Assembly (NCBI RefSeq): GCF_900520355.1
Contig: NZ_LS999521.1
Coordinates: forward strand, 1,240,001-1,304,000
Source of the DNA: Acinetobacter calcoaceticus
GTDB lineage: Bacteria > Pseudomonadota > Gammaproteobacteria > Pseudomonadales > Moraxellaceae
Length of the DNA stretch: 64,000 nt
Reading direction: 5' to 3'
Below, in pieces: positions 1-64,000 of the stretch. The notes beneath the pieces are model-generated. The model ran no database searches, was not told where the DNA came from, and saw nothing but the letters and a program-made list of their open reading frames with translations. A program made the position numbers and the translations under genes. Numbering within the stretch: position 1 is the stretch's first letter; the number at the start of each line of letters is the position of its first letter.

Positions 1-3
1 CGG

Positions 4-34
4 ACGCTCCAATTTTTGAATTGGGGCGTTTTTG
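4..34 (+). terminator. Intrinsic terminator of an upstream gene
   Basis: An 11-bp stem (arms 4-14 and 19-29, one G-U pair) with a TTTG loop is followed by a T run. It ends a transcript that enters from left of the window. Confidence 0.85.
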
Positions 35-83
35 TTTATAATGATCTTCTCATTAGAGAGATTGTTTGTTAGAGCATGTATTT

Positions 84-1235
84 ATGACATCTGGTTTTGA
101 AACCTTGAATTTACATCCGCAACTTAAAAAGGCGATTGATGCTTTAGGGTTTAAGCAAATGACCCCGATTCAGCAAAAGGTTTTAAAATATACGTTGGGC
201 GGGCATGATGCAATTGGTAGAGCACAAACAGGAACAGGTAAAACTGCTGCTTTCCTGATTAGTGTAATTAATGACTTGTTACATAACCCGATTCAAGAGC
301 AGCGTTTTCGTGGTGAGCCACGTGCCTTGATTTTAGCGCCTACTCGTGAATTGGCATTGCAAATTGAAAGCGATGCGAAGTTACTCACAAAATTTTCAGA
401 TTTACACATCGTGACACTGTTAGGTGGCGTAGATTTTGATAAGCAAAAGAAACAGCTAGATGCTAATTTTGTAGATATCATAGTTGCCACTCCTGGACGA
501 CTAATTGATTTTGTAGAACAAAAAGAAGTTTGGCTCGATCAAATTGAATTCCTAGTCATTGATGAAGCTGACCGCTTATTGGACATGGGTTTTATTCCTT
601 CTGTAAAACGTATAGTGCGTTATTCTCCGCGTAAGGAAGAACGCCAAACCCTCATGTTCTCGGCTACTTTTAGTTATGACGTGCTTAATTTGGCGAGACA
701 GTGGTTATTTGAGCCAATCACTGTTGAAATTGAACCTGAGCAAAAAACCAATAGCGATGTTGAGCAACGTGTTTATGTCGTAGCTAAACAAGATAAATAT
801 CGTTTGCTACAAGATATTTTACGTGAAGAACCTATCGATAAAGTCATGATTTTTGCTAATCGACGTGATCAAGTACGCCGTCTTTATGATCATTTAAAGA
901 GAGATGGATATCGGGTCGGGATGCTTTCAGGTGAAATTGCTCAAGATAAACGTTTAAAAATGTTAGACCAGTTTAAGCAGGGTAAAAATAATATCATGAT
1001 CGCAACTGATGTTGCAGGCCGTGGTATTCATGTTGATGGCGTATCTCATGTGATCAACTATACTTTACCTGAGCAATCAGACGATTATGTGCACCGTATT
1101 GGTCGTACAGGCCGTGCTGGGTCGCAAGGTGTAAGTATTAGTTTCCTTTCAGAAGATGATGCTTTTTACTTGCCAGAAATTGAAAAAGCAATTGGTAAGA
1201 AATTACCATTAACCCGTATAGAGGGTTATTGCTAA
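84..1235 (+). CDS. rhlB: DEAD-box ATP-dependent RNA helicase, RhlB-type
   Basis: ATP-dependent RNA unwinding enzyme of 383 residues. All DEAD-box motifs are visible: Q motif (MTPIQQ), Walker A AQTGTGKT, PTRELA, DEAD, SAT, and the C-terminal HRIGRTGR. The protein stops soon after the helicase core, so it lacks the long basic tail of RhlE or DeaD types and fits RhlB best. An in-frame TTG at 66 would add six residues; the ATG at 84 gives the usual MTSGF start. The gene stands alone between two terminators. The family assignment is certain. The RhlB subtype rests on length and overall similarity from memory. Confidence 0.9.
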   Translation: MTSGFETLNLHPQLKKAIDALGFKQMTPIQQKVLKYTLGGHDAIGRAQTGTGKTAAFLISVINDLLHNPIQEQRFRGEPRALILAPTRELALQIESDAKLLTKFSDLHIVTLLGGVDFDKQKKQLDANFVDIIVATPGRLIDFVEQKEVWLDQIEFLVIDEADRLLDMGFIPSVKRIVRYSPRKEERQTLMFSATFSYDVLNLARQWLFEPITVEIEPEQKTNSDVEQRVYVVAKQDKYRLLQDILREEPIDKVMIFANRRDQVRRLYDHLKRDGYRVGMLSGEIAQDKRLKMLDQFKQGKNNIMIATDVAGRGIHVDGVSHVINYTLPEQSDDYVHRIGRTGRAGSQGVSISFLSEDDAFYLPEIEKAIGKKLPLTRIEGYC

Positions 1236-1241
1236 TAAAAA

Positions 1242-1270
1242 AATCCCAATCATTTGATTGGGATTTTTTT
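1242..1270. terminator. Bidirectional intrinsic terminator
   Basis: A perfect 10-bp stem (1242-1251 and 1256-1265) has an A run on one side and a T run on the other, between the convergent helicase and lipoprotein genes. It can serve both. Confidence 0.9.
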
Positions 1271-1273
1271 TGA

Positions 1274-1654
1274 TTAATTAATTTTACAATAGAAAGTAAG
1301 TGTAGTTTGGTAGTCATCATCTTTTGCTAGAGATGCATTTTTGCCAGTTAAAGTACCAATCACACCAGCTGCTGCTTCAACCATTTGGCCTGTTTTCTCG
1401 CTTACTACATCTTTTAATACGCCGTTATATGTTGTTTTTTCATCTACAACAACTGGCGTAGTATTTTTTGAACAAGTTTTTTGAGCGGCAGTAATTGCAT
1501 TATTTTTTGCAATTAGATTTGTCTTACCAATGCCCGTGACTTCAAATTGATTATTTTCTTTTTGAACAGCCAAGGTGTTTTTAGGGGTAGTGGCACAAGC
1601 ACCTAGTAATAAAACAACACTGCTCAATGCACTCGCTAAAATTATTTTTTTCAT
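1274..1654 (-). CDS. Small predicted lipoprotein of unknown function
   Basis: The 126-residue product starts with a lipoprotein signal peptide ending in the lipobox LLLGAC, so Cys19 is the likely lipidation site. The mature part is Thr/Lys/Asn-rich with two further cysteines (around KTCSK and TFYCKIN) that could form a disulfide. I do not recognise a named domain; short single-domain lipoproteins like this are common in Acinetobacter. It is transcribed alone and ends at the shared terminator next to the helicase. Lipoprotein sorting is well supported; the role is unknown. Confidence 0.75.
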   Translation of the reverse strand: MKKIILASALSSVVLLLGACATTPKNTLAVQKENNQFEVTGIGKTNLIAKNNAITAAQKTCSKNTTPVVVDEKTTYNGVLKDVVSEKTGQMVEAAAGVIGTLTGKNASLAKDDDYQTTLTFYCKIN

Positions 1655-1863
1655 GGTTCACCTAATATGTTTAATCGTCAAAAGATCTAACTATTTGAAC
1701 ACAAGTTTTCTAATTGATTTTGAAGAGGTTGTATTAGTTTTGATGTTTTGTCTTAGCAAAATGTCAAAATATGAACTCGTTATTTTTATGTTCTAGATAC
1801 AATGGTGGATTATCGGTAGATTATGCTAATCTATTTTGAATTTTTTGAGTTAGATCAATATTA

Positions 1864-2439
1864 ATGACGGATTCAGCAACACAGATAATTCATCAGAATA
1901 TTCACCAACGTCAATCTATTGGTCAATTGATTGAGCCTGCACCAAATACAGATCAATTAGAATTGGCCTTTCAAGCTGCTTTAACTGCTCCTGACCATCA
2001 TAGACTTAAACCCACACGTTTTGTCGTTATCGAGGCTGAACAGCGTGCTGCGTTTGGTGAGGTTTTAGCGAAAGCACTAGCTGATTTAGGTGAAACTGAC
2101 TCAGCGCAACTTGAGCGAGTTAAGCAACATCCTTTTCGCGCACCTTTACTCATTTTAGCGCTTACGCAATTGCAAGATCATCCTAAGGTTCCGCATTTTG
2201 AGCAGATCTTAAGTACTGGGGCTGCCGTACAAAACCTTTTATTGTCTTTACAAGTTCAAGGTTTTTCCACCATGTGGCGTAGTGGGGCTGTTGTCGAATC
2301 AAACTGGTTAAAACAGCATTTAGGATTGCAACCACATGATTTAATTTCAGGTATTATTTATGTGGGCACAGCAGCTAAAGCGATTGCACCGCGTGCAGAT
2401 ATTGAAAGTAAAGAATTCGTAAAAGTTTGGCAGGCATAA
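1864..2439 (+). CDS. Nitroreductase family protein, YdjA-like
   Basis: FMN-dependent oxidoreductase of 191 residues, the compact length of the YdjA subgroup. The N-terminal RQSIGQL stretch matches the family's phosphate-binding RxS pattern, and the APDHHRLKPTRFVV segment is characteristic of YdjA-like proteins. The C-terminal IIYVGTA motif is also typical. Such enzymes reduce nitro or quinone compounds with NAD(P)H; the natural substrate is not known. It lies 34 bp upstream of gpsA on the same strand and may be co-transcribed with it. The ribosome-binding site before the ATG is weak. Confidence 0.85.
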   Translation: MTDSATQIIHQNIHQRQSIGQLIEPAPNTDQLELAFQAALTAPDHHRLKPTRFVVIEAEQRAAFGEVLAKALADLGETDSAQLERVKQHPFRAPLLILALTQLQDHPKVPHFEQILSTGAAVQNLLLSLQVQGFSTMWRSGAVVESNWLKQHLGLQPHDLISGIIYVGTAAKAIAPRADIESKEFVKVWQA

Positions 2440-2473
2440 AAGTCTGTAAAAGTAAGAAATAGGATAATAAAGC

Positions 2474-3547
2474 ATGGCTGAATTTAAGTTTACAGATTTA
2501 GTGGAACCTGTTGAGGTCGATAAAAAAACAGCATTACGTATTACTGTGTTAGGTGGAGGCAGCTTTGGTACGGCTATGGCGAATTTAGCTGCACGTAATG
2601 GCTGTGACACCATGATCTGGATTCGTGATGCCGAAACAGCAGAAGAAATCAATAAAACCCATATTAATAAACGTTATTTGCCAGACTTTGTTTTAGAGTC
2701 ATCATTACGTGCTGTGTCTGACCTTGAACAAGCCGTGTGTGATCGAGATATTATTTTGGTGGCAATTCCTAGTCATTCATTTCGTGATGTATTAAAACAA
2801 ATTGCGCCTTTTATTACTGCACAAGCGGTTGTCTCTCTAACGAAGGGCGTCGAGGCTAAAACTTTTAGCTTCATGAGCGATATTATTCGTGAAGAATTGC
2901 CAGAAGTTCCTTATGGGGTGTTATCTGGACCAAATCTCGCTAAGGAGATTATGGCAGGTATGCCATCTGGTACTGTTATTGCCAGTGATTCTGAATTAGT
3001 TCGTTATGCTGTGCAGCATGCTCTTCATAGTGCCTTATTCCGAGTTTTCGGTAGTGATGATGTGCATGGTGTTGAACTAGGGGGCGCACTTAAAAATATT
3101 TATGCAGTTGCAATGGGAATTGGTGCTGCTTACAAAATTGGTGAAAACACCAAGAGTATGATTTTAACGCGCGCCTTGGCCGAAATGAGCCGTTTTGCAG
3201 TCAAACAAGGGGCAAATCCCTTAACGTTCTTAGGTTTATCTGGCGTTGGTGATTTATTTGCAACCTGTAATAGTCCTTTAAGCCGTAATTATCAGATTGG
3301 TTATGCTTTAGGTTCAGGTAAAACACTTGACCAAGCGAGTAAAGAGTTGGGGCAAACCGCGGAAGGAATTAATACGATTGTTCAAGTGCGTGGTAAAGCA
3401 GAAGAACTTGACGTATATATGCCTATTACCAATGCCTTATATGAGGTTATTTTCGAGGGTGCACCACCTTTAAATATTGCCTTATCTCTTATGAAAAATG
3501 GGCACCGTAGTGATGTTGAGTTTGTTTTACCTCATCATGAAGTCTGA
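2474..3547 (+). CDS. gpsA: Glycerol-3-phosphate dehydrogenase [NAD(P)+]
   Basis: Reduces dihydroxyacetone phosphate to sn-glycerol 3-phosphate, the backbone for phospholipids, in the cytosol. The 357-residue sequence has the dinucleotide-binding motif GGGSFGTAMA near residue 28, the LSGPNLAKEI block, and GVELGGALKNIYAVAMG with the catalytic Lys. The N-terminus is about 25 residues longer than E. coli GpsA. AGGA precedes the ATG. It is followed after 56 bp by sixA, as in other Acinetobacter and Pseudomonas genomes. Confidence 0.95.
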   Translation: MAEFKFTDLVEPVEVDKKTALRITVLGGGSFGTAMANLAARNGCDTMIWIRDAETAEEINKTHINKRYLPDFVLESSLRAVSDLEQAVCDRDIILVAIPSHSFRDVLKQIAPFITAQAVVSLTKGVEAKTFSFMSDIIREELPEVPYGVLSGPNLAKEIMAGMPSGTVIASDSELVRYAVQHALHSALFRVFGSDDVHGVELGGALKNIYAVAMGIGAAYKIGENTKSMILTRALAEMSRFAVKQGANPLTFLGLSGVGDLFATCNSPLSRNYQIGYALGSGKTLDQASKELGQTAEGINTIVQVRGKAEELDVYMPITNALYEVIFEGAPPLNIALSLMKNGHRSDVEFVLPHHEV

Positions 3548-3603
3548 AGAAGAAATGTCATAAATTACGGTTATAATGCAAGAATTATTAACAAGGAATA
3601 TTT

Positions 3604-4059
3604 ATGCAACTGACATTGGTTCGTCATGGGGAAGCCGCTCCTCCAGTGAATGGTAATGACACTAAACGTCCACTTACCGCTCGTGGGCATGCTCAAGCTG
3701 AGCAGACAGCAACATTTTTAAAGGATATTGTTAAGCCTGATATTTTTGTAGTTAGTCCTTTATTGCGTGCTCAAGAGACATTGGCACATATTCAAACTTA
3801 TTTTAAAGATGTTCCTGTGCTGTTATGCGATAAAATTAAACCCGATGATAATGCGAAAGAAGCAGTTGAGTGGTTGTCTCAGGTTCCTTATGAGTCAATT
3901 GTCGTCGTGTGTCATATGAATGTAGTAGGGCATATTGCCGAATTACTGACACATGAAAACTTTAATCCATTTGCACTTGCCGAAGCTCGAATTTATGATC
4001 AGGCTGTTATTGCAACTGGTTTATCAACACAAAAAAATAGTTTTATACCCACAATATAA
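3604..4059 (+). CDS. sixA: Phosphohistidine phosphatase SixA
   Basis: Small histidine phosphatase (151 residues) expected to dephosphorylate phosphohistidine, in E. coli on the nitrogen phosphotransferase system. The catalytic LVRHGEA motif is at the extreme N-terminus, the second Arg lies in SPLLRAQET, and the second His in VVVCHMNVVGH. A good AAGGA site precedes the ATG. The gene sits between gpsA and gspL and may be part of one transcript, although no functional link with secretion is evident. Confidence 0.9.
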   Translation: MQLTLVRHGEAAPPVNGNDTKRPLTARGHAQAEQTATFLKDIVKPDIFVVSPLLRAQETLAHIQTYFKDVPVLLCDKIKPDDNAKEAVEWLSQVPYESIVVVCHMNVVGHIAELLTHENFNPFALAEARIYDQAVIATGLSTQKNSFIPTI

Positions 4060-4082
4060 TTAAAAAGGTCATTTAGCCCATT

Positions 4083-5222
4083 ATGCTGTATTTATGGATG
4101 CCTGAAACCAATGAAATATGGCATTGGTCTAACGGAGAAAACTGGTTGCAGGCAGCAAGTCTTGATCAACTCATACAAGACCTGCAATTACATCAAGGAA
4201 AAGAGGCTGTCATCTTTTTCCCTAGTCGCCATGCTCAGGTACTCCAGCAGCACATGGCAAAGTCTCATTACAAGCAATTAGGAGCAGATGGCGTTAAATA
4301 TTTGCTTGAAGAATTTGTAACTTTGCCTATTGATCATATGAAAGTAGTGCATCATTTTCATGCTGATCAACTCACCGTATTGGGAGTGGCAAAAACAACA
4401 GTAGAAACATGGCAGCATGCGATGGCTTTGCTGCCTATTAAACTCGTTGCTTTCTTGCCAGACTTTCTGGTTTTACCTGAACCTCAAGAGCAGCAAGTGG
4501 TTTTGTGTAATATTGACCAGAAATTACTTGTGCGTGAAAGTAAATGGGTGGGTAATTCACTCGATGATTTAGCATTATTTTTAGAGTTTCAATCAGTCGA
4601 AACTCATTATCAATATAGTGGTTTAACAACAGAGCAACTCGAAAGTTTGGTGGCAGCATCAGATGCCGAACATCATTCTGAATTTATCTATCAATTTCAG
4701 GGTTTAGATAAACCTAAACAGCATCCTTTTAATGTTCTACCGAAAGCCAAAGGGCAAGAGCATACGGTTTCTGGTTATTGGAAAGCGTGTGCCGCTATTG
4801 TTTTAGCAATTATAGTGGTTCAGTTTAGTTATGATTTTTTGCGTTGGATAAAGTTAAGAAATGTGGCTAATCAAACCGCGGAACAGACGGTCGAGCAATA
4901 TAAATATTGGTTTGGTCCTTCAAGTCGGGTAAATGAGCAAAATATAAAAAGCCAATTTGAAAGTCATTTACGCATGAGTAAGCAAGGTGATACACAAGCA
5001 CTTTCTTTATTGAGCCGTGTTGGTCCTATTTTAATGCAAAGACAAATTTTAGCTCAGCAGTTAGCTTATGATGCATCAACACTAACTATGGCATTAAAAG
5101 CAAAGTCAGCAGATGATTTGCAAGCTTTAACACAACAACTTAACCAGCAGGGATTCAAAGCTGAATTGGGTAATGTTCAAGCCGATGGTGGTGGGGCAAT
5201 TGGAGTGGTGAAAATACAATAA
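4083..5222 (+). CDS. gspL: Type II secretion system inner-membrane protein GspL
   Basis: Bitopic assembly-platform protein whose cytoplasmic actin-like domain recruits the GspE ATPase. In the 379-residue product, residues 1-230 are soluble and cytoplasmic, a single membrane helix lies near 237-255, and residues 260-379 form the periplasmic ferredoxin-like domain. Its stop codon overlaps the start of gspM, so the two are translationally coupled. No gspC-K gene is adjacent, consistent with the scattered T2SS genes of Acinetobacter. The assignment rests on topology and the paired gspM. Confidence 0.88.
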   Translation: MLYLWMPETNEIWHWSNGENWLQAASLDQLIQDLQLHQGKEAVIFFPSRHAQVLQQHMAKSHYKQLGADGVKYLLEEFVTLPIDHMKVVHHFHADQLTVLGVAKTTVETWQHAMALLPIKLVAFLPDFLVLPEPQEQQVVLCNIDQKLLVRESKWVGNSLDDLALFLEFQSVETHYQYSGLTTEQLESLVAASDAEHHSEFIYQFQGLDKPKQHPFNVLPKAKGQEHTVSGYWKACAAIVLAIIVVQFSYDFLRWIKLRNVANQTAEQTVEQYKYWFGPSSRVNEQNIKSQFESHLRMSKQGDTQALSLLSRVGPILMQRQILAQQLAYDASTLTMALKAKSADDLQALTQQLNQQGFKAELGNVQADGGGAIGVVKIQ

Positions 5223-5701
5223 TGAAAATGATAACTCAATTGCAAAACCGCTTTGACCAGTGGATTGAACAGGTCACTCAATATTTAGACCGTTTGACTG
5301 TGCGTGAGCGGGTTATGGTGGTCTTTACTACAATTTTTCTTGTAGTGACTATTGTAGGGGCTTCACTTTGGAAAATGCATTCCTTGGCAGAGCAACAACA
5401 ACAGCGCTTAAATGATTTAAAAGATTTGATGGTCTGGATGCAGAGTAATGCAGTTACCATGAAACCAGCGAGTGAACTTGAGTTGGGCCAATCGGAAAAA
5501 ATACAACGAGTAGCTCAGCAACAAGGTTTAACGGTCACTTCTCAACAAAATGGTGAGCAATTACAAATTATTGTTACTCATCAGAATTATGCAATTTTAG
5601 CGAACTTTTTAACCCAACTTGCGCAAATGGGTTTAAGTATTCAAAAAATGGAAATGGTTTCAAGTGAAGGACAGATTAAATTAACAGCGACGGTTCAATA
5701 A
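5222..5701 (+). CDS. gspM: Type II secretion system protein GspM
   Basis: The 159-residue bitopic partner of GspL. A short cytoplasmic N-terminus (about 30 residues, charged) is followed by one membrane helix (VMVVFTTIFLVVTIVGASLW), a coiled segment, and a small periplasmic domain that pairs with the GspL domain. The start overlaps the gspL stop by one base. No gspN follows; the next gene is pyrD after about 90 bp. Length and topology are normal for GspM. Confidence 0.88.
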   Translation: MKMITQLQNRFDQWIEQVTQYLDRLTVRERVMVVFTTIFLVVTIVGASLWKMHSLAEQQQQRLNDLKDLMVWMQSNAVTMKPASELELGQSEKIQRVAQQQGLTVTSQQNGEQLQIIVTHQNYAILANFLTQLAQMGLSIQKMEMVSSEGQIKLTATVQ

Positions 5702-5790
5702 CATATTAAAATATGCTGTTCTTAAGCATGGTGTTTTGTGCTACCTGTGCCTATAATATGCCTACCTAAAATCAGTAGACTGTGATTGGT

Positions 5791-6795
5791 ATGTTATATT
5801 CACTTGCTCGCCCGATGTTGTTTAGTTTAGCACCAGAGCGTGCCCATGAATTAACATTATCTATGCTTGATAAAGCACATAAGTTCGGCCTGCTACGCCA
5901 GAGCGTAGAATCGAAACCAACAACCTGTATGGGAATTGAATTTCCAAATCCGGTAGGTTTAGCGGCTGGGCTTGATAAAAATGGTGCACATATTGATTCT
6001 TTAGCCGGACTAGGTTTCGGTTTTATTGAAATTGGTACAATTACACCTCGTCCTCAGTCGGGTAATCCACAACCACGATTGTTCCGTATTCCTGAAGCGA
6101 AAGCCATTATTAACCGCATGGGTTTTAATAATGAGGGTGTTGATAAGCTTGTTGAGAATGTTAAAGCTTCAAAATTTAAAGGCATTCTAGGTATCAATAT
6201 TGGTAAGAATGCAGATACGCCTGTAGAAAAGGCTGTTGATGATTACCTGATTTGCCTTGAGAAAGTTTATAACTACGCTTCTTATATTACCGTTAATATC
6301 TCATCTCCAAATACTAAGAACTTAAGAAGTTTACAAAGTGGCGATGCATTAACTGAATTATTGCAAACATTAAAAGAAAGACAACTTGAGCTTGCCGAGC
6401 AATATAACCATTATGTTCCTTTGGTTTTAAAAGTTGCGCCTGATTTAACAGCAGAAGATGTTGAGTTTATTGCAGCACAATTGTTGCAATTTAAAATTGA
6501 TGGTCTAATCGTTACAAATACGACTTTATCGAGAGAAGGTGTAGAAAACCTTCCCTATGGTAATGAGTCAGGTGGCCTATCAGGTGCACCTGTTTTTGAA
6601 AAAAGTACAGAATGCTTGCGCTTATTTGCTCAAACGTTAAAAGGACAAATACCATTAATTGGTGTCGGTGGAATTTTATCGGGTGAACAAGCGGTAGCCA
6701 AACAGCAAGCTGGGGCAACATTAGTGCAGATCTATAGTGGACTGATTTATACCGGTCCTACTCTTGTAAAGCAATGTGTTGCAGCCATGACTTAA
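5791..6795 (+). CDS. pyrD: Dihydroorotate dehydrogenase (quinone), class 2
   Basis: Membrane-associated flavoenzyme that oxidises dihydroorotate to orotate with quinone as acceptor, the fourth step of pyrimidine synthesis. The 334-residue form has the class 2 N-terminal amphipathic segment ([20 protein letters not shown]), [13 protein letters not shown] near residue 55, the catalytic-loop serine in [11 protein letters not shown], and the FMN phosphate site GVGGI near the end. A GTG at 5782 is in frame, but the ATG at 5791 gives the family start. It directly abuts the cvpA-like gene. Confidence 0.95.
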
Positions 6796-6801
6796 GTGAA
6801 T

Positions 6802-7389
6802 ATGAACACAATTGATATCATTATTCTGATACTTTTGCTCATTGGGGGGCTAAACGGTTTGCGACAAGGATTTATCAAAGCCTTTGCGAACTTGGTAGGA
6901 TGGATCATTGCATTAATTATGGGTGCAAAATATGCTGTCCTTCTTGCGCCGTCAATGTCAGGTTTAAGTCATGATCCAGTGGTTCAAAAGATTGCAGCTT
7001 TCGCATTTATAGCACTTATGATCATTGTTTTAACATGGATCGTCACTGCATTTTTAAATGGCCTCTTGAAAAGTCTGAAATTGGGGCCATTAAATCGTTT
7101 AGCAGGTGGTGCTTTTGGTTCTTTAAAAGGCTTGTTGGTTGTGTTGATTACAATGCAGGGCGTAGGGCCTTGGGTTGAAAGTTCACCACACTGGAAACAG
7201 TCCAGACTTATACAATTTTTACTGCCTTATGCACCTTTAGCGACCGAGTTGTCTAAAGATGCAGCAAGTGAGGCACTTCATCAAATAACATCTGGGGGTA
7301 GTGCATCAAGCACCCCTTCAAAACCAGTGGACGAATCGGAAGATTTAGAAAACCGATCCGACCATTCGACAAAGAATCCTTTTTATTAA
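6802..7389 (+). CDS. cvpA: CvpA family inner-membrane protein
   Basis: The 195-residue protein has four predicted membrane helices in the first 120 residues, the GLRQGFIKAF motif after helix 1, and a hydrophilic Ser/Pro-rich tail. CvpA was named for colicin V production in E. coli and is now linked to envelope homeostasis; its molecular role is unsettled. As in many gamma-proteobacteria it lies just upstream of purF (25 bp). A GTG at 6796, right after the pyrD stop, is a possible alternative start; the ATG at 6802 is preferred. Confidence 0.88.
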   Translation: MNTIDIIILILLLIGGLNGLRQGFIKAFANLVGWIIALIMGAKYAVLLAPSMSGLSHDPVVQKIAAFAFIALMIIVLTWIVTAFLNGLLKSLKLGPLNRLAGGAFGSLKGLLVVLITMQGVGPWVESSPHWKQSRLIQFLLPYAPLATELSKDAASEALHQITSGGSASSTPSKPVDESEDLENRSDHSTKNPFY

Positions 7390-7414
7390 TTCCTAGCTTG
7401 TCTGCGAGGTTGCT

Positions 7415-8956
7415 ATGTGTGGAGTTGTTGGTATAGCCGGTAAATCGCCAGTGAACCAAATGTTGTTTGATGCTTTAACGATGTTGCAACATCGTGGGCA
7501 AGATGCAGCTGGAATAGTAACCTGCCATGAAGGCCGTCTTTTCCTTCGTAAGGATAACGGTATGGTGCGTGATGTTTTTCATACTCGTCATATGAGAGCA
7601 TTACTTGGTAATTATGGTATTGGTCATGTACGTTACCCAACTGCTGGTTCTGCTAGCAGTGCTGAAGCACAACCATTTTATGTGAACTCACCTTACGGTA
7701 TTACGCTCGCACATAATGGTAATTTAACCAATGCCGAAGATATTCATGATGACCTGTTTAAAACAGATTTACGTCATATGAATACTGATTCTGACTCAGA
7801 AGTTCTTTTGAACGTATTCGCGCATGAGTTGCAGAAGAACGGTACTTTAAACCCTACACCAGATGATATTTTTCACACAGTTACTCGTGTACACGAACGC
7901 TGTCTAGGTGCATATGGCGTAGTGGCAATGATTACCGGTCATGGTTTAGTGGGTTTCCGCGATCCAAACGGTATTCGTCCACTGATCTATGGTTCACGTA
8001 TGACTGAACAAGGCGAGATGGAATATATCATCGCTTCTGAATCAGTTGCTATTACAGCGCTTGGTTTTAAAATTGAGCGTGATATTGAACCTGGTGAAGC
8101 AATTTTTATCACTGCTGATGGTGAATTGTTCACAAGACAATGTGCAGCTAATCCAAAATACCGCCCATGTATTTTTGAATATGTTTATTTTGCACGTCCT
8201 GACGCCATCATTGACGGAATTTCAGTTTATAAAGCTCGTTTAAAAATGGGTGAAAAGCTTGCTCATAAAATTTTACGTGACTGGGGCGAGGACCATGATA
8301 TTGATGTGGTTATTCCAATCCCAGATACGAGCCGTACTTCAGCATTAGAACTAGCAAATATTCTAGGTGTGAAGTTCCGTGAAGGTTTTATGAAAAACCG
8401 TTATATCGGTCGTACCTTCATTATGCCTGGTCAGCAACAGCGTAAAAAATCTGTACGCCAGAAATTAAACCCTGTAGAACTTGAGTTTAAAGGCAAGAAC
8501 GTTTTACTAGTTGATGATTCAATTGTTCGTGGCACAACCTGTAACGAAATCATCCAGATGGCACGTGATTCTGGTGCAAAAAAAGTATACTTTGCATCAG
8601 CAGCACCTCAGGTTATGTATCCAAACGTTTATGGTATTGATATGCCTGCTAAAACTGAGCTAATTGCTTCAGAACGCAGTGTAGAAGAGATCCAAGAAAT
8701 TATTGGTGCTGATCGTTTGGTTTTCCAAGAATTGGAAGACTTGAAAAATGCTGTACGTACTAGCAAAGTGCCTGATCTAACTGAGTTTGATTGCTCTGTT
8801 TTTGATGGAATCTATGTAACAGGTGATATCGATGGAACTTATCTAAATAATTTGGAGCAGAAGCGTAATGATTCTGCTAAAAAGAAAAAAGATGGTTACA
8901 TTGATGTTAATGTTGACGCAGCTTCTGTAGATTTAACAGGCATTAAAGAAGAATAG
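7415..8956 (+). CDS. purF: Amidophosphoribosyltransferase
   Basis: First committed enzyme of purine synthesis: glutamine plus PRPP gives phosphoribosylamine. The 513-residue sequence begins MCGVVGIAG, so removal of Met exposes the nucleophile Cys of the Ntn glutaminase domain (about 1-235). The phosphoribosyltransferase domain carries the PRPP motif [13 protein letters not shown] near residue 365. The KKKKDG tail is hydrophilic. A GAGG site precedes the ATG. A strong terminator follows 10 bp after the stop, ending the cvpA-purF transcript. Confidence 0.97.
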
Positions 8957-8965
8957 AAATAGCTG

Positions 8966-8996
8966 AAAAAAGCGGGTGTTTCCCGCTTTTTTCTTT
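8966..8996 (+). terminator. Intrinsic terminator after purF
   Basis: An 11-bp stem (8966-8976 and 8982-8992, core AGCGGG/CCCGCT) with a 5-base loop is followed by a T-rich run. Confidence 0.92.
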
Positions 8997-9019
8997 TATG
9001 ATGAAAACTAACAATGTAA

Positions 9020-10924
9020 TTGGGAATATTTACATTGAAAGAAGTAAGCCACTATCTCATCGAAAATAAGAATATGGCATGGTCCATCACTATGTGTTTG
9101 GTTGCTGTGCTGCTTACTATTTTTATCTTAAATTTAATTTTAGGTCTACTCGTCCATTTTTTTGATTATAGTCAACCCATCTGGTGGCACACTTTAAGTC
9201 CTTATTTTGTCGCGCTTTTACTTTTTATTATGGTTTGGTCAGTAGTTACTGAACTTTATATCTTGCGTAAAGGTGGACATTCTTTAGCAAAACAGCTTAA
9301 AGCACGTCGGTTAGTAAAAGAAGAAAGTACGCCAGAAGAACTGGAAGCATTAAAAATTACTGAATATTTGGCGCAAAATTTTTCACTTAAAGTTCCAACC
9401 TTATATGTTTTACCTGATGAAGTAGGCGTAAATGCCCTTACGGCAGGTTTTCACCCTAAAGATATTGTGATTATTTTGACTTGGGGGGCTCTGCAAAATC
9501 TAGATAAACTTGAACTATATGGTTTGTTGGGCCATGAGTTTAATCAAATTTTGTCGGGTGAAGCCGTTGAGAATACTAAATTAAAGATTTTATATAGTGG
9601 ATTAACAACTTTTAGCCAGTGGGGCAGTAAATTGGCGAAACAAGGTTTTAAGCGCTATAGCCCAGGTTATAAACATAAGTTTGAAACCGTCTTTGTTGCG
9701 GTGGGTGGCGTCATTTGGTTGGCTGGAAGCCTAGGTGTACTGATTACCCGCTTCATTAAATATTTAACTCTGAGTGGACGCACATTTCGTAATGACCAAA
9801 AAACGGTACGATTATTAAAAAATAGTGCCAATACTCAGACTTTGTTACGTATTTATGTTCATCATTCCGGTTCACAAATTCATAGCGCTTATTCTGAATC
9901 AATTGCGCATATGTGTTTTGCTAACTCACTTAGTCCTCAAAGCTGGATGAATATTCACCCGAGCATTCGTGAGCGTATTTATGAGTTAAACCCGACTTTG
10001 CTACAAGATTTGCAATTAGAAAATTTAAAAAAACTCCGCAATCGTCCGTTATTTAGCTTATTTCATTTTTTAGAGGAATCTGAGAAAGAAATTTATGTTC
10101 CGTGGTCATCTCCACAACCGCTACCTTTATTAAGATTGTCACCCATTAGTTTTGCATTAAATGATGCCATTAAGCCTCTTAATAGTGATGTGCGTCGAAA
10201 TAAGAAGCGTCCTGAGCTAATCCAGCGTGCGCTACAAACTGCTACGGGTTCACGTGAGGTAATGGTCGCTATTTTGATGATTCGTCAATATCGAGAATTC
10301 ATCCCTAAAGATGCACCAGTAAGTCATGCCATTATTGATGCCTTATTAAATCTTGATGGTCGTATTCATATTCAGATATTTCATGATGCTTGTAAAAACA
10401 TTGGACATATGCCAGCAAGTATTGCGCGGCAATTTCTTACTAAGCTAGCGCTCATTATTCAGGAAGATGGTGAGATTGGTTTGCTAGATGCACTTTTGTT
10501 AGAGCAGGTTAAATATGAACTGAATTTGATGCCCCTGCATTTACCAACTGCATTTGAAGAAGTAAAACCTCAAATTGTTCGTTTGATTGATGCCTTGCTT
10601 CATGTTCAACAAATTAATAGTCCAAATCAGTTAGAAGTCCGTGATCGTATTTTACGTTCTCTGCTCAATCCTGATGAAATGAATATTTATGATGAAATTT
10701 CGGATGAGCCTTTAGATCTTGCTGAAATTTTAAATGATATTGCAGGTTTATTATTGCGTGATCGTCTTAGTATTTTAGCGATTGCGGAAATGTGCTTGTG
10801 GAGCGACCGCATTATCACTCAAGATGAATTAGATGTACTTGAATTACTTTATTGGCGTTTCGGCTTTGAGACAGAAGAAATTGTTGAGCAAATGCAAAAA
10901 AGAAATAGTGTTATGATTATTTAA
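9020..10924 (+). CDS. M48-like integral membrane protein lacking zinc ligands
   Basis: Large 634-residue protein. Two membrane helices lie near residues 20-45 and 55-80, an M48 (HtpX/Ste24) peptidase-like domain at about 105-330 with another hydrophobic segment near 235, and a helical C-terminal region of about 300 residues ending in a TerB-like segment (WSDRIITQDELDVLELLYW). The zinc motif reads HEFNQ instead of HExxH, and the downstream REFxAD motif reads RTFRNDQ, so all but one of the expected ligands is gone; the AHMCFAN and IHPSIRERI structural motifs remain. It is probably a non-catalytic pseudo-peptidase. The TTG start at 9020 is uncertain; 9035 (TTG) and 9074 (ATG) are alternatives. 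Confidence 0.75.
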   Translation: MGIFTLKEVSHYLIENKNMAWSITMCLVAVLLTIFILNLILGLLVHFFDYSQPIWWHTLSPYFVALLLFIMVWSVVTELYILRKGGHSLAKQLKARRLVKEESTPEELEALKITEYLAQNFSLKVPTLYVLPDEVGVNALTAGFHPKDIVIILTWGALQNLDKLELYGLLGHEFNQILSGEAVENTKLKILYSGLTTFSQWGSKLAKQGFKRYSPGYKHKFETVFVAVGGVIWLAGSLGVLITRFIKYLTLSGRTFRNDQKTVRLLKNSANTQTLLRIYVHHSGSQIHSAYSESIAHMCFANSLSPQSWMNIHPSIRERIYELNPTLLQDLQLENLKKLRNRPLFSLFHFLEESEKEIYVPWSSPQPLPLLRLSPISFALNDAIKPLNSDVRRNKKRPELIQRALQTATGSREVMVAILMIRQYREFIPKDAPVSHAIIDALLNLDGRIHIQIFHDACKNIGHMPASIARQFLTKLALIIQEDGEIGLLDALLLEQVKYELNLMPLHLPTAFEEVKPQIVRLIDALLHVQQINSPNQLEVRDRILRSLLNPDEMNIYDEISDEPLDLAEILNDIAGLLLRDRLSILAIAEMCLWSDRIITQDELDVLELLYWRFGFETEEIVEQMQKRNSVMII

Positions 10925-11024
10925 AAGACATCTACAATTATAAAAACAGCTGAACGAAATAAAACACTGAAAAAAAACCTGAAGCCCGTTAGAATGTAGA
11001 TTGAGTAGAGGTATTGATTCAAAC

Positions 11025-11672
11025 ATGATTGGGCAGCAAAGAAATATACTGGCAACTTTAGGAATTGATTTATGGATTCCTAAGACACAGGTGTGCCAAA
11101 AAAATAATGCTCAAAGCCTTTGGCGAGATCATGTTGTTGAAGAACCTGAACCGATTATATTGCCTTCTGTAGAACCAGTCGTTTTTGAGCAGCCCACAAA
11201 GCCGAAAATCAACGATATTCCAAAAGTTGAACCTGAAATTGTGGCGCCAGTTTCAATACAGGTTCAACCTGTTATAGCACCTCACAATGAAGTGCAAGCG
11301 CCTATCATTAAGATTGCATCATTTGAGTTACAGGCTTTTTCTCTTGAGAAATGTGTTATTTTTTTAGATGTTACGAATTTAAGTGAAGAAGAAAAACAGC
11401 TTTGGACCAATATACAAAAAGCAAAAATAGGGCAGTATGCTGAATTAAAATGGCCTTTTCCGTTAGCGACTTATCAAGATCAGCGGGGCGCTGGTTCATA
11501 TATACAAGGCTTTTTAGATGCTGTCGCGGCGGAGAAGAAAATATTGTGTCTTGGTGACTGTTCTTATATTCAACACGCCAATATTATTCATTTAGCAAGT
11601 TTAAAAGAAATGCTGGAGAAACCACTCCTTAAAAAAAGGTTATGGAAATTAATGCAAGATAACAATGAGTAG
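11025..11672 (+). CDS. Unknown protein, possibly HolD-like (Pol III psi)
   Basis: The product has 215 residues. The N-terminus (ILATLGIDLWIPK) resembles the short clamp-loader-binding segment of DNA polymerase III psi subunits (an LGI..W pattern). It is followed by a low-complexity Pro/Glu/Val linker (about 40-100) and a compact C-terminal domain ending in PLLKKRLWKLM, again like the psi terminus. No other family comes to mind. An in-frame TTG at 11001 is possible; the ATG at 11025 is preferred. It lies 11 bp upstream of a 2-hydroxyacid dehydrogenase gene. The HolD idea is inference from two short motifs only. Confidence 0.5.
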   Translation: MIGQQRNILATLGIDLWIPKTQVCQKNNAQSLWRDHVVEEPEPIILPSVEPVVFEQPTKPKINDIPKVEPEIVAPVSIQVQPVIAPHNEVQAPIIKIASFELQAFSLEKCVIFLDVTNLSEEEKQLWTNIQKAKIGQYAELKWPFPLATYQDQRGAGSYIQGFLDAVAAEKKILCLGDCSYIQHANIIHLASLKEMLEKPLLKKRLWKLMQDNNE

Positions 11673-11683
11673 TAGGGATTTAC

Positions 11684-12649
11684 ATGAAAAAAGTTGTAGT
11701 ATTTAGCCAAATTGATGAAGAAATTTTGTCTCGATTACAACAGAATTATCATGTTGTAGTTCTTAACCCAAAATTGGGTGATATTAATGAACAAATACGA
11801 CAACACGTTATAGATGCTGACGGAATGATTGGCGCAGGACGGTTACTCAATGAAAGTAATCTTGCACCAGCTCAAAAACTAAAAATTATTTCATCTGTAA
11901 CGGTGGGCTATGACAATTATGATCTGGCTTATCTAAATCAAAGAAAAATCTGGTTATCAAATACACCTCATGTCTTAACTGAAACAACAGCTGATCTTGC
12001 TTTTACATTGTTACTAAGTGCTGCTAGAAAAGTTCCTTTTCTTGATCATTGGACTAAACAAGGTGAGTGGAAAAGAACAGTAGGGCCTCAGCAATTCGGT
12101 TTGGATGTTTTTGGAAAGACATTGGGAATTATTGGGCTTGGTAATATTGGTGCTGCAATTGCACGGCGTGGTTTTTATGGATTTAACATGAATATTGTTT
12201 ATCATAATCGTCGTGAAAAGCCTGAATTAGCTGAACCATTAAATGCAGAATATCTTGGTTTAGAACAATTACTCCAGCAGTCTGATTTTGTAGTAACTGC
12301 GGTTGATTTAAATAACGAATCGAAAGCTTTAATGGGTAAAGCTCAGTTTGAACTTATGCAAAAACACGCTATTTTTATTAATATTGCGCGTGGTTCAGTA
12401 GTTGATGAGCAAGCTTTAATTGAAGCTTTGCAGCAAAATCAGATCTTTGCTGCTGGTTTAGATGTGTATGAAAAAGAACCTTTACAAGATTCAGCACTTT
12501 TTAAATTGCCAAACGTAGTCACTTTACCTCATGTAGGTTCAGCTACTGCTGAAACCCGTAAAAAAATGGCAAATCTTGCCTATAAAAATCTGGTTGAGGC
12601 TTTAGAGGATAAAATTCCTAGATATCTGGTAAACCAAAACTTTATATAA
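11684..12649 (+). CDS. D-isomer 2-hydroxyacid dehydrogenase (GhrB-like)
   Basis: NAD(P)H-dependent reductase of 2-keto acids such as glyoxylate or hydroxypyruvate, 321 residues. It has the Rossmann motif GLGNIGAAIARRG near 147, the catalytic Arg in NIARGSVVDE, the Glu in DVYEKEP, and the catalytic His in LPHVGSAT. Order and spacing are normal for GhrB/glycerate dehydrogenase proteins. AGGGA precedes the ATG. Exact substrate preference cannot be read from sequence. Confidence 0.9.
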   Translation: MKKVVVFSQIDEEILSRLQQNYHVVVLNPKLGDINEQIRQHVIDADGMIGAGRLLNESNLAPAQKLKIISSVTVGYDNYDLAYLNQRKIWLSNTPHVLTETTADLAFTLLLSAARKVPFLDHWTKQGEWKRTVGPQQFGLDVFGKTLGIIGLGNIGAAIARRGFYGFNMNIVYHNRREKPELAEPLNAEYLGLEQLLQQSDFVVTAVDLNNESKALMGKAQFELMQKHAIFINIARGSVVDEQALIEALQQNQIFAAGLDVYEKEPLQDSALFKLPNVVTLPHVGSATAETRKKMANLAYKNLVEALEDKIPRYLVNQNFI

Positions 12650-12728
12650 GTGATTAATAACACTTCATTGCAAAACTAGTCGATTTCGAGTGATATAGTA
12701 AAAGTCTATTGATTGAACATCATTTTTT

Positions 12729-14219
12729 ATGGTTCACATCAGTAGACTTTTTTTATGGTTTAATTTTAATAGAGAAAAACTTTTGAGATTTTTGCCAGTT
12801 ATTTTAAGTGCGACTTTTATAGCAAATGCTTCATTTGCACAGTCTTTCGACCCTCAGTCATCTGCAAATCAGGTGGAAATTCCGAATATTGGAAGTGGGA
12901 TAGGCTTGCTTGATCAACAAAAAGAAAAATTTATTGGTGAAAAAGTATTCCGTGAAGTTCATAAGCAAATGCCAGTTCTCCAAGATATCTGGCTCGAAGA
13001 CCAATTTTTCCAAGTATTTTCAAGTATTTTGAGTGAGACTCAACTTGGTCAGCCTATTGGTCTAGTTGTTATTAAAGATCCACAAATTAATGCTTTTGCT
13101 GTTCCGGGCGGCCTATTTGCGCTCAATACTGGGCTTATTGCTTCAGCTCGCAATATTGATGAAATTGCTGGGGTTATGGCGCATGAGATTGCGCATGTAT
13201 CACAAAGACATTTTAGCCGTTCAGAGGAAGCCTTTAAGGGACAAACTTTATTAAGTTTAGCTGGGCTTTTAGCAGGGGTGGCAATAGCTGCACAGGGCGG
13301 TGGAGATGCAGGCGCAGCAGTGATGTTGGGAACACAGGCTGCACTAATGGATAGCCAGTTAACATATAGTCGAAATCAGGAACGTGAAGCAGACCGTATT
13401 GGCATGCAATATATGTATGCAGCGGGTTTTAACCCTCAAAGTATGGCAGACTATTTTGAAACAATGCATCGTGCAACGAGTCGGGTAAGTTTTTTACCAG
13501 ATTTTTGGCTGACTCATCCATTGACGACCGAGCGTATGAGTGAAGCTCGGCTTCGTGCAAACCAAATGCCTAAAGTCAAAAATCGTATGTATGATGCAGA
13601 TTTTGAAATTTTAAAATGGTACACAATGGTGGTTTCAAATCAGGCTACTGAAAACCAACTACAGAGTTTGGCTTCTCAGAAAAATATTGCTGGTCTTATT
13701 GGTTTGACAGCTTTTTATGCAAAACAGGGTGATTATGCACAGGCACAATCTACCTTAGATCAAGTGAAATCTAGTGGAAAACCCCTTGTTATCTTATTGC
13801 AGACAGATATTTATCTGGGGCAAAACAAACTTGATCAAGCTTATTCTTCAATCGCTTCTACACAAATGACTATGCCTGAAAATAGAGCTTTTAGTTATAA
13901 ATTGGCTGAAGTGCTGTTACGTCAAGGAAAATTTGCACAAGTTCAAATGCTTGTTCAACGATTTATTAATAAAAACCCAAGAGATATACAAGGTTGGCAA
14001 TTTTTACAGCAAGCCGCTAATTTGGACAAGGCAGGACCGTTGAGAGCAGTTAATGTTTTGCGCTATCGAGCAGAAGCTGAATATTGGTCTGGAAGTGAAG
14101 AAAATGCAATTAAATCAATGTTGCATGCTCAGCGTTTAGCAAAAGACAATCAAGCAATGTCAGCTAGAATAGACAGTAGATTAAAACAAATGCAAGATGA
14201 GCGAAGAATGAAAATTTGA
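12729..14219 (+). CDS. Periplasmic M48 metalloprotease with TPR domain, BepA-like
   Basis: Secreted zinc protease of 496 residues related to BepA (YfgC), which assists or degrades LptD and Bam substrates in the outer membrane. A signal peptide (long N-region, cleavage near ASFAQS) precedes the M48 domain. The zinc motif MAHEIAHVSQRH is intact, and the third ligand is in NQEREADRIGMQYM. The second half is helical with TPR-like repeats. An earlier protein in this window at 9020 has lost these residues, so the two are a useful contrast. BepA itself is about 487 residues, so the length agrees. Confidence 0.88.
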   Translation: MVHISRLFLWFNFNREKLLRFLPVILSATFIANASFAQSFDPQSSANQVEIPNIGSGIGLLDQQKEKFIGEKVFREVHKQMPVLQDIWLEDQFFQVFSSILSETQLGQPIGLVVIKDPQINAFAVPGGLFALNTGLIASARNIDEIAGVMAHEIAHVSQRHFSRSEEAFKGQTLLSLAGLLAGVAIAAQGGGDAGAAVMLGTQAALMDSQLTYSRNQEREADRIGMQYMYAAGFNPQSMADYFETMHRATSRVSFLPDFWLTHPLTTERMSEARLRANQMPKVKNRMYDADFEILKWYTMVVSNQATENQLQSLASQKNIAGLIGLTAFYAKQGDYAQAQSTLDQVKSSGKPLVILLQTDIYLGQNKLDQAYSSIASTQMTMPENRAFSYKLAEVLLRQGKFAQVQMLVQRFINKNPRDIQGWQFLQQAANLDKAGPLRAVNVLRYRAEAEYWSGSEENAIKSMLHAQRLAKDNQAMSARIDSRLKQMQDERRMKI

Positions 14220-14309
14220 AGATAGATCTTTCAAAATTTTCAGTTAGACAAATATGCATAAACTAAAAGGAATTTTAGTTTGAAGGAATATAAAATTTAA
14301 GAGAAGAAA

Positions 14310-14756
14310 TTAAGCTAATTTAGCTTTAATTTTTGCTGAAACTATAGAAGGATCGGCACGCCCGGCTATGATCGGACGTAGAGAATTCATCACCTTACCC
14401 ATATCTTTCATGCTAGTTGCTTCTTGAGCAGAAATCGTTTGCTCAATGAGAGAATCAAGCTCTTCCTCAGTCATAGCTTCTGGTAGAAACTGAGATAAAA
14501 TCTCAGCTTCGGCTTGTTCTTTACTAGCTAAATCATCACGACCAGCACCTTCAAAGGCTTTGATCGATTCTTTACGTTGTTTAATTTGCTTTTCAATGAC
14601 CGCAAGAACCTGAGCGTCGCCAAGCTCTTTGCGCTCATCGACTTCGATTTGCTTAATTGCTGCTTGTAGACCACGCAAAACCGTCACTGTTGCCATATCT
14701 TTGGCACGCATAGAAGTTTTTAATGCATCAGTAATTTGGTTTTTTAAAGTAGTCAT
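14310..14756 (-). CDS. GatB/YqeY domain-containing protein
   Basis: The 148-residue YqeY-type protein is mainly helical, with the family features TDALKTSMRAKD at the N-terminus, ERKELGDAQVLAVIEKQIKQ in the middle and MGKVMNSLRP near the end. It resembles the tail domain of the amidotransferase subunit GatB that contacts tRNA; the role of free YqeY proteins is unproven. It follows rpsU by 25 bp on the same strand, a common arrangement in Acinetobacter and Pseudomonas. Confidence 0.92.
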   Translation of the reverse strand: MTTLKNQITDALKTSMRAKDMATVTVLRGLQAAIKQIEVDERKELGDAQVLAVIEKQIKQRKESIKAFEGAGRDDLASKEQAEAEILSQFLPEAMTEEELDSLIEQTISAQEATSMKDMGKVMNSLRPIIAGRADPSIVSAKIKAKLA

Positions 14757-14781
14757 AATTCAGCAGTCAATCACAAATTAA

Positions 14782-14997
14782 TTAGTAAAGGCGAGTAGTA
14801 CGTACAGATTCGCGAGCCAATTTCTTTTGGTAGCGTTTAACTGCAGCAGCTTTTTTGCGCTTACGTTCTTGAGTTGGTTTTTCGTAGAATTCGCGTTTAC
14901 GAACGTCAGCTAAAACACCAGCTTTTTCGCATGAACGTTTGAAACGACGGATAGCTACGTCAACTGGTTCGCCTTCTTTCAACTTAACTTGTGGCAT
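14782..14997 (-). CDS. rpsU: 30S ribosomal protein S21
   Basis: The 71-residue, very basic small-subunit protein is involved in initiation and mRNA base-pairing at the 3' end of 16S rRNA. The sequence [22 protein letters not shown] and the Arg/Lys-rich C-terminus match S21 end to end. It is divergent from tsaD, the classic macromolecular-synthesis arrangement, although here yqeY follows instead of dnaG. Confidence 0.97.
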
Positions 14998-15142
14998 GTA
15001 AAATCCTCTAGATTATGGATAAGATCAAGCACACTATTGTGCCGGATCACAAGTGAAGGTCAGTATTTTACTCATTTACAACTCATATCACAAGTCTATA
15101 ATAGCGATTGCAATATTTTGACTCATATAAAAGGCAGTTTTG

Positions 15143-16153
15143 ATGATTGTTTTAGGCTTGGAAACTTCTTGTGATGAAACAGGGTTGGCACTTTATGATA
15201 GCGAACTCGGCTTACGGGGACAGGTTCTTTATAGTCAGATTAAACTTCATGCCGAATATGGTGGAGTAGTACCTGAACTTGCTTCTCGTGACCATGTTCG
15301 TAAATTAATTCCTTTAATGAATCAATTGCTTGACCAAAGCGGAATAAAAAAGCAAGAGATTGATGCGGTTGCTTATACGCGAGGTCCTGGCTTAATGGGA
15401 GCCTTAATGACAGGGGCTTTATTTGGAAGAACTTTAGCTTTTTCTTTAAATAAACCTGCAATTGGTGTTCATCATATGGAGGGGCACATGTTGGCACCTC
15501 TACTCTCAAGTCAACCACCCGAATTTCCATTTGTTGCTTTATTAGTTTCAGGTGGACATACACAATTAATGGCCGCTCACGGTATTGGTCAATATGAACT
15601 CTTGGGTGAGTCTATTGATGATGCAGCTGGAGAAGCTTTTGATAAAGTTGCAAAAATGATGAGTTTGCCGTACCCAGGCGGTCCAAATATTGCAAAATTA
15701 GCTTTAAGCGGTAATCCGTCAGCATTTGCATTTCCGCGCCCAATGCTTCATCAAGGTTTAGATTTTTCTTTTAGTGGTTTAAAAACCGCAGTTTCTGTGC
15801 AATTGAAAAAATTGAATGGTGAAAATCGAGACGCGGATATTGCAGCTTCATTCCAAGAAGCAATTGTAGATACCTTAGTAAAAAAATCAGTAAAAGCTCT
15901 AAAGCAAACTGGACTAAAACGTTTAGTTATCGCAGGTGGGGTGAGCGCAAATTTACGATTACGTGAACAGTTGGAAACTTCATTAGCTAAAATTAAGGCA
16001 CAAGTTTACTATGCTGAACCTGCCTTATGTACTGATAATGGGGCAATGATTGCTTTTGCTGGTTATCAGCGCTTAAAAGCAGGTCAACATGATGGTTTAG
16101 CTGTAACCACAACACCACGTTGGCCAATGACCGAATTGTCTATTCCTGAATAA
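15143..16153 (+). CDS. tsaD: tRNA N6-threonylcarbamoyladenosine transferase
   Basis: Transfers the threonylcarbamoyl group to A37 of ANN-decoding tRNAs, working with TsaB, TsaC and TsaE. The 336-residue ASKHA-fold protein has the N-terminal [10 protein letters not shown], the iron-binding pair in [10 protein letters not shown], the phosphate loop [10 protein letters not shown] and the late [15 protein letters not shown] directly before the ATG gives a spurious one-residue extension. The gene faces rpsU. Confidence 0.97.
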
Positions 16154-16161
16154 AACTATTT

Positions 16162-17259
16162 TTATTCAAAAGCTTTTTGGTTTTCGATATCAATGTATTC
16201 GATATAACCACGGCCTTGAACTTCGTTGCCGAAGTAATTACCAGTAAATTTATAGCCACTAGCATAACCTCGCCCATGACCATAACGGAGTGGGCAGTCA
16301 ATTTCTGCCTGAATATTCAAAATAATTTGTTTATTCTCATTTCGAGCAATCCACGAAAAGTATTTCGGAAGTCGCATTTTTTCTCCAGTCGGTGAGATGT
16401 ATTCATCGACTTGATGAGAAATAACGTCAAAGCTAACATCTGTATAAATTTCAGCTGGCTGATCAAGATGTCTAATATGCAGGGTATAAGCTACTGTCTG
16501 TCCAGCAATATCTGCTTTTGTAAGAAGAAGTTGAGTGGTCTCATTTAAATTAATAATTTGATAAGTAAAAAAATCAAGCGGCAGTTTATAAGCGTCAGGA
16601 AGAAGTTTGTTTATGAAACTATGTGGACCAACTGCTCGTGCATATTCATACGTACAGAGTCCCTCACTTTCAATGCGTTCTGCTTGATAAATTAAAAAGC
16701 CTTTAAACTTTGCCAATAAACTAAAATGATCATAAATTGGTGTTTTTATAAACCACGAAACATATGATGTAACATCAATATCAAAGTCGAAATCAAGTCC
16801 ATCATAATGTCCATGGATATGAACTTGCGGAAATGTCCCTTGTATTGAAATTTCTTTGCCTAATTCTATCAAGCTTCCGTCTTTATCAATTTTTGTATCA
16901 TTAGGAACGATGTAAGCCTTAAGCAAAGCTTGCTCAACTGCGGCGGTACTTGAAAAAAAAGTGGCAGTTTTTCTGGGGTCTTCATTAATTATGTCGTCAT
17001 GATCAAAGGCTAGCGCACCAGGTGTGCCTAATAAAATCATAATATTTAGATAACGATGTGGTTTGGGTAAAAGGGGAAAAAAGATACCGTAATGTGTCCA
17101 GCTATAATATTTTTCATCAACTCGTGGGCGAATGATATGAGACTGCGTAAAAGGAATAGTTGAGTATTTTTCTGCTTGATCCAAGGCGCCTTGCGCGAGC
17201 AATAAGCTTTGACCTAAAACTTTGCTGCCTATAGAAATTTTGGGCAATTGTTTTTTCAT
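16162..17259 (-). CDS. DUF6670-like protein, copy 1
   Basis: The 365-residue protein has no signal peptide or membrane helix. I recognise it only as a family seen in Acinetobacter (I believe DUF6670). Signature segments are WTHYGIFFPLLPKPHRYLN near 50, FFTYQIINLNE near 235, and the C-terminal GRGYIEYIDI. The composition suggests a mostly beta fold with many aromatic residues. A second, diverged copy of the same family is encoded at 48302-49393 on the other strand. It ends 8 bp from the convergent tsaD stop. Function is unknown. Confidence 0.7.
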   Translation of the reverse strand: MKKQLPKISIGSKVLGQSLLLAQGALDQAEKYSTIPFTQSHIIRPRVDEKYYSWTHYGIFFPLLPKPHRYLNIMILLGTPGALAFDHDDIINEDPRKTATFFSSTAAVEQALLKAYIVPNDTKIDKDGSLIELGKEISIQGTFPQVHIHGHYDGLDFDFDIDVTSYVSWFIKTPIYDHFSLLAKFKGFLIYQAERIESEGLCTYEYARAVGPHSFINKLLPDAYKLPLDFFTYQIINLNETTQLLLTKADIAGQTVAYTLHIRHLDQPAEIYTDVSFDVISHQVDEYISPTGEKMRLPKYFSWIARNENKQIILNIQAEIDCPLRYGHGRGYASGYKFTGNYFGNEVQGRGYIEYIDIENQKAFE

Positions 17260-17367
17260 ATATAAACCTAAATAAGGATAGGACTATCTTTGTTTTAGAT
17301 TATGAGAAACAACTGCCAAATCTAAGCGGTTTTTAGGCCAAAGCCAGGGCTTTGCGGGACATTTCGT

Positions 17368-18249
17368 TTAATTGTTAGACAACTGTTTTAACCCATTTAA
17401 ACCAATCCAGTGCTTTGAGAACTGGTAAGCAGCACGTCCAGAGCGTTGACCACGCATTTGGCACCAACGTAAACTTTCAGCACGAACTTCGTCACTAAAA
17501 GTCATGTTTGCTTTATGAATATAATGCTCTACGATTTCTAAATATAAACTCTGGTCCATTGGATAAAAAGATAACCATAAACCAAAGCGATCTGACAAAG
17601 AGATCTTTTCTTCAATGGCTTCTTGTGGATGTAATTCAGTATATTGTGGAACATCAACTCTAGTTACAGGTGTATTCTCATGCATGAATTCGGGTAACAA
17701 ATGGCGACGGTTACTGGTTGCATAAATAATAAAATTACTCGAACCAGATTGTAGTGAGCCATCTAATACACTTTTTAAACTACGATAGTTTTCATCTTCA
17801 GCATTAAAAGCTAAGTCATCGCAATATACGATATATTTTTCAGGTCGGTTTTGAATGAGTTTTTGAATTTTAGGTAAGTCTGCTAAATCATCACGCTCAA
17901 TTTCAATTAAACGTAACCCTTGATTTGCATATTCAGTCAATAAAGCACGCACAATAGATGATTTACCTGTACCACGTGAGCCTGTTAAAAGTACATCATT
18001 TGCTGGTAAACCATTTAAAAATTGCAAAGTATTTTGAATAATTTTTTCTTTTTGGCGGGCGATACCTTTTAAGTCATCTAAATAAATATTTTTGGGCGTA
18101 TAGATGGCTTTAAGCTGCTGATTTTCCCATCTAAATGCAGGTGCAGTAAAATCTGTCTCTTGTTTAGGTTCAGGTAAGACTTGCTGTAATTGATTTAATA
18201 CAAGTGATAATGTCTGAACTAAATTGTCTGGTAAATCAATGGTAGCCAT
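17368..18249 (-). CDS. AAA ATPase, DUF815 family
   Basis: Cytoplasmic ATP-binding protein of 293 residues. It has Walker A GSRGTGKSS near residue 95, Walker B IVYCDDLAF near 145, and a sensor-like ATSNRRHLLPE segment followed by a helical lid with a winged-helix-like end (QMRGQRSGRAAYQF). This is the typical DUF815 architecture, found across proteobacteria without an established role. It is transcribed alone, back to back with the patatin gene. Confidence 0.87.
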   Translation of the reverse strand: MATIDLPDNLVQTLSLVLNQLQQVLPEPKQETDFTAPAFRWENQQLKAIYTPKNIYLDDLKGIARQKEKIIQNTLQFLNGLPANDVLLTGSRGTGKSSIVRALLTEYANQGLRLIEIERDDLADLPKIQKLIQNRPEKYIVYCDDLAFNAEDENYRSLKSVLDGSLQSGSSNFIIYATSNRRHLLPEFMHENTPVTRVDVPQYTELHPQEAIEEKISLSDRFGLWLSFYPMDQSLYLEIVEHYIHKANMTFSDEVRAESLRWCQMRGQRSGRAAYQFSKHWIGLNGLKQLSNN

Positions 18250-18426
18250 GGTAAGTCAATCATGTTAAACAGTAATTTACTAAGATACTAACACCGAAAA
18301 TAACAGGCTGACAAAAAAGTTGTTGCTATACAGTTTATCGGTTTTGCAATTGATTGAAATCTTCAGACCGCGCATAGTGTTGTCATGTCTATTCAGTAAA
18401 ATCATCTGTGAAGATGAGGACGAAAT

Positions 18427-19935
18427 ATGTTTGAAAAAATACGAAGTGATATGAATCCGCATCAGGCTTACCGTATCAAAAAATTACAACGTCAATTAGA
18501 CATGGCTGAATCTTATGAAGAGTGGAAGTCTTTTGCATTAAAACTAGATGAAGAAACTGGTGTGCAAGAGTGGAAATTTGATAATAGTTCACCTTATTTC
18601 GATGCGGAACTTATTTCTTATCGATATACCTTACTGAAAAGATACCGCCAGCAACATCGAACATTAGATTTAATCTATCTACTCAAAGAAGGCCTAACAT
18701 ACGATATTGCAAACATTGGTCATCCAATGCTTTTTGCTGCAACGCATGTGGGCACAAAAAAACTAATTGAAGATTATATTGAAGAAGTTAGCCAAAGCTT
18801 GGCCTATATTGCTTCAAGTGAATGCATTACTTTCCAACGAAAAGAAAAAATTGAGTTTTTTGAAAATTGTGAAAAAGCATATGGACAACCGGCTCTTATG
18901 TTCTCAGGTGGGGCGACTCTAGGTCTTTTCCACACTGGGGTGTGTAAAGCTTTAATTGAACAAGACTTAATGCCTAAAGTGTTGTCTGGCTCAAGTGCAG
19001 GGGCAATTATGACAGGCATGCTCGGAACTTCTGCTAGTGAAGATGTTCAAAATTTATTAAATGGAGAACAATTCTTTAGCGATGCTTTTCATTTTAGAAA
19101 ACTTCGTGAACTCATTAAGGGGAATGGTGGCATTGCCGATGTGCATTATTTGAAAAAATTCCTTGTTGAAAACTTAGGTGATCTTACTTTTGAGGAAGCT
19201 TTCAAAAAATCTGGTTTAAATATTAATGTTGCGGTTGCTCCCTATGATGCAACCGAAAACCCGCGGATCATGAATGCCATTATGACCCCAAATGTTTTAG
19301 TGTGGAGTGCTGTATTGGCTTCATGTGCTGTACCTGTATTATTTCCGCCAGTACGTTTAACCAGTAAACGTTATGACGGTGAACATACACCTTATATGGC
19401 AAACACAAAATGGGTAGATGGCAGTGTAAGAAATGATTTTCCGCAAGAGAGAATGGCACGTTTATATAATTTAAATTACACCATTGCCAGTCAGGTTAAC
19501 CCACATATTGTGCCATTTATGCAAAATGATGCAGACCGCTTTCGTAAGGATGTTTTAAGCTGGCCAGAACGTATTTTAAGACGTCAAGGCAAAGTACTGT
19601 CGATGGGAATTATGGATTTTACCCGTCAAAGACTTGGTTCTATTTCTCCAGTCAGAAGATTGTTAGATCATGGATATGGCGTAATGGGGCAGCGTTATTA
19701 TGGCGATGTTAATATTATTGCTAAATATGGCTTGAGTCACTATACCTATACTTTACAAAACCCACGTCCACATTTGTTTAAACGTTTGCAACGAGAAGGG
19801 GAGCGTGCGACTTGGCCAAAAATTTCTTCAATTGAGACCCATGCTCGTATTGGCAAGACGATTCAGCATTGCTTAGAAGTTTTGCGTTTTGAAGAAAAGC
19901 AACAACAGCCAGAGTCTTACTATGCTGAAGCATGA
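18427..19935 (+). CDS. Patatin-like phospholipase with DUF3336 N-terminal domain
   Basis: Predicted lipid acyl hydrolase of 502 residues. An N-terminal DUF3336 helical domain (about 1-150) precedes the patatin domain, which shows the oxyanion loop FSGGATLGLFHTGV near 160, the nucleophile SGSSAGAIM, and the dyad Asp in DGSVRNDFP. The same two-domain form occurs in yeast Tgl3/4/5-type lipases and many gamma-proteobacteria. GAGG lies before the ATG. The 3' end overlaps the downstream kinase gene by 14 bp, so the two are probably co-translated. Confidence 0.92.
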   Translation: MFEKIRSDMNPHQAYRIKKLQRQLDMAESYEEWKSFALKLDEETGVQEWKFDNSSPYFDAELISYRYTLLKRYRQQHRTLDLIYLLKEGLTYDIANIGHPMLFAATHVGTKKLIEDYIEEVSQSLAYIASSECITFQRKEKIEFFENCEKAYGQPALMFSGGATLGLFHTGVCKALIEQDLMPKVLSGSSAGAIMTGMLGTSASEDVQNLLNGEQFFSDAFHFRKLRELIKGNGGIADVHYLKKFLVENLGDLTFEEAFKKSGLNINVAVAPYDATENPRIMNAIMTPNVLVWSAVLASCAVPVLFPPVRLTSKRYDGEHTPYMANTKWVDGSVRNDFPQERMARLYNLNYTIASQVNPHIVPFMQNDADRFRKDVLSWPERILRRQGKVLSMGIMDFTRQRLGSISPVRRLLDHGYGVMGQRYYGDVNIIAKYGLSHYTYTLQNPRPHLFKRLQREGERATWPKISSIETHARIGKTIQHCLEVLRFEEKQQQPESYYAEA

Positions 19936-20725
19936 TTTTGCTTCGCATATTGAGAACTTAAAAAGTGTGACAAAACCTGCGAGTGCCGCTTTAGGGCGGT
20001 ATCTATGGACATTTAGCATAGATAACAAAGATTATTGGTTAAAATATCATTTGCCTAAAACGCATGTTCAAAGTGAGCAGGATTTTATCCATGAACAATT
20101 ATTTTACGAAGAAATTAATCATCAGAAACCTGCGTGGCTTTTACCCCATAAATTAATCGAAGTGAGTGCCATTCCTCAGTTGAACCATTCTTTAGGCAGG
20201 GTTTTAATTTTACCTCATACTGATTTGTGGTTTGGATCATTGCTTTCTAAGACAGATTTAACTGATATATATCATACGATTTGGTTCGCGTTAGATAAGC
20301 TCGCAGAACTCCATAGATTTGGTTGGATTCATGGAGATATTAAGAAAGAGCATTTTCGAAAGTTTCAGCAAAATTCTTATTTGATTGATTTTGAGAAAGC
20401 CCGACTTTTATCAAGTTCAGATTCAAGGATGGATGCTACGCCACGATATATGGCGCCAGAGCTGTTTGGAGGGGCGTGTAAGGATATACAAAGCGATTTA
20501 TACGCATTTGGTGTTGTTTTATATGAATGGTTAACCCAAACTCGCTTAGAAGCAAGCAATTACTATGATTGGGCAGTATTGCATTGCCAAAATTTAACCA
20601 TTCAATTACCCGCACAGTTTATGAGTTTTTATCCATTACTTTCAGGCTTATTGCAAAAAAAGCAGCAAAATCGATTTACAAATGCTGCTGAAGCGATCAA
20701 TTGCTTAAAAGCAGTTTCAATCTGA
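19922..20725 (+). CDS. Atypical protein kinase-fold protein
   Basis: The 267-residue protein has the C-lobe hallmarks of Ser/Thr protein kinases: catalytic loop IHGDIKKEHF, DFE in place of DFG, an APE-type motif in ATPRYMAPELFGG, and SDLYAFGVVLYEWLT. The N-lobe has no recognisable glycine loop. The Asn that normally follows the catalytic Asp by five residues is His, which would alter metal coordination, so activity is uncertain. The start at 19922 overlaps the patatin gene; a TTG at 19889 would add eleven residues. The role is unknown; pairing with a phospholipase is suggestive. Confidence 0.7.
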   Translation: MLKHDFASHIENLKSVTKPASAALGRYLWTFSIDNKDYWLKYHLPKTHVQSEQDFIHEQLFYEEINHQKPAWLLPHKLIEVSAIPQLNHSLGRVLILPHTDLWFGSLLSKTDLTDIYHTIWFALDKLAELHRFGWIHGDIKKEHFRKFQQNSYLIDFEKARLLSSSDSRMDATPRYMAPELFGGACKDIQSDLYAFGVVLYEWLTQTRLEASNYYDWAVLHCQNLTIQLPAQFMSFYPLLSGLLQKKQQNRFTNAAEAINCLKAVSI

Positions 20726-20790
20726 TAAAAATCATTGATCTAGTTTCTGTATACAATTTACACGGTCAGATTTATTTAGAAAAAAAACAC

Positions 20791-20819
20791 TTGTCACTGT
20801 TAGATCTTATCGCTAATAT
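20791..20819 (+). promoter_or_regulatory. Sigma70-type promoter of the tRNA cluster
   Basis: TTGTCA (20791-20796), a 17-bp spacer and TAATAT (20814-20819) lie 11 bp upstream of the first tRNA gene, which is the right place for a start just before the tRNA 5' end. Confidence 0.7.
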
Positions 20820-20830
20820 ACACAGCCATC

Positions 20831-20915
20831 GGGGGCGTGGCGAAATTGGTAGACGCACTGGATTTAGGTTCCAGCGCCGCAAGGTGTAAGAGTTCGAGTC
20901 TCTTCGCCCCCACCA
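20831..20915 (+). tRNA. tRNA-Leu (anticodon UAG), copy 1
   Basis: A 7-bp acceptor stem (GGGGGCG with CGCCCCC), a long variable arm typical of class II tRNAs, anticodon loop TTTAGGT giving UAG, TTCGAGT T-loop and encoded CCA end. It is identical to the copy at 21071. Confidence 0.97.
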
Positions 20916-20969
20916 CTTTAAGTTAAATCTTAAAGTTTAATGTAGATGTTAATTCATCTATATTTTGGA

Positions 20970-21043
20970 AGAGGATTGGTGTAATGGTAGCATGACGGTC
21001 TCCAAAACCGTTCGTCAAGGTTCGAGTCCTTGATCCTCTGCCA
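20970..21043 (+). tRNA. tRNA-Trp (anticodon CCA), copy 1
   Basis: Cloverleaf of 74 nt including the encoded CCA. The acceptor stem AGAGGAT/ATCCTCT is fully paired, the anticodon loop CTCCAAA gives CCA, the variable loop has four bases and the T-arm is CAAGG-TTCGAGT-CCTTG. A1-U72 and discriminator G73 are the identity elements of tryptophan tRNA. The D-arm is short and unlike the E. coli tRNA-Trp body. Confidence 0.92.
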
Positions 21044-21070
21044 CATTTATTTTAAATAAATGTCCCAGAT

Positions 21071-21155
21071 GGGGGCGTGGCGAAATTGGTAGACGCACTG
21101 GATTTAGGTTCCAGCGCCGCAAGGTGTAAGAGTTCGAGTCTCTTCGCCCCCACCA
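21071..21155 (+). tRNA. tRNA-Leu (anticodon UAG), copy 2
   Basis: Base-for-base copy of the tRNA-Leu at 20831, including the CCA end. It is followed by an intrinsic terminator. Confidence 0.97.
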
Positions 21156-21162
21156 TTAGAAG

Positions 21163-21189
21163 AAGCAAGACGATGTTCTTGCTTTTTTT
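21163..21189 (+). terminator. Terminator inside the tRNA cluster
   Basis: An 8-bp stem (21163-21170 and 21177-21184) with a 6-base loop and a T run lies between the second tRNA-Leu and the second tRNA-Trp. The last tRNA therefore needs read-through or its own promoter. Confidence 0.8.
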
Positions 21190-21223
21190 ATGATTAAATC
21201 ATTAGCTATTTAATCGTACATAT

Positions 21224-21297
21224 AGAGGATTGGTGTAATGGTAGCATGACGGTCTCCAAAACCGTTCGTCAAGGTTCGAGTCCTTGATCCTCTGCCA
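21224..21297 (+). tRNA. tRNA-Trp (anticodon CCA), copy 2
   Basis: Identical in all 74 positions to the copy at 20970. It lies 35 bp beyond the internal terminator and is followed by another terminator. Confidence 0.92.
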
Positions 21298-21304
21298 ATG
21301 ATTT

Positions 21305-21336
21305 AAAAAAAAGCTCCTTTTTAGGAGTTTTTTTAT
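21305..21336 (+). terminator. Terminator of the tRNA cluster
   Basis: The stem core CTCCT/AGGAG (21314-21318 and 21323-21327) is extended by A-T pairs and followed by a T run, directly after the last tRNA. Confidence 0.85.
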
Positions 21337-21339
21337 TGC

Positions 21340-21756
21340 CTAGATTTTTTAAAGCTCAAATTATTTCATGCCTTCGTTCATATTTTCATTTAGCCATTGA
21401 ATAAATTATGAGCGATTACCTTTCTGTTCCTTGATATTTTATCTAATCAGATCTAAGTCGTTGGTTAAGTAGAGAATATATTAATATTTTAGTTGCTCTA
21501 TTAAGTTATTGTTTTTCTGTTTTTTATTATAATTTATAAAATTTTTTTAATAAAAAGCTTGAATAGAAATTTATTTCATGTATCATGCTCTTAACTAGAA
21601 AAAAGTCTTGTTAGTAAATCTTCTTTAAAGTATCGTAGTTTTAGTCATAATCCTTCGTTTTTTAAGATCTTAACTCAATTTGTTATTCTTTTTTCAAAGT
21701 TATGTTAGCGTCATTGTAAGATGATACTAAAATATTAGAAATCAGTAGGATATATC
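21340..21756. other. Long AT-rich leader region before the cold-shock gene
   Basis: No ORF, tRNA or strong hairpin is visible in these 417 bases. They must hold the promoter of the cold-shock gene, and members of that family often have 5' leaders over 100 nt that fold differently in the cold. I could not place the start site. Confidence 0.4.
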
Positions 21757-21966
21757 ATGTCTAATACAGTAAGTGGTACAGTAAAATGGTTTAACGAAAC
21801 TAAAGGTTTCGGTTTCATTCAACAAGATAATGGTCCAGATGTGTTTGCTCACTTCAAAGAAATTTCTGGCTCAGGTTTCAAAACTTTGCACGAAGGTCAA
21901 CGTGTAACGTTTACTGTTACTCAAGGGCAAAAAGGCCCAAATGCTGTAAATATTATTCCACAATAA
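21757..21966 (+). CDS. Cold-shock protein, CspA family
   Basis: The 69-residue single OB-fold nucleic-acid-binding protein. The RNP1 motif KGFGFI and RNP2 motif DVFAHF are intact, and [13 protein letters not shown] is the family start. It acts as an RNA chaperone or transcription antiterminator. AGGA lies 8 bases before the ATG, and a terminator follows the stop. Which paralogue it is cannot be said. Confidence 0.96.
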
Positions 21967-21980
21967 TATTTCAGTAAGAA

Positions 21981-22009
21981 AAAAAAGCACTATTTAGTGC
22001 TTTTTTTTA
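21981..22009 (+). terminator. Terminator of the cold-shock gene
   Basis: The stem GCACT/AGTGC (21987-21991 and 21996-22000) is flanked by an A run and followed by eight T residues. Confidence 0.9.
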
Positions 22010-22053
22010 TTTCAGTCTTTTAAAAGAAATTCTGTTGTTCTTTTAAATACTAT

Positions 22054-22082
22054 AAAAGCCTTATTAAAGAGGGCTTTTTTTA
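22054..22082 (+). terminator. Second, weaker terminator hairpin
   Basis: AAAAGCC (22054-22060) can pair with GGCTTTT (22072-22078) across an 11-base loop, followed by T residues. It is probably a back-up for the cold-shock transcript. Confidence 0.55.
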
Positions 22083-22243
22083 TGTCTAATAGTTTGTATG
22101 TCTAATAAATCTTCGCGATCACTCATCGGTTGTTTTTAAAACATAGATTTAGTGTAGGTATAAAATATAAATGATCAGGAATAAATATGTGCTAGATTGA
22201 AAAATCTTTAGATAAAGAAATTTTATATTTCACGGAATTGTTA

Positions 22244-22714
22244 ATGAACGTTAGACTGTGTTATGCCAGCCAACGAAACGAAAAAAATGAAGATTTATTA
22301 CAAGATTTACGTGATATCCTGACAGAAGCTCGAAATTTCAATGATTTGAATCAAATTTGTGGTGTGCTCTATTATGCTGATGATGCTTTCTTTCAATGCC
22401 TAGAAGGTGAGCAAGAGTTAGTGGAACAATTATTTGAAAAAATTAAAAATGATCAAAGGCATTACAATGTTAAATGGCTGTGTACATATTCCATTGAGAA
22501 GAACTCTTTTCAACGTTGGTCAATGAAATATGTACAACGTAATACGAATATTGAATCTTTCTTTTTAAGTATGGGAGAAACTAGTTTTAATCCCATTCGT
22601 CTTGATGAGCAGAATTTAAAAATTTTCTTAAATGAATTATCAATTGCTGAGCAAAGCAAAATTAATACAGGTAAGAAAGTAGGTATGGTTAAGCGTGGGG
22701 TGAACCCTTTCTAG
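22244..22714 (+). CDS. blsA: BLUF-domain blue-light photoreceptor BlsA
   Basis: The 156-residue short BLUF protein binds FAD and changes the behaviour of A. baumannii (motility, biofilm, iron uptake) in response to blue light. The photocycle residues are at the exact BlsA positions: Tyr7 (MNVRLCY), Gln51 (FFQCLEG), Trp92 and Met94 (RWSMKY). A Lys144-Lys145 pair in the tail is also present. There is no fused output domain, so signalling must be by protein contact. A TTG at 22238 is in frame; the ATG at 22244 gives the known length. The 3' end overlaps the convergent membrane-protein gene by 26 bp. Confidence 0.92.
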   Translation: MNVRLCYASQRNEKNEDLLQDLRDILTEARNFNDLNQICGVLYYADDAFFQCLEGEQELVEQLFEKIKNDQRHYNVKWLCTYSIEKNSFQRWSMKYVQRNTNIESFFLSMGETSFNPIRLDEQNLKIFLNELSIAEQSKINTGKKVGMVKRGVNPF

Positions 22715-23030
22715 CTATCACCCCGATATGGATAGTCTTGAGTTTAGGAATCATTTTAGTCATAACAAGATATACAATGACTGAACTTGCGAGCATCCAT
22801 ATCACTTCTAAACTTTGGCTAATCACAAACATTGCCCAGTAAAAAAAGCTAAATAAAGCGAGACATAGTCCACTACCTTTGAAATACCAAGTAATAAATA
22901 TTCCAAAAAGTGCTGAAGAGAGCAGAAGGTTGGTCGTCTCATTCATTCCTAAATAGTTAAAGAAAATAATCAGTAAGCATAAAGCTAACATTGATAGTAA
23001 ATATACAAATATATTTTTTGCAATAAACAT
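22689..23030 (-). CDS. Small four-helix membrane protein of unknown function
   Basis: The 113-residue hydrophobic protein has about four membrane helices and a short basic C-terminal tail (RKGSPHA). No family is recognised. Its 3' end overlaps the blsA 3' end by 26 bp in convergent orientation, so the two mRNAs could pair. An AGGATA site precedes the ATG. An intrinsic terminator on the same strand sits only about 25-30 bases upstream of the start, which leaves little room for a promoter and hints at control of this gene by attenuation. Confidence 0.7.
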   Translation of the reverse strand: MFIAKNIFVYLLSMLALCLLIIFFNYLGMNETTNLLLSSALFGIFITWYFKGSGLCLALFSFFYWAMFVISQSLEVIWMLASSVIVYLVMTKMIPKLKTIHIGVIARKGSPHA

Positions 23031-23052
23031 TTTTATATCCTATCTGATGATT

Positions 23053-23088
23053 AAAAAAATATCTTTCCTCTGCTTCCAGAGGAAAGAT
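23053..23088 (-). terminator. Terminator hairpin in the leader of the small membrane-protein gene
   Basis: A perfect 12-bp stem (23061-23072 and 23077-23088) with a 4-base loop is followed, on the minus strand, by a U run (23053-23059). It lies just upstream of the start codon at 23030. It may end an upstream RNA or act as an attenuator. Confidence 0.8.
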
Positions 23089-23565
23089 AGTACATATTAA
23101 TTTTTTGAGATTCTTTTTCTATTATTAAGAATTTTTATATTAATAAAGATAATGTTACCGTTTCTCCAGATCTCTTCATTAATATTCAGCTTTCTATTTA
23201 ATAGTAAAGAGTGCTTATATGTGCCGAAATTAATTATAAGAAAAACAATGAGTTAATTTGTAGGTTTTGACTTACATGGTTGTAAGAAATTGCCTACAAT
23301 TGTATAAAATATAGACGAATTTTACAAAATAAAATTTACATTAAAACTTTATATATCAATTGGTTATTTGGTTTTATTGTTGAGATGGGTTTTACATAAA
23401 TAACAAAAAGTAACATATGTTTTGAGCTATATATTTCTCAAAATAAAAAAGTATGAGTTCATTAAATGAATATTCAGTAAAAAGTTATTTTATGAAATTA
23501 TCAGAATAAGTATTTATTAATATTAGAAAATTAATAATTAAAAGTTATATGCTCTAATTTATACA
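23089..23565. other. AT-rich intergenic stretch with a nested palindrome
   Basis: No convincing ORF is seen in these 477 bases. A nested inverted repeat lies at 23258-23299 (7-bp outer arms TTGTAGG/CCTACAA, 6-bp inner arms CTTACA/TGTAAG, symmetric 6-base gaps). A plus-strand promoter-like pair, TTGTAA at 23280 and TATAAA at 23303 with 17-bp spacing, overlaps it. No plus-strand gene follows nearby, so an sRNA or a regulator site is possible. Confidence 0.4.
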
Positions 23566-24171
23566 TTAAAAATTAGATAGGATTGGTAACCATACAGAGA
23601 TGAGTAGTGTTAGCGCCATCATTTTATTAAAAATATTCATATGCTTTGGTTTTGAAAATAATCGTTTGCTTAGCCTGCCAGCTAAAGCCCATGTGTAAAG
23701 ACAAGGAATAGCTATAACAAAAAAAATGAAGGATAAAATTGAGATATTCACCCAGATATCTTGCCCCTGTTTTGTGTAGACACTAATCACTGCAAAAGCC
23801 ATCATCCATGTTTTAGGATTAACTGCTTGCATAAAAAAGCCAGTAAGAAAACCAATCGGATCTTTTTCTTTGTCTTGCTCTAAATGAATAATAGGGTTGT
23901 AATTATATAATTTCCAAGCCAACGAGGTGAGCCAGATTAAACCAATGAGAGTCATAATTTTTTGAATAATTGGGTAAGCTAGAAGGGTTGAACCCAGCCC
24001 AATGCCAACGATGAGCACAAGTAGAGCAGCCCCGATGCAAGAACCTAAAATGACAGGAAATGTTTTAGAAATTTTATAACGGCTACTTAAATTTAAAATT
24101 ATAAAATTAGTTGGGCCGGGAGTAATTGAGGCAACAATAGCAAATAATGAAAATGCAATAAGGTTTTCCAT
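23566..24171 (-). CDS. LysE/RhtB family amino-acid exporter
   Basis: The 201-residue inner-membrane exporter of the LysE superfamily has about six hydrophobic segments and the family signature SITPGPTNFIIL near residue 12. Members export lysine, homoserine, threonine or cysteine; the substrate here is unknown. An upstream in-frame start at 24243 would overlap the AraC gene and add a non-membrane tail, so the Met at 24171 is preferred. It is downstream of and co-oriented with the AraC-type regulator gene, which likely controls it. Confidence 0.87.
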   Translation of the reverse strand: MENLIAFSLFAIVASITPGPTNFIILNLSSRYKISKTFPVILGSCIGAALLVLIVGIGLGSTLLAYPIIQKIMTLIGLIWLTSLAWKLYNYNPIIHLEQDKEKDPIGFLTGFFMQAVNPKTWMMAFAVISVYTKQGQDIWVNISILSFIFFVIAIPCLYTWALAGRLSKRLFSKPKHMNIFNKMMALTLLISVWLPILSNF

Positions 24172-24221
24172 CTTGTCTGTTTTAGCGAATAGGGGGCTAC
24201 AAGATGAAATAATTAAGATTT

Positions 24222-25055
24222 TTAATCTTGAAGATTTGTGCAAATTTTTCTATAGGCCGCAGGTGTTAAACCATAGCAGCGCTTAAACCACCGACTTAAA
24301 TGACTTTGGTCAGCAAAGCATAAATCTGAAGCAACTTGTGCGGGAGATATGCTTCTGGCGAGTAAATCACGCGCTCGTGTAAGTCTAAGTTGAATGAGGT
24401 ATTGATGAGGTGCCAAGTGAAAAGTTGCTTTAAAAATGCGGTGAATATGGTATCTGTCTAGGCCTATCATGCGAGCGATGTCTTCAAGTCCGATATCTTC
24501 AAATAGATGATCATGCAAAATATCTCGGATTTGGTATGCGATTCGAGGCGTGTGAGTATAAGGCGATTGGTGAGCTTTTTTTAGCCATTTCCCTTGTGCG
24601 ATATACTGAATAAGTAGGTCTAGACTATTATCTTTGACGATATTCATTTCTTTATAGTGCAGATGCTGGAATGCTTGAGAAGTAATAATAGCGAGTTGTT
24701 CATCTGATTTTAATGGTGCATCAATGACTAACTCGTAGTGATCAGGGCTATTATGAAATAAGCCTTGGATTCGTTGTTTTAACCAGTCTGGATGTAGGTA
24801 TAGCATTTGATAGGTAAAGCCATCAGACGCAGGAGCATGTCCATCATGGATTTCTTCTGGTTCAAGCATAAAGACTTGCCCCGCATGACTATTGATTTGC
24901 TTTTTACGACAGTGAAATTGTTGAATGCCGGATTCAGTTACACCAATTAAATAGCTCGAATGCCAGTGGGGATCATAAGCATGACCAGTAAAATGGGCAC
25001 GGATTGTTTCAATACCTGTATTGGTATCTTTTGAAATATCCACCCAGTTACCCAT
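24222..25055 (-). CDS. AraC family transcriptional regulator (cupin sensor)
   Basis: The 277-residue regulator has an N-terminal cupin-like AraC ligand domain (HWHSSYLIGVTESGIQQF) and a C-terminal double helix-turn-helix (DIARMIGLDRYHIHRIFK, then DLCFADQSHLSRWFKRCYG). AraC regulators encoded next to LysE-type exporters usually sense the exported amino acid or a related metabolite. It is the first gene of a likely two-gene unit with the exporter. Confidence 0.88.
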   Translation of the reverse strand: MGNWVDISKDTNTGIETIRAHFTGHAYDPHWHSSYLIGVTESGIQQFHCRKKQINSHAGQVFMLEPEEIHDGHAPASDGFTYQMLYLHPDWLKQRIQGLFHNSPDHYELVIDAPLKSDEQLAIITSQAFQHLHYKEMNIVKDNSLDLLIQYIAQGKWLKKAHQSPYTHTPRIAYQIRDILHDHLFEDIGLEDIARMIGLDRYHIHRIFKATFHLAPHQYLIQLRLTRARDLLARSISPAQVASDLCFADQSHLSRWFKRCYGLTPAAYRKICTNLQD

Positions 25056-25179
25056 AACAATCCACCAATAAATTTTTAAGTTTTGCCCTTAGAACGGTAC
25101 AAAAGAGGTGAGTGTAGTTCTAGAAGATTTGTGCAAAATCTTTAAGAAAATTGAGCAATTTTTTGAACTCAATGCAATT

Positions 25180-26541
25180 TTATCTATGGATAAAATTTGC
25201 CAAGCAGGACACCAAACTAAATATCAAAGCACTCAGGCCAATAACTTGAAAGAAAGTTGATAAACTTGCATCAAAATATAGAACAGCGATACTTCCGATA
25301 ACAGCTGCAATAATCATTCTGATGGTACCAGCTAAGATAGGGCCTAATAATCGTTTTGAACCTTGTCCTGCAAAATAAAGAGCCATACCTATACCTATTG
25401 CTCCGTAAAAAGGCGCAACATGCTGCAAGTAATTTGTTCCAGTCTGAAGGACAGATGGATCATGACTGAAAAAACCAAGCCAAATGGAAGGAAAAATACT
25501 AAAGAAAAGTCCTATTGAGCCAGTGATAAGGAATGTAATAAAAACCCCGATCCATGTGATATGACGTGCTCTTTGAAATTGCCCAGCTCCATAATTAATA
25601 CCTACCATGGTCATGATTGCTGAACCGATGCCGAACATAAGCGGAACTTGCACGTAGTCTAGTCGGGAAGCAATACCGTACCCAGCGATTGCATCAGAAC
25701 CAAATTGACCAACTAAGGTTGTTACGATGACAACAGTTAAATTGAGTTGAATTATTCCAATAGCAGACAGTGAACCAATACCAAGAATATCTTTGAAGAA
25801 CTGAAAATTGATAGGCTTGATCGATAATTTGATAATGCTATGCGTTGTTCGCATGTGCCTAATTAAGCATATGATGGCAAAAATATAATAACTTAAGACA
25901 GCGAGCCCAGCTCCAGCTACACCCAATGAGGGAATGAATCCCCAACCAAAAATGAAAATAGGTGATAGGGGTAAAAGTAGTACTCCACCTAGAAGCGTTA
26001 TGCGGGCCGGAGTTTTTGTATCACCTGCACCGCGTAATGCGGCTGAGAGTAGGGCTACAGCCCAGATGAGCGGTGAACCCATAAAAATAATATTGGAATA
26101 TTTGAGGGCTGCATCTAAAGCTAAGCCACTAACGCCCATTAAGTGATATATCATCTGGGCTGAGGTGAGCATAACAATACTAAAAACTCCTCCCAAAATG
26201 CCAGCAAGAATTACACCATGCCAGACAAGGGATTGGACATCTTCTGATCGGCCTGCTCCAGAAGCCCGAGCAATTGCTGAAGCTAGTCCTCCACCAAATC
26301 CACCATTCGCTAGCATTTGCATGAGCATAAGAATTGGGAACACTACGGCTACACCAGCTATTACATCAGTTCCTAGAGAGCTAACAAAATATGTTTCTAG
26401 TAATCCAATCAGGGTTTGTACGAGTAGAACAGCTATGGTGGGTAACGCCAGTTTTAGCATTACTTGGGGAATTGGTCCGTTTAAGATCGCATGATTTAAA
26501 TCATGTGTATTTAACGGCTGGCGTACTGATTGTTCCCGCAT
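25180..26541 (-). CDS. MATE family multidrug efflux transporter
   Basis: The 453-residue protein has about 12 membrane helices and two homologous halves, typical of cation-coupled MATE antiporters. The first helix starts LALPTIAVLLVQTLIGLLE, and the second half shows GYGIASRLDYVQVPLMFGIG. The gene lies 50 bp downstream of the outer-membrane channel gene on the same strand, so both may share the divergent promoter near 28.08 kb. Its substrate is unknown, and I cannot name it as AbeM with confidence. Confidence 0.88.
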   Translation of the reverse strand: MREQSVRQPLNTHDLNHAILNGPIPQVMLKLALPTIAVLLVQTLIGLLETYFVSSLGTDVIAGVAVVFPILMLMQMLANGGFGGGLASAIARASGAGRSEDVQSLVWHGVILAGILGGVFSIVMLTSAQMIYHLMGVSGLALDAALKYSNIIFMGSPLIWAVALLSAALRGAGDTKTPARITLLGGVLLLPLSPIFIFGWGFIPSLGVAGAGLAVLSYYIFAIICLIRHMRTTHSIIKLSIKPINFQFFKDILGIGSLSAIGIIQLNLTVVIVTTLVGQFGSDAIAGYGIASRLDYVQVPLMFGIGSAIMTMVGINYGAGQFQRARHITWIGVFITFLITGSIGLFFSIFPSIWLGFFSHDPSVLQTGTNYLQHVAPFYGAIGIGMALYFAGQGSKRLLGPILAGTIRMIIAAVIGSIAVLYFDASLSTFFQVIGLSALIFSLVSCLANFIHR

Positions 26542-26590
26542 AATAATTCTCGCTTTATAAACTGCTTGTCATAGAGGTAATAGGGTTCCT

Positions 26591-28027
26591 TCAAAATTTT
26601 TGAGGTTGCCAGCCGCCACCCAGTGATTTATAAACTGCTACAGCAGCAAGGGCTGAATCAGTTTGTGCCTGTACTTTTCTATCTGAAAATTGCAAAGCAC
26701 TCGAATTTGCTTGTAATACTTCTATTTGACTGTTAATTCCTTTTTGATAAGCAATTACAGCGATTTTCTGTGCATGCTTTAGTGCATTTTCTCCATCTTG
26801 AAGTGCTACGAGTTGTTCTTGTCGTTTAGATAAAGTTGATAATGAGTTCTCTACATCTTCAGCTGCATGTAAAACGGCTAACTGGTAGGCTGCAAGCATT
26901 TCGGCTTCTTGCCCCTTAGCTAAGCGAATTTGTGCATTAATTCGACCAAAATCAAATAAGCGCCAACGCAAGTCTAATAAGCCAGCAGCTTGATTGGCAC
27001 CACTTGAAAATAGGTTTCCACTTGCTATGGTTGAACTACCAATTAAGCCGCTTAAAGAAATCTTGGGATAGTATTCTGCAATCGCACTGCCAATACGTGC
27101 ATTTGAAGCTGCCAATTGTCTTTCAGCCATGATGAGATCTGGGCGTCTACTTAAAAGATCGTGAGGTGTTCCTGTTTCTGTAATGTTAGGAATAACAGGA
27201 ATTGGTTTTACTTCCGCTAGTTCAGCTTGGTGAGTTCCTGGTACGGTTCCAAGCATGACGTCGAGTGCATTCATGGCAATGTCTAGATTCATTCCAAGTG
27301 CGGGAACTACAGCTTGAACTTGAGCAACATTCGCTTTAGCTTGTTTGACCTGAAATTCAGATGCCAATCCTTTGCTATATAAAAGTTGAATAATTGAAAG
27401 AAGTTTTTGTTGCGTTTGTAATTGTTGCTGGGCAATGTCTAATCGAGATTGTAATCCTCGAATATTAATATAAAGATTTGCTGTTTGCGCTGCGACCATT
27501 AAACGGACTGCTGATGCGCCTGCATTCGAAGCCTGATAGTTTGCTAGAGCACTTTCACGGTCTCTTCGAAGACCTCCGAAAATATCTAATTCCCAAGTGG
27601 CACTGAGGTTTGTCTCATAAGAACTACCATGTCGGTCAAAATTAGGCATTGAATTTAAAACTTGCCCCAGTGGAGTGTCAACGGATTGGTAAACTTTAGC
27701 TGCTTGCGCGTCAACAGTACCTATTGGGCGTAAAGAAGCATTGACTGCCGATAAGCCTGCTTGGGCTTGAGTTACACGGGTATATGCTTGGGTCAGATCA
27801 AGATTTTGTTTTAATGCTAATGTGATATATCGAGTAAGTTGAGGGTCATTAAAGCTTTTCCACCATACTTCAATATCTGCTTTGGTTTCGTCACTTGATG
27901 AGTTTAATGGAGCGCCAATGTATTGCTCGGGTAGCGATATATTGGGACGTTTATAATTAGGACCTACAGTACAAGCAGCAAGAATGCTGGTGAGTATTGG
28001 TAAGAAAACGATAGATCTAGATAACAT
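26591..28027 (-). CDS. Outer-membrane efflux channel, NodT/OprM type
   Basis: TolC-like lipoprotein of 478 residues that completes a tripartite RND pump. The lipobox LAACTVGPNYKRP follows a short signal peptide. Two repeated helical halves contain the family motifs LSRRPDLIMAERQL and ALYINIR-like segments, and the coiled regions are Ala/Gln-rich. It is divergent from the tetR gene and from the adaptor/pump genes, with a shared regulatory region. The three parts probably form one exporter under one regulator. Confidence 0.9.
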   Translation of the reverse strand: MLSRSIVFLPILTSILAACTVGPNYKRPNISLPEQYIGAPLNSSSDETKADIEVWWKSFNDPQLTRYITLALKQNLDLTQAYTRVTQAQAGLSAVNASLRPIGTVDAQAAKVYQSVDTPLGQVLNSMPNFDRHGSSYETNLSATWELDIFGGLRRDRESALANYQASNAGASAVRLMVAAQTANLYINIRGLQSRLDIAQQQLQTQQKLLSIIQLLYSKGLASEFQVKQAKANVAQVQAVVPALGMNLDIAMNALDVMLGTVPGTHQAELAEVKPIPVIPNITETGTPHDLLSRRPDLIMAERQLAASNARIGSAIAEYYPKISLSGLIGSSTIASGNLFSSGANQAAGLLDLRWRLFDFGRINAQIRLAKGQEAEMLAAYQLAVLHAAEDVENSLSTLSKRQEQLVALQDGENALKHAQKIAVIAYQKGINSQIEVLQANSSALQFSDRKVQAQTDSALAAVAVYKSLGGGWQPQKF

Positions 28028-28047
28028 ATTTTCCCCAAGGCGAGATT

Positions 28048-28076
28048 TTGAACAATGGTTTAATTGTGACTATAAT
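28048..28076 (+). promoter_or_regulatory. Promoter of tetR
   Basis: TTGAAC (28048-28053), a 17-bp spacer and a perfect TATAAT (28071-28076). The -10 lies inside the inverted repeat at 28066-28089, so a bound repressor would block it. Confidence 0.75.
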
Positions 28077-28089
28077 ACAATTTAGTCAC
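28066..28089. promoter_or_regulatory. Candidate TetR operator 1
   Basis: Perfect inverted repeat GTGACTA-N10-TAGTCAC, 24 bp in all, between the divergent outer-membrane channel and tetR genes. It covers the -10 elements of both predicted promoters. A second 24-bp site with the same ends lies at 28783. Confidence 0.75.
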
Positions 28090-28099
28090 TTGTTGTCAA
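28072..28099 (-). promoter_or_regulatory. Divergent promoter of the efflux channel/MATE genes
   Basis: On the minus strand, TTGACA (28099-28094), a 16-bp spacer and TATTAT (28077-28072). It overlaps the tetR promoter and the shared operator. Confidence 0.6.
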
Positions 28100-28154
28100 T
28101 ATCAGGGGCCAAGAGTTAAACTACGACTTTCACACAAAGGTTTGAATTGAAAAT

Positions 28155-28775
28155 ATGAGTAAAGAAAAAAGTAGTTATCCTGTTTCAAAGCGAGGACCGG
28201 AAGATCATGAGGTCAGGGACCAAATCGTGGTTGCTGCTACAGAGCATTTCAGCCGCTATGGTTATGAGAAAACTACAGTTTCTGATCTTGCAAAGTCTAT
28301 AGGCTTTTCTAAAGCTTATATTTATAAATTTTTTGAATCTAAACAGGCAATTGGCGAAATGATATGTGCCAATTGTTTGCGTGAAATTGAAGATGAAGTT
28401 AATACAGCTATTAATGAAGCTGAATATCCAGCTGAAAAATTAAGAGTGTTATTTAAAGTAATTGTTGAAGCAAGCCTTCGTTTATTTTTTCAAGACCGCA
28501 AGCTCTATGAAATTGCCGTTTCTGCTGCTTCTGAGAAATGGGATGCTACAATCGCTTATGAAAATCGAATTCTTAAAGTAGTACAGAACATTATTCAAGA
28601 AGGTCGCCAATCAGGTGATTTTGAAAGAAAAACGCCAATTGATGAAGCAGTTAAGGCTATTTATTTAGTCATGAGACCTTACCTACACCCATTACTTTTA
28701 CAACATAGCATTTCATATAACACGGATGCTCCAGTACTGCTTTCTAGTCTTGTACTGAGAAGTTTATCGCCATAA
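28155..28775 (+). CDS. TetR family transcriptional regulator of the efflux locus
   Basis: The 206-residue repressor has an N-terminal helix-turn-helix (TTVSDLAKSIGFSKAYIYKF) near residues 42-62 and a helical ligand domain. It lies between the outer-membrane channel gene (divergent) and the adaptor/pump genes (co-oriented). Two related 24-bp inverted repeats flank it, at 28066 and 28783, so it probably represses itself and both arms of the efflux locus. The ribosome-binding site is weak. Confidence 0.9.
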   Translation: MSKEKSSYPVSKRGPEDHEVRDQIVVAATEHFSRYGYEKTTVSDLAKSIGFSKAYIYKFFESKQAIGEMICANCLREIEDEVNTAINEAEYPAEKLRVLFKVIVEASLRLFFQDRKLYEIAVSAASEKWDATIAYENRILKVVQNIIQEGRQSGDFERKTPIDEAVKAIYLVMRPYLHPLLLQHSISYNTDAPVLLSSLVLRSLSP

Positions 28776-28782
28776 TAAATTT

Positions 28783-28806
28783 GTGACTATTGACTAAATT
28801 GGTCAC
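28783..28806. promoter_or_regulatory. Candidate TetR operator 2
   Basis: A 24-bp site starting GTGACTAT and ending GGTCAC, an imperfect copy of operator 1 with the same length and spacing. It overlaps a -35-like TTGACT (28790-28795) with TAAAAA at 28812, in front of the adaptor gene. Confidence 0.65.
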
Positions 28807-28857
28807 TTGATTAAAAATGAGTCTCCTGATTAATTTCTTCAAGGGGGGGACTCTAAT

Positions 28858-29982
28858 ATGCGTTATCGTCGCCTTATTCCATTTGCTGCAATATATTTAT
28901 TTCCTTTTTTCTTGCTAGGTTGTGCTGAAAATACACAATCTGACCCTCGTACTTCGGCACCCTTAGTACGAGTCGCAACTGTGCAAGAAGAAATTACTTC
29001 TGACTCAAGAGCATTTACAGGCACGATAGGCGCACGGGTAGAAAGTGATCTTGGTTTTCGTGTCTCTGGCAAAGTAATCAAACGGTTTGTTGAAGCTGGC
29101 CAGACTGTAAAACGCGGACAGTTACTGATGCGTATTGATCCGGCTGATTTGGAACTTGCTGCCAAAGCTCAGCAAGAAGCTGTAGGCGCAGCCAAAGCAC
29201 GTGCTGAACAAGCAGAAAAAGATGAAGCTCGATATCGCGATTTGCGTGGAAGTGGAGCTATATCTGCTTCCGCCTATGATCAGATTAAGGCCGCAGCAGA
29301 TACGGCGAGAGCACAGCTAAGTTCAACGCAAGCTCAAGCTAAAGTTGCATTAAATGCCAGTCACTATGCCGAATTAACAGCCGATGGTGATGGCACAATT
29401 ATGGAAACACTGGTTGAACCGGGGCAAGTTGTAAGCGCGGGTCAAACAGTAATTCGTTTAGCTCATTCTGGTCAAAGAGAAGCGGTTATTCAGCTTCCTG
29501 AGACCTTACGCCCTGCAATAGGAGCTATTGGTCAAGCCACTCTCTTTGGTAAAGAAAATATAAGTGTCCCAGCTAAACTTAGACAGTTATCAAATACAGC
29601 AGATCAACTCACTCGTACTTTTGAAGCACGTTTTGTATTAGACGGAGATTTAGCAAATGCTCCTTTAGGTTCAACCGTCACTGTACGGATTGGAGCTCAA
29701 AATCAGAGTCCACAACATTTTTTACAAGTACCGATTGGTTCATTACTTGATAAAGGAAAGGGGGCTGGGGTATGGGTAATTAATGGAAAAACTCAAAAAG
29801 TAACGTGGCGTTCTGTTGTTGTTAAACAGGTTGATGATGAATATGCGTATGTAACTGGCAATATTCAAAGTGGAGATCAAATTGTTGCTCTAGGTGCACA
29901 TTTACTTCGAGAAGGCGAGTTAGTCCGTATTACATCACAGGCAAAAAATCCTTCAGTTAGAAATGAAGGAGGGCGCTCATGA
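28858..29982 (+). CDS. RND efflux periplasmic adaptor (membrane fusion protein)
   Basis: The 374-residue lipoprotein (lipobox FFLLGCAEN) links the pump to the outer-membrane channel. It has the lipoyl half-motifs GFRVSGKVIKRFVEAGQTVKRG and ADGDGTIMETLVEPGQVV, a helical hairpin rich in Ala/Gln between them, then beta-barrel and membrane-proximal domains. A strong G-rich ribosome-binding site precedes the ATG. It overlaps the pump gene by 4 bp (ATGA), so the two are translationally coupled. Confidence 0.92.
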   Translation: MRYRRLIPFAAIYLFPFFLLGCAENTQSDPRTSAPLVRVATVQEEITSDSRAFTGTIGARVESDLGFRVSGKVIKRFVEAGQTVKRGQLLMRIDPADLELAAKAQQEAVGAAKARAEQAEKDEARYRDLRGSGAISASAYDQIKAAADTARAQLSSTQAQAKVALNASHYAELTADGDGTIMETLVEPGQVVSAGQTVIRLAHSGQREAVIQLPETLRPAIGAIGQATLFGKENISVPAKLRQLSNTADQLTRTFEARFVLDGDLANAPLGSTVTVRIGAQNQSPQHFLQVPIGSLLDKGKGAGVWVINGKTQKVTWRSVVVKQVDDEYAYVTGNIQSGDQIVALGAHLLREGELVRITSQAKNPSVRNEGGRS

Positions 29983-32900
29983 GCGAGAAAGGTTTTAATC
30001 TGTCGGCTCTTGCTGTCCGTGAACGGGGTATCACGCTATTCCTGATTTTTCTGATTTCAATTGCAGGCATCGTTGCTTTTTTTAAATTAGGTCGAGCTGA
30101 AGACCCAGCTTTTACAGTGAAGGTCATGACCATTGTGACTGCTTGGCCCGGTGCAACTGCCCAAGAAATGCAAGATCAAGTCGCTGAAAAAATCGAAAAA
30201 CGGATGCAGGAGCTGCGTTGGTATGACCGAACAGAAACCTATACCAGACCAGGGCTGGCTTTTACCACACTAACCTTACTTGATAGTACGCCACCTTCTC
30301 AAGTTCAGGAGGAGTTTTATCAAGCGAGGAAGAAAGTAAATGATGAAATGAGCAATTTACCAGCTGGTGTAATTGGACCGCTGGTTAATGATGAATATGC
30401 AGATGTAACTTTTGCATTATTTGCTCTGAAGGCAAAAAATGAAGCACAAAGATTATTGGTGCGTGATGCAGAAACCATAAGACAGCAATTGCTCCATGTG
30501 CCTGGTGTAAAGAAGGTCAATATTATTGGTGAGCAATCTGAACGTATCTATATTGAATTTTCACATGAGCGCTTGGCAACATTAGGCGTAAATCCACAAG
30601 ATGTATTTGCTGCACTTAATAATCAGAATGTACTTACTCCCGCGGGTTCCATTGAAACCAAAGGTCCTCAAGTTTTTGTCAGATTAGATGGTGCTTTCGA
30701 CAAACTACAAAAGATTCGTGATACGCCGATAACTGCCCAAGGTCGTACTTTGAAATTGTCAGATATTGCGAGTGTTAAACGTGGTTCTGAAGATCCGGCA
30801 ACTTTCATTATCCGCAATGGCGGTGAACCTACCTTACTGTTAGGGGTAGTCATGCGTGAAGGATGGAATGGATTAGATCTAGGTAAAGCCTTAGAGAACG
30901 AAGTTGGCTCAATCAATGAAGATTTACCTCTTGGCATTAGTTTGAATAAAGTCACTGATCAAGCGGTTAATATTAGCTCGTCAGTAGATGAGTTCATGCT
31001 TAAGTTCTTTGCAGCATTGCTTGTGGTAATGTTTGTAAGTTTTATCAGCATGGGATGGCGCGTTGGCGTTGTTGTTGCTATGGCTGTGCCACTTACATTA
31101 GCTATTGTTTTTGTGGTGATGTTGGCAACGGGTAAAAACTTTGACCGAATTACACTGGGCTCTCTTATTTTAGCCTTAGGACTCTTGGTTGATGACGCCA
31201 TTATTGCCATTGAAATGATGGTCGTCAAAATGGAAGAGGGCTTTAGTCGTATCGCGGCGTCTGCTTATGCATGGAGCCACACGGCGGCACCAATGCTCTC
31301 TGGAACACTGGTCACAGCGGTTGGATTTATGCCAAATGGCTTTGCTCGGTCTACGGCTGGTGAATATACCAGCAATATGTTTTGGATTGTCGGCATTGCA
31401 CTTATTGCCTCATGGATTGTTGCTGTAGTTTTTACACCTTATTTGGGTGGGAAGATGTTACCTGATTTTAAAAAGGTCGAAGGTGGGCACAATGCAATTT
31501 ATGACACCCCACGATATAACCGTTTCCGCCAAATTCTTGAACGTGTAATTGCTCGTAAATGGCTTGTTGCCGGCAGTGTTATAGGATTATTTGTTTTGTC
31601 AGTAGGTGGAATGGCATTGGTGAAAAAACAATTTTTCCCAATCTCTGACCGTCCTGAAGTCCTTGTTGAAGTACAAATGCCTTATGGCACATCAATTACA
31701 CAGACTAGCGCTGCTACAGCCAAAGTTGAAGCTTGGTTAGCTAAGCAAAATGAAGCAAAGATCGTGACTTCGTATATTGGTCAAGGTGCACCTCGTTTTT
31801 ATTTCTCAATGGGACCTGAGTTACCAGACCCATCCTTTGCCAAGGTTGTGATACGAACTGATACGCAAGAGGAACGTGAAGCCTTAAAACATCGTTTAAG
31901 ACAAGCTATTTCGAATGGACTTGCTTCAGAAGCACAGCTACGTGTAACACAACTTGTCTTTGGGCCATATTCGCCATATCCAGTGGCTTACCGTGTTTCA
32001 GGTCCTGACCCAGAAAAATTACGTGTAATTGCAGCTCAGGTTCAGCATGTTATGAATGCCAGCCCAATGATGAGAACTGTAAATACCGACTGGGGAACAC
32101 GTGTACCAGCACTTCATTTCACCTTGGAACAAGACCGCTTACAAGCAGTTGGTCTGACATCAAGCTCAGTGGCACAGCAACTACAGTTTTTATTAACAGG
32201 TATCCCGATTACCTCTGTGCGCGAAGATATTCGTACAGTACAAGTCGTTGCCCGTTCTGCAGGTGATATAAGACTGGATCCTGCAAAAATTGGTGATTTC
32301 ACACTCACTGGGGCAAATGGACAACGTATACCTCTGTCACAAATTGGCAAGATCGAAGTACGGATGGAAGAACCTGTCATACGCCGTCGAGATCGGGTCC
32401 CAACCATTACTGTTCGGGGAGATATTGCTGAAGGGTTGCAACCACCAGATGTATCTACCGCAATTACCAAACAGCTTGAACCCGTTATGAAAAATCTACC
32501 GAAGGGTTATCGCATTATTGAAGCAGGTTCTATTGAAGAGTCGGGTAAAGCCACTAAAGCGATGCTTCCTATTTTCCCGATCATGTTGGCAATGACTCTG
32601 CTCATTATCATTCTTCAAGTGAGATCTATCGCTGCAATGATTATGGTGTTTCTCACCAGCCCGCTGGGATTAATCGGTGTGGTACCGACACTTCTTTTAT
32701 TTCAGCAGCCATTTGGTATCAATGCATTGGTTGGGTTGATTGCATTGTCTGGAATTTTGATGCGCAACACACTCATTTTGATTGGGCAAATTCAACATAA
32801 CAAACAATCTGGGCTAGATCCGTTTAATGCAGTTGTGGAGGCCACAGTACAACGTGCCAGACCCGTCATATTAACGGCCTTGGCTGCTATTTTGGCTTTC

Positions 32901-33044
32901 ATTCCTCTGACTCATTCAGTGTTTTGGGGAACGCTGGCTTACACACTGATTGGTGGAACGCTTGCTGGAACGATTTTAACGTTAGTTTTCCTGCCGGCTA
33001 TGTATTCAATCTGGTTCAAAATCGGAACTAAACCAGCGGTTTAA
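29979..33044 (+). CDS. RND family efflux pump, inner-membrane subunit
   Basis: Proton-driven exporter of 1021 residues with 12 predicted membrane helices and two large periplasmic loops. The proton-relay Asp pair is visible in LALGLLVDDAIIAIEM in helix 4. Length and repeats match AcrB-superfamily pumps of the drug-export branch. It is not one of the Acinetobacter Ade pumps I can recall with certainty; the substrate is unknown. GGAGGG precedes the start. Confidence 0.93.
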   Translation: MSEKGFNLSALAVRERGITLFLIFLISIAGIVAFFKLGRAEDPAFTVKVMTIVTAWPGATAQEMQDQVAEKIEKRMQELRWYDRTETYTRPGLAFTTLTLLDSTPPSQVQEEFYQARKKVNDEMSNLPAGVIGPLVNDEYADVTFALFALKAKNEAQRLLVRDAETIRQQLLHVPGVKKVNIIGEQSERIYIEFSHERLATLGVNPQDVFAALNNQNVLTPAGSIETKGPQVFVRLDGAFDKLQKIRDTPITAQGRTLKLSDIASVKRGSEDPATFIIRNGGEPTLLLGVVMREGWNGLDLGKALENEVGSINEDLPLGISLNKVTDQAVNISSSVDEFMLKFFAALLVVMFVSFISMGWRVGVVVAMAVPLTLAIVFVVMLATGKNFDRITLGSLILALGLLVDDAIIAIEMMVVKMEEGFSRIAASAYAWSHTAAPMLSGTLVTAVGFMPNGFARSTAGEYTSNMFWIVGIALIASWIVAVVFTPYLGGKMLPDFKKVEGGHNAIYDTPRYNRFRQILERVIARKWLVAGSVIGLFVLSVGGMALVKKQFFPISDRPEVLVEVQMPYGTSITQTSAATAKVEAWLAKQNEAKIVTSYIGQGAPRFYFSMGPELPDPSFAKVVIRTDTQEEREALKHRLRQAISNGLASEAQLRVTQLVFGPYSPYPVAYRVSGPDPEKLRVIAAQVQHVMNASPMMRTVNTDWGTRVPALHFTLEQDRLQAVGLTSSSVAQQLQFLLTGIPITSVREDIRTVQVVARSAGDIRLDPAKIGDFTLTGANGQRIPLSQIGKIEVRMEEPVIRRRDRVPTITVRGDIAEGLQPPDVSTAITKQLEPVMKNLPKGYRIIEAGSIEESGKATKAMLPIFPIMLAMTLLIIILQVRSIAAMIMVFLTSPLGLIGVVPTLLLFQQPFGINALVGLIALSGILMRNTLILIGQIQHNKQSGLDPFNAVVEATVQRARPVILTALAAILAFIPLTHSVFWGTLAYTLIGGTLAGTILTLVFLPAMYSIWFKIGTKPAV

Positions 33045-33082
33045 TGATCAGATTTTTAAATTTAAAAATTATTGGAGTTCGT

Positions 33083-33889
33083 ATGTCAAACTCAAAAGTG
33101 GTTGTAATTACAGGTGTTTCCTCTGGAATTGGTCGGGTTACGGCAGAAAAATTTGCTAAAAAAGGCCATAAAGTATTTGGAACAGTCAGAAATAAAGTAA
33201 AAGCCCAACCTATAGAAGGGGTTGAGCTCGTTGAAATGGATGTGTCTGATGAAGACTCTGTCCAGCTTGGGATTCATTCTATTATTGATAAGGCTGGGCG
33301 TATTGATATTTTAATTAATAATGCTGGAGCAAGCCTGATCGGTGCAGTAGAAGAAACCTCGATAAAAGAAGCAGAATTTTTATTTAATACGAATGTATTT
33401 AGTATTCTTCGTACCATACAAGCGGTATTGCCTTATATGCGAGTACAGCATTATGGGAGAATTATAAATATTAGTTCGGTATTGGGTTTCCTTCCTTCAC
33501 CTTATATGGGGCTATATTCGGCAACCAAACATGCAGTTGAAGGGATGTCGGAGTCTTTAGATCACGAGCTTCGTCAATTTGGAATTCGAGTGACAGTTGT
33601 CCAACCTTCTTTCACCAAAACCAATCTGGATAAAAATGCGCCGTTGGTAAGTGCAAAAATTCCTGAATATGACAATGAACGTAGCTTAGCTACACAGGCC
33701 ATATCGAATCAGATTAATCATGCATCTCAGCCGGACGGTGTTGCAGATACAATTGTCGCTGCTGCGATTGGCGATTGGCAAATGCGCCGTACACCATCTG
33801 GACAAGCATCTTTATTAAGTAAGTTACGTCGCTTCATGCCAAGTGGTCCTGTTGATAAAAGTATTAGAAAGACTTTCGGTTTGAAATAA
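33083..33889 (+). CDS. SDR family oxidoreductase
   Basis: NAD(P)-dependent short-chain dehydrogenase of 268 residues. It has the cofactor motif TGVSSGIG near residue 12, NNAG in LINNAGASL, and the catalytic Ser and Tyr-x3-Lys in NISSVLG and YSATKHA. An ATG at 33044 that overlaps the pump stop would add 13 residues, but GGAG lies before the ATG at 33083. It may be the last gene of the efflux operon, for example to modify a substrate. A terminator follows. Confidence 0.88.
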   Translation: MSNSKVVVITGVSSGIGRVTAEKFAKKGHKVFGTVRNKVKAQPIEGVELVEMDVSDEDSVQLGIHSIIDKAGRIDILINNAGASLIGAVEETSIKEAEFLFNTNVFSILRTIQAVLPYMRVQHYGRIINISSVLGFLPSPYMGLYSATKHAVEGMSESLDHELRQFGIRVTVVQPSFTKTNLDKNAPLVSAKIPEYDNERSLATQAISNQINHASQPDGVADTIVAAAIGDWQMRRTPSGQASLLSKLRRFMPSGPVDKSIRKTFGLK

Positions 33890-33905
33890 CTTATTTTTAT
33901 CTTAT

Positions 33906-33940
33906 AAAAACTAAGCATAAAATTTATGCTTAGTTTTTAT
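33906..33940. terminator. Bidirectional terminator between SDR and hxlR-type genes
   Basis: A 14-bp perfect stem (33906-33919 and 33925-33938) with A and T runs on its two sides lies between convergent genes. Confidence 0.9.
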
Positions 33941-34314
33941 TATTTTGAGTCGCTATTTAATTTTTGATTTTTAAATTCTGCCCATTCAATAAGTGCTTCC
34001 ATAGAAGGGCCTAGTGCTAACCCTATTTCAGTAAGTTCATATTCAACTTTAGGGGGGACTTGTGGATAGACGGTCCGTTTAATAATCCCATCTTGTTCTA
34101 ATTGTTTAAGTTGCTGAATCAGCATTTTTTGATTAACGCCTTCGATAAGTTTTTCTAATGCAGAGAAACGTAGGGGTTGTTTTGCTGCAAAAAGCTGACA
34201 AAGGATGATTATTTTCCATTTCCCCTCAATAACTTTAAGAGCTTCAGTGGTGATTTTTGCCCATACTAGCCGCTGTTGAGGGTCTTCACAATTCCAGTCG
34301 CGTTCTGCTTTCAT
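33940..34314 (-). CDS. HxlR family transcriptional regulator
   Basis: The 124-residue winged-helix regulator matches HxlR proteins: GKWKIIILCQL, LRFSALEKLIEGVNQKMLIQQL and a wing TVYPQVPPKVEYELTEIG. An N-terminal Cys (DWNCEDP) is where redox-sensing members such as HypR and QorR carry theirs, so redox control is possible. It is divergent from a nucleotide-binding oxidoreductase gene that it probably controls. Confidence 0.9.
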   Translation of the reverse strand: MKAERDWNCEDPQQRLVWAKITTEALKVIEGKWKIIILCQLFAAKQPLRFSALEKLIEGVNQKMLIQQLKQLEQDGIIKRTVYPQVPPKVEYELTEIGLALGPSMEALIEWAEFKNQKLNSDSK

Positions 34315-34423
34315 ACTTACCTTTTTGGGATATACTTACTTTTTTGTGTGTACTTCCTATTATCTCAGCTTATCTTTAAACTTAAAAGTGTTAACTGTAT
34401 TAAACTTCTAAAAAGGTTGTTAT

Positions 34424-35173
34424 ATGAAAATAGGTATGATTGGTGTGGGTAATATTGGAAAGACCCTTGCATGTCTTTTTAAAGAAGCAGGCCATACTAT
34501 ATATGTTGCGAATTCTAGAGGTGTGGACGGTGTAAGAAAAATTGCGGATGAAATAAACGTAGAAGCAGTCGATATATATGGAGCTGTTAATTCTTCAGAT
34601 GTTGTTATTTTATCAATTCCTCTCCCAGCTATAAAAGAATTGCCGGCAGATTTATTTTACTCAGCGCCTACAGATAAAATTATTATAGATACGAGTAATT
34701 ATTATCCTGATTTCCGTGATCCGCATATTAAAGAAATTGATGATGGAATGACAGAAAGTGTTTGGGTATCCAAGCAGATTAATCGTCCTGTTATTAAAGC
34801 TTTTAATAATATTTTAGCTTATTCACTTGCAGAATTAGGCCAAGTTGAAGGAAGTAAAAATAGATTAGCGATAGCAATTGCTGGAGATAGCATCCCTTCA
34901 AAAAATGTTGTTATGAGCCTTGTTAACGACATAGGTTTTGACCGTGTAGATGCAGGGAATTTAGAGGATTCTTGGAGACAACAACCATGTACGCCAGCAT
35001 ATTGCTGTGATTATGATCAGCAAATGATGAGGAAAGGAGTCGCTATTGCTCAAAAAGGAGAGGCTCAAAAAAAACGTGATCGTTTACCTGAACTCTTCTC
35101 AAGCTTAGGGGCTAATCCAACGCATCAGGATATTGTGCAAATGAACCGAGACTTAAATCCAATAGTCGATTAA
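34424..35173 (+). CDS. NADPH-dependent oxidoreductase, F420-reductase-like fold
   Basis: The 249-residue protein has an N-terminal Rossmann motif (IGVGNIGKTLACLFKEAGH) of the F420 oxidoreductase/NADP-binding family. Acinetobacter is not known to make F420, so the substrate is probably something else. An internal cysteine cluster (PCTPAYCCDYD) is notable. It is divergently transcribed from the HxlR-type regulator, and a terminator follows. Confidence 0.82.
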   Translation: MKIGMIGVGNIGKTLACLFKEAGHTIYVANSRGVDGVRKIADEINVEAVDIYGAVNSSDVVILSIPLPAIKELPADLFYSAPTDKIIIDTSNYYPDFRDPHIKEIDDGMTESVWVSKQINRPVIKAFNNILAYSLAELGQVEGSKNRLAIAIAGDSIPSKNVVMSLVNDIGFDRVDAGNLEDSWRQQPCTPAYCCDYDQQMMRKGVAIAQKGEAQKKRDRLPELFSSLGANPTHQDIVQMNRDLNPIVD

Positions 35174-35215
35174 ATTTTAAAGATTATGTTCTAAAACTTA
35201 ATTTTAATAATATAA

Positions 35216-35255
35216 AGGCTTATTTTTTTATAATGATTAAATAAGCCTAATTTTT
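35216..35255 (+). terminator. Terminator after the oxidoreductase gene
   Basis: A 10-bp stem (35216-35225 and 35239-35248) with a 13-base loop is followed by a T-rich run. Confidence 0.75.
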
Positions 35256-35297
35256 GGAATTAATAAAAACTCCTTTATTTAATAGATTTGGTGGCAA

Positions 35298-35864
35298 CTA
35301 TCTAAGAATTAAAAACTTATTAGTCGTAAAGTTTTGAATAAATAAAGATTTTTTAAGAGGGCAGATTAATGCTTTTCGATTCATAATTCCATAAATTAAA
35401 TAGACATATTCTTGCGATGAGCCAACTAATGCAAAAAGTTGATCTTGCTGATCAATACCAATAAGGATTTCATTGGTTAATTTTAACATATCAAAAGGTG
35501 AGGCATTCTTGTTGGCCTCAACAGATATATTGAAATTCTCAAATGTTTTCTTGATATCAAGTAAGGAATAATAAAAATTTTGCTGGTTTCGGTAAGCCGG
35601 TAAATAGGTAGTAATATGTTCTATATCTATGGGTTTATTGTGCTTTGCAGCAATAGCCGAGGCAATAATAAAAGCAATATTTGAAGTATTTGAGTTTATT
35701 GAACTCATTTTTAATTTAGAGATAGAGTTCTGGATATTATCAGGTATATGTTTAACAGAAGCTGAGCACATATTTATTGACCTATAGACTGTAGTAGCTT
35801 GGGATGTATTCAGCCCTGCTAATAATGGTATAAAAATCATGAGTTGTTTTAATTTAAGCCTCAT
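35298..35864 (-). CDS. Exported protein with a degenerate C39-peptidase-like fold
   Basis: The 188-residue product starts with a signal peptide (MRLKLKQLMIFIPLLAGL, cleavage near SQA). The layout of the mature part, a short helical region then DIKKTFENFNISVEA, IGIDQQDQLFALVG and a late KFLIL strand, resembles C39 peptidases. The catalytic Cys and His expected in DCG and HFVV segments are not there, so protease activity is unlikely. A TTG at 35897 overlaps the upstream gene; the ATG at 35864 is preferred. It follows the DUF6160-like gene, as C39-like genes do in Acinetobacter fil-type surface loci. Moderate to low certainty on the fold. Confidence 0.5.
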   Translation of the reverse strand: MRLKLKQLMIFIPLLAGLNTSQATTVYRSINMCSASVKHIPDNIQNSISKLKMSSINSNTSNIAFIIASAIAAKHNKPIDIEHITTYLPAYRNQQNFYYSLLDIKKTFENFNISVEANKNASPFDMLKLTNEILIGIDQQDQLFALVGSSQEYVYLIYGIMNRKALICPLKKSLFIQNFTTNKFLILR

Positions 35865-35890
35865 ATCAAGCTTTATATGAAACTTTTTGC

Positions 35891-36976
35891 TTAACAAAAT
35901 TTCAGGTTTCCGTAGCAGTTTTTAATACCTATCTGTCCAGAGTCAATAGGATTAATAATTAACTCTCTACCAACTAATCCTCCTAATGCCTCGCCAAGTC
36001 CTACATCAATCCGCTGTTGCGTTTCGATATCCGTGAGTAAAACTTTAGGTAAGGAAAGCCACCATCCAGGTTGAGCGGCTACAGTATTGTCGAAAGTTCC
36101 TGTACTTATTTTTTGCCAACGGATGGCCTCTTTTTGTAAGGACAATGATGCGTCACTAGTAGGGATTGTTCCTGCTGCATCTTGGGCTAGTAAAATTTCA
36201 TGGAAACCAGATAGAGGATAATCTTTTAATGTGGCATTACTTAGAGTTAAACCTAAAGGTAGATCTAAGATACCTAATACACTTAGTGGACCAGTTTTAG
36301 CTACTACATTATCCAGCGTTGCTGATGTAGCTCGGTTAAGAATAAGCTGTTTGTTATAATCATTAATATGTGCTTCTGTAGAGATCAATCCATTTGCAAT
36401 CACTACATTCTTCAGAACAGTATTAGTAAGCGTTAAATTCAAATCACCAGATAAAGAGTTAATTCCTGCTGTGTCATCCGCTAATGTTGTTAAATCTGTA
36501 TTTGATCCCAATCCAAGTTTGCCTAATATTCCTAATGCTCCAAGACGAAAGCCAACAATTTCTCGAGTAGAAGCACTGTTCGGCGATTTTATAGCAAACT
36601 CGATAAAAGGATTAGTAATAACGGCATCTGATCCTGGATAACTACCATTTACGGGGAGGACACCTGCTAAACTAATATTTTCAATATCAATGTCACAACC
36701 CACTCCTTTAGTCCCACCGCAACCTAGCTGTAAACGTTTAATATTTGCATTTAACTCTACTTGTGCTTCCATTCCGAGACGATAAAAACCTATATCTGTA
36801 TTTGGATTACCATTTTGATTAGCTGCAATATTGGTTAGATTAAATAATGCTTGGCCCGTTACACCAGATAAACTTTTGTCATCTAAGCGATTAAGTTCGG
36901 CGTTTACAAGAGAACTGACCAACATCAATGGTATTGTAAATAACAAAGCCTGTTTTATACTTCTAAGATTGTTCAT
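35891..36976 (-). CDS. DUF6160-like exported surface protein
   Basis: The 361-residue secreted protein has a signal peptide ending near SLVNA, then the signature LDDKSLSGVTGQALF found in a family of Acinetobacter and Pseudomonas surface proteins (I believe DUF6160; FilA-like). A Cys-rich segment (LGCGGTKGVGCDID) and a C-terminal pair (KNCYGNLKFC) may form disulfides. The rest is Leu/Thr/Asn-rich, probably beta-structured. It is probably co-transcribed with the downstream C39-like gene. Function is unproven. Confidence 0.65.
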   Translation of the reverse strand: MNNLRSIKQALLFTIPLMLVSSLVNAELNRLDDKSLSGVTGQALFNLTNIAANQNGNPNTDIGFYRLGMEAQVELNANIKRLQLGCGGTKGVGCDIDIENISLAGVLPVNGSYPGSDAVITNPFIEFAIKSPNSASTREIVGFRLGALGILGKLGLGSNTDLTTLADDTAGINSLSGDLNLTLTNTVLKNVVIANGLISTEAHINDYNKQLILNRATSATLDNVVAKTGPLSVLGILDLPLGLTLSNATLKDYPLSGFHEILLAQDAAGTIPTSDASLSLQKEAIRWQKISTGTFDNTVAAQPGWWLSLPKVLLTDIETQQRIDVGLGEALGGLVGRELIINPIDSGQIGIKNCYGNLKFC

Positions 36977-37160
36977 ATCAGTTCCTTTGCTTAAAGATAA
37001 TTAGGCTCAAGAGAAAAGTTAAAAATTTACTTTATGAGCCCAGTATCCTTTGCTTCACAGCCTTATTGTTTGAGTGTGATTCTAGGTGATTGTTTTGTTT
37101 AAGCATTCTTACTGAACAAAAATAGGATTTATCTTCTGGGGAGGATAAAACTACAGTAAA

Positions 37161-37191
37161 AGCATAATGTGTTCAGTGCACACATTATGCT
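37161..37191. promoter_or_regulatory. 31-bp perfect palindromic operator upstream of tetR-type gene
   Basis: AGCATAATGTG-N9-CACATTATGCT gives perfect 11-bp arms. The site lies just before a TATAAT (37192-37197), close to the start of the TetR-type gene, so autorepression is likely. Confidence 0.75.
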
Positions 37192-37214
37192 TATAATATG
37201 TGCGCGGTGTCAAC

Positions 37215-37838
37215 ATGTCGTCTATACAATCTCAAAAGTCAAATTATCATCATGGAAATGTACGTGAAGAATTATTAAATGCAGGACTAGTTCACTTAAA
37301 AGATAATGATGCCGAGAGTCTTAGTTTTCGGGAAATGGCGAGACAAATTGGAGTAAGTGCCAATGCGGTATATCGGCATTTTGAAAACAAAGATAGCTTT
37401 CTGACAGCGCTGGCTGCAAAAGGGTTTCAGAGATTAGAAACGGAGCAAAGCCAAACGTTGCAATATGCTAATTCTCAGCCCGAGGCTTTGAAACTATTTG
37501 GTTTGGCCTATATCAACTTTGCAAAAAATAATCGAAATCTTTTCGCTTTGATGTTTAATCCTGAATTACAAAAGAATGAAGGACTTGAGTTAAAAGAAGC
37601 CGTAGATAGTACATATACTCAATTACATCAATTAACCGCTTCAATATTAGGTGTAGATGAAAATGATGCTCAAGTTGAAGTATTAGCAATGTTAAGTTGC
37701 AGCCTTGTGCATGGCCTTTCCCATCTTTTATTAGAAGGGCGCTTAGCTGAATCAGAAGAAAAAGCGAATAATTTAGTCTTATTAATTATGAATTTTGCGA
37801 CCAGTTTGCTTGCTGAAGCTGGCGTGGATAAACATTAG
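37215..37838 (+). CDS. TetR/AcrR family transcriptional regulator
   Basis: The 207-residue regulator has the helix-turn-helix LSFREMARQIGVSANAVYRHFENKD near residues 33-57 and a helical ligand domain (TetR_C). The N-terminal YHHGNVREELLNAGL is a common start for this subgroup. A GTG at 37200 is in frame. A TATAAT 18 bases before the ATG implies a very short leader. Its targets may include itself and, by proximity, the fused desaturase gene downstream, but the latter is only inference. Confidence 0.88.
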   Translation: MSSIQSQKSNYHHGNVREELLNAGLVHLKDNDAESLSFREMARQIGVSANAVYRHFENKDSFLTALAAKGFQRLETEQSQTLQYANSQPEALKLFGLAYINFAKNNRNLFALMFNPELQKNEGLELKEAVDSTYTQLHQLTASILGVDENDAQVEVLAMLSCSLVHGLSHLLLEGRLAESEEKANNLVLLIMNFATSLLAEAGVDKH

Positions 37839-37854
37839 AATATTGAATCTAAAT

Positions 37855-38874
37855 TTATTTTTGTAGCCTAAAATTTCGTGGTGAGACGCCTTTCCAGCGT
37901 TTAAAAGCTCTGGAAAATGCTGAAACTTCAGAATAGCCCAATTGAGTGGCCACTTCTTCAACGGTTAAATTGGTTGTTTTGAGTAGGTCTTCGGCTAAGT
38001 CTTTACGAATGTCGTCAATAAGCTGTTCATAGGTAATTCCTTCAATTGCAAGATGGCGTTGTAAGGTTCTAAGGTTGACCTTAAGATGTGCTGCCATTTC
38101 ATCAATTTTAGGCATTTGAGAGGGTTGTAGGAGTAAAATATTCCTGACCTTTTGGCTGTAGCTGCCTAGAGAACTTCTTCGCGTCCAAAGCTGTTGGCAT
38201 TCTTCTTCATATCGTGCACGAATAAATGGGTCTGCTTGAGGTAATGGTAAATCAAGCAAACGGCTTTCAAAAATAATGCAGCTACGCGGTTGATTAAATT
38301 GAATGGGATAACCTGCCAATTCGGGAAATTTATCGGCATACACAGGTGCAGGTAAAGCAACATTAATGCTCATTACAGGAAACTGGATAGGCAAGACATC
38401 TCGTTGAATTGATATAACAGTTATAAGATCTCTTTCAACCAGAAAACACGCTAAGTCATCAGGCAATTGACTATGGTCAAAAATCAGTAACGTATAGATA
38501 CCTTCCTGAATAACTTCTAAATTGCAAAAAATGGAACTAAGTTGAAAGTATCGCATAGCAAAATATAAGGCTTCTTTCATGGTCTGACTGCTAAGAATGG
38601 CAAAACCCCACGCACCAAATGTCGTTGTATGGTGCCTTAGACCTGCTTCTATACTCAAGGGAAGTGTAGGATCTAGTAGTTTAAGTAAATTTCGAATAAC
38701 TAAAAATTCTTGTTCTGCTTTTACCTCAAAGTTAGGTTGCGACAAATCATCCAAAGAAATATGTGTGTTTTCAATACAACTTTCAGGTGTTAAACCATAT
38801 TGCTGACCTATCATAAGCAATATGCGAATAGCACTGATACTGCGAGGAAAATCCCAATATAATTGTATAGACAT
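37855..38874 (-). CDS. AraC family transcriptional regulator
   Basis: The 339-residue regulator has an Arabinose_bd-type N-terminal domain (residues 1-210) and a C-terminal AraC helix-turn-helix (LKVNLRTLQRHLAIEG, then VATQLGYSEVSAFSRAFKRW). This architecture is frequent in regulators of fatty-acid or lipid genes in Acinetobacter and Pseudomonas. It is divergent from the fused desaturase/reductase gene, 107 bp away, which is its probable target. Confidence 0.88.
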   Translation of the reverse strand: MSIQLYWDFPRSISAIRILLMIGQQYGLTPESCIENTHISLDDLSQPNFEVKAEQEFLVIRNLLKLLDPTLPLSIEAGLRHHTTTFGAWGFAILSSQTMKEALYFAMRYFQLSSIFCNLEVIQEGIYTLLIFDHSQLPDDLACFLVERDLITVISIQRDVLPIQFPVMSINVALPAPVYADKFPELAGYPIQFNQPRSCIIFESRLLDLPLPQADPFIRARYEEECQQLWTRRSSLGSYSQKVRNILLLQPSQMPKIDEMAAHLKVNLRTLQRHLAIEGITYEQLIDDIRKDLAEDLLKTTNLTVEEVATQLGYSEVSAFSRAFKRWKGVSPRNFRLQK

Positions 38875-38981
38875 GCTTTATGTGTCATGAAATGTCAAGT
38901 TTGGTAGTATAAAGTCATTCTGCTAATGTTCAAAACTTTATATCTTTTCGGATAGGATCAAATCCGATAGGGATATATAAA

Positions 38982-41222
38982 ATGCTAAATAATAAAGACG
39001 GCAAGCACGAAAGTTTAACGGTTGCTTTAAAAGCTTTATATGATCAAACTAAAGCAAAAGTTGGTGATGTAGACCTAGCACATATCAGAAATGTTGCCGC
39101 TTACTCTCAAGCGATTAAAGCGCGTAGTAATGAGTTGATCCAACAAGGTGGAAAACCTAATGCCATAATGCGTGGCGCGATATTAGGTGCATTGCATACA
39201 TTACTTGAGTTTTCTGAACTTGGTCATAACATCATGCATGGTAGTTATGATCATTTGCCAAATGCAGGTTCTTTCCATTCTGAACGGTGGGTTTGGAATT
39301 TTATGGTGGATCCTTATGAATGGCGTGTGATGCATCATCAAAATCACCATCCTTTTACTAATATCGTTGGCGTAGACCATGATTTGGGATATTCCTTTTT
39401 ACGTATTAAGCCAGGTCAGCCATGGTATGGTCACCATACTTTGCAACTTCCACTGTTGTGGGTTTTATTATTAACAACACCTAATCTTGTATTTTCTCTT
39501 TTTACTGGAGCATCAGCTGCTAAAACAGAAGGGCGTAAAGTACTTAGTCGAACAACCATTGAACAAACCTTAAAACTGACAAAAAAATATATTGCTCAGC
39601 ATTTTTGGAAAGATCCTCTTTCGGTCTCTCCTCATCGGATATTGCCGACATTTTTTGGAAATTATCTGAGTACAGTTTTGGGCTATGATTTGACTGTTGC
39701 TGTCTTATTTCTGGAACACCATTCACCCAATGTTGAGTTATTTAGTGACCCGGGATTGAGTGAAACAGAAGAAGAGTATTTTCGCCGTCAAATTTTAGCA
39801 ACGAGTAATTTTACGCCTTATGCCCAACTTGATCATTATTTTAAAACATTGTTGGAAGAGGAAGTTAAATTCGATAATCCACCTGCATTTGATGTGTTTT
39901 ATGGTGGATTGGACACCCACTTAGAGCATCATTTATTTCCAGACCTACCATGTAATCGTCAAAGAGAAATTCAGCCCTTTGTTAAAGAAATCTGTTTGCA
40001 GCATGGCTTACCTTACAATGTTATGTCTCTTGAAGATGTTGTGCCAGATATGATGGTTAATGTACTCAAATTGGCGAGTCCTGTAGGCGAGCAAGAAAGA
40101 GGAAATTTTTTTAAAATACTAAAAAGTCCTAAGGAGTTATTACGTCGAGTCGTATATGGAGCCCGATATAAACTGCCAGATAATATGACGTATTTAAATA
40201 AGCCTCGTTTTTATAATGTACCTGTTAAGGTCCTTGCTGTTTTTCCGCAAGCAGGAAATCAGGCTTTAATGATACGTTTTGAAAAACCTCAAGGATGGGA
40301 GGGCGTAACTTGGGAAGCTGGTGCATTTATTTCTGTACGGGTTGACGTCGAAGATGAAAGTCTGGTTCGACAATATAGTTTGTTAAGAGACAGTCACGAG
40401 GCAGATAATTGTTTGGAAATTGCCGTCAAACGTGTAGAGGGCGGACGTGTTTCGAATTATATCAATGATCATATTAAGAAAAATTCACATATGATTTTGG
40501 TAGGAGTACCGCAGGCCTCTCCCGATTTTATTCTGAAAGAAGTACCTAAACAGATCGTTTTCCTTGCGGGTGGTGTTGGTATTACGCCAATTTTGAGTAT
40601 GTTACGTAAGGCAAGACGTGAAGTTCCACATAGCCAAGTTAAGTTACTTTATTTTAACCGTAATGAGAGATCTATTATTTTTGAACATGAATTACGTGAA
40701 GTTGCCAACTTATCTGGTTTTGATGTGCATTTTATATGTAATAAGATAGACCCTAATTATTCGATTTCAGGGCAAATGTATCAGGCGAAACTAAATGCTG
40801 AATTACTAGCTAAAGTGGTTCCCGATATAACAGCACATGAAGTGTATGTTTGTGCTCCACCAGGATTTATTGCTGCCTCAAAATCTATGTTACTGGATTT
40901 AGGATTACCTGAAATACAATTTCATACAGAGAGTTTTACCCCTCCGGTAGTAGAGCACCCAACTGATGGTAAAGATCATGTTATCCACTTTGCACGGAGT
41001 GGTATTGAGATTGTGGTTGATGGAGGGACAACGCTATTAGAAGCTGCACGTTTGGCTGGCGTTAATATTCCATCGGGATGTGAAAGAGGGTTATGCCGTG
41101 CTTGTGTCTGTAATAAGCTACAAGGCGTTACTACTTTAGATCAATATAAGGCACAACCAGATTTGCGTATTACCACCTGCAACAGTTTGCCTCGTTCGGA
41201 TAAGTTGGTACTGGATATTTAA
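38982..41222 (+). CDS. Fatty-acid desaturase fused to ferredoxin reductase
   Basis: The 746-residue fusion carries its own electron chain. Residues about 1-370 are a membrane desaturase with His boxes HNIMH, HHQNHH and HLEHH. Residues about 400-640 are an FAD/NAD(P)-binding reductase (RQYSLLRD for FAD, FLAGGVGITPILSML for the nucleotide). The last 90 residues are a plant-type 2Fe-2S domain with Cys in CERGLCRAC and TTC. Desaturase and reductase are more often separate proteins. It is the sole plus-strand gene between two regulators and probably acts on membrane lipids. Confidence 0.88.
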   Translation: MLNNKDGKHESLTVALKALYDQTKAKVGDVDLAHIRNVAAYSQAIKARSNELIQQGGKPNAIMRGAILGALHTLLEFSELGHNIMHGSYDHLPNAGSFHSERWVWNFMVDPYEWRVMHHQNHHPFTNIVGVDHDLGYSFLRIKPGQPWYGHHTLQLPLLWVLLLTTPNLVFSLFTGASAAKTEGRKVLSRTTIEQTLKLTKKYIAQHFWKDPLSVSPHRILPTFFGNYLSTVLGYDLTVAVLFLEHHSPNVELFSDPGLSETEEEYFRRQILATSNFTPYAQLDHYFKTLLEEEVKFDNPPAFDVFYGGLDTHLEHHLFPDLPCNRQREIQPFVKEICLQHGLPYNVMSLEDVVPDMMVNVLKLASPVGEQERGNFFKILKSPKELLRRVVYGARYKLPDNMTYLNKPRFYNVPVKVLAVFPQAGNQALMIRFEKPQGWEGVTWEAGAFISVRVDVEDESLVRQYSLLRDSHEADNCLEIAVKRVEGGRVSNYINDHIKKNSHMILVGVPQASPDFILKEVPKQIVFLAGGVGITPILSMLRKARREVPHSQVKLLYFNRNERSIIFEHELREVANLSGFDVHFICNKIDPNYSISGQMYQAKLNAELLAKVVPDITAHEVYVCAPPGFIAASKSMLLDLGLPEIQFHTESFTPPVVEHPTDGKDHVIHFARSGIEIVVDGGTTLLEAARLAGVNIPSGCERGLCRACVCNKLQGVTTLDQYKAQPDLRITTCNSLPRSDKLVLDI

Positions 41223-41285
41223 CATCTTTGAATATGGAATTATTAGTTTTTACTTTAAAGCTTAAGAGTTAATCACCACAATAAT

Positions 41286-41322
41286 AAAAACCAGCGTATG
41301 GCTTGCTACGCTGGTTTTTATT
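41286..41322. terminator. Bidirectional terminator
   Basis: A 13-bp stem (41286-41298 and 41307-41319) with an 8-base loop and flanking A/T runs lies between the convergent desaturase and hydrolase genes. Confidence 0.92.
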
Positions 41323-41336
41323 ATTGTTTAAACGAA

Positions 41337-42488
41337 CTAACCTGAGCGCTCAACTAACCAGTTACTTATTTCAGGCCAGACCGCAGTAGGTGCTTGGCTT
41401 CCGGAAACGACACCCATGTGTCCACCCAGTACGACCTTAAACGTTTTATCTTGGCTGCTAATTAAATCCATGAGAGGTTTAACAGCATCAGCGGTCACAA
41501 TAATGTCCGTACTACCACCCAGTGCTAACACCGAACATTCAATATCTTTTATATAGGCTGTAAGTTCACCGAATTTCACTACACCGTTGGATAATTCATT
41601 ATCAATCCAGAAACGAAGGATGATGTCACGCATGACTCCACCCGGATAAGCCAGCATGTTGTCGATAAATGAACTAGAAGTTGCGTGGTCAATAATAAAT
41701 TCTCGGTTATCGAGATTTTTAAAAAGTTCCCAATACGTTTTTAGATTTCCAATCGGGTCAGTTAATTTAAAGCCTAGCGTGTTTTGCCATCCATGAATAT
41801 GAAATGCCTTACTCGGCACATGGTGACGAATACGAAACGGCGTATGTTTGCGAACCCATTGCGCAGGTTTGGTTAAGCTGCCATAGAGTTTCCCCATATA
41901 ACCCGCTTTATGCGTATCGATAGGGGAAGCTAAAATAATTAAGTTTTTAATATCTTTGTCTTTAAATAATGCGGTATAGCAGAGTGAAAGTGCACCGCCC
42001 AAACTCCATCCATGTAAAGAAAGCTGTTGTTGACCACTGTGCAAGCGGACCTGCTTTAACATTTCAGGCATAAAGACTTTAATGTAGGTGCCGAAATTGT
42101 ATTTTGCTTGATGTCGGGTGGGCACGCCCCAGTCAATTAAATAGACATCAAAACCTTGTGCTAAAAAGAAGCGGACAAAACTGCGAGTAGGAAATAAATC
42201 ATAAATGAGCATGTTAACTGCTAGTGGTGGAACGATAACTAACGGTACGCGGTGTTTAGGTGTAGAAGTATTCGTCTCATTTCTATAATGCCGTAAGCTA
42301 ATAATTTCATGCTTATAAATCACGTCAAATGGCGTTTTTCCTGACAAGGCAATTTGAGGACCTCTAAAAAATAGATCCGATGCATTGATCAGCATGTGAG
42401 GTATTTTTTGACCAGCACCTGTCTGAAGAGATTTTTTAATGGACTGTAGCTGTGGAACGTTCTGTCGAACTTTAAGCAATAAACTCAT
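41337..42488 (-). CDS. Alpha/beta hydrolase related to PhaC
   Basis: The 383-residue alpha/beta hydrolase follows the layout of polyhydroxyalkanoate synthases (VPLVIVPPLAVNMLIYDLFP, FDVYLIDWGVP). However, the lipase box is GWSLGG with Ser in place of the PhaC Cys. The remaining triad members are likely in GSTDIIV and GGHMGVV. It may therefore be an esterase, lipase or PHA-related hydrolase instead of a synthase. No phaA, phaB or phasin gene is adjacent, and it is transcribed alone. Confidence 0.82.
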   Translation of the reverse strand: MSLLLKVRQNVPQLQSIKKSLQTGAGQKIPHMLINASDLFFRGPQIALSGKTPFDVIYKHEIISLRHYRNETNTSTPKHRVPLVIVPPLAVNMLIYDLFPTRSFVRFFLAQGFDVYLIDWGVPTRHQAKYNFGTYIKVFMPEMLKQVRLHSGQQQLSLHGWSLGGALSLCYTALFKDKDIKNLIILASPIDTHKAGYMGKLYGSLTKPAQWVRKHTPFRIRHHVPSKAFHIHGWQNTLGFKLTDPIGNLKTYWELFKNLDNREFIIDHATSSSFIDNMLAYPGGVMRDIILRFWIDNELSNGVVKFGELTAYIKDIECSVLALGGSTDIIVTADAVKPLMDLISSQDKTFKVVLGGHMGVVSGSQAPTAVWPEISNWLVERSG

Positions 42489-42847
42489 TGAATATAAAAC
42501 CTATAAAGATGTTGCCCAGAACAATAACGAGCTGGTCTTTTAAGGATATTAAATGGAATGACAGCTAAGTTCAGTGACTTAAAAGACAGGATTTTCTGTT
42601 TAAGGTATCAAGGGGTAATTATTTCTAATTAAGAATATTTAAGGTTAAATATTTGAAATTAATAATTAAATTAATATTAGTGAATCATTTTATATAAAAT
42701 ATTTAAAAAATTAAGCTTTTTAAAAGAATGGTGAAAATTTATTGGTAGAGTAATTTTGTAAAGTTTGTTTGTGTTTTTTTTACATATTAAAAAATAAAAT
42801 ATAATTATTTTACAATCCTTTGGGAATGTAATTGGAAAGTAGTATAT
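42489..42847. other. AT-rich intergenic region before gltS
   Basis: These 359 bases hold no ORF or tRNA that I can support. They must contain the promoters of the hydrolase (leftward) and gltS (rightward). A run of T residues near 42770-42780 and a homopolymer-rich stretch are the only visible features. Confidence 0.35.
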
Positions 42848-44083
42848 ATGGAATTTGTATTTAATGGTTTTTATACACTAATTTCCGCGGTCATTGTCCT
42901 TTTATTGGGCCGCTTCCTTGTTAATCGAATTGATTTTTTAAAACGCTACAATATTCCAGAACCTGTAGCAGGCGGTTTAGTTGCTGCGGTCGTCTCGCTA
43001 CTTGTCCATACCATATGGGGATATAGCATTGTTTTTAGTAGCGAATTACAAACCAGTTTTATGCTCGTATTCTTTGCTTCTATTGGTTTAAGTGCCAATT
43101 TTATGAAGCTTAAAGAAGGCGGCATGGCTTTGGTTATCTTCTTAGTCTGTGTAGCATCCTTCATTGTTGTGCAAAATGCGGTAGGCATGAGTCTTGCGAC
43201 TTTGCTTGGCCTTGACCCACTTATTGGCTTGATTGCGGGTTCAATTACCTTAACGGGTGGTCATGGTACAGCAGGAGCTTGGGGGGAAATTCTAGAAACT
43301 CAGCATGGTATTCAGGGTGCTCTAGCTTTAGGTATGGCGAGTGCGACTTTTGGTTTGATTATTGGTGGTGTGATTGGTGGCCCATTAGCGAAATTACTCA
43401 TTAATCGTTATAGCCTTGCACAACCAAAAACCAATGCTGAAATTCAACAGCGTGATGGTCATGTTGAGCAAAATTCTGATGACCTTGCTCCGTTTGAAAA
43501 TCCACATCAAGTTCGTTTAATTACAGCCGATAATGCAATTACTACACTAGGTATGTTTGCAGCGTGTTTGGCATTTGCTGAATTTATGACAGGCTTTAGT
43601 AAGGGAACTTGGTTTGAGTTACCAACCTTCGTCTGGGCGCTGGGTGGCGGGGTAATTTTAAGAAACATCTTAGAAAGCGTGTTAAAAGTTGATATTTTCG
43701 ACCGTGCGATTGATGTATTTGGTAACGCTTCATTGTCACTTTATTTAGCAATGGCATTACTTTCATTAAAGCTTTGGCAACTTGCAGATTTGGCTGGGCC
43801 TCTTGTTGTAATTTTGGGTGCTCAAACCATTACAATGGCGTTATATGCGGCATTTGTGACGTTCCGTGTAATGGGTAAAAACTATGATGCAGCGGTGTTA
43901 TCAGCAGGGCATTGCGGTTTTGGTATGGGGGCAACACCAACGGCGGTTGCAAATATGCAAGCCATTACTAACATGTATGGACCGTCACATAAGGCGTTTT
44001 TAATTGTTCCACTTTGTGGTGCATTCTTTGTCGATTTAATTAATGCAACGGTTATTCAGCTGATGTTGAAATTCGTTGTTTAA
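42848..44083 (+). CDS. gltS: Sodium/glutamate symporter
   Basis: The 411-residue inner-membrane transporter has about ten hydrophobic helices and the family signature GSITLTGGHGTAGAWG near 137, repeated as CGFGMGATPTAVANM in the second half. It imports glutamate with sodium. A strong terminator follows 4 bp after the stop. Confidence 0.95.
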   Translation: MEFVFNGFYTLISAVIVLLLGRFLVNRIDFLKRYNIPEPVAGGLVAAVVSLLVHTIWGYSIVFSSELQTSFMLVFFASIGLSANFMKLKEGGMALVIFLVCVASFIVVQNAVGMSLATLLGLDPLIGLIAGSITLTGGHGTAGAWGEILETQHGIQGALALGMASATFGLIIGGVIGGPLAKLLINRYSLAQPKTNAEIQQRDGHVEQNSDDLAPFENPHQVRLITADNAITTLGMFAACLAFAEFMTGFSKGTWFELPTFVWALGGGVILRNILESVLKVDIFDRAIDVFGNASLSLYLAMALLSLKLWQLADLAGPLVVILGAQTITMALYAAFVTFRVMGKNYDAAVLSAGHCGFGMGATPTAVANMQAITNMYGPSHKAFLIVPLCGAFFVDLINATVIQLMLKFVV

Positions 44084-44085
44084 TC

Positions 44086-44111
44086 AAAAAAAGCCCGTAA
44101 GGGCTTTTTTT
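44086..44111 (+). terminator. Terminator of gltS
   Basis: A 10-bp stem (44087-44096 and 44101-44110, core GCCC/GGGC) with a GTAA loop and T run follows directly after the stop codon. Confidence 0.93.
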
Positions 44112-44267
44112 ATGAGTGCTTATTTATGAGTATTAAGATAAAGAGGTATCTCGTTCATACATATAGGCTCAATTTTTATTTTTAGGATGCTTTTTCTCAA
44201 AACTAATAATCGCCCTTAAACATGGTTTCACATAGAATAAATTGCAGATAAATAAAATGAGAAATGT

Positions 44268-46094
44268 ATGAGCTCAGAAGCGCATTCAATTAGCTTGGTT
44301 GCTCCCGTGGTTTTATTGGCGGCTGCTGTAATTGCAGTTCCTATTTTTAAACGTATTGGTTTAGGTTCGGTATTAGGTTATTTAATTGCAGGCCTAATTA
44401 TTGGCCCATTCGGTTTTGCTTTTTTTCAAGATTCTGCTGCAATTTTACATATTGCCGAGTTGGGAATTGTGATGTACCTATTTCTGATTGGTTTGGAAAT
44501 GCAACCATCACATTTATGGAGCCTTAGACGCGAAATTTTTGGCCTTGGCACATTACAGATCATCATTTGCGCACTGGCTTTGACTGGCGTCGGACTGTTA
44601 TTTGGTTTTACGTGGCAAGTTGCTTTTATTGGTGCAGCAGGATTTGTATTAACGTCGACTGCTATTGTGATGCAGTTATTGGGCGATCGAGGTGACTTGA
44701 CTCAACCTCGTGGGCAAAAAATTGTAGCCATCTTATTATTTGAAGATTTACTGATTGTACCCTTACTGGCTATTGTCGCTTTTATGGCGCCTAACCATGT
44801 TGTCGAAAGCACATCTGTACGTTTAGAAAATATAGGCATTGGTTTAATCGCAATTGCAGGTCTTATTGCCGCAGGTTATTGGTTACTTAATCCATTATTT
44901 AGACTCTTGGCGGCTGCTAAAGCCCGAGAAGTCATGACTGCTGCCGCATTATTGGTTGTATTGGGTGCGGCGTTGCTCATGCAAGTGAGCGGTTTGTCTA
45001 TGGCGATGGGTGCTTTCTTAGCTGGTGTGCTTTTATCTGAATCGACCTTTAGACATCAAATTGAAGCTGATATTGAACCATTCCGAGGAATCTTGCTGGG
45101 CCTGTTTTTCCTTGGGGTTGGCATGTCCTTGGATTTATCAGTGGTTGCTCAAAACTGGCAGCTCATTGTTAGTGGTGTAGTTGCCCTCATGCTTGCCAAA
45201 GCGCTTATGATTTATATTGTCGCCCGAATAACGAAAAGCCCTCATACTGAAGCGTTGGACCGTGCCTTACTCATGGCTCAAGGCGGAGAGTTTGCCTTTG
45301 TACTTTTCTCTGCCGCGCTAAGTGCCCAAGTTATTGACAATACTATTAAATCTAATCTTACCGCTATTGTTGTGCTTTCAATGGTTTTGACACCAATTGT
45401 CGGTATTATTTTTAAACGGTTTACTCAATTTAAAGCGAATGTTTCATTAGAAAACGTCAATATTGCCGAGGGATTAAGTGGCAGTGTTTTAATGATTGGA
45501 TTTGGGCGCTTTGGACAGGTCACCAGTCAATTATTATTGGCAAGAGGGGTAGATGTCACCATTATTGATAATAATACGGACATGATTCAAAACGCGGAAA
45601 AATTTGGTTTTAAAATTTATTATGGCGATGGCTGCCGCTTAGATATTCTACATGCTTCTGGCGCTGCAACAGCACAAGCGATTGTGGTGTGTGTAGACAG
45701 TAAAGAGACAACCAATAGAATTGTAGAACTCGTCACTCATGAATTTCCTTTAGCGAAATTATTAGTCCGTTCATATGATCGCGAGCACTCACTGCATTTA
45801 GTCAAACAAAAAGTAGACTTTATGATCCGTGAAACGTTTGAATCTGCGATTAAGTTTGGTGGTGTTATTTTACAAGAACTTGGTGTGGATGAAGACGAAG
45901 TAGAAAGAATTACCGAAGAAATTCGAGATCTTGATAATGAGCGCTTTGAAACTGAAATCGCAGCAGATGACGTAAATGCGGGAGTCGGTATGCAATATAC
46001 ACATACGCATCCCCGACCAACAGCGCCATTGATTCGACCAAAACGGGAAGGGCGGATTTTAAATAAAGAAGATGCCTCAGATAACGATTCTTGA
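44268..46094 (+). CDS. CPA2 cation:proton antiporter, KefC-like
   Basis: The 608-residue protein has about 12 membrane helices (1-390) followed by a cytosolic nucleotide-binding RCK/TrkA-N domain (VLMIGFGRFGQVTSQLLLARG near 410). This is the KefB/KefC layout for potassium efflux gated by glutathione conjugates. The KefF/KefG partner is not adjacent. The acidic tail past residue 540 is longer than usual. Substrate ion and gating are inferred from the family. Confidence 0.9.
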   Translation: MSSEAHSISLVAPVVLLAAAVIAVPIFKRIGLGSVLGYLIAGLIIGPFGFAFFQDSAAILHIAELGIVMYLFLIGLEMQPSHLWSLRREIFGLGTLQIIICALALTGVGLLFGFTWQVAFIGAAGFVLTSTAIVMQLLGDRGDLTQPRGQKIVAILLFEDLLIVPLLAIVAFMAPNHVVESTSVRLENIGIGLIAIAGLIAAGYWLLNPLFRLLAAAKAREVMTAAALLVVLGAALLMQVSGLSMAMGAFLAGVLLSESTFRHQIEADIEPFRGILLGLFFLGVGMSLDLSVVAQNWQLIVSGVVALMLAKALMIYIVARITKSPHTEALDRALLMAQGGEFAFVLFSAALSAQVIDNTIKSNLTAIVVLSMVLTPIVGIIFKRFTQFKANVSLENVNIAEGLSGSVLMIGFGRFGQVTSQLLLARGVDVTIIDNNTDMIQNAEKFGFKIYYGDGCRLDILHASGAATAQAIVVCVDSKETTNRIVELVTHEFPLAKLLVRSYDREHSLHLVKQKVDFMIRETFESAIKFGGVILQELGVDEDEVERITEEIRDLDNERFETEIAADDVNAGVGMQYTHTHPRPTAPLIRPKREGRILNKEDASDNDS

Positions 46095-46104
46095 TGCGTA
46101 TAAA

Positions 46105-46143
46105 GTTCTATAAAAGTTCTGTTTAGAAGAACTTTTATAGAAC
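46105..46143. repeat. Perfect 16-bp inverted repeat after the antiporter gene
   Basis: Arms at 46105-46120 and 46128-46143 match perfectly across a 7-base loop. No T run follows, so it is an atypical terminator, an mRNA-stabilising hairpin, or a protein site. Confidence 0.7.
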
Positions 46144-46218
46144 AATAAATCCGATTCGACTACCAATAAACCATCTTAACTGAGTGAGATTAGATTTTTA
46201 GTCACATTATAAGCCCGA

Positions 46219-47052
46219 CTACAAATGCTCTAAAGCTGTGCCTTTAACTGGGTTTCTACGCCAGTAATAAGGTTGCAAAAATCTAAGAAAAAGCTTCCAC
46301 GGCGTGATCCAAGCGATGCGTCGGTTGGTTTTTTTATTTTGAATAATTTGTTTTGCTAAATACGCACAAACAATTTCTGGCGGGTCAATCACAAAGAAAA
46401 ATAACCGTTTCATCTTTTTCCAGTTTTGGATGTTGCCATTGGTCCAAGAAGAAACTAACAGGTCTGTTGCAACCATGCCTGGGCTGAGTGTGCCAGTTAA
46501 AATGGGCGTCGATTTTGTCTCTTTATAAAGCGCTTTACTGAAATAACTTACGGCCCGTTTTGTGGTTGCATAAGGCGTCATGCCTGCACTCCATTCGCCG
46601 TTGCTTCCCCAACCTTCCATATTAAAGATTTGACCATAACCTTGTTTAAGCATTCCCTTTAAGGCCACTTGTGAGCCCAACATCGTGCCTAAAATATTGG
46701 TTGAAACAGCCGCGTTTAACTCTTCTGGCTGAAGGTCAACAAAGTCTTTGGTTGGGTGGCAGCTTCCTGCATTATTCACCCAGACATTCACGTACCCAAA
46801 ATGCTCAATTGCACCATCCCATAGGGTTTGCACATCAGAAATTTGAGTTACATCGCAACACAAGCCAATGAATTTTTCTTTATTGAAATGAGTTTCTAAA
46901 TGAGAAAGAGCCTGCTTAAGATGCTCTGGGTTACGTCCAGCAATGACAACAGAACATCCAAGATCTAAAAAAGCATGGGCAAGGGCTAAACCTATACCTT
47001 TTGTGCTGCCTGTAATGACCACACTGCAAACTTCAGTTTTGGGTAAACTCAT
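46219..47052 (-). CDS. SDR family oxidoreductase
   Basis: The 277-residue NAD(P)-dependent dehydrogenase has the glycine motif TGSTKGIG near residue 15, NNAG in VWVNNAGSC, and the catalytic Tyr-x3-Lys in YATTKRA. It has a basic C-terminal extension with a hydrophobic patch (ITPWKLFLRFLQPYYW) that may attach to membranes. The substrate is unknown. It is convergent with the antiporter gene. Confidence 0.87.
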   Translation of the reverse strand: MSLPKTEVCSVVITGSTKGIGLALAHAFLDLGCSVVIAGRNPEHLKQALSHLETHFNKEKFIGLCCDVTQISDVQTLWDGAIEHFGYVNVWVNNAGSCHPTKDFVDLQPEELNAAVSTNILGTMLGSQVALKGMLKQGYGQIFNMEGWGSNGEWSAGMTPYATTKRAVSYFSKALYKETKSTPILTGTLSPGMVATDLLVSSWTNGNIQNWKKMKRLFFFVIDPPEIVCAYLAKQIIQNKKTNRRIAWITPWKLFLRFLQPYYWRRNPVKGTALEHL

Positions 47053-47102
47053 TGCACTCTCTATATAAAATCTTTAAAAATAGTTACATGAATGGCTGTA
47101 AG

Positions 47103-47480
47103 TTAATTTTGCTCACTTAATAAGATGAGATAGACAATAGATAAACTTATCATCGAAAGATTCATTACGATAGGGTTGTAGGGCAAGATCAGGGTAGAGG
47201 GTATTAAAAAACCAATTAAAAGAAGCAGTCCAAGCAAACCCAAAATACTTAAATAGTGAATATATTTATGCGCAGTAAAGAGAAAACATAAACCAAAAAT
47301 TATTTCGGCTATACCAGTTGTGTGGCCTGCAAGTTTTGCATGTTCTAAAGACAATCCCACCCATTGCCATACAAAAATTTCATCAGAATTAAGAAAAAGA
47401 AATTTAGGAACGAGACCTTGATAAAACCATAAAAGAGCGAGAATAAGGTTTATAAATTTGAAGATATTAATATTTTTCAT
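47103..47480 (-). CDS. DoxX-like membrane protein
   Basis: The 125-residue protein has four hydrophobic helices and the pattern WFYQGLVPKFLF at the first, typical of small DoxX-like proteins. Their function is mostly unknown; some are linked to redox membranes. It ends about 50 bp downstream of the adjacent SDR gene start and is on the same strand. Confidence 0.75.
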   Translation of the reverse strand: MKNINIFKFINLILALLWFYQGLVPKFLFLNSDEIFVWQWVGLSLEHAKLAGHTTGIAEIIFGLCFLFTAHKYIHYLSILGLLGLLLLIGFLIPSTLILPYNPIVMNLSMISLSIVYLILLSEQN

Positions 47481-47664
47481 GAAAAGTACTTTAAGAGTTT
47501 AAAATTTTCTTTAGATTAGGTTTGACCTATTATCTTTAGGTTTATTTATTTGTTCAAGCTATATGGATGAAATCAGCTAACTTAGGACTTTTGATCAATC
47601 TTGATATACTATGAAGTCAAGGAAAATAATTAACACGTAATATATCTAAAATTTAGGGGCAAAA

Positions 47665-48147
47665 ATGAAAAGAAAAAATACAAAGATAGGAGATGTATTT
47701 GCTGTTAAAGTCGATAGTGAGTGTAAAAAATACTTTCAATTAGTAGCTTTGGATTTAACTCAATTAAATAGTGATGTAATTCGAGTGTTTAAAAAAGAAT
47801 ATTCTGAAAATACTCATCTCGATTTATTTGAAATTATTAATGATGAGGTAGATTTCTATGCACATTGTATAACTGTTTTTGGTATTAAATTAGGTTTCTG
47901 GAAAAAAGTTGGGAACATGCCCGACGTTAGAAGTATTGATGTGTTATTTCGTAGTAGCAGCGATAGTCCAAAAACAAAAATATCTAATAATTGGTGGATT
48001 TGGAAAGTTAATGAGCCACAGCAATATGTAGGAAAATTAGAAGGGGAAAACAAATTTGCAGAAATTGGGAGTGTTATACCACCAGATAGTATTATTTATA
48101 GGATAAAAACAGGTAGGTATGATTTCTTATACCCTGAATTTGAATAA
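47665..48147 (+). CDS. Imm26-like immunity protein (orphan)
   Basis: The 160-residue soluble protein opens with KIGDVFAVKVDSECKKYFQL and has later FWKKVGNMPD and WWIWKVNEP segments, which resemble the Imm26 family of polymorphic-toxin immunity proteins. No toxin gene (Rhs, CdiA or similar) is visible on either side, so it is an orphan, probably kept for protection from neighbours. The region is AT-rich, consistent with acquired DNA. The family call is from memory of the pattern. Confidence 0.6.
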   Translation: MKRKNTKIGDVFAVKVDSECKKYFQLVALDLTQLNSDVIRVFKKEYSENTHLDLFEIINDEVDFYAHCITVFGIKLGFWKKVGNMPDVRSIDVLFRSSSDSPKTKISNNWWIWKVNEPQQYVGKLEGENKFAEIGSVIPPDSIIYRIKTGRYDFLYPEFE

Positions 48148-48301
48148 AATTCTCTTAATGTATTCTATTTGAAAGTTTTTTATTTTTAATAATAGATTTT
48201 TTAATTTCCTCAAGATGTCCCTTATTAACATTCAATTGCAATTTATCAAGTTCTAATATGGAACTCTGTTTTTGAGCAAATTAAAATAAAGGATCTTAAA
48301 A

Positions 48302-49393
48302 ATGCTAATCTCAAGCCATAGATTACCGAAGAGTCTTAAGGACAAAGCCAATCAAAAAGTTGCTAAACTTTCAGGGTCATTGTTAGGAGCTGTTACACCA
48401 GAGCGGCAATCGGTATTGCCAAAAGAGTTTGAACTTACTCCTCATACTCTTTATAAACGCTTTGGGAGCACACATTACGGGATCATGGTACCTGACTTAC
48501 CTGAACCATTCCGATACTTATCTTGGGCTTCAGTTTTAGGTTATGTAGGATTTACGATTACAGATACCAACTATCAAATGTCTAAGGATGGAAAAGGGGA
48601 TACAGCTTCGTTAGTGCATGGAACAGCCTTATCGACAACTTCTGAAGCTTACAGAACATATTCAATTAAAGATGATATTAAATTTAGCCAAAATCCTTTT
48701 GCGATTAATTTTGATAATCAAACTATCATGCATGAGCAAGGTGATGGATTCTTACTCATTACTAAAAGAGAAGATTTAGAGCTAGAACTTTATTTAAAGC
48801 CCACAAAAGCTATTTCATGGTTTGCCTATAGTGGCCTGTATAAGCACTTTAGTGTGCTCATGCAATATGAAGGTCATATCAAACAAAAGGGAAATAGTGA
48901 AACCGTTCAAGGACTTTGCACGTTGGAGTCTTGGAAAGCTGTAGCTACCTCAATGCTCAAAAACAAATGGTTAGTTGAGAATATTCAACTTCCTGTAAAA
49001 GTCTTTAGCTATCAAGTTATTAATATTGACCACGAACAGCAGTTATTGCTGGCTTTTATTTGCTATGAAGACCAACCCATTTTGACTTCTGTTTACTATC
49101 GTCATATTGATGGAACATCAATTCAATACAATGGAGATATACTTTTTGAAGTAACGAGTCTTCAACAAGAACCGCAGATTACTCCCGATAATTTTTCAAT
49201 GAATGTACCAAATACTTTTCGCTGGGTTGCTTATCACAAGAATCAAAAGGTTTTAAATATTTCAGCACATGTAGACACTCCATATTGTTTTGGATTGGCT
49301 GCTGGTTTTGTTTCTTCATATGTATGGCAAGGTGAATTCTATGATCAGGCATTGGTTGGCAGAGGTTATCTTGAATATATAGACCGAAGATAA
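48302..49393 (+). CDS. DUF6670-like protein, copy 2
   Basis: The 363-residue paralogue of the protein encoded at 16162-17259. Shared segments in the same order are THYGIMVPDLPEPFRYLSW near 57, VFSYQVINIDHEQQLLL near 235, and GRGYLEYIDR at the C-terminus. Identity looks low outside these. No signal peptide or membrane helix is seen. AGGA precedes the ATG. Function is unknown. Confidence 0.7.
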   Translation: MLISSHRLPKSLKDKANQKVAKLSGSLLGAVTPERQSVLPKEFELTPHTLYKRFGSTHYGIMVPDLPEPFRYLSWASVLGYVGFTITDTNYQMSKDGKGDTASLVHGTALSTTSEAYRTYSIKDDIKFSQNPFAINFDNQTIMHEQGDGFLLITKREDLELELYLKPTKAISWFAYSGLYKHFSVLMQYEGHIKQKGNSETVQGLCTLESWKAVATSMLKNKWLVENIQLPVKVFSYQVINIDHEQQLLLAFICYEDQPILTSVYYRHIDGTSIQYNGDILFEVTSLQQEPQITPDNFSMNVPNTFRWVAYHKNQKVLNISAHVDTPYCFGLAAGFVSSYVWQGEFYDQALVGRGYLEYIDRR

Positions 49394-49537
49394 AATCACT
49401 TTAAAGCTTAATCTTTATCTACGGCTTTAAGCGAATTGGGAAAATATCTGATTTATAAACCCAATTTAACAATAGATTTTAATTATTTATCCTTACTTTT
49501 TAATGATCTATTTTAAAACAGATGTCATTCTGTGTGC

Positions 49538-49566
49538 TTGACTGTAATAGGGTTGAGCACTATCCT
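49538..49566 (+). promoter_or_regulatory. Predicted promoter of the C4-like RNA
   Basis: TTGACT (49538-49543), a 17-bp spacer and TATCCT (49561-49566) would start transcription near 49573, at the base of the first hairpin. Confidence 0.5.
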
Positions 49567-49572
49567 TTGCCT

Positions 49573-49804
49573 GCTGGCCTACATCGCCAGCCGGCTTTGA
49601 CAGGCTGTTTTTCATCTAGGGCACCAAGAAAGTAATTTTTTGGTGACGAACTCGTTCGTCCTGCCTTCGTAGCGGTAGGACGGAGGTGGGACGCCTTGTG
49701 CGTGCCGGTTCCTAGATGACTGGTCTGTCAACCCACCTTCGTTCTGCCACCATAATTATTTGACAGTAATTCGGTAGAACTTCTATTTCATCTAGGAGTC
49801 CGCC
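49573..49804 (+). ncRNA. Structured RNA, C4 antisense-RNA-like regulatory element
   Basis: A GC-rich 232-base stretch in an AT-rich background folds extensively. Visible stems are GCTGGC/GCCAGC (49573-49591), CACCAA/TTGGTG (49622-49645), GACGAA/TTCGTC (49645-49660), a 9-bp stem at 49657-49682, and a 10-bp stem CGGAGGTGGG/CCCACCTTCG (49681-49741). One antisense block, CCTAGATGA (49711-49719) then CTGTCA (49725-49730), is complementary in order to two sense blocks: TGACAG (49598) plus TCATCTAGG (49612), and TGACAG (49761) plus TCATCTAGG (49788). The second covers the ribosome-binding site of the ORF at 49805. This is the layout of the C4 antisense RNA of phages P1, P7 and P4-like elements. That identity is inference; the complementarity is seen directly. 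Confidence 0.6.
49794..49798 (+). promoter_or_regulatory. Shine-Dalgarno inside the antisense target
   Basis: AGGAG lies six bases before the ATG at 49805. Its first three bases are part of the target TCATCTAGG, so pairing with the upstream antisense block would hide it. Confidence 0.7.
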
Positions 49805-49897
49805 ATGCGTACTATTTCTTGTTATTTTTTGGCCTTTGCCAAGCTCTCTCTATCCATACCGCTCAACTGGTCTTTAAAACGGTTTAAACATTTATAG
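49805..49897 (+). CDS. Short ORF under the C4-like switch, possibly Icd/Ash-like
   Basis: A 30-codon ORF (MRTISCYFLAFAKLSLSIPL and on to KRFKHL) has a good AGGAG site. In P1-type elements the gene controlled by C4 RNA is icd, which blocks host cell division, and the Ash/Icd-like families often carry an LAFAK-type segment, so this may be a remnant. It could equally be a short leader peptide. No database check was possible. Confidence 0.45.
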   Translation: MRTISCYFLAFAKLSLSIPLNWSLKRFKHL

Positions 49898-50066
49898 GTT
49901 TAGCCTTTAGATCGTTACGACTAAAAAATCATATCAACAATAAAGCTTGAGATAGGTTAGCGCATCCTTTGTGTGCAGCTTTCGCATGCCTGTTTTTAGC
50001 ACTCATTTTAAGAGTGAAGGCATTTCTATCTCTTTTATATACAACAAAAAATTATCTTTGAGCAGA

Positions 50067-50627
50067 ATGTTTATGCCAAATTTAGAATCTTCATTCAGAG
50101 CATTAAGAGTGCTCCACGCGGCAAGAGACCTATTTAATCAACATGGCTTTCATAAGGTCGGTGTCGACCGAATTATTGCTGAAGCCAGAATTTCAAAATC
50201 CACTTTTTATAATGATTTTCACTCTAAAGAAAAGCTCATCGAGATGAGCCTAACTTTTCAAAAAGATGCATTAAAAGACGAGGTATTTTCAATTATCCAT
50301 TCATATCGTGAACTCATGTTGTTCGATAAGCTCAAGAAAATTTTCTATTTACATGCAGATTTAGAGGGCTTTTACCATTTGCCCTTTAAAGCAATTTTTG
50401 AAATTGAAAAGCTTTATCCAACCGCCTATAAGGTCGTAATTGACTATCGAAATTGGCTCATTGATGAAATTTATAAACTACTTTTAACACTAAAAGTTAC
50501 GGCCTCAATTGAAGATGCTCACCTGTTTTTATTTGTGATTGATGGCGCTATGGTTCAACTTTTAGGAGAAAATCAGCTAGATGACCGAGATAGATTATTA
50601 AACTATTTTTTAACCATGGTTAATTAA
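50067..50627 (+). CDS. TetR family transcriptional regulator
   Basis: The 186-residue regulator has the helix-turn-helix VDRIIAEARISKSTFYNDFHSKE near 30-50 and a helical ligand domain. The ORF is open back to a GTG at 49971, adding 32 residues (starting MCSFRMPVFSTHFK) that do not look like a TetR N-terminus; they may be residual sequence of the phage-like element. Starts at 50067 or 50073 fit the family. A terminator follows. Confidence 0.8.
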   Translation: MFMPNLESSFRALRVLHAARDLFNQHGFHKVGVDRIIAEARISKSTFYNDFHSKEKLIEMSLTFQKDALKDEVFSIIHSYRELMLFDKLKKIFYLHADLEGFYHLPFKAIFEIEKLYPTAYKVVIDYRNWLIDEIYKLLLTLKVTASIEDAHLFLFVIDGAMVQLLGENQLDDRDRLLNYFLTMVN

Positions 50628-50640
50628 GAATCAACAAATG

Positions 50641-50671
50641 AAAAGCTCCTTATTTAAGGCGCTTTTTTATG
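50641..50671 (+). terminator. Terminator after the TetR-type gene
   Basis: The stem AAAAGC-x-CCTT / AAGG-x-GCTTTT (one mismatch) is followed by a T run. Confidence 0.8.
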
Positions 50672-50840
50672 TCTTTTCTCTTATTTATATAATTTAATAA
50701 AGTAAATCGAAAAAATCGTATTTAATTTTCTCTTGAAGAAATGAGATTAGTTTGGCACATTGCTAAGAAGTAGAATTCTATGCAAGCGTTGTAGCAAGCA
50801 GTTCTGACACAGTAAAAATTATAAATTTCAGAGTATAACT

Positions 50841-51449
50841 ATGCGGCTTAATGAATTAGCAGGTTGTGAGGAGTGCGATACAGTCTATCGTAGAACCCCG
50901 CTTGCTTATGGAAAAAGAGCTTATTGCGTATGCTGCGGTGCTGAACTCTATCGGCACACCAAACCTTTTTCAACATTGTTAGCTTTGATTTTAACTGCCT
51001 TAATCGTATTTATTATTGCCAATAGCTTTCCTATCGTAAAAATTGAATTACAGGGAAATACCTCTGAAACCACCTTACTTGGTGCGGTGTGGGTGATGTT
51101 TCATTATGATCGGGCTTTCGTGGGCTTACTCATCTTAATCACTACTTTTATTGTGCCGCTTTCTTATCTTTTGTTACTTACCTATGTGTTGGGTACAGTG
51201 AGTGTATTGAAGAAAAGGCCAACGTTTTTGGTGATGGCATTGCGCACACTTTTTTTTATGAGAGTGTGGGGAATGGTTGAGGTGTTCTTAATCGGAATTT
51301 TGGTCACACTTGTAAAGTTAGTGGGAATGGTATTGGTGATTCCCGAGATTGCTTTGTGGGCATTCGCAGTCTTAAGCATATTGTTGGTCTATATTACTTC
51401 GATGAAGGTGAGTGATATATGGAACGAAATTGATAGGTCACTGCCATGA
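50841..51449 (+). CDS. pqiA: PqiA family protein, first half
   Basis: The 202-residue inner-membrane protein has an N-terminal zinc-ribbon-like pair (CEECD and CVCC) and four membrane helices. It corresponds to one half of E. coli PqiA, which has two such halves in one chain. PqiA anchors the PqiB needle thought to move lipids between membranes. The gene overlaps the next by 4 bp. Confidence 0.9.
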   Translation: MRLNELAGCEECDTVYRRTPLAYGKRAYCVCCGAELYRHTKPFSTLLALILTALIVFIIANSFPIVKIELQGNTSETTLLGAVWVMFHYDRAFVGLLILITTFIVPLSYLLLLTYVLGTVSVLKKRPTFLVMALRTLFFMRVWGMVEVFLIGILVTLVKLVGMVLVIPEIALWAFAVLSILLVYITSMKVSDIWNEIDRSLP

Positions 51450-52255
51450 AAACAATAAAAAATGTGACCCAAGCAAAAAGTCCGCAACACGGATCGGTAC
51501 TTAAGCCGTATCCACGAGCCAAAGATCTCTCATTAATTGTGTGCCATTGCTGTGGGGTCGTAAATTCTGCTCAAAATGAAAAAAGACGACGAAATAAAAG
51601 CCATCAAGTTTTACGTTGTATTCGGTGTAATAGCGTGCTGCATTCACGTAAACCAGCGAGTTTAAACCGAACCTTTGCTTTGGTAGTGGCTGCAACCATC
51701 CTTTATATTCCAGCCAATGTACTTCCAATGACGGTGACTGACTCACTTTTAGGTAGTCAGCAAGATACGATCATGAGTGGGGTAATTTACTTTTGGCAAA
51801 GTGGAGACTATTTGGTTTCAGTGGTCATTTTCATGGCTAGTATTTTTATTCCAATGTTAAAGCTACTGATTTTGTATTTTTTATTATTTGCGGTATATCT
51901 ACAGAAATCGGCAGGTTGGAAATTTTTACCCGAGCAATGCGTTAAATTATATCGAATTGTCGAGTTTATCGGACGCTGGTCAATGATTGATGTTTTTGTG
52001 GTGGCACTTTTAACAGCCCTCATTCAGATTCAATCGCTGGCTACAATTTTAGCTGGGCCGGGTTCGATTGCTTTTGGTGCGGTTGTGGTGTTAACCATGT
52101 TCGCATCTTTAAGTTTTGACCCACGTATTATTTGGGATAACTTCTACACATCTCAGAATACAAACAAACCGTCTTCTGTTGCTTCTGAAAAAACAACAAT
52201 TATTCAGGCAGAACATCCGCCGTTGAATAATGATTCTATTAATCCCAGTCAATAA
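51446..52255 (+). CDS. PqiA family protein, second half
   Basis: The 269-residue counterpart of the previous gene has the zinc-ribbon cysteines CHCCG and CIRCN near the N-terminus, then four membrane helices. The two together reproduce the two-domain PqiA. The C-terminal tail (residues 230-269) is hydrophilic and unusual. Start overlaps the previous stop by four bases. Confidence 0.88.
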   Translation: MKTIKNVTQAKSPQHGSVLKPYPRAKDLSLIVCHCCGVVNSAQNEKRRRNKSHQVLRCIRCNSVLHSRKPASLNRTFALVVAATILYIPANVLPMTVTDSLLGSQQDTIMSGVIYFWQSGDYLVSVVIFMASIFIPMLKLLILYFLLFAVYLQKSAGWKFLPEQCVKLYRIVEFIGRWSMIDVFVVALLTALIQIQSLATILAGPGSIAFGAVVVLTMFASLSFDPRIIWDNFYTSQNTNKPSSVASEKTTIIQAEHPPLNNDSINPSQ

Positions 52256-52262
52256 AAGAACA

Positions 52263-53930
52263 ATGAGTATGTCTGAAAATGAAATAACCACTGGTAACTC
52301 AGATCATCGTGATACAGATGTTGAACTGGATAGCATGAATGATTTGCCAGAACCCCAAGAAAAGAAAAGTCGATGGAAGCCTTTATTAATCTGGCTCATT
52401 CCATTAATTGCTCTTTTAATCGCGCTTTCATTAGCTGTAAAAGCGCTATTGTCTCATGGCCCTACAATTGATGTGTCTTTTCGGACAGCCGAAGGGCTAG
52501 TCGCTGGTAAAACCACAGTTCGCTATAAACAGGTGGATATTGGTGTAGTACGGCAGATTGATCTTTCAGATGACCGTTCACACGTTATTGCCAGAATTGA
52601 TTTGCGCAAAGGTGCGAGTAATTTTGCAGCGAAAGATTCACGATTTTGGGTGGTGCGACCGCGTATTGGGACGAGTGGGGTTTCAGGAATAGACACCTTA
52701 TTGTCAGGTTCATATATTGAAGTGGATGGGGGAAAATCAGAAGAGGATAAGTTTGAATTTACTGGATTAGAAGTGCCGCCAGTCATATCCTCAGACGTTC
52801 CCGGAAAAGTATTTTTCTTAAATGCAGATGATCTTGGTTCGTTAGATATAGGTTCTCCAATTTATTATCGTCGAATTAATGTAGGGCAAATTACTGCCTA
52901 TAAATTATCTAATGATGGCAAGAATGTTGAACTACAAACGTTTATCCGCGCGCCGTATGACAAGTTTGTAACCACCGATGCACGTTTTTGGCAGGCAAGT
53001 GGGATTGATGTGACCTTAAACGCTTCAGGCTTTAATTTAGATACTCAATCTCTGGCAAGTATTGTCGCAGGGGGTATTGCTTTTGGATTCCCTGAAGGCT
53101 CACATGCTACGATGGCAGCGAATCAGAGTCGCTTTAATCTTTGGGACTCAAAATCTGATGCATTAAAAGAACCGGATGGTCAAGCTCGTGGTGTGATTAT
53201 GTATTTTGATCATTCATTGCGTGGGCTTACGGTCGGTGCACCAATTGATTTCATGGGTATTGAAATTGGTAATGTTAAATCAATAAATGCCGAGTTTTAT
53301 GACCACTATAAACAGATTCGTATGCGTGTTGAGGCGGTCATTTATCCTTCACGTGTTGAAAATGGTCAGGCGCTTAATCCAAACAGTGAAATTTTTAAAG
53401 ATTTTGTTGAGCATGGATGGCGTGCTCAAATGAGAACCGGAAACCTTCTAACGGGTCAAAACTATATTGCGCTAGACAGGTTCCCTAAAGCCAAACCAGC
53501 CACATTACAAATCTTAGGTGATAACCGTGTGGTGATTCCAACTACACCAACTGAACTGAGTGGCTTACAAGCACAAGTTTCTCAAATTGCAGACAAATTA
53601 ACGAAATTCCCGTTAGTTGAAATTGGGCAAGATGTGCGTAAAACGCTTAACAATATGAACACAGCCATTGAGTCTACCGACAAACTGGTTAAACAGTTAG
53701 ATGGTAAAGTTGCACCTGGTTTACAAGCAACCTTAGACGATGTTCGTAAAACTGTAAGATCATCTGAGTCTATTTTGTCGAGCGATGCGCCGTTACAACA
53801 AGACGTACGTAAAGCATTACAGCAAATGACCCGTGCTGCTGCCTCTTTACAGTTAATGTCAGACTATATTGAACAACACCCTGAATCAATTATTCGTGGT
53901 AAGACACCAGAGACCGATGATGAAAAATAA
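52263..53930 (+). CDS. pqiB: MCE-domain protein PqiB
   Basis: Inner-membrane-anchored protein of 555 residues with one membrane helix (WLIPLIALLIALSLAVKALL) and three MCE (MlaD-like) domains, each starting with a hydrophobic IDVSFRTAEGLVAGK-type strand. PqiB hexamers form a hollow needle across the periplasm. The upstream ATG at 52230 overlaps the previous gene; 52263 is preferred. The C-terminal segment is coiled (VRKTLNNMNTAIESTDKL). Confidence 0.92.
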   Translation: MSMSENEITTGNSDHRDTDVELDSMNDLPEPQEKKSRWKPLLIWLIPLIALLIALSLAVKALLSHGPTIDVSFRTAEGLVAGKTTVRYKQVDIGVVRQIDLSDDRSHVIARIDLRKGASNFAAKDSRFWVVRPRIGTSGVSGIDTLLSGSYIEVDGGKSEEDKFEFTGLEVPPVISSDVPGKVFFLNADDLGSLDIGSPIYYRRINVGQITAYKLSNDGKNVELQTFIRAPYDKFVTTDARFWQASGIDVTLNASGFNLDTQSLASIVAGGIAFGFPEGSHATMAANQSRFNLWDSKSDALKEPDGQARGVIMYFDHSLRGLTVGAPIDFMGIEIGNVKSINAEFYDHYKQIRMRVEAVIYPSRVENGQALNPNSEIFKDFVEHGWRAQMRTGNLLTGQNYIALDRFPKAKPATLQILGDNRVVIPTTPTELSGLQAQVSQIADKLTKFPLVEIGQDVRKTLNNMNTAIESTDKLVKQLDGKVAPGLQATLDDVRKTVRSSESILSSDAPLQQDVRKALQQMTRAAASLQLMSDYIEQHPESIIRGKTPETDDEK

Positions 53931-54627
53931 AAACCATCTATCTTTTCAACTTCCTAAAGCAGCCAAATGGCTGCTTGGGAGTGGCTTGTTTTTAACGGCA
54001 GTTGCCATGACAGCATGTTCGAGTTCGCCAACGCCAAACTATTATACGATGTCCCCTAAAGTTACTCCGGTCACCAGCTCAACTGTGCAGGTGATTGAAG
54101 TATTGCCAGTCGGGATTCCAGACCGATTAGACCGTGCACCTTTGGTGCTACAAGACAGTAGCGGCAAGTCTACGGTGCTAAACAATGAGCGTTGGACATC
54201 GACCATGGGTACGCAATTACGCGATACTTTGTCTGCGGGTCTACAGCAAAAACTAGGGGCAATTGACAGTTATAGCAGTGGGCTTGCTGGAAACAATCAA
54301 CCGTTATATCGAGTTTCTACAGACTTTTCTCATTTTGATATTATAGATCACAACAATATTAATATTGCTGTGTCTTGGGTTGTGAAGCGTCAGATACCTC
54401 CAACTCAATTAGAGTCAACTAATGCAAAAGTAATCACTAATAGAGGAGCTCAGCTCAATTGTAGAATTGCTTTTAAACAGCCGATTGATCAAAAAGCTAA
54501 AAAAATGGAAGCCATTGTAAGTGCTTCAAGTGAGGCCATGAGCCAAATTATTAATATTGTTTCTTCTTCGATCGTGGCGCTAGATTCAAACAAAAAAGCG
54601 GTTATTAGCAATGGTGTTTGTTCGTAA
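53920..54627 (+). CDS. pqiC: PqiC-like lipoprotein
   Basis: The 235-residue outer-membrane lipoprotein partner of PqiAB. The signal peptide ends in the lipobox VAMTACSSS, followed by the family start NYYTMSP (ABC-type transport auxiliary domain). Its start overlaps the pqiB stop. A terminator lies after the stop, so pqiA-pqiA-pqiB-pqiC form one unit. Confidence 0.9.
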   Translation: MKNKNHLSFQLPKAAKWLLGSGLFLTAVAMTACSSSPTPNYYTMSPKVTPVTSSTVQVIEVLPVGIPDRLDRAPLVLQDSSGKSTVLNNERWTSTMGTQLRDTLSAGLQQKLGAIDSYSSGLAGNNQPLYRVSTDFSHFDIIDHNNINIAVSWVVKRQIPPTQLESTNAKVITNRGAQLNCRIAFKQPIDQKAKKMEAIVSASSEAMSQIINIVSSSIVALDSNKKAVISNGVCS

Positions 54628-54645
54628 AACGTCTCGCTTTTAACC

Positions 54646-54686
54646 AACCCCTTTATTTGTGCAAAACAGATAAAGGGGTTTTTTAT
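54646..54686 (+). terminator. Terminator of the pqi operon
   Basis: The stem AACCCCTTTAT/ATAAAGGGGTT (54646-54656 and 54670-54680) is followed by a T run. It faces the convergent hiuH gene. Confidence 0.9.
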
Positions 54687-54687
54687 T

Positions 54688-55089
54688 TTAATTGCCTCGA
54701 TAGGTTGAATAACCATAAGGGCTGAGTAGTAACGGAATATGGTAGTGATTTACACTTCCATCTACTTTAAAAATCACAGGTACTTCTGCAAAAAAAGTTT
54801 GTTGTTTGTTCTTTTTAAACCAGTCTTCAGTTTTAAAGGTAACTTTATAAACACCTTGCTCTAGTTTTTTATTTTCTGGATAGAGTGCACTAATACGGCC
54901 ATTTGAGTCGGTCACTTGTTGGTTAAGTTTAATCCACTGGTTATTTGTGTTTTTTTCTAAAACCACTTCAACCTGAGAAGATGGCAAACCAGTTTCTAAA
55001 TTTAAAACATGCACACTGAGTGGATTACTCTGTGCAAATGTAGCCGAAGCAATAAATAAAGAAGATAAGGCAATAAATGATTTAGACAT
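54688..55089 (-). CDS. hiuH: Periplasmic 5-hydroxyisourate hydrolase (transthyretin-like)
   Basis: The 133-residue protein has a signal peptide (cleavage after TFAQ). The mature part matches transthyretin-like HiuH: LSVHVLNLETGLPSSQVEV at the start, HYHIPLLLSPYGYSTYRG at the end. The usual YRGS terminus reads YRGN. The enzyme hydrolyses the product of urate oxidation. In E. coli the periplasmic HiuH is next to the HprRS two-component genes; here a similar system is encoded just beyond the GlcG-like gene. Confidence 0.88.
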   Translation of the reverse strand: MSKSFIALSSLFIASATFAQSNPLSVHVLNLETGLPSSQVEVVLEKNTNNQWIKLNQQVTDSNGRISALYPENKKLEQGVYKVTFKTEDWFKKNKQQTFFAEVPVIFKVDGSVNHYHIPLLLSPYGYSTYRGN

Positions 55090-55098
55090 GATGAATCC

Positions 55099-55587
55099 TT
55101 ATGAATGAAAAATGGTTTCAATGGCTTTACTTGCACATAGATTGTCATTTTGAGCACCACCAGCACCCGCAACGCCAATCGCCCCGATCACTTGGTTCTC
55201 AAAACGAACAGGTATGCCACCTCCTAACAACAGTAAATTTGCCAGTGTGGTTAAATTTTTTGCATCGGGGTTTTGGTTACTGTTTTGGCTTAAAACCAAG
55301 GTCGAAGTTTTGGTAGATAGCGCCGTATAGGCCTTTTTCTCGGCAGCGATTAAATTATGTGGACCAACTAACTCATGCCGTTCAGCAGTTAAAGTGTTAC
55401 CACCACGGTCAACAATAACGACTGCAATGTTTTGATTTAGTTTTTTGCATGCCTCTTTAGCACTGTCGGCTAGCATTCGTGCAGTTTTAAGATCTAATGA
55501 ATAGACTTGATTCAAAGCAGGGGGCTGTGCAAAAGTACTATTACCCAATACCGCGGCTGTTAGCATCAGCCAGTTCAATTTGTTCAT
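55099..55587 (-). CDS. GlcG/HbpS family exported protein
   Basis: The 162-residue protein has a signal peptide (cleavage near TFAQP) and a GlcG/HbpS fold: IAVVIVDRGGNTLTAERHE, then LLLGGGIPVRFENQVIGAIGVAGAGG near the end. Family members bind heme or cobalamin or modulate two-component sensors, as HbpS does for SenS in Streptomyces. It is 9 bp upstream of hiuH on the same strand and divergent from a response-regulator gene, so a sensing role is plausible. Confidence 0.85.
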   Translation of the reverse strand: MNKLNWLMLTAAVLGNSTFAQPPALNQVYSLDLKTARMLADSAKEACKKLNQNIAVVIVDRGGNTLTAERHELVGPHNLIAAEKKAYTALSTKTSTLVLSQNSNQNPDAKNLTTLANLLLLGGGIPVRFENQVIGAIGVAGAGGAQNDNLCASKAIETIFHS

Positions 55588-55653
55588 GATGATTGCCTCT
55601 ATGTCGCTTTGAAAATCTTAAACAAATTGAATAATTCCAAGCATGACAATCAC

Positions 55654-55669
55654 ATTACAAAGTTGTCAT
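55654..55669. promoter_or_regulatory. CusR/HprR-type box between the divergent genes
   Basis: ATTACAA-AG-TTGTCAT differs at one position from the E. coli CusR box half-sites ATGACAA-N2-TTGTCAT, and closely matches the HprR box I recall. It lies 23 bp before the response-regulator gene and 67 bp before the GlcG-like gene on the other strand. Confidence 0.7.
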
Positions 55670-55691
55670 CTTTCAAAAGAGTCTCTACAAA

Positions 55692-56363
55692 ATGCGTATC
55701 CTTGTTATTGAAGACGAAATCAAAATCGCCACTTATTTGGTTAAAGGATTAAAAGAATCTGGATATCAAGCGGAGTGTGTTCATTTAGGGCTTCAAGGTT
55801 TAGAAATGCTAAAGAGAGATCAATATGACTTGCTTATTCTTGACGTGATGTTGCCTGACATAGACGGCTGGAGCGTATTACAAGTACTGCGCCAGTTCTC
55901 CAAAATTCCGGTTATTTTCTTAACGGCAAAAGATCAGGTGATGGATAGAGTCAAAGGTTTGGAATTGGGTGCGGATGATTACTTGGCTAAACCCTTTTCT
56001 TATATTGAACTATTAGCGCGTATTAAAAGCCTATTAAGAAGACAACAATATTTGCAGGAAAATGAACTGTCTATTAGTGATTTAAAAATGGACTTGGTCA
56101 GTCATAAAGTATGGCGTAATGGAAACCTGATTGAGCTGAGCAAAACTGAATTTAATTTGTTGCGTTACCTGTTACTCAACAAAGAGCAAATCGTGACGCG
56201 CAGACAAATTGGTTCCGAAGTCTGGAATATTAACTTTGATACCGATACTAATTTTATTGATGTGGCAGTACGCCGTTTACGAAGCAAAATTGATGAAGGG
56301 TATGAATTAAAGCTTATTCATACCATCCGTGGCTTGGGCTATAAAATTTCGGTTAGCTTATGA
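55692..56363 (+). CDS. OmpR-family response regulator, CusR/HprR-like
   Basis: The 223-residue regulator has a receiver domain with phospho-acceptor Asp51 (LLILDVMLPD), Asp8, Thr78 and Lys100, and a winged-helix DNA-binding domain. The last residues (HTIRGLGYKI) are typical. Closest E. coli relatives are CusR and HprR. The shared intergenic region has a near-consensus box, which supports autoregulation. It overlaps the sensor gene by 4 bp. Confidence 0.92.
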   Translation: MRILVIEDEIKIATYLVKGLKESGYQAECVHLGLQGLEMLKRDQYDLLILDVMLPDIDGWSVLQVLRQFSKIPVIFLTAKDQVMDRVKGLELGADDYLAKPFSYIELLARIKSLLRRQQYLQENELSISDLKMDLVSHKVWRNGNLIELSKTEFNLLRYLLLNKEQIVTRRQIGSEVWNINFDTDTNFIDVAVRRLRSKIDEGYELKLIHTIRGLGYKISVSL

Positions 56364-57763
56364 ACTTTAAATTTCTACGTTCGCTTGAAGTCCGTATTAC
56401 ATTACTGGTCACGCTCTGTTCTGCCTTAATTTTATGTTCAGTCGGCTTTATGACCTATTTAGGTATTAACCAAATTTTATTAAAGCAGCAAGATAAAGCT
56501 TTAGCAGACAGAATTAATCGCTTGGAAATTTTGCTACAAGATAGCGAAAATGTAGAGCAAATCATTGCGCGGCCTAAGCTTTATCAAAACATGCTCGGCA
56601 ACCAAGACAATTTGTTTCTGCTCATTCATAAAGATAAAACCTTAATTAATATCAATCCGCTCCATATTCAGTTACCTCAATTTGCAGAGCGTACAAGTCT
56701 CCAATTCCAAGACTTAGCTAGCAATGAATATCCAACGCGAATTGCGTGGAAAACCATAAAAATTAATAACGAGCCTTATCAGCTCATTGCAGGTAAACAA
56801 TGGTCTGAGCGGATTAATATTATTTTACCTTTTCAAAAGAACCTTTTGATGTATGTGATAGGAGGTGTATTTGCAATCTTTGTGCTTTGTATTTTAGCGT
56901 GTCATCTGGGTTTAAGGTCGCTACAACAGCTTCGCAAGCAAACACACTCTATTAACGTAAATCAGCTCCAGAAAAGATTAAATCTCTTAAATTCACCTTT
57001 AGAAGTTGAGCTGCTTTCAAAAGATATAAATCACATGCTTGAGCGTATTGAAAAGGGCTATACCCAGCTCAACCGTTTTTCTGAAGATATTGCTCATGAG
57101 TTCCGTACACCTTTAAATAATCTGATTGGGCAAACTGAAATTGCTTTAACTGGCGAACGCTCAGTTGAGCAATATGAAGATTTGTTGGTGTCTCATTTAG
57201 ATGATTACCACAGATTAAAACGCATGATTGATAGCATGCTTTTCTTGGCAAGAGCCGATCAGAAAATGGTTCTTGTAAACAAACAAGAAATAAACGTCCA
57301 AGATGTTATAGATGGGCTATGCCAGATTTTTGAATATCAGGCCGAGGAACAAGAGTGTCATTTTAGTTTCAACTTAGAAGCCCAGAAGTTATTTGCAGAT
57401 CCAGAGTTATTTCAAAGAGCAGTCTACAACCTTGTTTTAAATGCGCTCGTACATGGTGGTGATAAGCGATCTATTTATATCGCCACTAGACATAAAATGA
57501 CTGAGCATACGCAATGGGTGAGCCTGACTGTAATAACAGGTGGTATTTCAATTGCTGAACATCAAATTGAGCATCTTTTTGAAAGATTCTACCAATGCCA
57601 CTCAAGTCGAAGTGATGAGAACCAGACAGGTGGCTTAGGTTTATCGATTGTCGCTTCAATTATGGATCTACATCATGGCCTATATCGGGTCTATAACACG
57701 CTCGAAGGGGTATGTTTTGAGCTTAATTTTCCAATTGCAGATGTTCCAAAGAAATACAATTAA
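56360..57763 (+). CDS. Sensor histidine kinase, CusS/HprS-like
   Basis: The 467-residue membrane sensor has helices near 12-34 and 166-185, a periplasmic loop of about 130 residues, HAMP, the H-box FSEDIAHEFRTPLNNL with His246, an N-box QRAVYNLVLNAL, and a G2 box GGLGLSI. The G1 box reads VITGGISI and lacks the usual Asp/Asn. Four Cys lie in the membrane helices (20, 26, 177, 181), interesting because HprS is thought to sense oxidants through cysteines. Sensing of copper or of reactive oxygen/chlorine is possible; hiuH nearby favours the latter. Confidence 0.88.
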   Translation: MNFKFLRSLEVRITLLVTLCSALILCSVGFMTYLGINQILLKQQDKALADRINRLEILLQDSENVEQIIARPKLYQNMLGNQDNLFLLIHKDKTLININPLHIQLPQFAERTSLQFQDLASNEYPTRIAWKTIKINNEPYQLIAGKQWSERINIILPFQKNLLMYVIGGVFAIFVLCILACHLGLRSLQQLRKQTHSINVNQLQKRLNLLNSPLEVELLSKDINHMLERIEKGYTQLNRFSEDIAHEFRTPLNNLIGQTEIALTGERSVEQYEDLLVSHLDDYHRLKRMIDSMLFLARADQKMVLVNKQEINVQDVIDGLCQIFEYQAEEQECHFSFNLEAQKLFADPELFQRAVYNLVLNALVHGGDKRSIYIATRHKMTEHTQWVSLTVITGGISIAEHQIEHLFERFYQCHSSRSDENQTGGLGLSIVASIMDLHHGLYRVYNTLEGVCFELNFPIADVPKKYN

Positions 57764-57821
57764 ATCCTTATTAATGTTCCTTAATCTTTAAAATTCACAC
57801 TTTGTTCACAACCCTCTGGCG

Positions 57822-57835
57822 TATGTTTAAACATA
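57822..57835. repeat. 14-bp perfect palindrome upstream of the lipocalin
   Basis: TATGTTTAAACATA reads the same on both strands. It lies 25 bp before the lipocalin start and may be a regulator site. Direct repeats TTCACA at 57794 and 57805, 11 bp apart, precede it. Confidence 0.5.
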
Positions 57836-57859
57836 TGAAATAAATAGAAGAGGGTCGTT

Positions 57860-58423
57860 ATGAAATTATTATTTAAGTCACTTGTCATGAGCAGCAGTCT
57901 TGCAGCGGTTAGCTTAATGCTTCCTTTGAGCACCTTTGCCGACACAAATACGAAACCAGTGGCTGTTGAGTCTATCGATATTAATAAATACGCAGGTAAG
58001 TGGTATGAGATTGCACATTTACCTATGTTTTTTCAGCGTAATTGTGTAGCCAATACAACTGCAAACTATTCCATTAACGCAGACAAAACCGTTGGTGTTT
58101 TAAATAGTTGTACCAACAAAGATGGCAAAATGATTTCATCTGAAGGTGTGGCCTATTCGCAAAATGAGGGCAACAGTAAATTAAAAGTGAGCTTTTTGCC
58201 TTCTGGTCTAAGATGGATTCCTTTTACAAAAGGCGATTATTGGGTTTTAAGAGTTGACCAAGATTATCAGGTCGCTTTAGTCGGTGGTCCAAGCCAGAAA
58301 TATTTATGGATTCTTTCTCGTAGTCCTCAAATTGATGAGGTGACATATCAGTCTTATCTGCAAACCGCAAAAAGCTATGGCTACGACGTTTCTAAACTCG
58401 TTAAGACAATACAGTCTAAATAG
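57860..58423 (+). CDS. Secreted bacterial lipocalin
   Basis: The 187-residue lipocalin has the GKWYEIAHLPMFFQRNC motif at the mature N-terminus and a Cys pair (RNC, NSC) as in Blc. The signal peptide ends near STFAD without a lipobox, so unlike E. coli Blc it is probably soluble in the periplasm. Blc-type proteins bind fatty acids and lysophospholipids, often in stress. The neighbouring lipid-modification operon makes a lipid ligand plausible. Confidence 0.9.
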   Translation: MKLLFKSLVMSSSLAAVSLMLPLSTFADTNTKPVAVESIDINKYAGKWYEIAHLPMFFQRNCVANTTANYSINADKTVGVLNSCTNKDGKMISSEGVAYSQNEGNSKLKVSFLPSGLRWIPFTKGDYWVLRVDQDYQVALVGGPSQKYLWILSRSPQIDEVTYQSYLQTAKSYGYDVSKLVKTIQSK

Positions 58424-58543
58424 CGAAGCTACTGATTAGGAAGATTCTTATATTTATCTCTTAATCGAGTGAACTTCACATAAAATTCATTGCGCATTTT
58501 CTAAATTAGAACCAAAAGAAATGCTTTAGATCAGGAAGAATCA

Positions 58544-59515
58544 ATGTCTAAATTTTTTCTGCGCTGGATCGATAGCTGGTCAGATTCAGAAAATGCGCAA
58601 GTGGGTACTTCTAGCGAATATGTCCTTGAAAAGAAAATTCAATGGTTAAGAATAATTCCTTTTATTTTATTGCATATCGCTTGTTTAGCTGTGTTTTGGG
58701 TGGGGGTATCTTGGTTTGCAGTTGTCTTCATGCTGGGGTTTTATTTTCTACGCATGTTTGCAATTACAGCTTTTTTTCACCGTTATCTTTCACATAAAAC
58801 TTTTCAAACATCACGTATTGTCCAGTTCATTTTTATACTGATCGGAACCATGAGTGCACAGCGTGGGCCGTTATGGTGGGCAGCACATCACCGTTATCAT
58901 CATTATTTTACCGACACCAATCAGGACCCACATTCAGCGAAAGCAGGCTTTTGGTATTCCCATGTAGGCTGGTTTTTGAATGAGCAGAATTTTGCTATTC
59001 GAAAAAAAGTGATTAAAGACTGGTTGAAATATCCTGAGCTGATTTGGCTTGACCGATTTAGTTTGCCTATTGTGATTTTTACAGCTTTGGCAATTTATGG
59101 TTTTGGTTCGTGGCTTGCGCAACATTTCCCTGAGTTGGGAACTAATGGCTTACAGCTTTTGGTGTGGGGATTTGTGGTTTCTACCGTTCTCTTAACGCAT
59201 GCAACCTTATGTATTAACTCACTCGCACATCGTTATGGTTCACGAGAGTTTAATACCCCAGATGACAGCCGTAATAACTTTTTACTTTCTTTAATTACCT
59301 TAGGTGAGGGATGGCACAACAACCATCACTTTTACGCGGGTAGTGTGCGTCAAGGTTTTTATTGGTGGCAGATTGATATCACCTTTTATGTGCTCAAACT
59401 GATGTCTTTATTTGGTTTGGTGTGGGGACTAAAGCCAGTACCAGCGAAGGTCTATCAATATAAAAAGATTAAAGATCTACCGATAGAAAAAATTGAAAAT
59501 GGGGAAGTGTTATGA
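58544..59515 (+). CDS. Acyl desaturase (delta-9 type), membrane-bound
   Basis: The 323-residue diiron desaturase has about four membrane segments and the three His boxes HRYLSH, HHRYHH and HNNHH. It introduces a double bond in acyl chains, probably CoA- or lipid-linked. GGAAGA precedes the ATG. The 3' end overlaps the next gene by four bases, making it the first gene of a tight operon of lipid enzymes. Confidence 0.92.
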   Translation: MSKFFLRWIDSWSDSENAQVGTSSEYVLEKKIQWLRIIPFILLHIACLAVFWVGVSWFAVVFMLGFYFLRMFAITAFFHRYLSHKTFQTSRIVQFIFILIGTMSAQRGPLWWAAHHRYHHYFTDTNQDPHSAKAGFWYSHVGWFLNEQNFAIRKKVIKDWLKYPELIWLDRFSLPIVIFTALAIYGFGSWLAQHFPELGTNGLQLLVWGFVVSTVLLTHATLCINSLAHRYGSREFNTPDDSRNNFLLSLITLGEGWHNNHHFYAGSVRQGFYWWQIDITFYVLKLMSLFGLVWGLKPVPAKVYQYKKIKDLPIEKIENGEVL

Positions 59516-60774
59516 AGATTGCCATTGTGGGTTCGGGTATATCGGGACTTTATGCTGCATGGAAATTGTCAAAACAACATCAAGTTACCGTATATGAAAA
59601 AAATAGCTATTTAGGTGGTCATACTGACTCTCATGAGCTGGATATAGAGGGCGCTAAAGTTGCGGTAGATAGTGGTTTTATTGTGTTTAATGACTACAAC
59701 TATCCGTTATTTACCGACATGCTTAAAAATTTGGGAGTTGAAACTCAAAGCAGTGACATGAGTTTTTCGGTGAATAATCTGGTCAGTGGGCTTCAATATA
59801 ACCCCTCAAAAAAATGGTCGCTCTTTGCCCGTCCGCAGAACTTTCTAAACCGTAAATTTCTACAAATGCTCTCAGATTTGCTGCGTTTTTATGATGATAA
59901 TAAAAATATTGATGTAGCAGATTTTGACCCTAATTTATCTATTGAAGGCTATTTAGACCTACACAAATATAGCCATGAGTTCCGTTATGAGCATCTTTAT
60001 CCGATGTGTGGGGCATTATGGTCGGCTCCGGTTGAGCAGGTAGGTCAGATCCCATATCGATTTGTCGTGAGCTTTTTTCAGCATCACCGCATGCTACAGC
60101 TAAAAGAGCGGCCACAATGGCAAACAGTCAAACACGGTTCAGCAAGTTATATACATGCTATTCAACAAAACTGTCCATCCATTGAGTGGAAATTTGCAGA
60201 AGTAAAAGGTGTGAGCCGTTCACAAGAAACTGTGTTTATCGAAACAACTGAAGGGCAAGCAGAATATGACTGGGTGATTTTCGCAAGCCATGCCGACGAT
60301 AGCCTAAGTTTAATTAACGATGCTTCATCGCTTGAACGAGAAATACTAAGTCAATTTAGCTATCAAGATAATCACATGGTGGTTCACCGTGACACTTCAA
60401 TTATGCCTAAAAGTCGTTTGCAGTGGGCAAGTTGGCATGTACATGTAACGCCAACATCGCAAGTTCAAAGCAATGAGTCCGACATACATTATGGTTTTAC
60501 CTACTGGATGAATAATTTGCAGAATTTACCCTGCAATACTCAAGTTTTTTCTACTTTAAATCCGAATATGAAAATTAAAGCCGAAGACATCTTGGTTGAA
60601 CGCCAATATCGTCATCCTGTGTTTGATACTAAAGCGATTCAAACTCAATCTCGTTGGCAAGAAATTAACGGACAAAACAGAACTTCATTTTGTGGAGCGT
60701 ATTGGGGCTGGGGGTTCCATGAAGATGGTGCCCGCAGTGCAGCACGTGTTGTAGAGCAAATTTTACACTTATAG
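59512..60774 (+). CDS. FAD-dependent amine-oxidase-like oxidoreductase
   Basis: The 420-residue flavoprotein has an N-terminal dinucleotide motif GSGISGLYAAWKLSK followed by an acidic residue in VTVYEKN, and FAD-binding residues near the end (YWGWGFHEDGARSA). It belongs to the NAD(P)-binding/amine-oxidase group that is typically clustered with DUF1365 and Cfa-like genes in bacteria. The substrate is unknown. It probably dehydrogenates a lipid or cofactor in the pathway. Confidence 0.88.
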   Translation: MKIAIVGSGISGLYAAWKLSKQHQVTVYEKNSYLGGHTDSHELDIEGAKVAVDSGFIVFNDYNYPLFTDMLKNLGVETQSSDMSFSVNNLVSGLQYNPSKKWSLFARPQNFLNRKFLQMLSDLLRFYDDNKNIDVADFDPNLSIEGYLDLHKYSHEFRYEHLYPMCGALWSAPVEQVGQIPYRFVVSFFQHHRMLQLKERPQWQTVKHGSASYIHAIQQNCPSIEWKFAEVKGVSRSQETVFIETTEGQAEYDWVIFASHADDSLSLINDASSLEREILSQFSYQDNHMVVHRDTSIMPKSRLQWASWHVHVTPTSQVQSNESDIHYGFTYWMNNLQNLPCNTQVFSTLNPNMKIKAEDILVERQYRHPVFDTKAIQTQSRWQEINGQNRTSFCGAYWGWGFHEDGARSAARVVEQILHL

Positions 60775-60796
60775 AAATAGGTAAGGAGCTTTTCAA

Positions 60797-61588
60797 ATGT
60801 TATTAAATAAACTTGCTATAGCTCCTACACTTATTCGTCACCGACGCTATAGCCCCAAACAGCATCAATTCACATCGACCTTAAATTACTTATGGTTCGA
60901 TCCAGATCAATTAAATGAGATTGCAAAAGATTGCTCACTTTGGTCAACCAATCATTGGAATGTCTTAGAACTATCCAAAAATGATTTTTTAAATATGTAT
61001 CACGGGTCTATAAAGGAAAAAGTAGAAAAAGCGATACTGCAAAATAACAACTTACATATTAGACCAGACTGGCAAATCAGAGTATTGGCTTTACCTCGTT
61101 GTTTGGGTTTTCGGTTTAATTCGGTCGTATTTTATTTTGTTTTAAATAAAGCCGGAAAACCCGTATTTATTGTCAGTGAAATTACTAATACCCCATGGAA
61201 TGAACGAAAAGTTTATATACATGACTGCTCAAAACAACAAAGAAATATGAGTGATTATCAGAGTTTCGATTTTCATTTTGAAAAATCATTTCATGTTTCG
61301 CCGTTTATGCCCATGCAGTTGACTTACCGCTGGCGATTTAGTTTTTCAGACCAGCAAAATGTCATTCACATGCAGCTCTTTGAAGAACAAAAACAAGTGT
61401 TTGATGCAACTATGCGGTTTGAACTTGTGCCCATCACATTTCCTTCACAGCAGTATCGATATGCTCTTATGAACAGCCTAGCCCCTTTTAAAATGTTGTT
61501 TTCAATATATTTAGAAGCATTTAAGTTGTGGCGAAAAAAAGTTCCATTTTATCGTCATCCTAAAAAGATCAAGGTAGATAAGACATGA
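60797..61588 (+). CDS. DUF1365 family protein
   Basis: The 263-residue DUF1365 protein has the conserved block RVLALPRCLGFRFNSVVFYF near 96 and FHVSPFMPMQLTYRW near 172. Its role is unknown but it always travels with the flavoprotein and Cfa-like genes. AAGGAG precedes the ATG. It overlaps the next gene by four bases. Confidence 0.92.
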   Translation: MLLNKLAIAPTLIRHRRYSPKQHQFTSTLNYLWFDPDQLNEIAKDCSLWSTNHWNVLELSKNDFLNMYHGSIKEKVEKAILQNNNLHIRPDWQIRVLALPRCLGFRFNSVVFYFVLNKAGKPVFIVSEITNTPWNERKVYIHDCSKQQRNMSDYQSFDFHFEKSFHVSPFMPMQLTYRWRFSFSDQQNVIHMQLFEEQKQVFDATMRFELVPITFPSQQYRYALMNSLAPFKMLFSIYLEAFKLWRKKVPFYRHPKKIKVDKT

Positions 61589-62784
61589 TAAAAACATTTC
61601 TTTATGGTGAAGATGACTCACTACCGTTACTGCTCAAGAGTCTTCTCAAACTACGTCATGGACAGATCACTTTTCAGGGCGCGTGGAGTGGTACGGTTGG
61701 CGAGGTTTCAGACTTACATGCTGTGATTGAAGTTCGCAATCCTTTGCTGATGGATCTCATTTTAAAAAATGGTGTTTTAGGAGCAGCTGAAGGCTATATC
61801 CGTGGTGATTGGAGCAGCGAACAACTTGTAGAGTTGGTTCAGATATTGGCACGTAATCGAGATGTATTAGACCAGTTTAACCAGAATGTTATTGCACAGG
61901 CGAGCCAGTTTTTTCTGAAGGGTTGGTATAAAAATAGAAAAAACTCTATAAGCGGGAGCCGTAAAAATATTGCTGAGCACTATGACTTAAGTAATGACTT
62001 TTTTAAATTATTTTTAGACCCGTCGTTAATGTATTCGAGCGCCGTTTTTGAAAGTGAAAACATGTCACTCGAAGACGCATCTGATTTTAAAAAAGAGCTC
62101 ATCTGTAAAAAGTTAGATTTAAAACCAATGGATCATTTGGTTGAAATTGGAAGCGGTTGGGGCGGTTTTGCCATTTATGCAGCCCAACATTATGGCTGTA
62201 GAGTGACCACCATTACCATTTCACAAGCTCAATACGATGAAGCCGTTACTCGTGTAAGTGAAGCTGGGTTGGCACATCGAATTGATGTGCAATTAAAAGA
62301 CTATCGCTTGCTCGAAGGAAAGTTCGATAAGTTAGTTTCAATTGAAATGGTTGAGGCCGTTGGCGCGCAATATTTATCAACATATTTTGATCAGTGCAAA
62401 GCGCTGTTAAAACCGAAAGGTTTGGCATTTATTCAAGCCATTACCATTGAAGATTTTCGTTATAAAAAAGCATTAAATACAGTCGATTATATTAAGCGTT
62501 ATATTTTTCCTGGTAGCTTTATTCCTAGCGTGAGTGTATTGACTCAAACCGCCTCTGAAAGTGGTTTAAGGCTAAAGCATTTAAATGACATCGGTTTAAG
62601 TTATGCAAAAACAATTCATCACTGGCGAGCACGGTTTTTAATCGCACGGGAGGAAGTATTGGCTCTGGGTTTCGATGAAAACTTCATTCGCATGTGGGAT
62701 TTCTATTTATGTTATTGCGAGGGTGGTTTTAAAGAAGGCGTGATAAGCAATGTTCACTTGTTGTTTGAAAGTAGCAATTACTAA
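61585..62784 (+). CDS. Cyclopropane-fatty-acid synthase-like methyltransferase
   Basis: SAM-dependent methyltransferase of 399 residues in the Cfa family, acting on unsaturated phospholipid acyl chains. The core motifs are HYDLSNDFFKLFLDPSLMYS near 133, SAM site LVEIGSGWGGFAIYAA near 188, and CEGGFKEGVI near the end. It may make cyclopropane or methyl-branched/unsaturated products. The overlap with DUF1365 suggests joint production. Confidence 0.9.
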   Translation: MIKTFLYGEDDSLPLLLKSLLKLRHGQITFQGAWSGTVGEVSDLHAVIEVRNPLLMDLILKNGVLGAAEGYIRGDWSSEQLVELVQILARNRDVLDQFNQNVIAQASQFFLKGWYKNRKNSISGSRKNIAEHYDLSNDFFKLFLDPSLMYSSAVFESENMSLEDASDFKKELICKKLDLKPMDHLVEIGSGWGGFAIYAAQHYGCRVTTITISQAQYDEAVTRVSEAGLAHRIDVQLKDYRLLEGKFDKLVSIEMVEAVGAQYLSTYFDQCKALLKPKGLAFIQAITIEDFRYKKALNTVDYIKRYIFPGSFIPSVSVLTQTASESGLRLKHLNDIGLSYAKTIHHWRARFLIAREEVLALGFDENFIRMWDFYLCYCEGGFKEGVISNVHLLFESSNY

Positions 62785-62813
62785 CTCGAACACATCAAGC
62801 AAGGAGACTGCTC

Positions 62814-63593
62814 ATGTTTTGGAATTTACTGATTCTAGATTTAATGATCATGTTGCTGAGCTGGCTACTTGCCACTGCAAATGGTCGAGCTGGAATTGTA
62901 GATGCCGCATGGAGCTGCTGTCTGGCAGTAAACATTATTGTGTCTTCTTTACTCATTTCAGTAGCTCCAGTTGAAGTGCGACTTTTTGTCGGTATTTTTA
63001 GCAGCTTATGGTTTTTAAGACTATTTTGGCACCTGTTAAGACGTTATCAATCCGAACAAAGAGAAGATGGTCGTTACGCGAACATGCGTCAAGCCATGGG
63101 TAAGTTCCAGCACGTTGGCTTTTTATTATTTTTTATCTTTCAAACCTTTTTGGTGCTTTTGTTCTTTTTTCCGATGTGGACGCTACTCAATGTAGAGGCA
63201 ACTACATGGAGTGGCGGATATAAAATCGCTTTAGTGATTGCTGCTGTCATCATGGTGATTGCCTTTATTGGAGAGCAGCTCTCTGATCAGCAGTTATACC
63301 GATTTAAATTAAATCCAGAACATCATGGCAAAACGATGGATCAGGGTTTATGGCGTTATTCACGTCACCCAAATTATTTTTTTGAATGGTTACACTGGTT
63401 TGCCTATCCAATCATTGGTTTAGCTGCGGGCCAGTATTTATTGTGGATTTATCCGTTACTGATGTGGCTATTTTTATACTACGTCACGGGTATTCCATTT
63501 AGTGAAAAACAAGCAATTAAAAGCCGCGGTCAAAATTATCTTGATTATCAACAAAAAACATCAATGTTTATTCCGCGAAAACCCAAAAAATAG
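62814..63593 (+). CDS. DUF1295 family membrane protein (steroid 5-alpha-reductase-like)
   Basis: The 259-residue membrane protein has about six helices and the C-terminal signature QGLWRYSRHPNYFFEWLHWF of the DUF1295/steroid-reductase-like group. Some members reduce or methylate double bonds in lipids. GGAG precedes the ATG, and the following gene starts 8 bases after the stop. Confidence 0.88.
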   Translation: MFWNLLILDLMIMLLSWLLATANGRAGIVDAAWSCCLAVNIIVSSLLISVAPVEVRLFVGIFSSLWFLRLFWHLLRRYQSEQREDGRYANMRQAMGKFQHVGFLLFFIFQTFLVLLFFFPMWTLLNVEATTWSGGYKIALVIAAVIMVIAFIGEQLSDQQLYRFKLNPEHHGKTMDQGLWRYSRHPNYFFEWLHWFAYPIIGLAAGQYLLWIYPLLMWLFLYYVTGIPFSEKQAIKSRGQNYLDYQQKTSMFIPRKPKK

Positions 63594-63601
63594 GTGCGCA
63601 T

Positions 63602-64000
63602 ATGGATTTTATTGTTCATCAGTCTTTAAAAATTGTTGAAAGTGGTGTGATTCCAGATCATGCAATTCGGGCAGCAATCCGTGCTTTAAGCAAAAAGCGC
63701 TTAATTCAAGAAGGGCGTTATGACCCTGAACAAGGGGCACAGCGGTATATGGATGTGCTTAATATGCTGAAACGGAGCGAAATCGCCGTTGAAACGGACA
63801 AGGCAAATGAGCAGCACTATGAATTGCCGACTGAGTTTTTTCAGGCAGTGCTTGGAAAAAGACTCAAATATAGTGCTTGCTATTTTCCGACTAAAACAAC
63901 AACTTTAGATCAAGCAGAAGAGCTCGCACTTCAGCTTTACTGTGAAAGAGCACAACTTAAAAACGGCCAACATATTTTAGAGCTAGGCTGTGGATGGGGT
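63602..64000 (+). CDS. Second Cfa-like methyltransferase (truncated by window end)
   Basis: 133 codons are visible (MDFIVHQSLKIVESGVIPDH and on), with ELPTEFFQAVLGKRLKYSACYF and the SAM-binding motif ILELGCGWG at the very end. It is another cyclopropane-synthase-like methyltransferase, shorter at its N-terminus than the one at 61585, and differs from it. The gene runs past the window end. AGG lies before the ATG. Confidence 0.85.
   Translation, partial: MDFIVHQSLKIVESGVIPDHAIRAAIRALSKKRLIQEGRYDPEQGAQRYMDVLNMLKRSEIAVETDKANEQHYELPTEFFQAVLGKRLKYSACYFPTKTTTLDQAEELALQLYCERAQLKNGQHILELGCGWG

Follow-up and report, generated by a model that had tools for sequence, protein, structure and literature searches.

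A C4-type antisense RNA heads a TetR gene in Acinetobacter calcoaceticus and belongs to a multi-copy family of probable leader switches

The window analysed here, a 64,000-nucleotide stretch of Acinetobacter calcoaceticus (contig NZ_LS999521.1, positions 1,240,001 to 1,304,000), carries a C4-type antisense RNA between two copies of its own target, followed by a 30-codon ORF and the gene for a TetR-type regulator (Table 1). The Rfam covariance model for C4 (RF01695) matches with 56.1 bits, above the gathering cut-off of 45, and the c4-a1b1 model (RF03163) gives a match at 49560-49611 with 32.2 bits (E 3.9e-6), below its gathering cut-off of 46.7. The blocks TCATCTAGG and TTTGACAG each occur twice, once on either side of C4, and their complements CCTAGATGA and CTGTCAA form its a' and b' loops. 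The original prediction, made from the sequence alone, had placed these complementary blocks in this order around a C4-like switch, with the downstream block overlapping the ribosome-binding site of the short ORF, and each block lies where it was placed. The layout of the putative promoter is alike in other C4 copies of the genome, as judged by eye. A GGT motif at 49674, near the 5' end of C4, is likely the RNase P cleavage site, by analogy with the GGW motif of published relatives (PMC5320573). We conclude that the window holds a genuine C4 RNA, and that the element has been domesticated, exists in many copies and bears cargo.

Table 1 Parts of the C4 locus, with positions counted in the window.
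Feature	Position	Strand	Details and basis
Promoter-like element	49538..49566	+	-35 TTGACT, 17-bp spacer, -10 TATCCT; read in the sequence
5' hairpin GCTGGC-CTACATC-GCCAGC	49573..49591	+	From sequence; by description, the 'Region 1' of published Group 1 sRNAs
Upstream self-target a1b1	49596..49620	+	b1 49596-49603 (TTTGACAG), a1 49612-49620 (TCATCTAGG); sub-threshold c4-a1b1 match, duplex, cognate rank
C4 antisense RNA	49668..49754	+	a' 49711-49719 (CCTAGATGA), b' 49725-49731 (CTGTCAA); RF01695, predicted canonical fold
Downstream self-target a2b2	49759..49798	+	b2 49759-49766 (TTTGACAG), a2 49788-49796 (TCATCTAGG), overlapping SD AGGAG (49794-49798)
30-codon leader ORF MRTISCYFLAFAKLSLSIPLNWSLKRFKHL	49805..49897	+	ATG at 49805
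Hairpins ahead of tetR	49952..50023	+	Terminator-like 49952-49997, overlapped by alternative 49986-50023
TetR-type regulator gene (cargo)	50073..50627	+	ATG 50073 or in-frame 50067; PF00440, 4.9e-14 (Pfam)

Both self-targets of the C4 RNA are supported by shuffle controls. Pairing of a'b' with the upstream block reaches -31.5 kcal/mol, a value as low being found in none of 2000 dinucleotide shuffles, and pairing with the downstream block, which lies over a ribosome-binding site of the same operon, reaches -27.6 kcal/mol (3 of 2000). Compared with the other copies in its own genome, the window C4 has cognate rank 1 of 19 upstream targets and 1 of 20 downstream targets. In the predicted minimum free energy structure of the whole leader a1b1 pairs with a'b', and the C4 segment alone is predicted to take the canonical three-stem fold with a' and b' in loops (-42.0 kcal/mol). 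The folding model thus predicts two mutually exclusive states, one in which a1b1 captures a'b' and one in which C4 stands alone in its canonical form. The covariance-model and folding checks proposed with the original prediction both came out in its favour.

Searches of this and other genomes overturned the claim that the switch is isolated. Above the RF01695 cut-off, the genome itself (one contig of 3.93 Mb) has 20 C4 copies, which is enough to reject an isolated C4, and 145 of 175 genomes of the genus hold at least one. Eighteen of these carry from 15 to at least 23 copies and the other 127 carry 1-10; with at most 23 candidates scored per genome, the high counts are minimum values (for G061, 23 copies here and 26 in a second count). 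In a sample of the family, C4 was found in 47 of 149 genomes and in 8 of 16 genera. Of the Acinetobacter records filed as plasmids, 22 contain stretches similar to a 561-base query, with at least 80% of the query covered in 8 of them; among the matches listed, several are chromosome-sized and look misfiled, and others are 13-135 kb. Thirty phage records matched as well, but the 20 listed are all named 'Acinetobacter phage MD-2021a', range from 3 to 379 kb and were taken for bacterial sequence.

The TetR gene had been described as a neighbour of the switch. It is indeed present, but it is more than a neighbour, as 16 of the 20 own-genome C4 copies are followed in the same orientation by a homologue (a single gene serves the tandem pair L002 and L012), which is thus the usual cargo. 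The remaining four copies (L004, L009, L016 and L020) head a same-strand lipoprotein-like gene of about 105 aa, so all 20 head one or the other. These lipoprotein-like proteins carry a CDCIYQRLEQ-like motif in three copies and CNCIYNALEE in L009. At E<=1e-30, with 19 candidates scored, the window TetR protein has matches at 15 places in its own genome, itself included; homologues were found in 35 of 175 genus genomes. When the best TetR loci of 29 other genomes were taken (L063-L091; 34 other genomes match), all 29 had a C4 match. Conversely, in the 93 modules from loci fetched by C4 alone, the first downstream ORF of at least 80 aa within 700 nt shares the strand of C4 in 88 and is opposite in none, while 5 have no such ORF. 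Counted in the same way over all 139 distinct modules, the downstream ORF is on the same strand in 132, opposite in 2 and absent in 5, and the upstream ORF is on the same strand in 59 and opposite in 65. We conclude that the TetR gene belongs to the C4 unit.

The 139 modules derive from 169 C4 matches, of which 129 from other loci and 14 unsplit own copies made 143; repeats of one place, copies split by an insertion sequence (IS), one match at a locus end and weak opposite-strand matches were left out. Because TetR or the 30-aa peptide served to pick part of the modules, the count of 68 with TetR cargo is inflated; some of the smaller cargo clusters are also doubtful ORFs. Further cargo, named by eye, includes a small membrane protein and lipoproteins, with replication or antirepressor-like genes in prophage-type copies, where the SD often sits directly at the replication or antirepressor-like gene. 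C4 copies with the 5' hairpin and lipoprotein-like cargo were also seen outside Acinetobacter, in one further genus of the family (g10: L208, L213); the protein that follows C4 in L213 is like the C4-headed lipoprotein-like proteins of the own genome.

A Pfam scan of six flanking proteins recovered no recognisable phage structural or replication gene, in line with the earlier view that no phage surrounds the locus. The 'Imm26-like' neighbour was not borne out, with no Imm26 match in Pfam (E<=1) or NCBIfam (E<=0.1). Among the four window proteins compared with PHROGs, the TetR protein has its strongest match, at 2.2e-44, in phrog_21633, a family without known function, and weaker ones in six more unknown-function families; its relatives are thus counted among (pro)phage proteins. 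The 160-aa ORF at 47665-48147, which is the one that had been labelled Imm26-like, has only a weak match to the uncharacterised phrog_35594 (9.8e-5). Directly upstream of the C4 module, on the same strand, lies a DUF6670 protein gene (48302-49393; PF20375, 4e-39).

The original prediction likened the locus to the C4/icd switch of P1/P4-type phages. The parallel stands for C4, for a1b1 and for a target over a ribosome-binding site, but not for Icd. In the immI region of phages P1 and P7, icd and then ant follow the C4 RNA. Here a 30-aa ORF and then the TetR gene follow, and the ORF peptide has no match in Pfam (E<=1) or PHROGs (E<=10), which leaves no ground for the Icd label; Icd or another phage family was rejected for it. 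The locus resembles the P1/P7 region in the C4 fold, the a'b' loops, the upstream a1b1 and the target over a short-ORF ribosome-binding site. It differs in that neither Icd nor Ant was found, in its TetR cargo, and in having about 20 chromosomal copies with differing codes.

An ORF of the window type occurs in 43 modules and gives 42 distinct peptides, of which 41 have 28-32 aa and the remaining one 40; the search pattern fixes the first codons (ORF starting ATGCG), and 24 of the 43 modules come from loci fetched by TetR or peptide. A comparison of 30 distinct equal-length ORFs gave a pN/pS of 0.69 for the reading frame itself, as against 0.92 and 0.95 for the two other frames. The ORF is thus probably translated, though under weak constraint, which is what one would expect of a leader ORF. 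One could instead read the unit as a type I toxin-antitoxin pair with the 30-aa peptide as toxin and C4 as antitoxin. C4 does cover the SD of the ORF, and the peptide is short, partly hydrophobic and basic, with a recurrent length and a SLKRFNRL-like C-terminal end. However, a toxin would sit poorly with the weak constraint, the lack of a Pfam or PHROGs family and the same-strand TetR gene that follows, and the ORF is replaced by unrelated 11-aa ORFs in three of the four lipoprotein copies and by other short ORFs in other species (by eye). We regard a toxin-antitoxin pair as unlikely.

About twenty such leaders are present in the genome, most with a recognition code of their own. On the upstream side, the cognate pairing is the best one in 17 of 19 copies (rank 2 for L008, rank 3 for L016; L012 has no upstream target), and the cognate mean of -24.9, compared with -15.3 when permuted, was reached by none of 100000 permutations. 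Downstream, the cognate C4 has rank 1 in 5 of 20 copies (L001, L005, L006, L013 and L019) and rank 2 for L002, L004 and L010; the mean is -17.3, compared with -15.1 permuted, and 88 of 100000 permutations reach it. No downstream cognate preference was found in nine TetR copies (L003, L007, L008, L010, L011, L014, L015, L017 and L018) or in the four lipoprotein copies, the ranks across these 13 being 2-15, and L012 has rank 19. Since these 13 copies lack a downstream preference, blocking of a2 alone cannot be the whole mechanism across the family. Could the C4 RNAs instead act in trans, as sRNAs regulating unrelated host mRNAs or incoming phages, as put forward in PMC5320573? Their a' loops are variable, abundant processed RNAs are reported in strain AB5075, and tandem arrays include solitary C4 copies without an upstream target, such as L012. 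Yet each C4 fits its own leader best in those 17 of 19 cases, a comparison made among upstream targets of its own genome only, and such a role appears quite improbable.

Cognate pairing also extends across the genus. For 68 distinct codes, none of 20000 permutations reached the cognate signal, upstream or downstream; the cognate C4 ranks first in only 22 (upstream) and 13 (downstream), many codes being mutually close. This test left out 20 of the 139 modules, which fail the loop pattern and most of which look prophage-type by cargo (by eye). A second matched code is found at the orthologue of the window locus in another genome (L065 in G141; peptide 93% and TetR 95% identical), where a' GTCTAA replaces CCTAGATGA, a1 and a2 both carry TTAGAC, and the b blocks are kept. 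The C4 stems and spacer of L065 differ from those of the window too, so the matched change may be a single cassette replacement rather than stepwise compensation. A site upstream of pqiA, which has C4 within 1.5 kb in 6 of 16 genomes with four different codes, is likewise read as cassette exchange at a fixed site. Of the ten other genomes, G044 has a contig beginning too near, G090 has its module on another contig, and G006, G014, G061, G065 and G068 have C4 or TetR 2-5 kb further off. Beside some full modules there are also C4 copies, tandem or solitary, that lack an upstream a1b1 (L028, L075, L027, L038, L063 and L012), and their codes differ from that of the adjoining module.

The origin of the family in phage immunity raises the reading that chromosomal C4 RNAs still confer immunity against incoming C4-type phages, and the genus does contain prophage-type C4 modules with replication or antirepressor-like genes. 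In these modules, however, no chromosomal code outdoes the module's own C4 on the upstream target in 10 of 11 (L185 is a near tie and L045 the exception) or on the downstream target in 7 of 11 (not L045, L176, L185 and L198), in a weak test with modules picked by eye, codes from different genomes and crude Region 1 sorting. We consider such a defence very improbable.

Some copies are interrupted. An IS3-like insertion sequence of 1464 bp, with rve and HTH_21 transposase domains, is present in six copies in the genome, 100% identical, and all six (L015-L020) interrupt C4 genes at one and the same point, in the 5' strand of the P1 stem, and point the same way. Duplications of 3 bp match at five of the six, not at L017 (by eye). 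Copies 89-93% identical in other genomes occupy the same place in C4, with the orientation unchanged, in all four examined (L092-L095, one per genome), out of six matches listed with two candidates scored per genome. In nine distant relatives of the insertion sequence, no C4 was found in the left flank, and several of these flanks are A-rich and terminator-like (by eye). With 6 of 20 own copies split in this way, and 13 of 20 lacking a downstream cognate preference beyond chance rank, the family could be taken for decaying prophage remnants without present function. This, too, has a very low probability, as cognate upstream pairing is kept over the 68 codes, the TetR frames are open except for one listed match with a stop (G068), and relatives are reported to be expressed in AB5075 (PMC5320573).

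We think it likely that the window holds one of about 20 chromosomal C4-headed operons, in which a domesticated P1/P4-type immunity leader switches its TetR gene. In this proposal, a single transcript would run from the promoter through a1b1, C4, and a2b2 with the leader ORF into tetR. The C4 segment would fold and be cut out, probably by RNase P, and its freed a'b' loops would bind a2b2 and block translation of the leader ORF. Without translation, ribosome protection would be lost and premature termination ahead of tetR would leave the gene off. Where a1b1 instead captured a'b' in the nascent leader, no C4 would be made and tetR could be on, so that the leader might be bistable. As the codes differ between copies, the units could switch largely one by one. 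In the immunity of phage P4 (CI RNA), translation of a leader ORF decides on termination. The proposed leader would share with P4 an antisense RNA cut from its own leader that acts through a short leader ORF on downstream transcription; unlike P4, the element is chromosomal, and termination here is proposed by analogy.

A hairpin with a T-rich stretch precedes tetR in all 15 TetR copies scanned, a count made without a shuffle control, and in some of them the terminator-like hairpin overlaps an alternative hairpin. In the window, the terminator-like arms were read by eye by analogy with L002, L006 and L019, and the alternative hairpin comes from the predicted fold. An alignment of 33 leaders gave no covariation support for the hairpins; the sequence is nearly invariant, which makes the base pairs uninformative. 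Before tetR, C exceeds G only moderately (mean skew 0.15; control 95th percentile 0.22), which does not support the use of Rho.

A C4-like sRNA family was reported in A. baumannii in 2016 (Weiss 2016, PMC5320573). Strain AB5075 has 21 such Group 1 sRNAs, which are expressed, apparently processed at a GGW motif, and proposed to target phage or host mRNAs; their Region 1 loop consensus is CUACAUU (PMC5320573). The same paper describes C4 of P1/P7 as cut from a longer transcript, with the b' loop covering the ribosome-binding site and a' giving specificity. The copies described here share with Group 1 the C4 match, the Region 1 hairpin, the variable a' loop and the copy number (21 in AB5075, 20 here). 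They differ in the downstream TetR gene, the cognate leader target and the leader ORF, none of which the accessible text of that paper names for Group 1; 'TetR' matches once in its main text, which we take as part of 'tetraloop'.

Separately, 11 related TetR regulators and one pseudogene (TTTRs) have been described in A. baumannii, and their stochastic activation drives the switch from opaque to translucent colonies (Perez-Varela 2022, PMC9802203). This compares with 15 TetR places in the present genome, and the window protein is likewise TetR-type (PF00440). To compare the two families in AB5075, locus-tag numbers were converted to position by one linear two-parameter map. By this measure, each of the 12 TTTR locus tags falls near a different one of the 21 C4-like sRNAs, at a mean distance of 10.6 kb (worst single distance 28.9 kb), and none of 1000 random tag sets is as close (minimum 18.5 kb). 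Judged by these positions, the two families appear to occupy largely the same loci, and the C4-headed TetR genes described here probably belong to the TTTR family that drives colony switching.

The report of the TTTRs leaves the activation mechanism open. It names mRNA stability or Rho-dependent termination as possibilities for SrvS, a plasmid sRNA that raises TTTR expression, and the word 'antisense' does not occur in its main text (PMC9802203). We found no complementarity signal between SrvS and the C4 loops or targets. When TTTR promoter regions are fused to lacZ on a plasmid, the fusions follow the chromosomal ON or OFF state (PMC9802203), so something acts in trans, which could be C4 or the TetR protein itself; TetR autoregulation without C4 could explain the effect. 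High expression of ABUW_1645, one of the HTH-sharing TTTRs, is reported to be toxic (PMC12742793). Neither C4 nor ABUW_1645 is mentioned in the main text of a study with RNA-RNA ligation data for AB5075 (PMC11472050). In the literature searched, mostly titles and the openings of abstracts, no report joining C4 RNAs to the TetR family was found, though earlier publication is possible.

The element class was thus known; what is new is that each leader is matched to itself, that a gene constantly follows downstream, and that the elements are likely tied to the TetR switch regulators. Tentatively, and with less confidence than in the leader switch itself, the opaque/translucent switch of A. baumannii may consist of some 15 domesticated phage-immunity leaders, bistable and with private codes, whose related TetR genes flip singly, with codes exchanged as cassettes at set places in the chromosome and with solitary C4 copies and the insertion sequence, which would target C4, tuning which units flip. 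With these loci, an sRNA family that had been an orphan gains a concrete target in its own leader and in the TetR gene that follows, and the stochastic TetR activation left open in PMC9802203 gains a candidate mechanism. More broadly, a device of phage immunity would have been turned into a switch for chromosomal genes, one that carries cargo of several types and whose many codes are self-matched.
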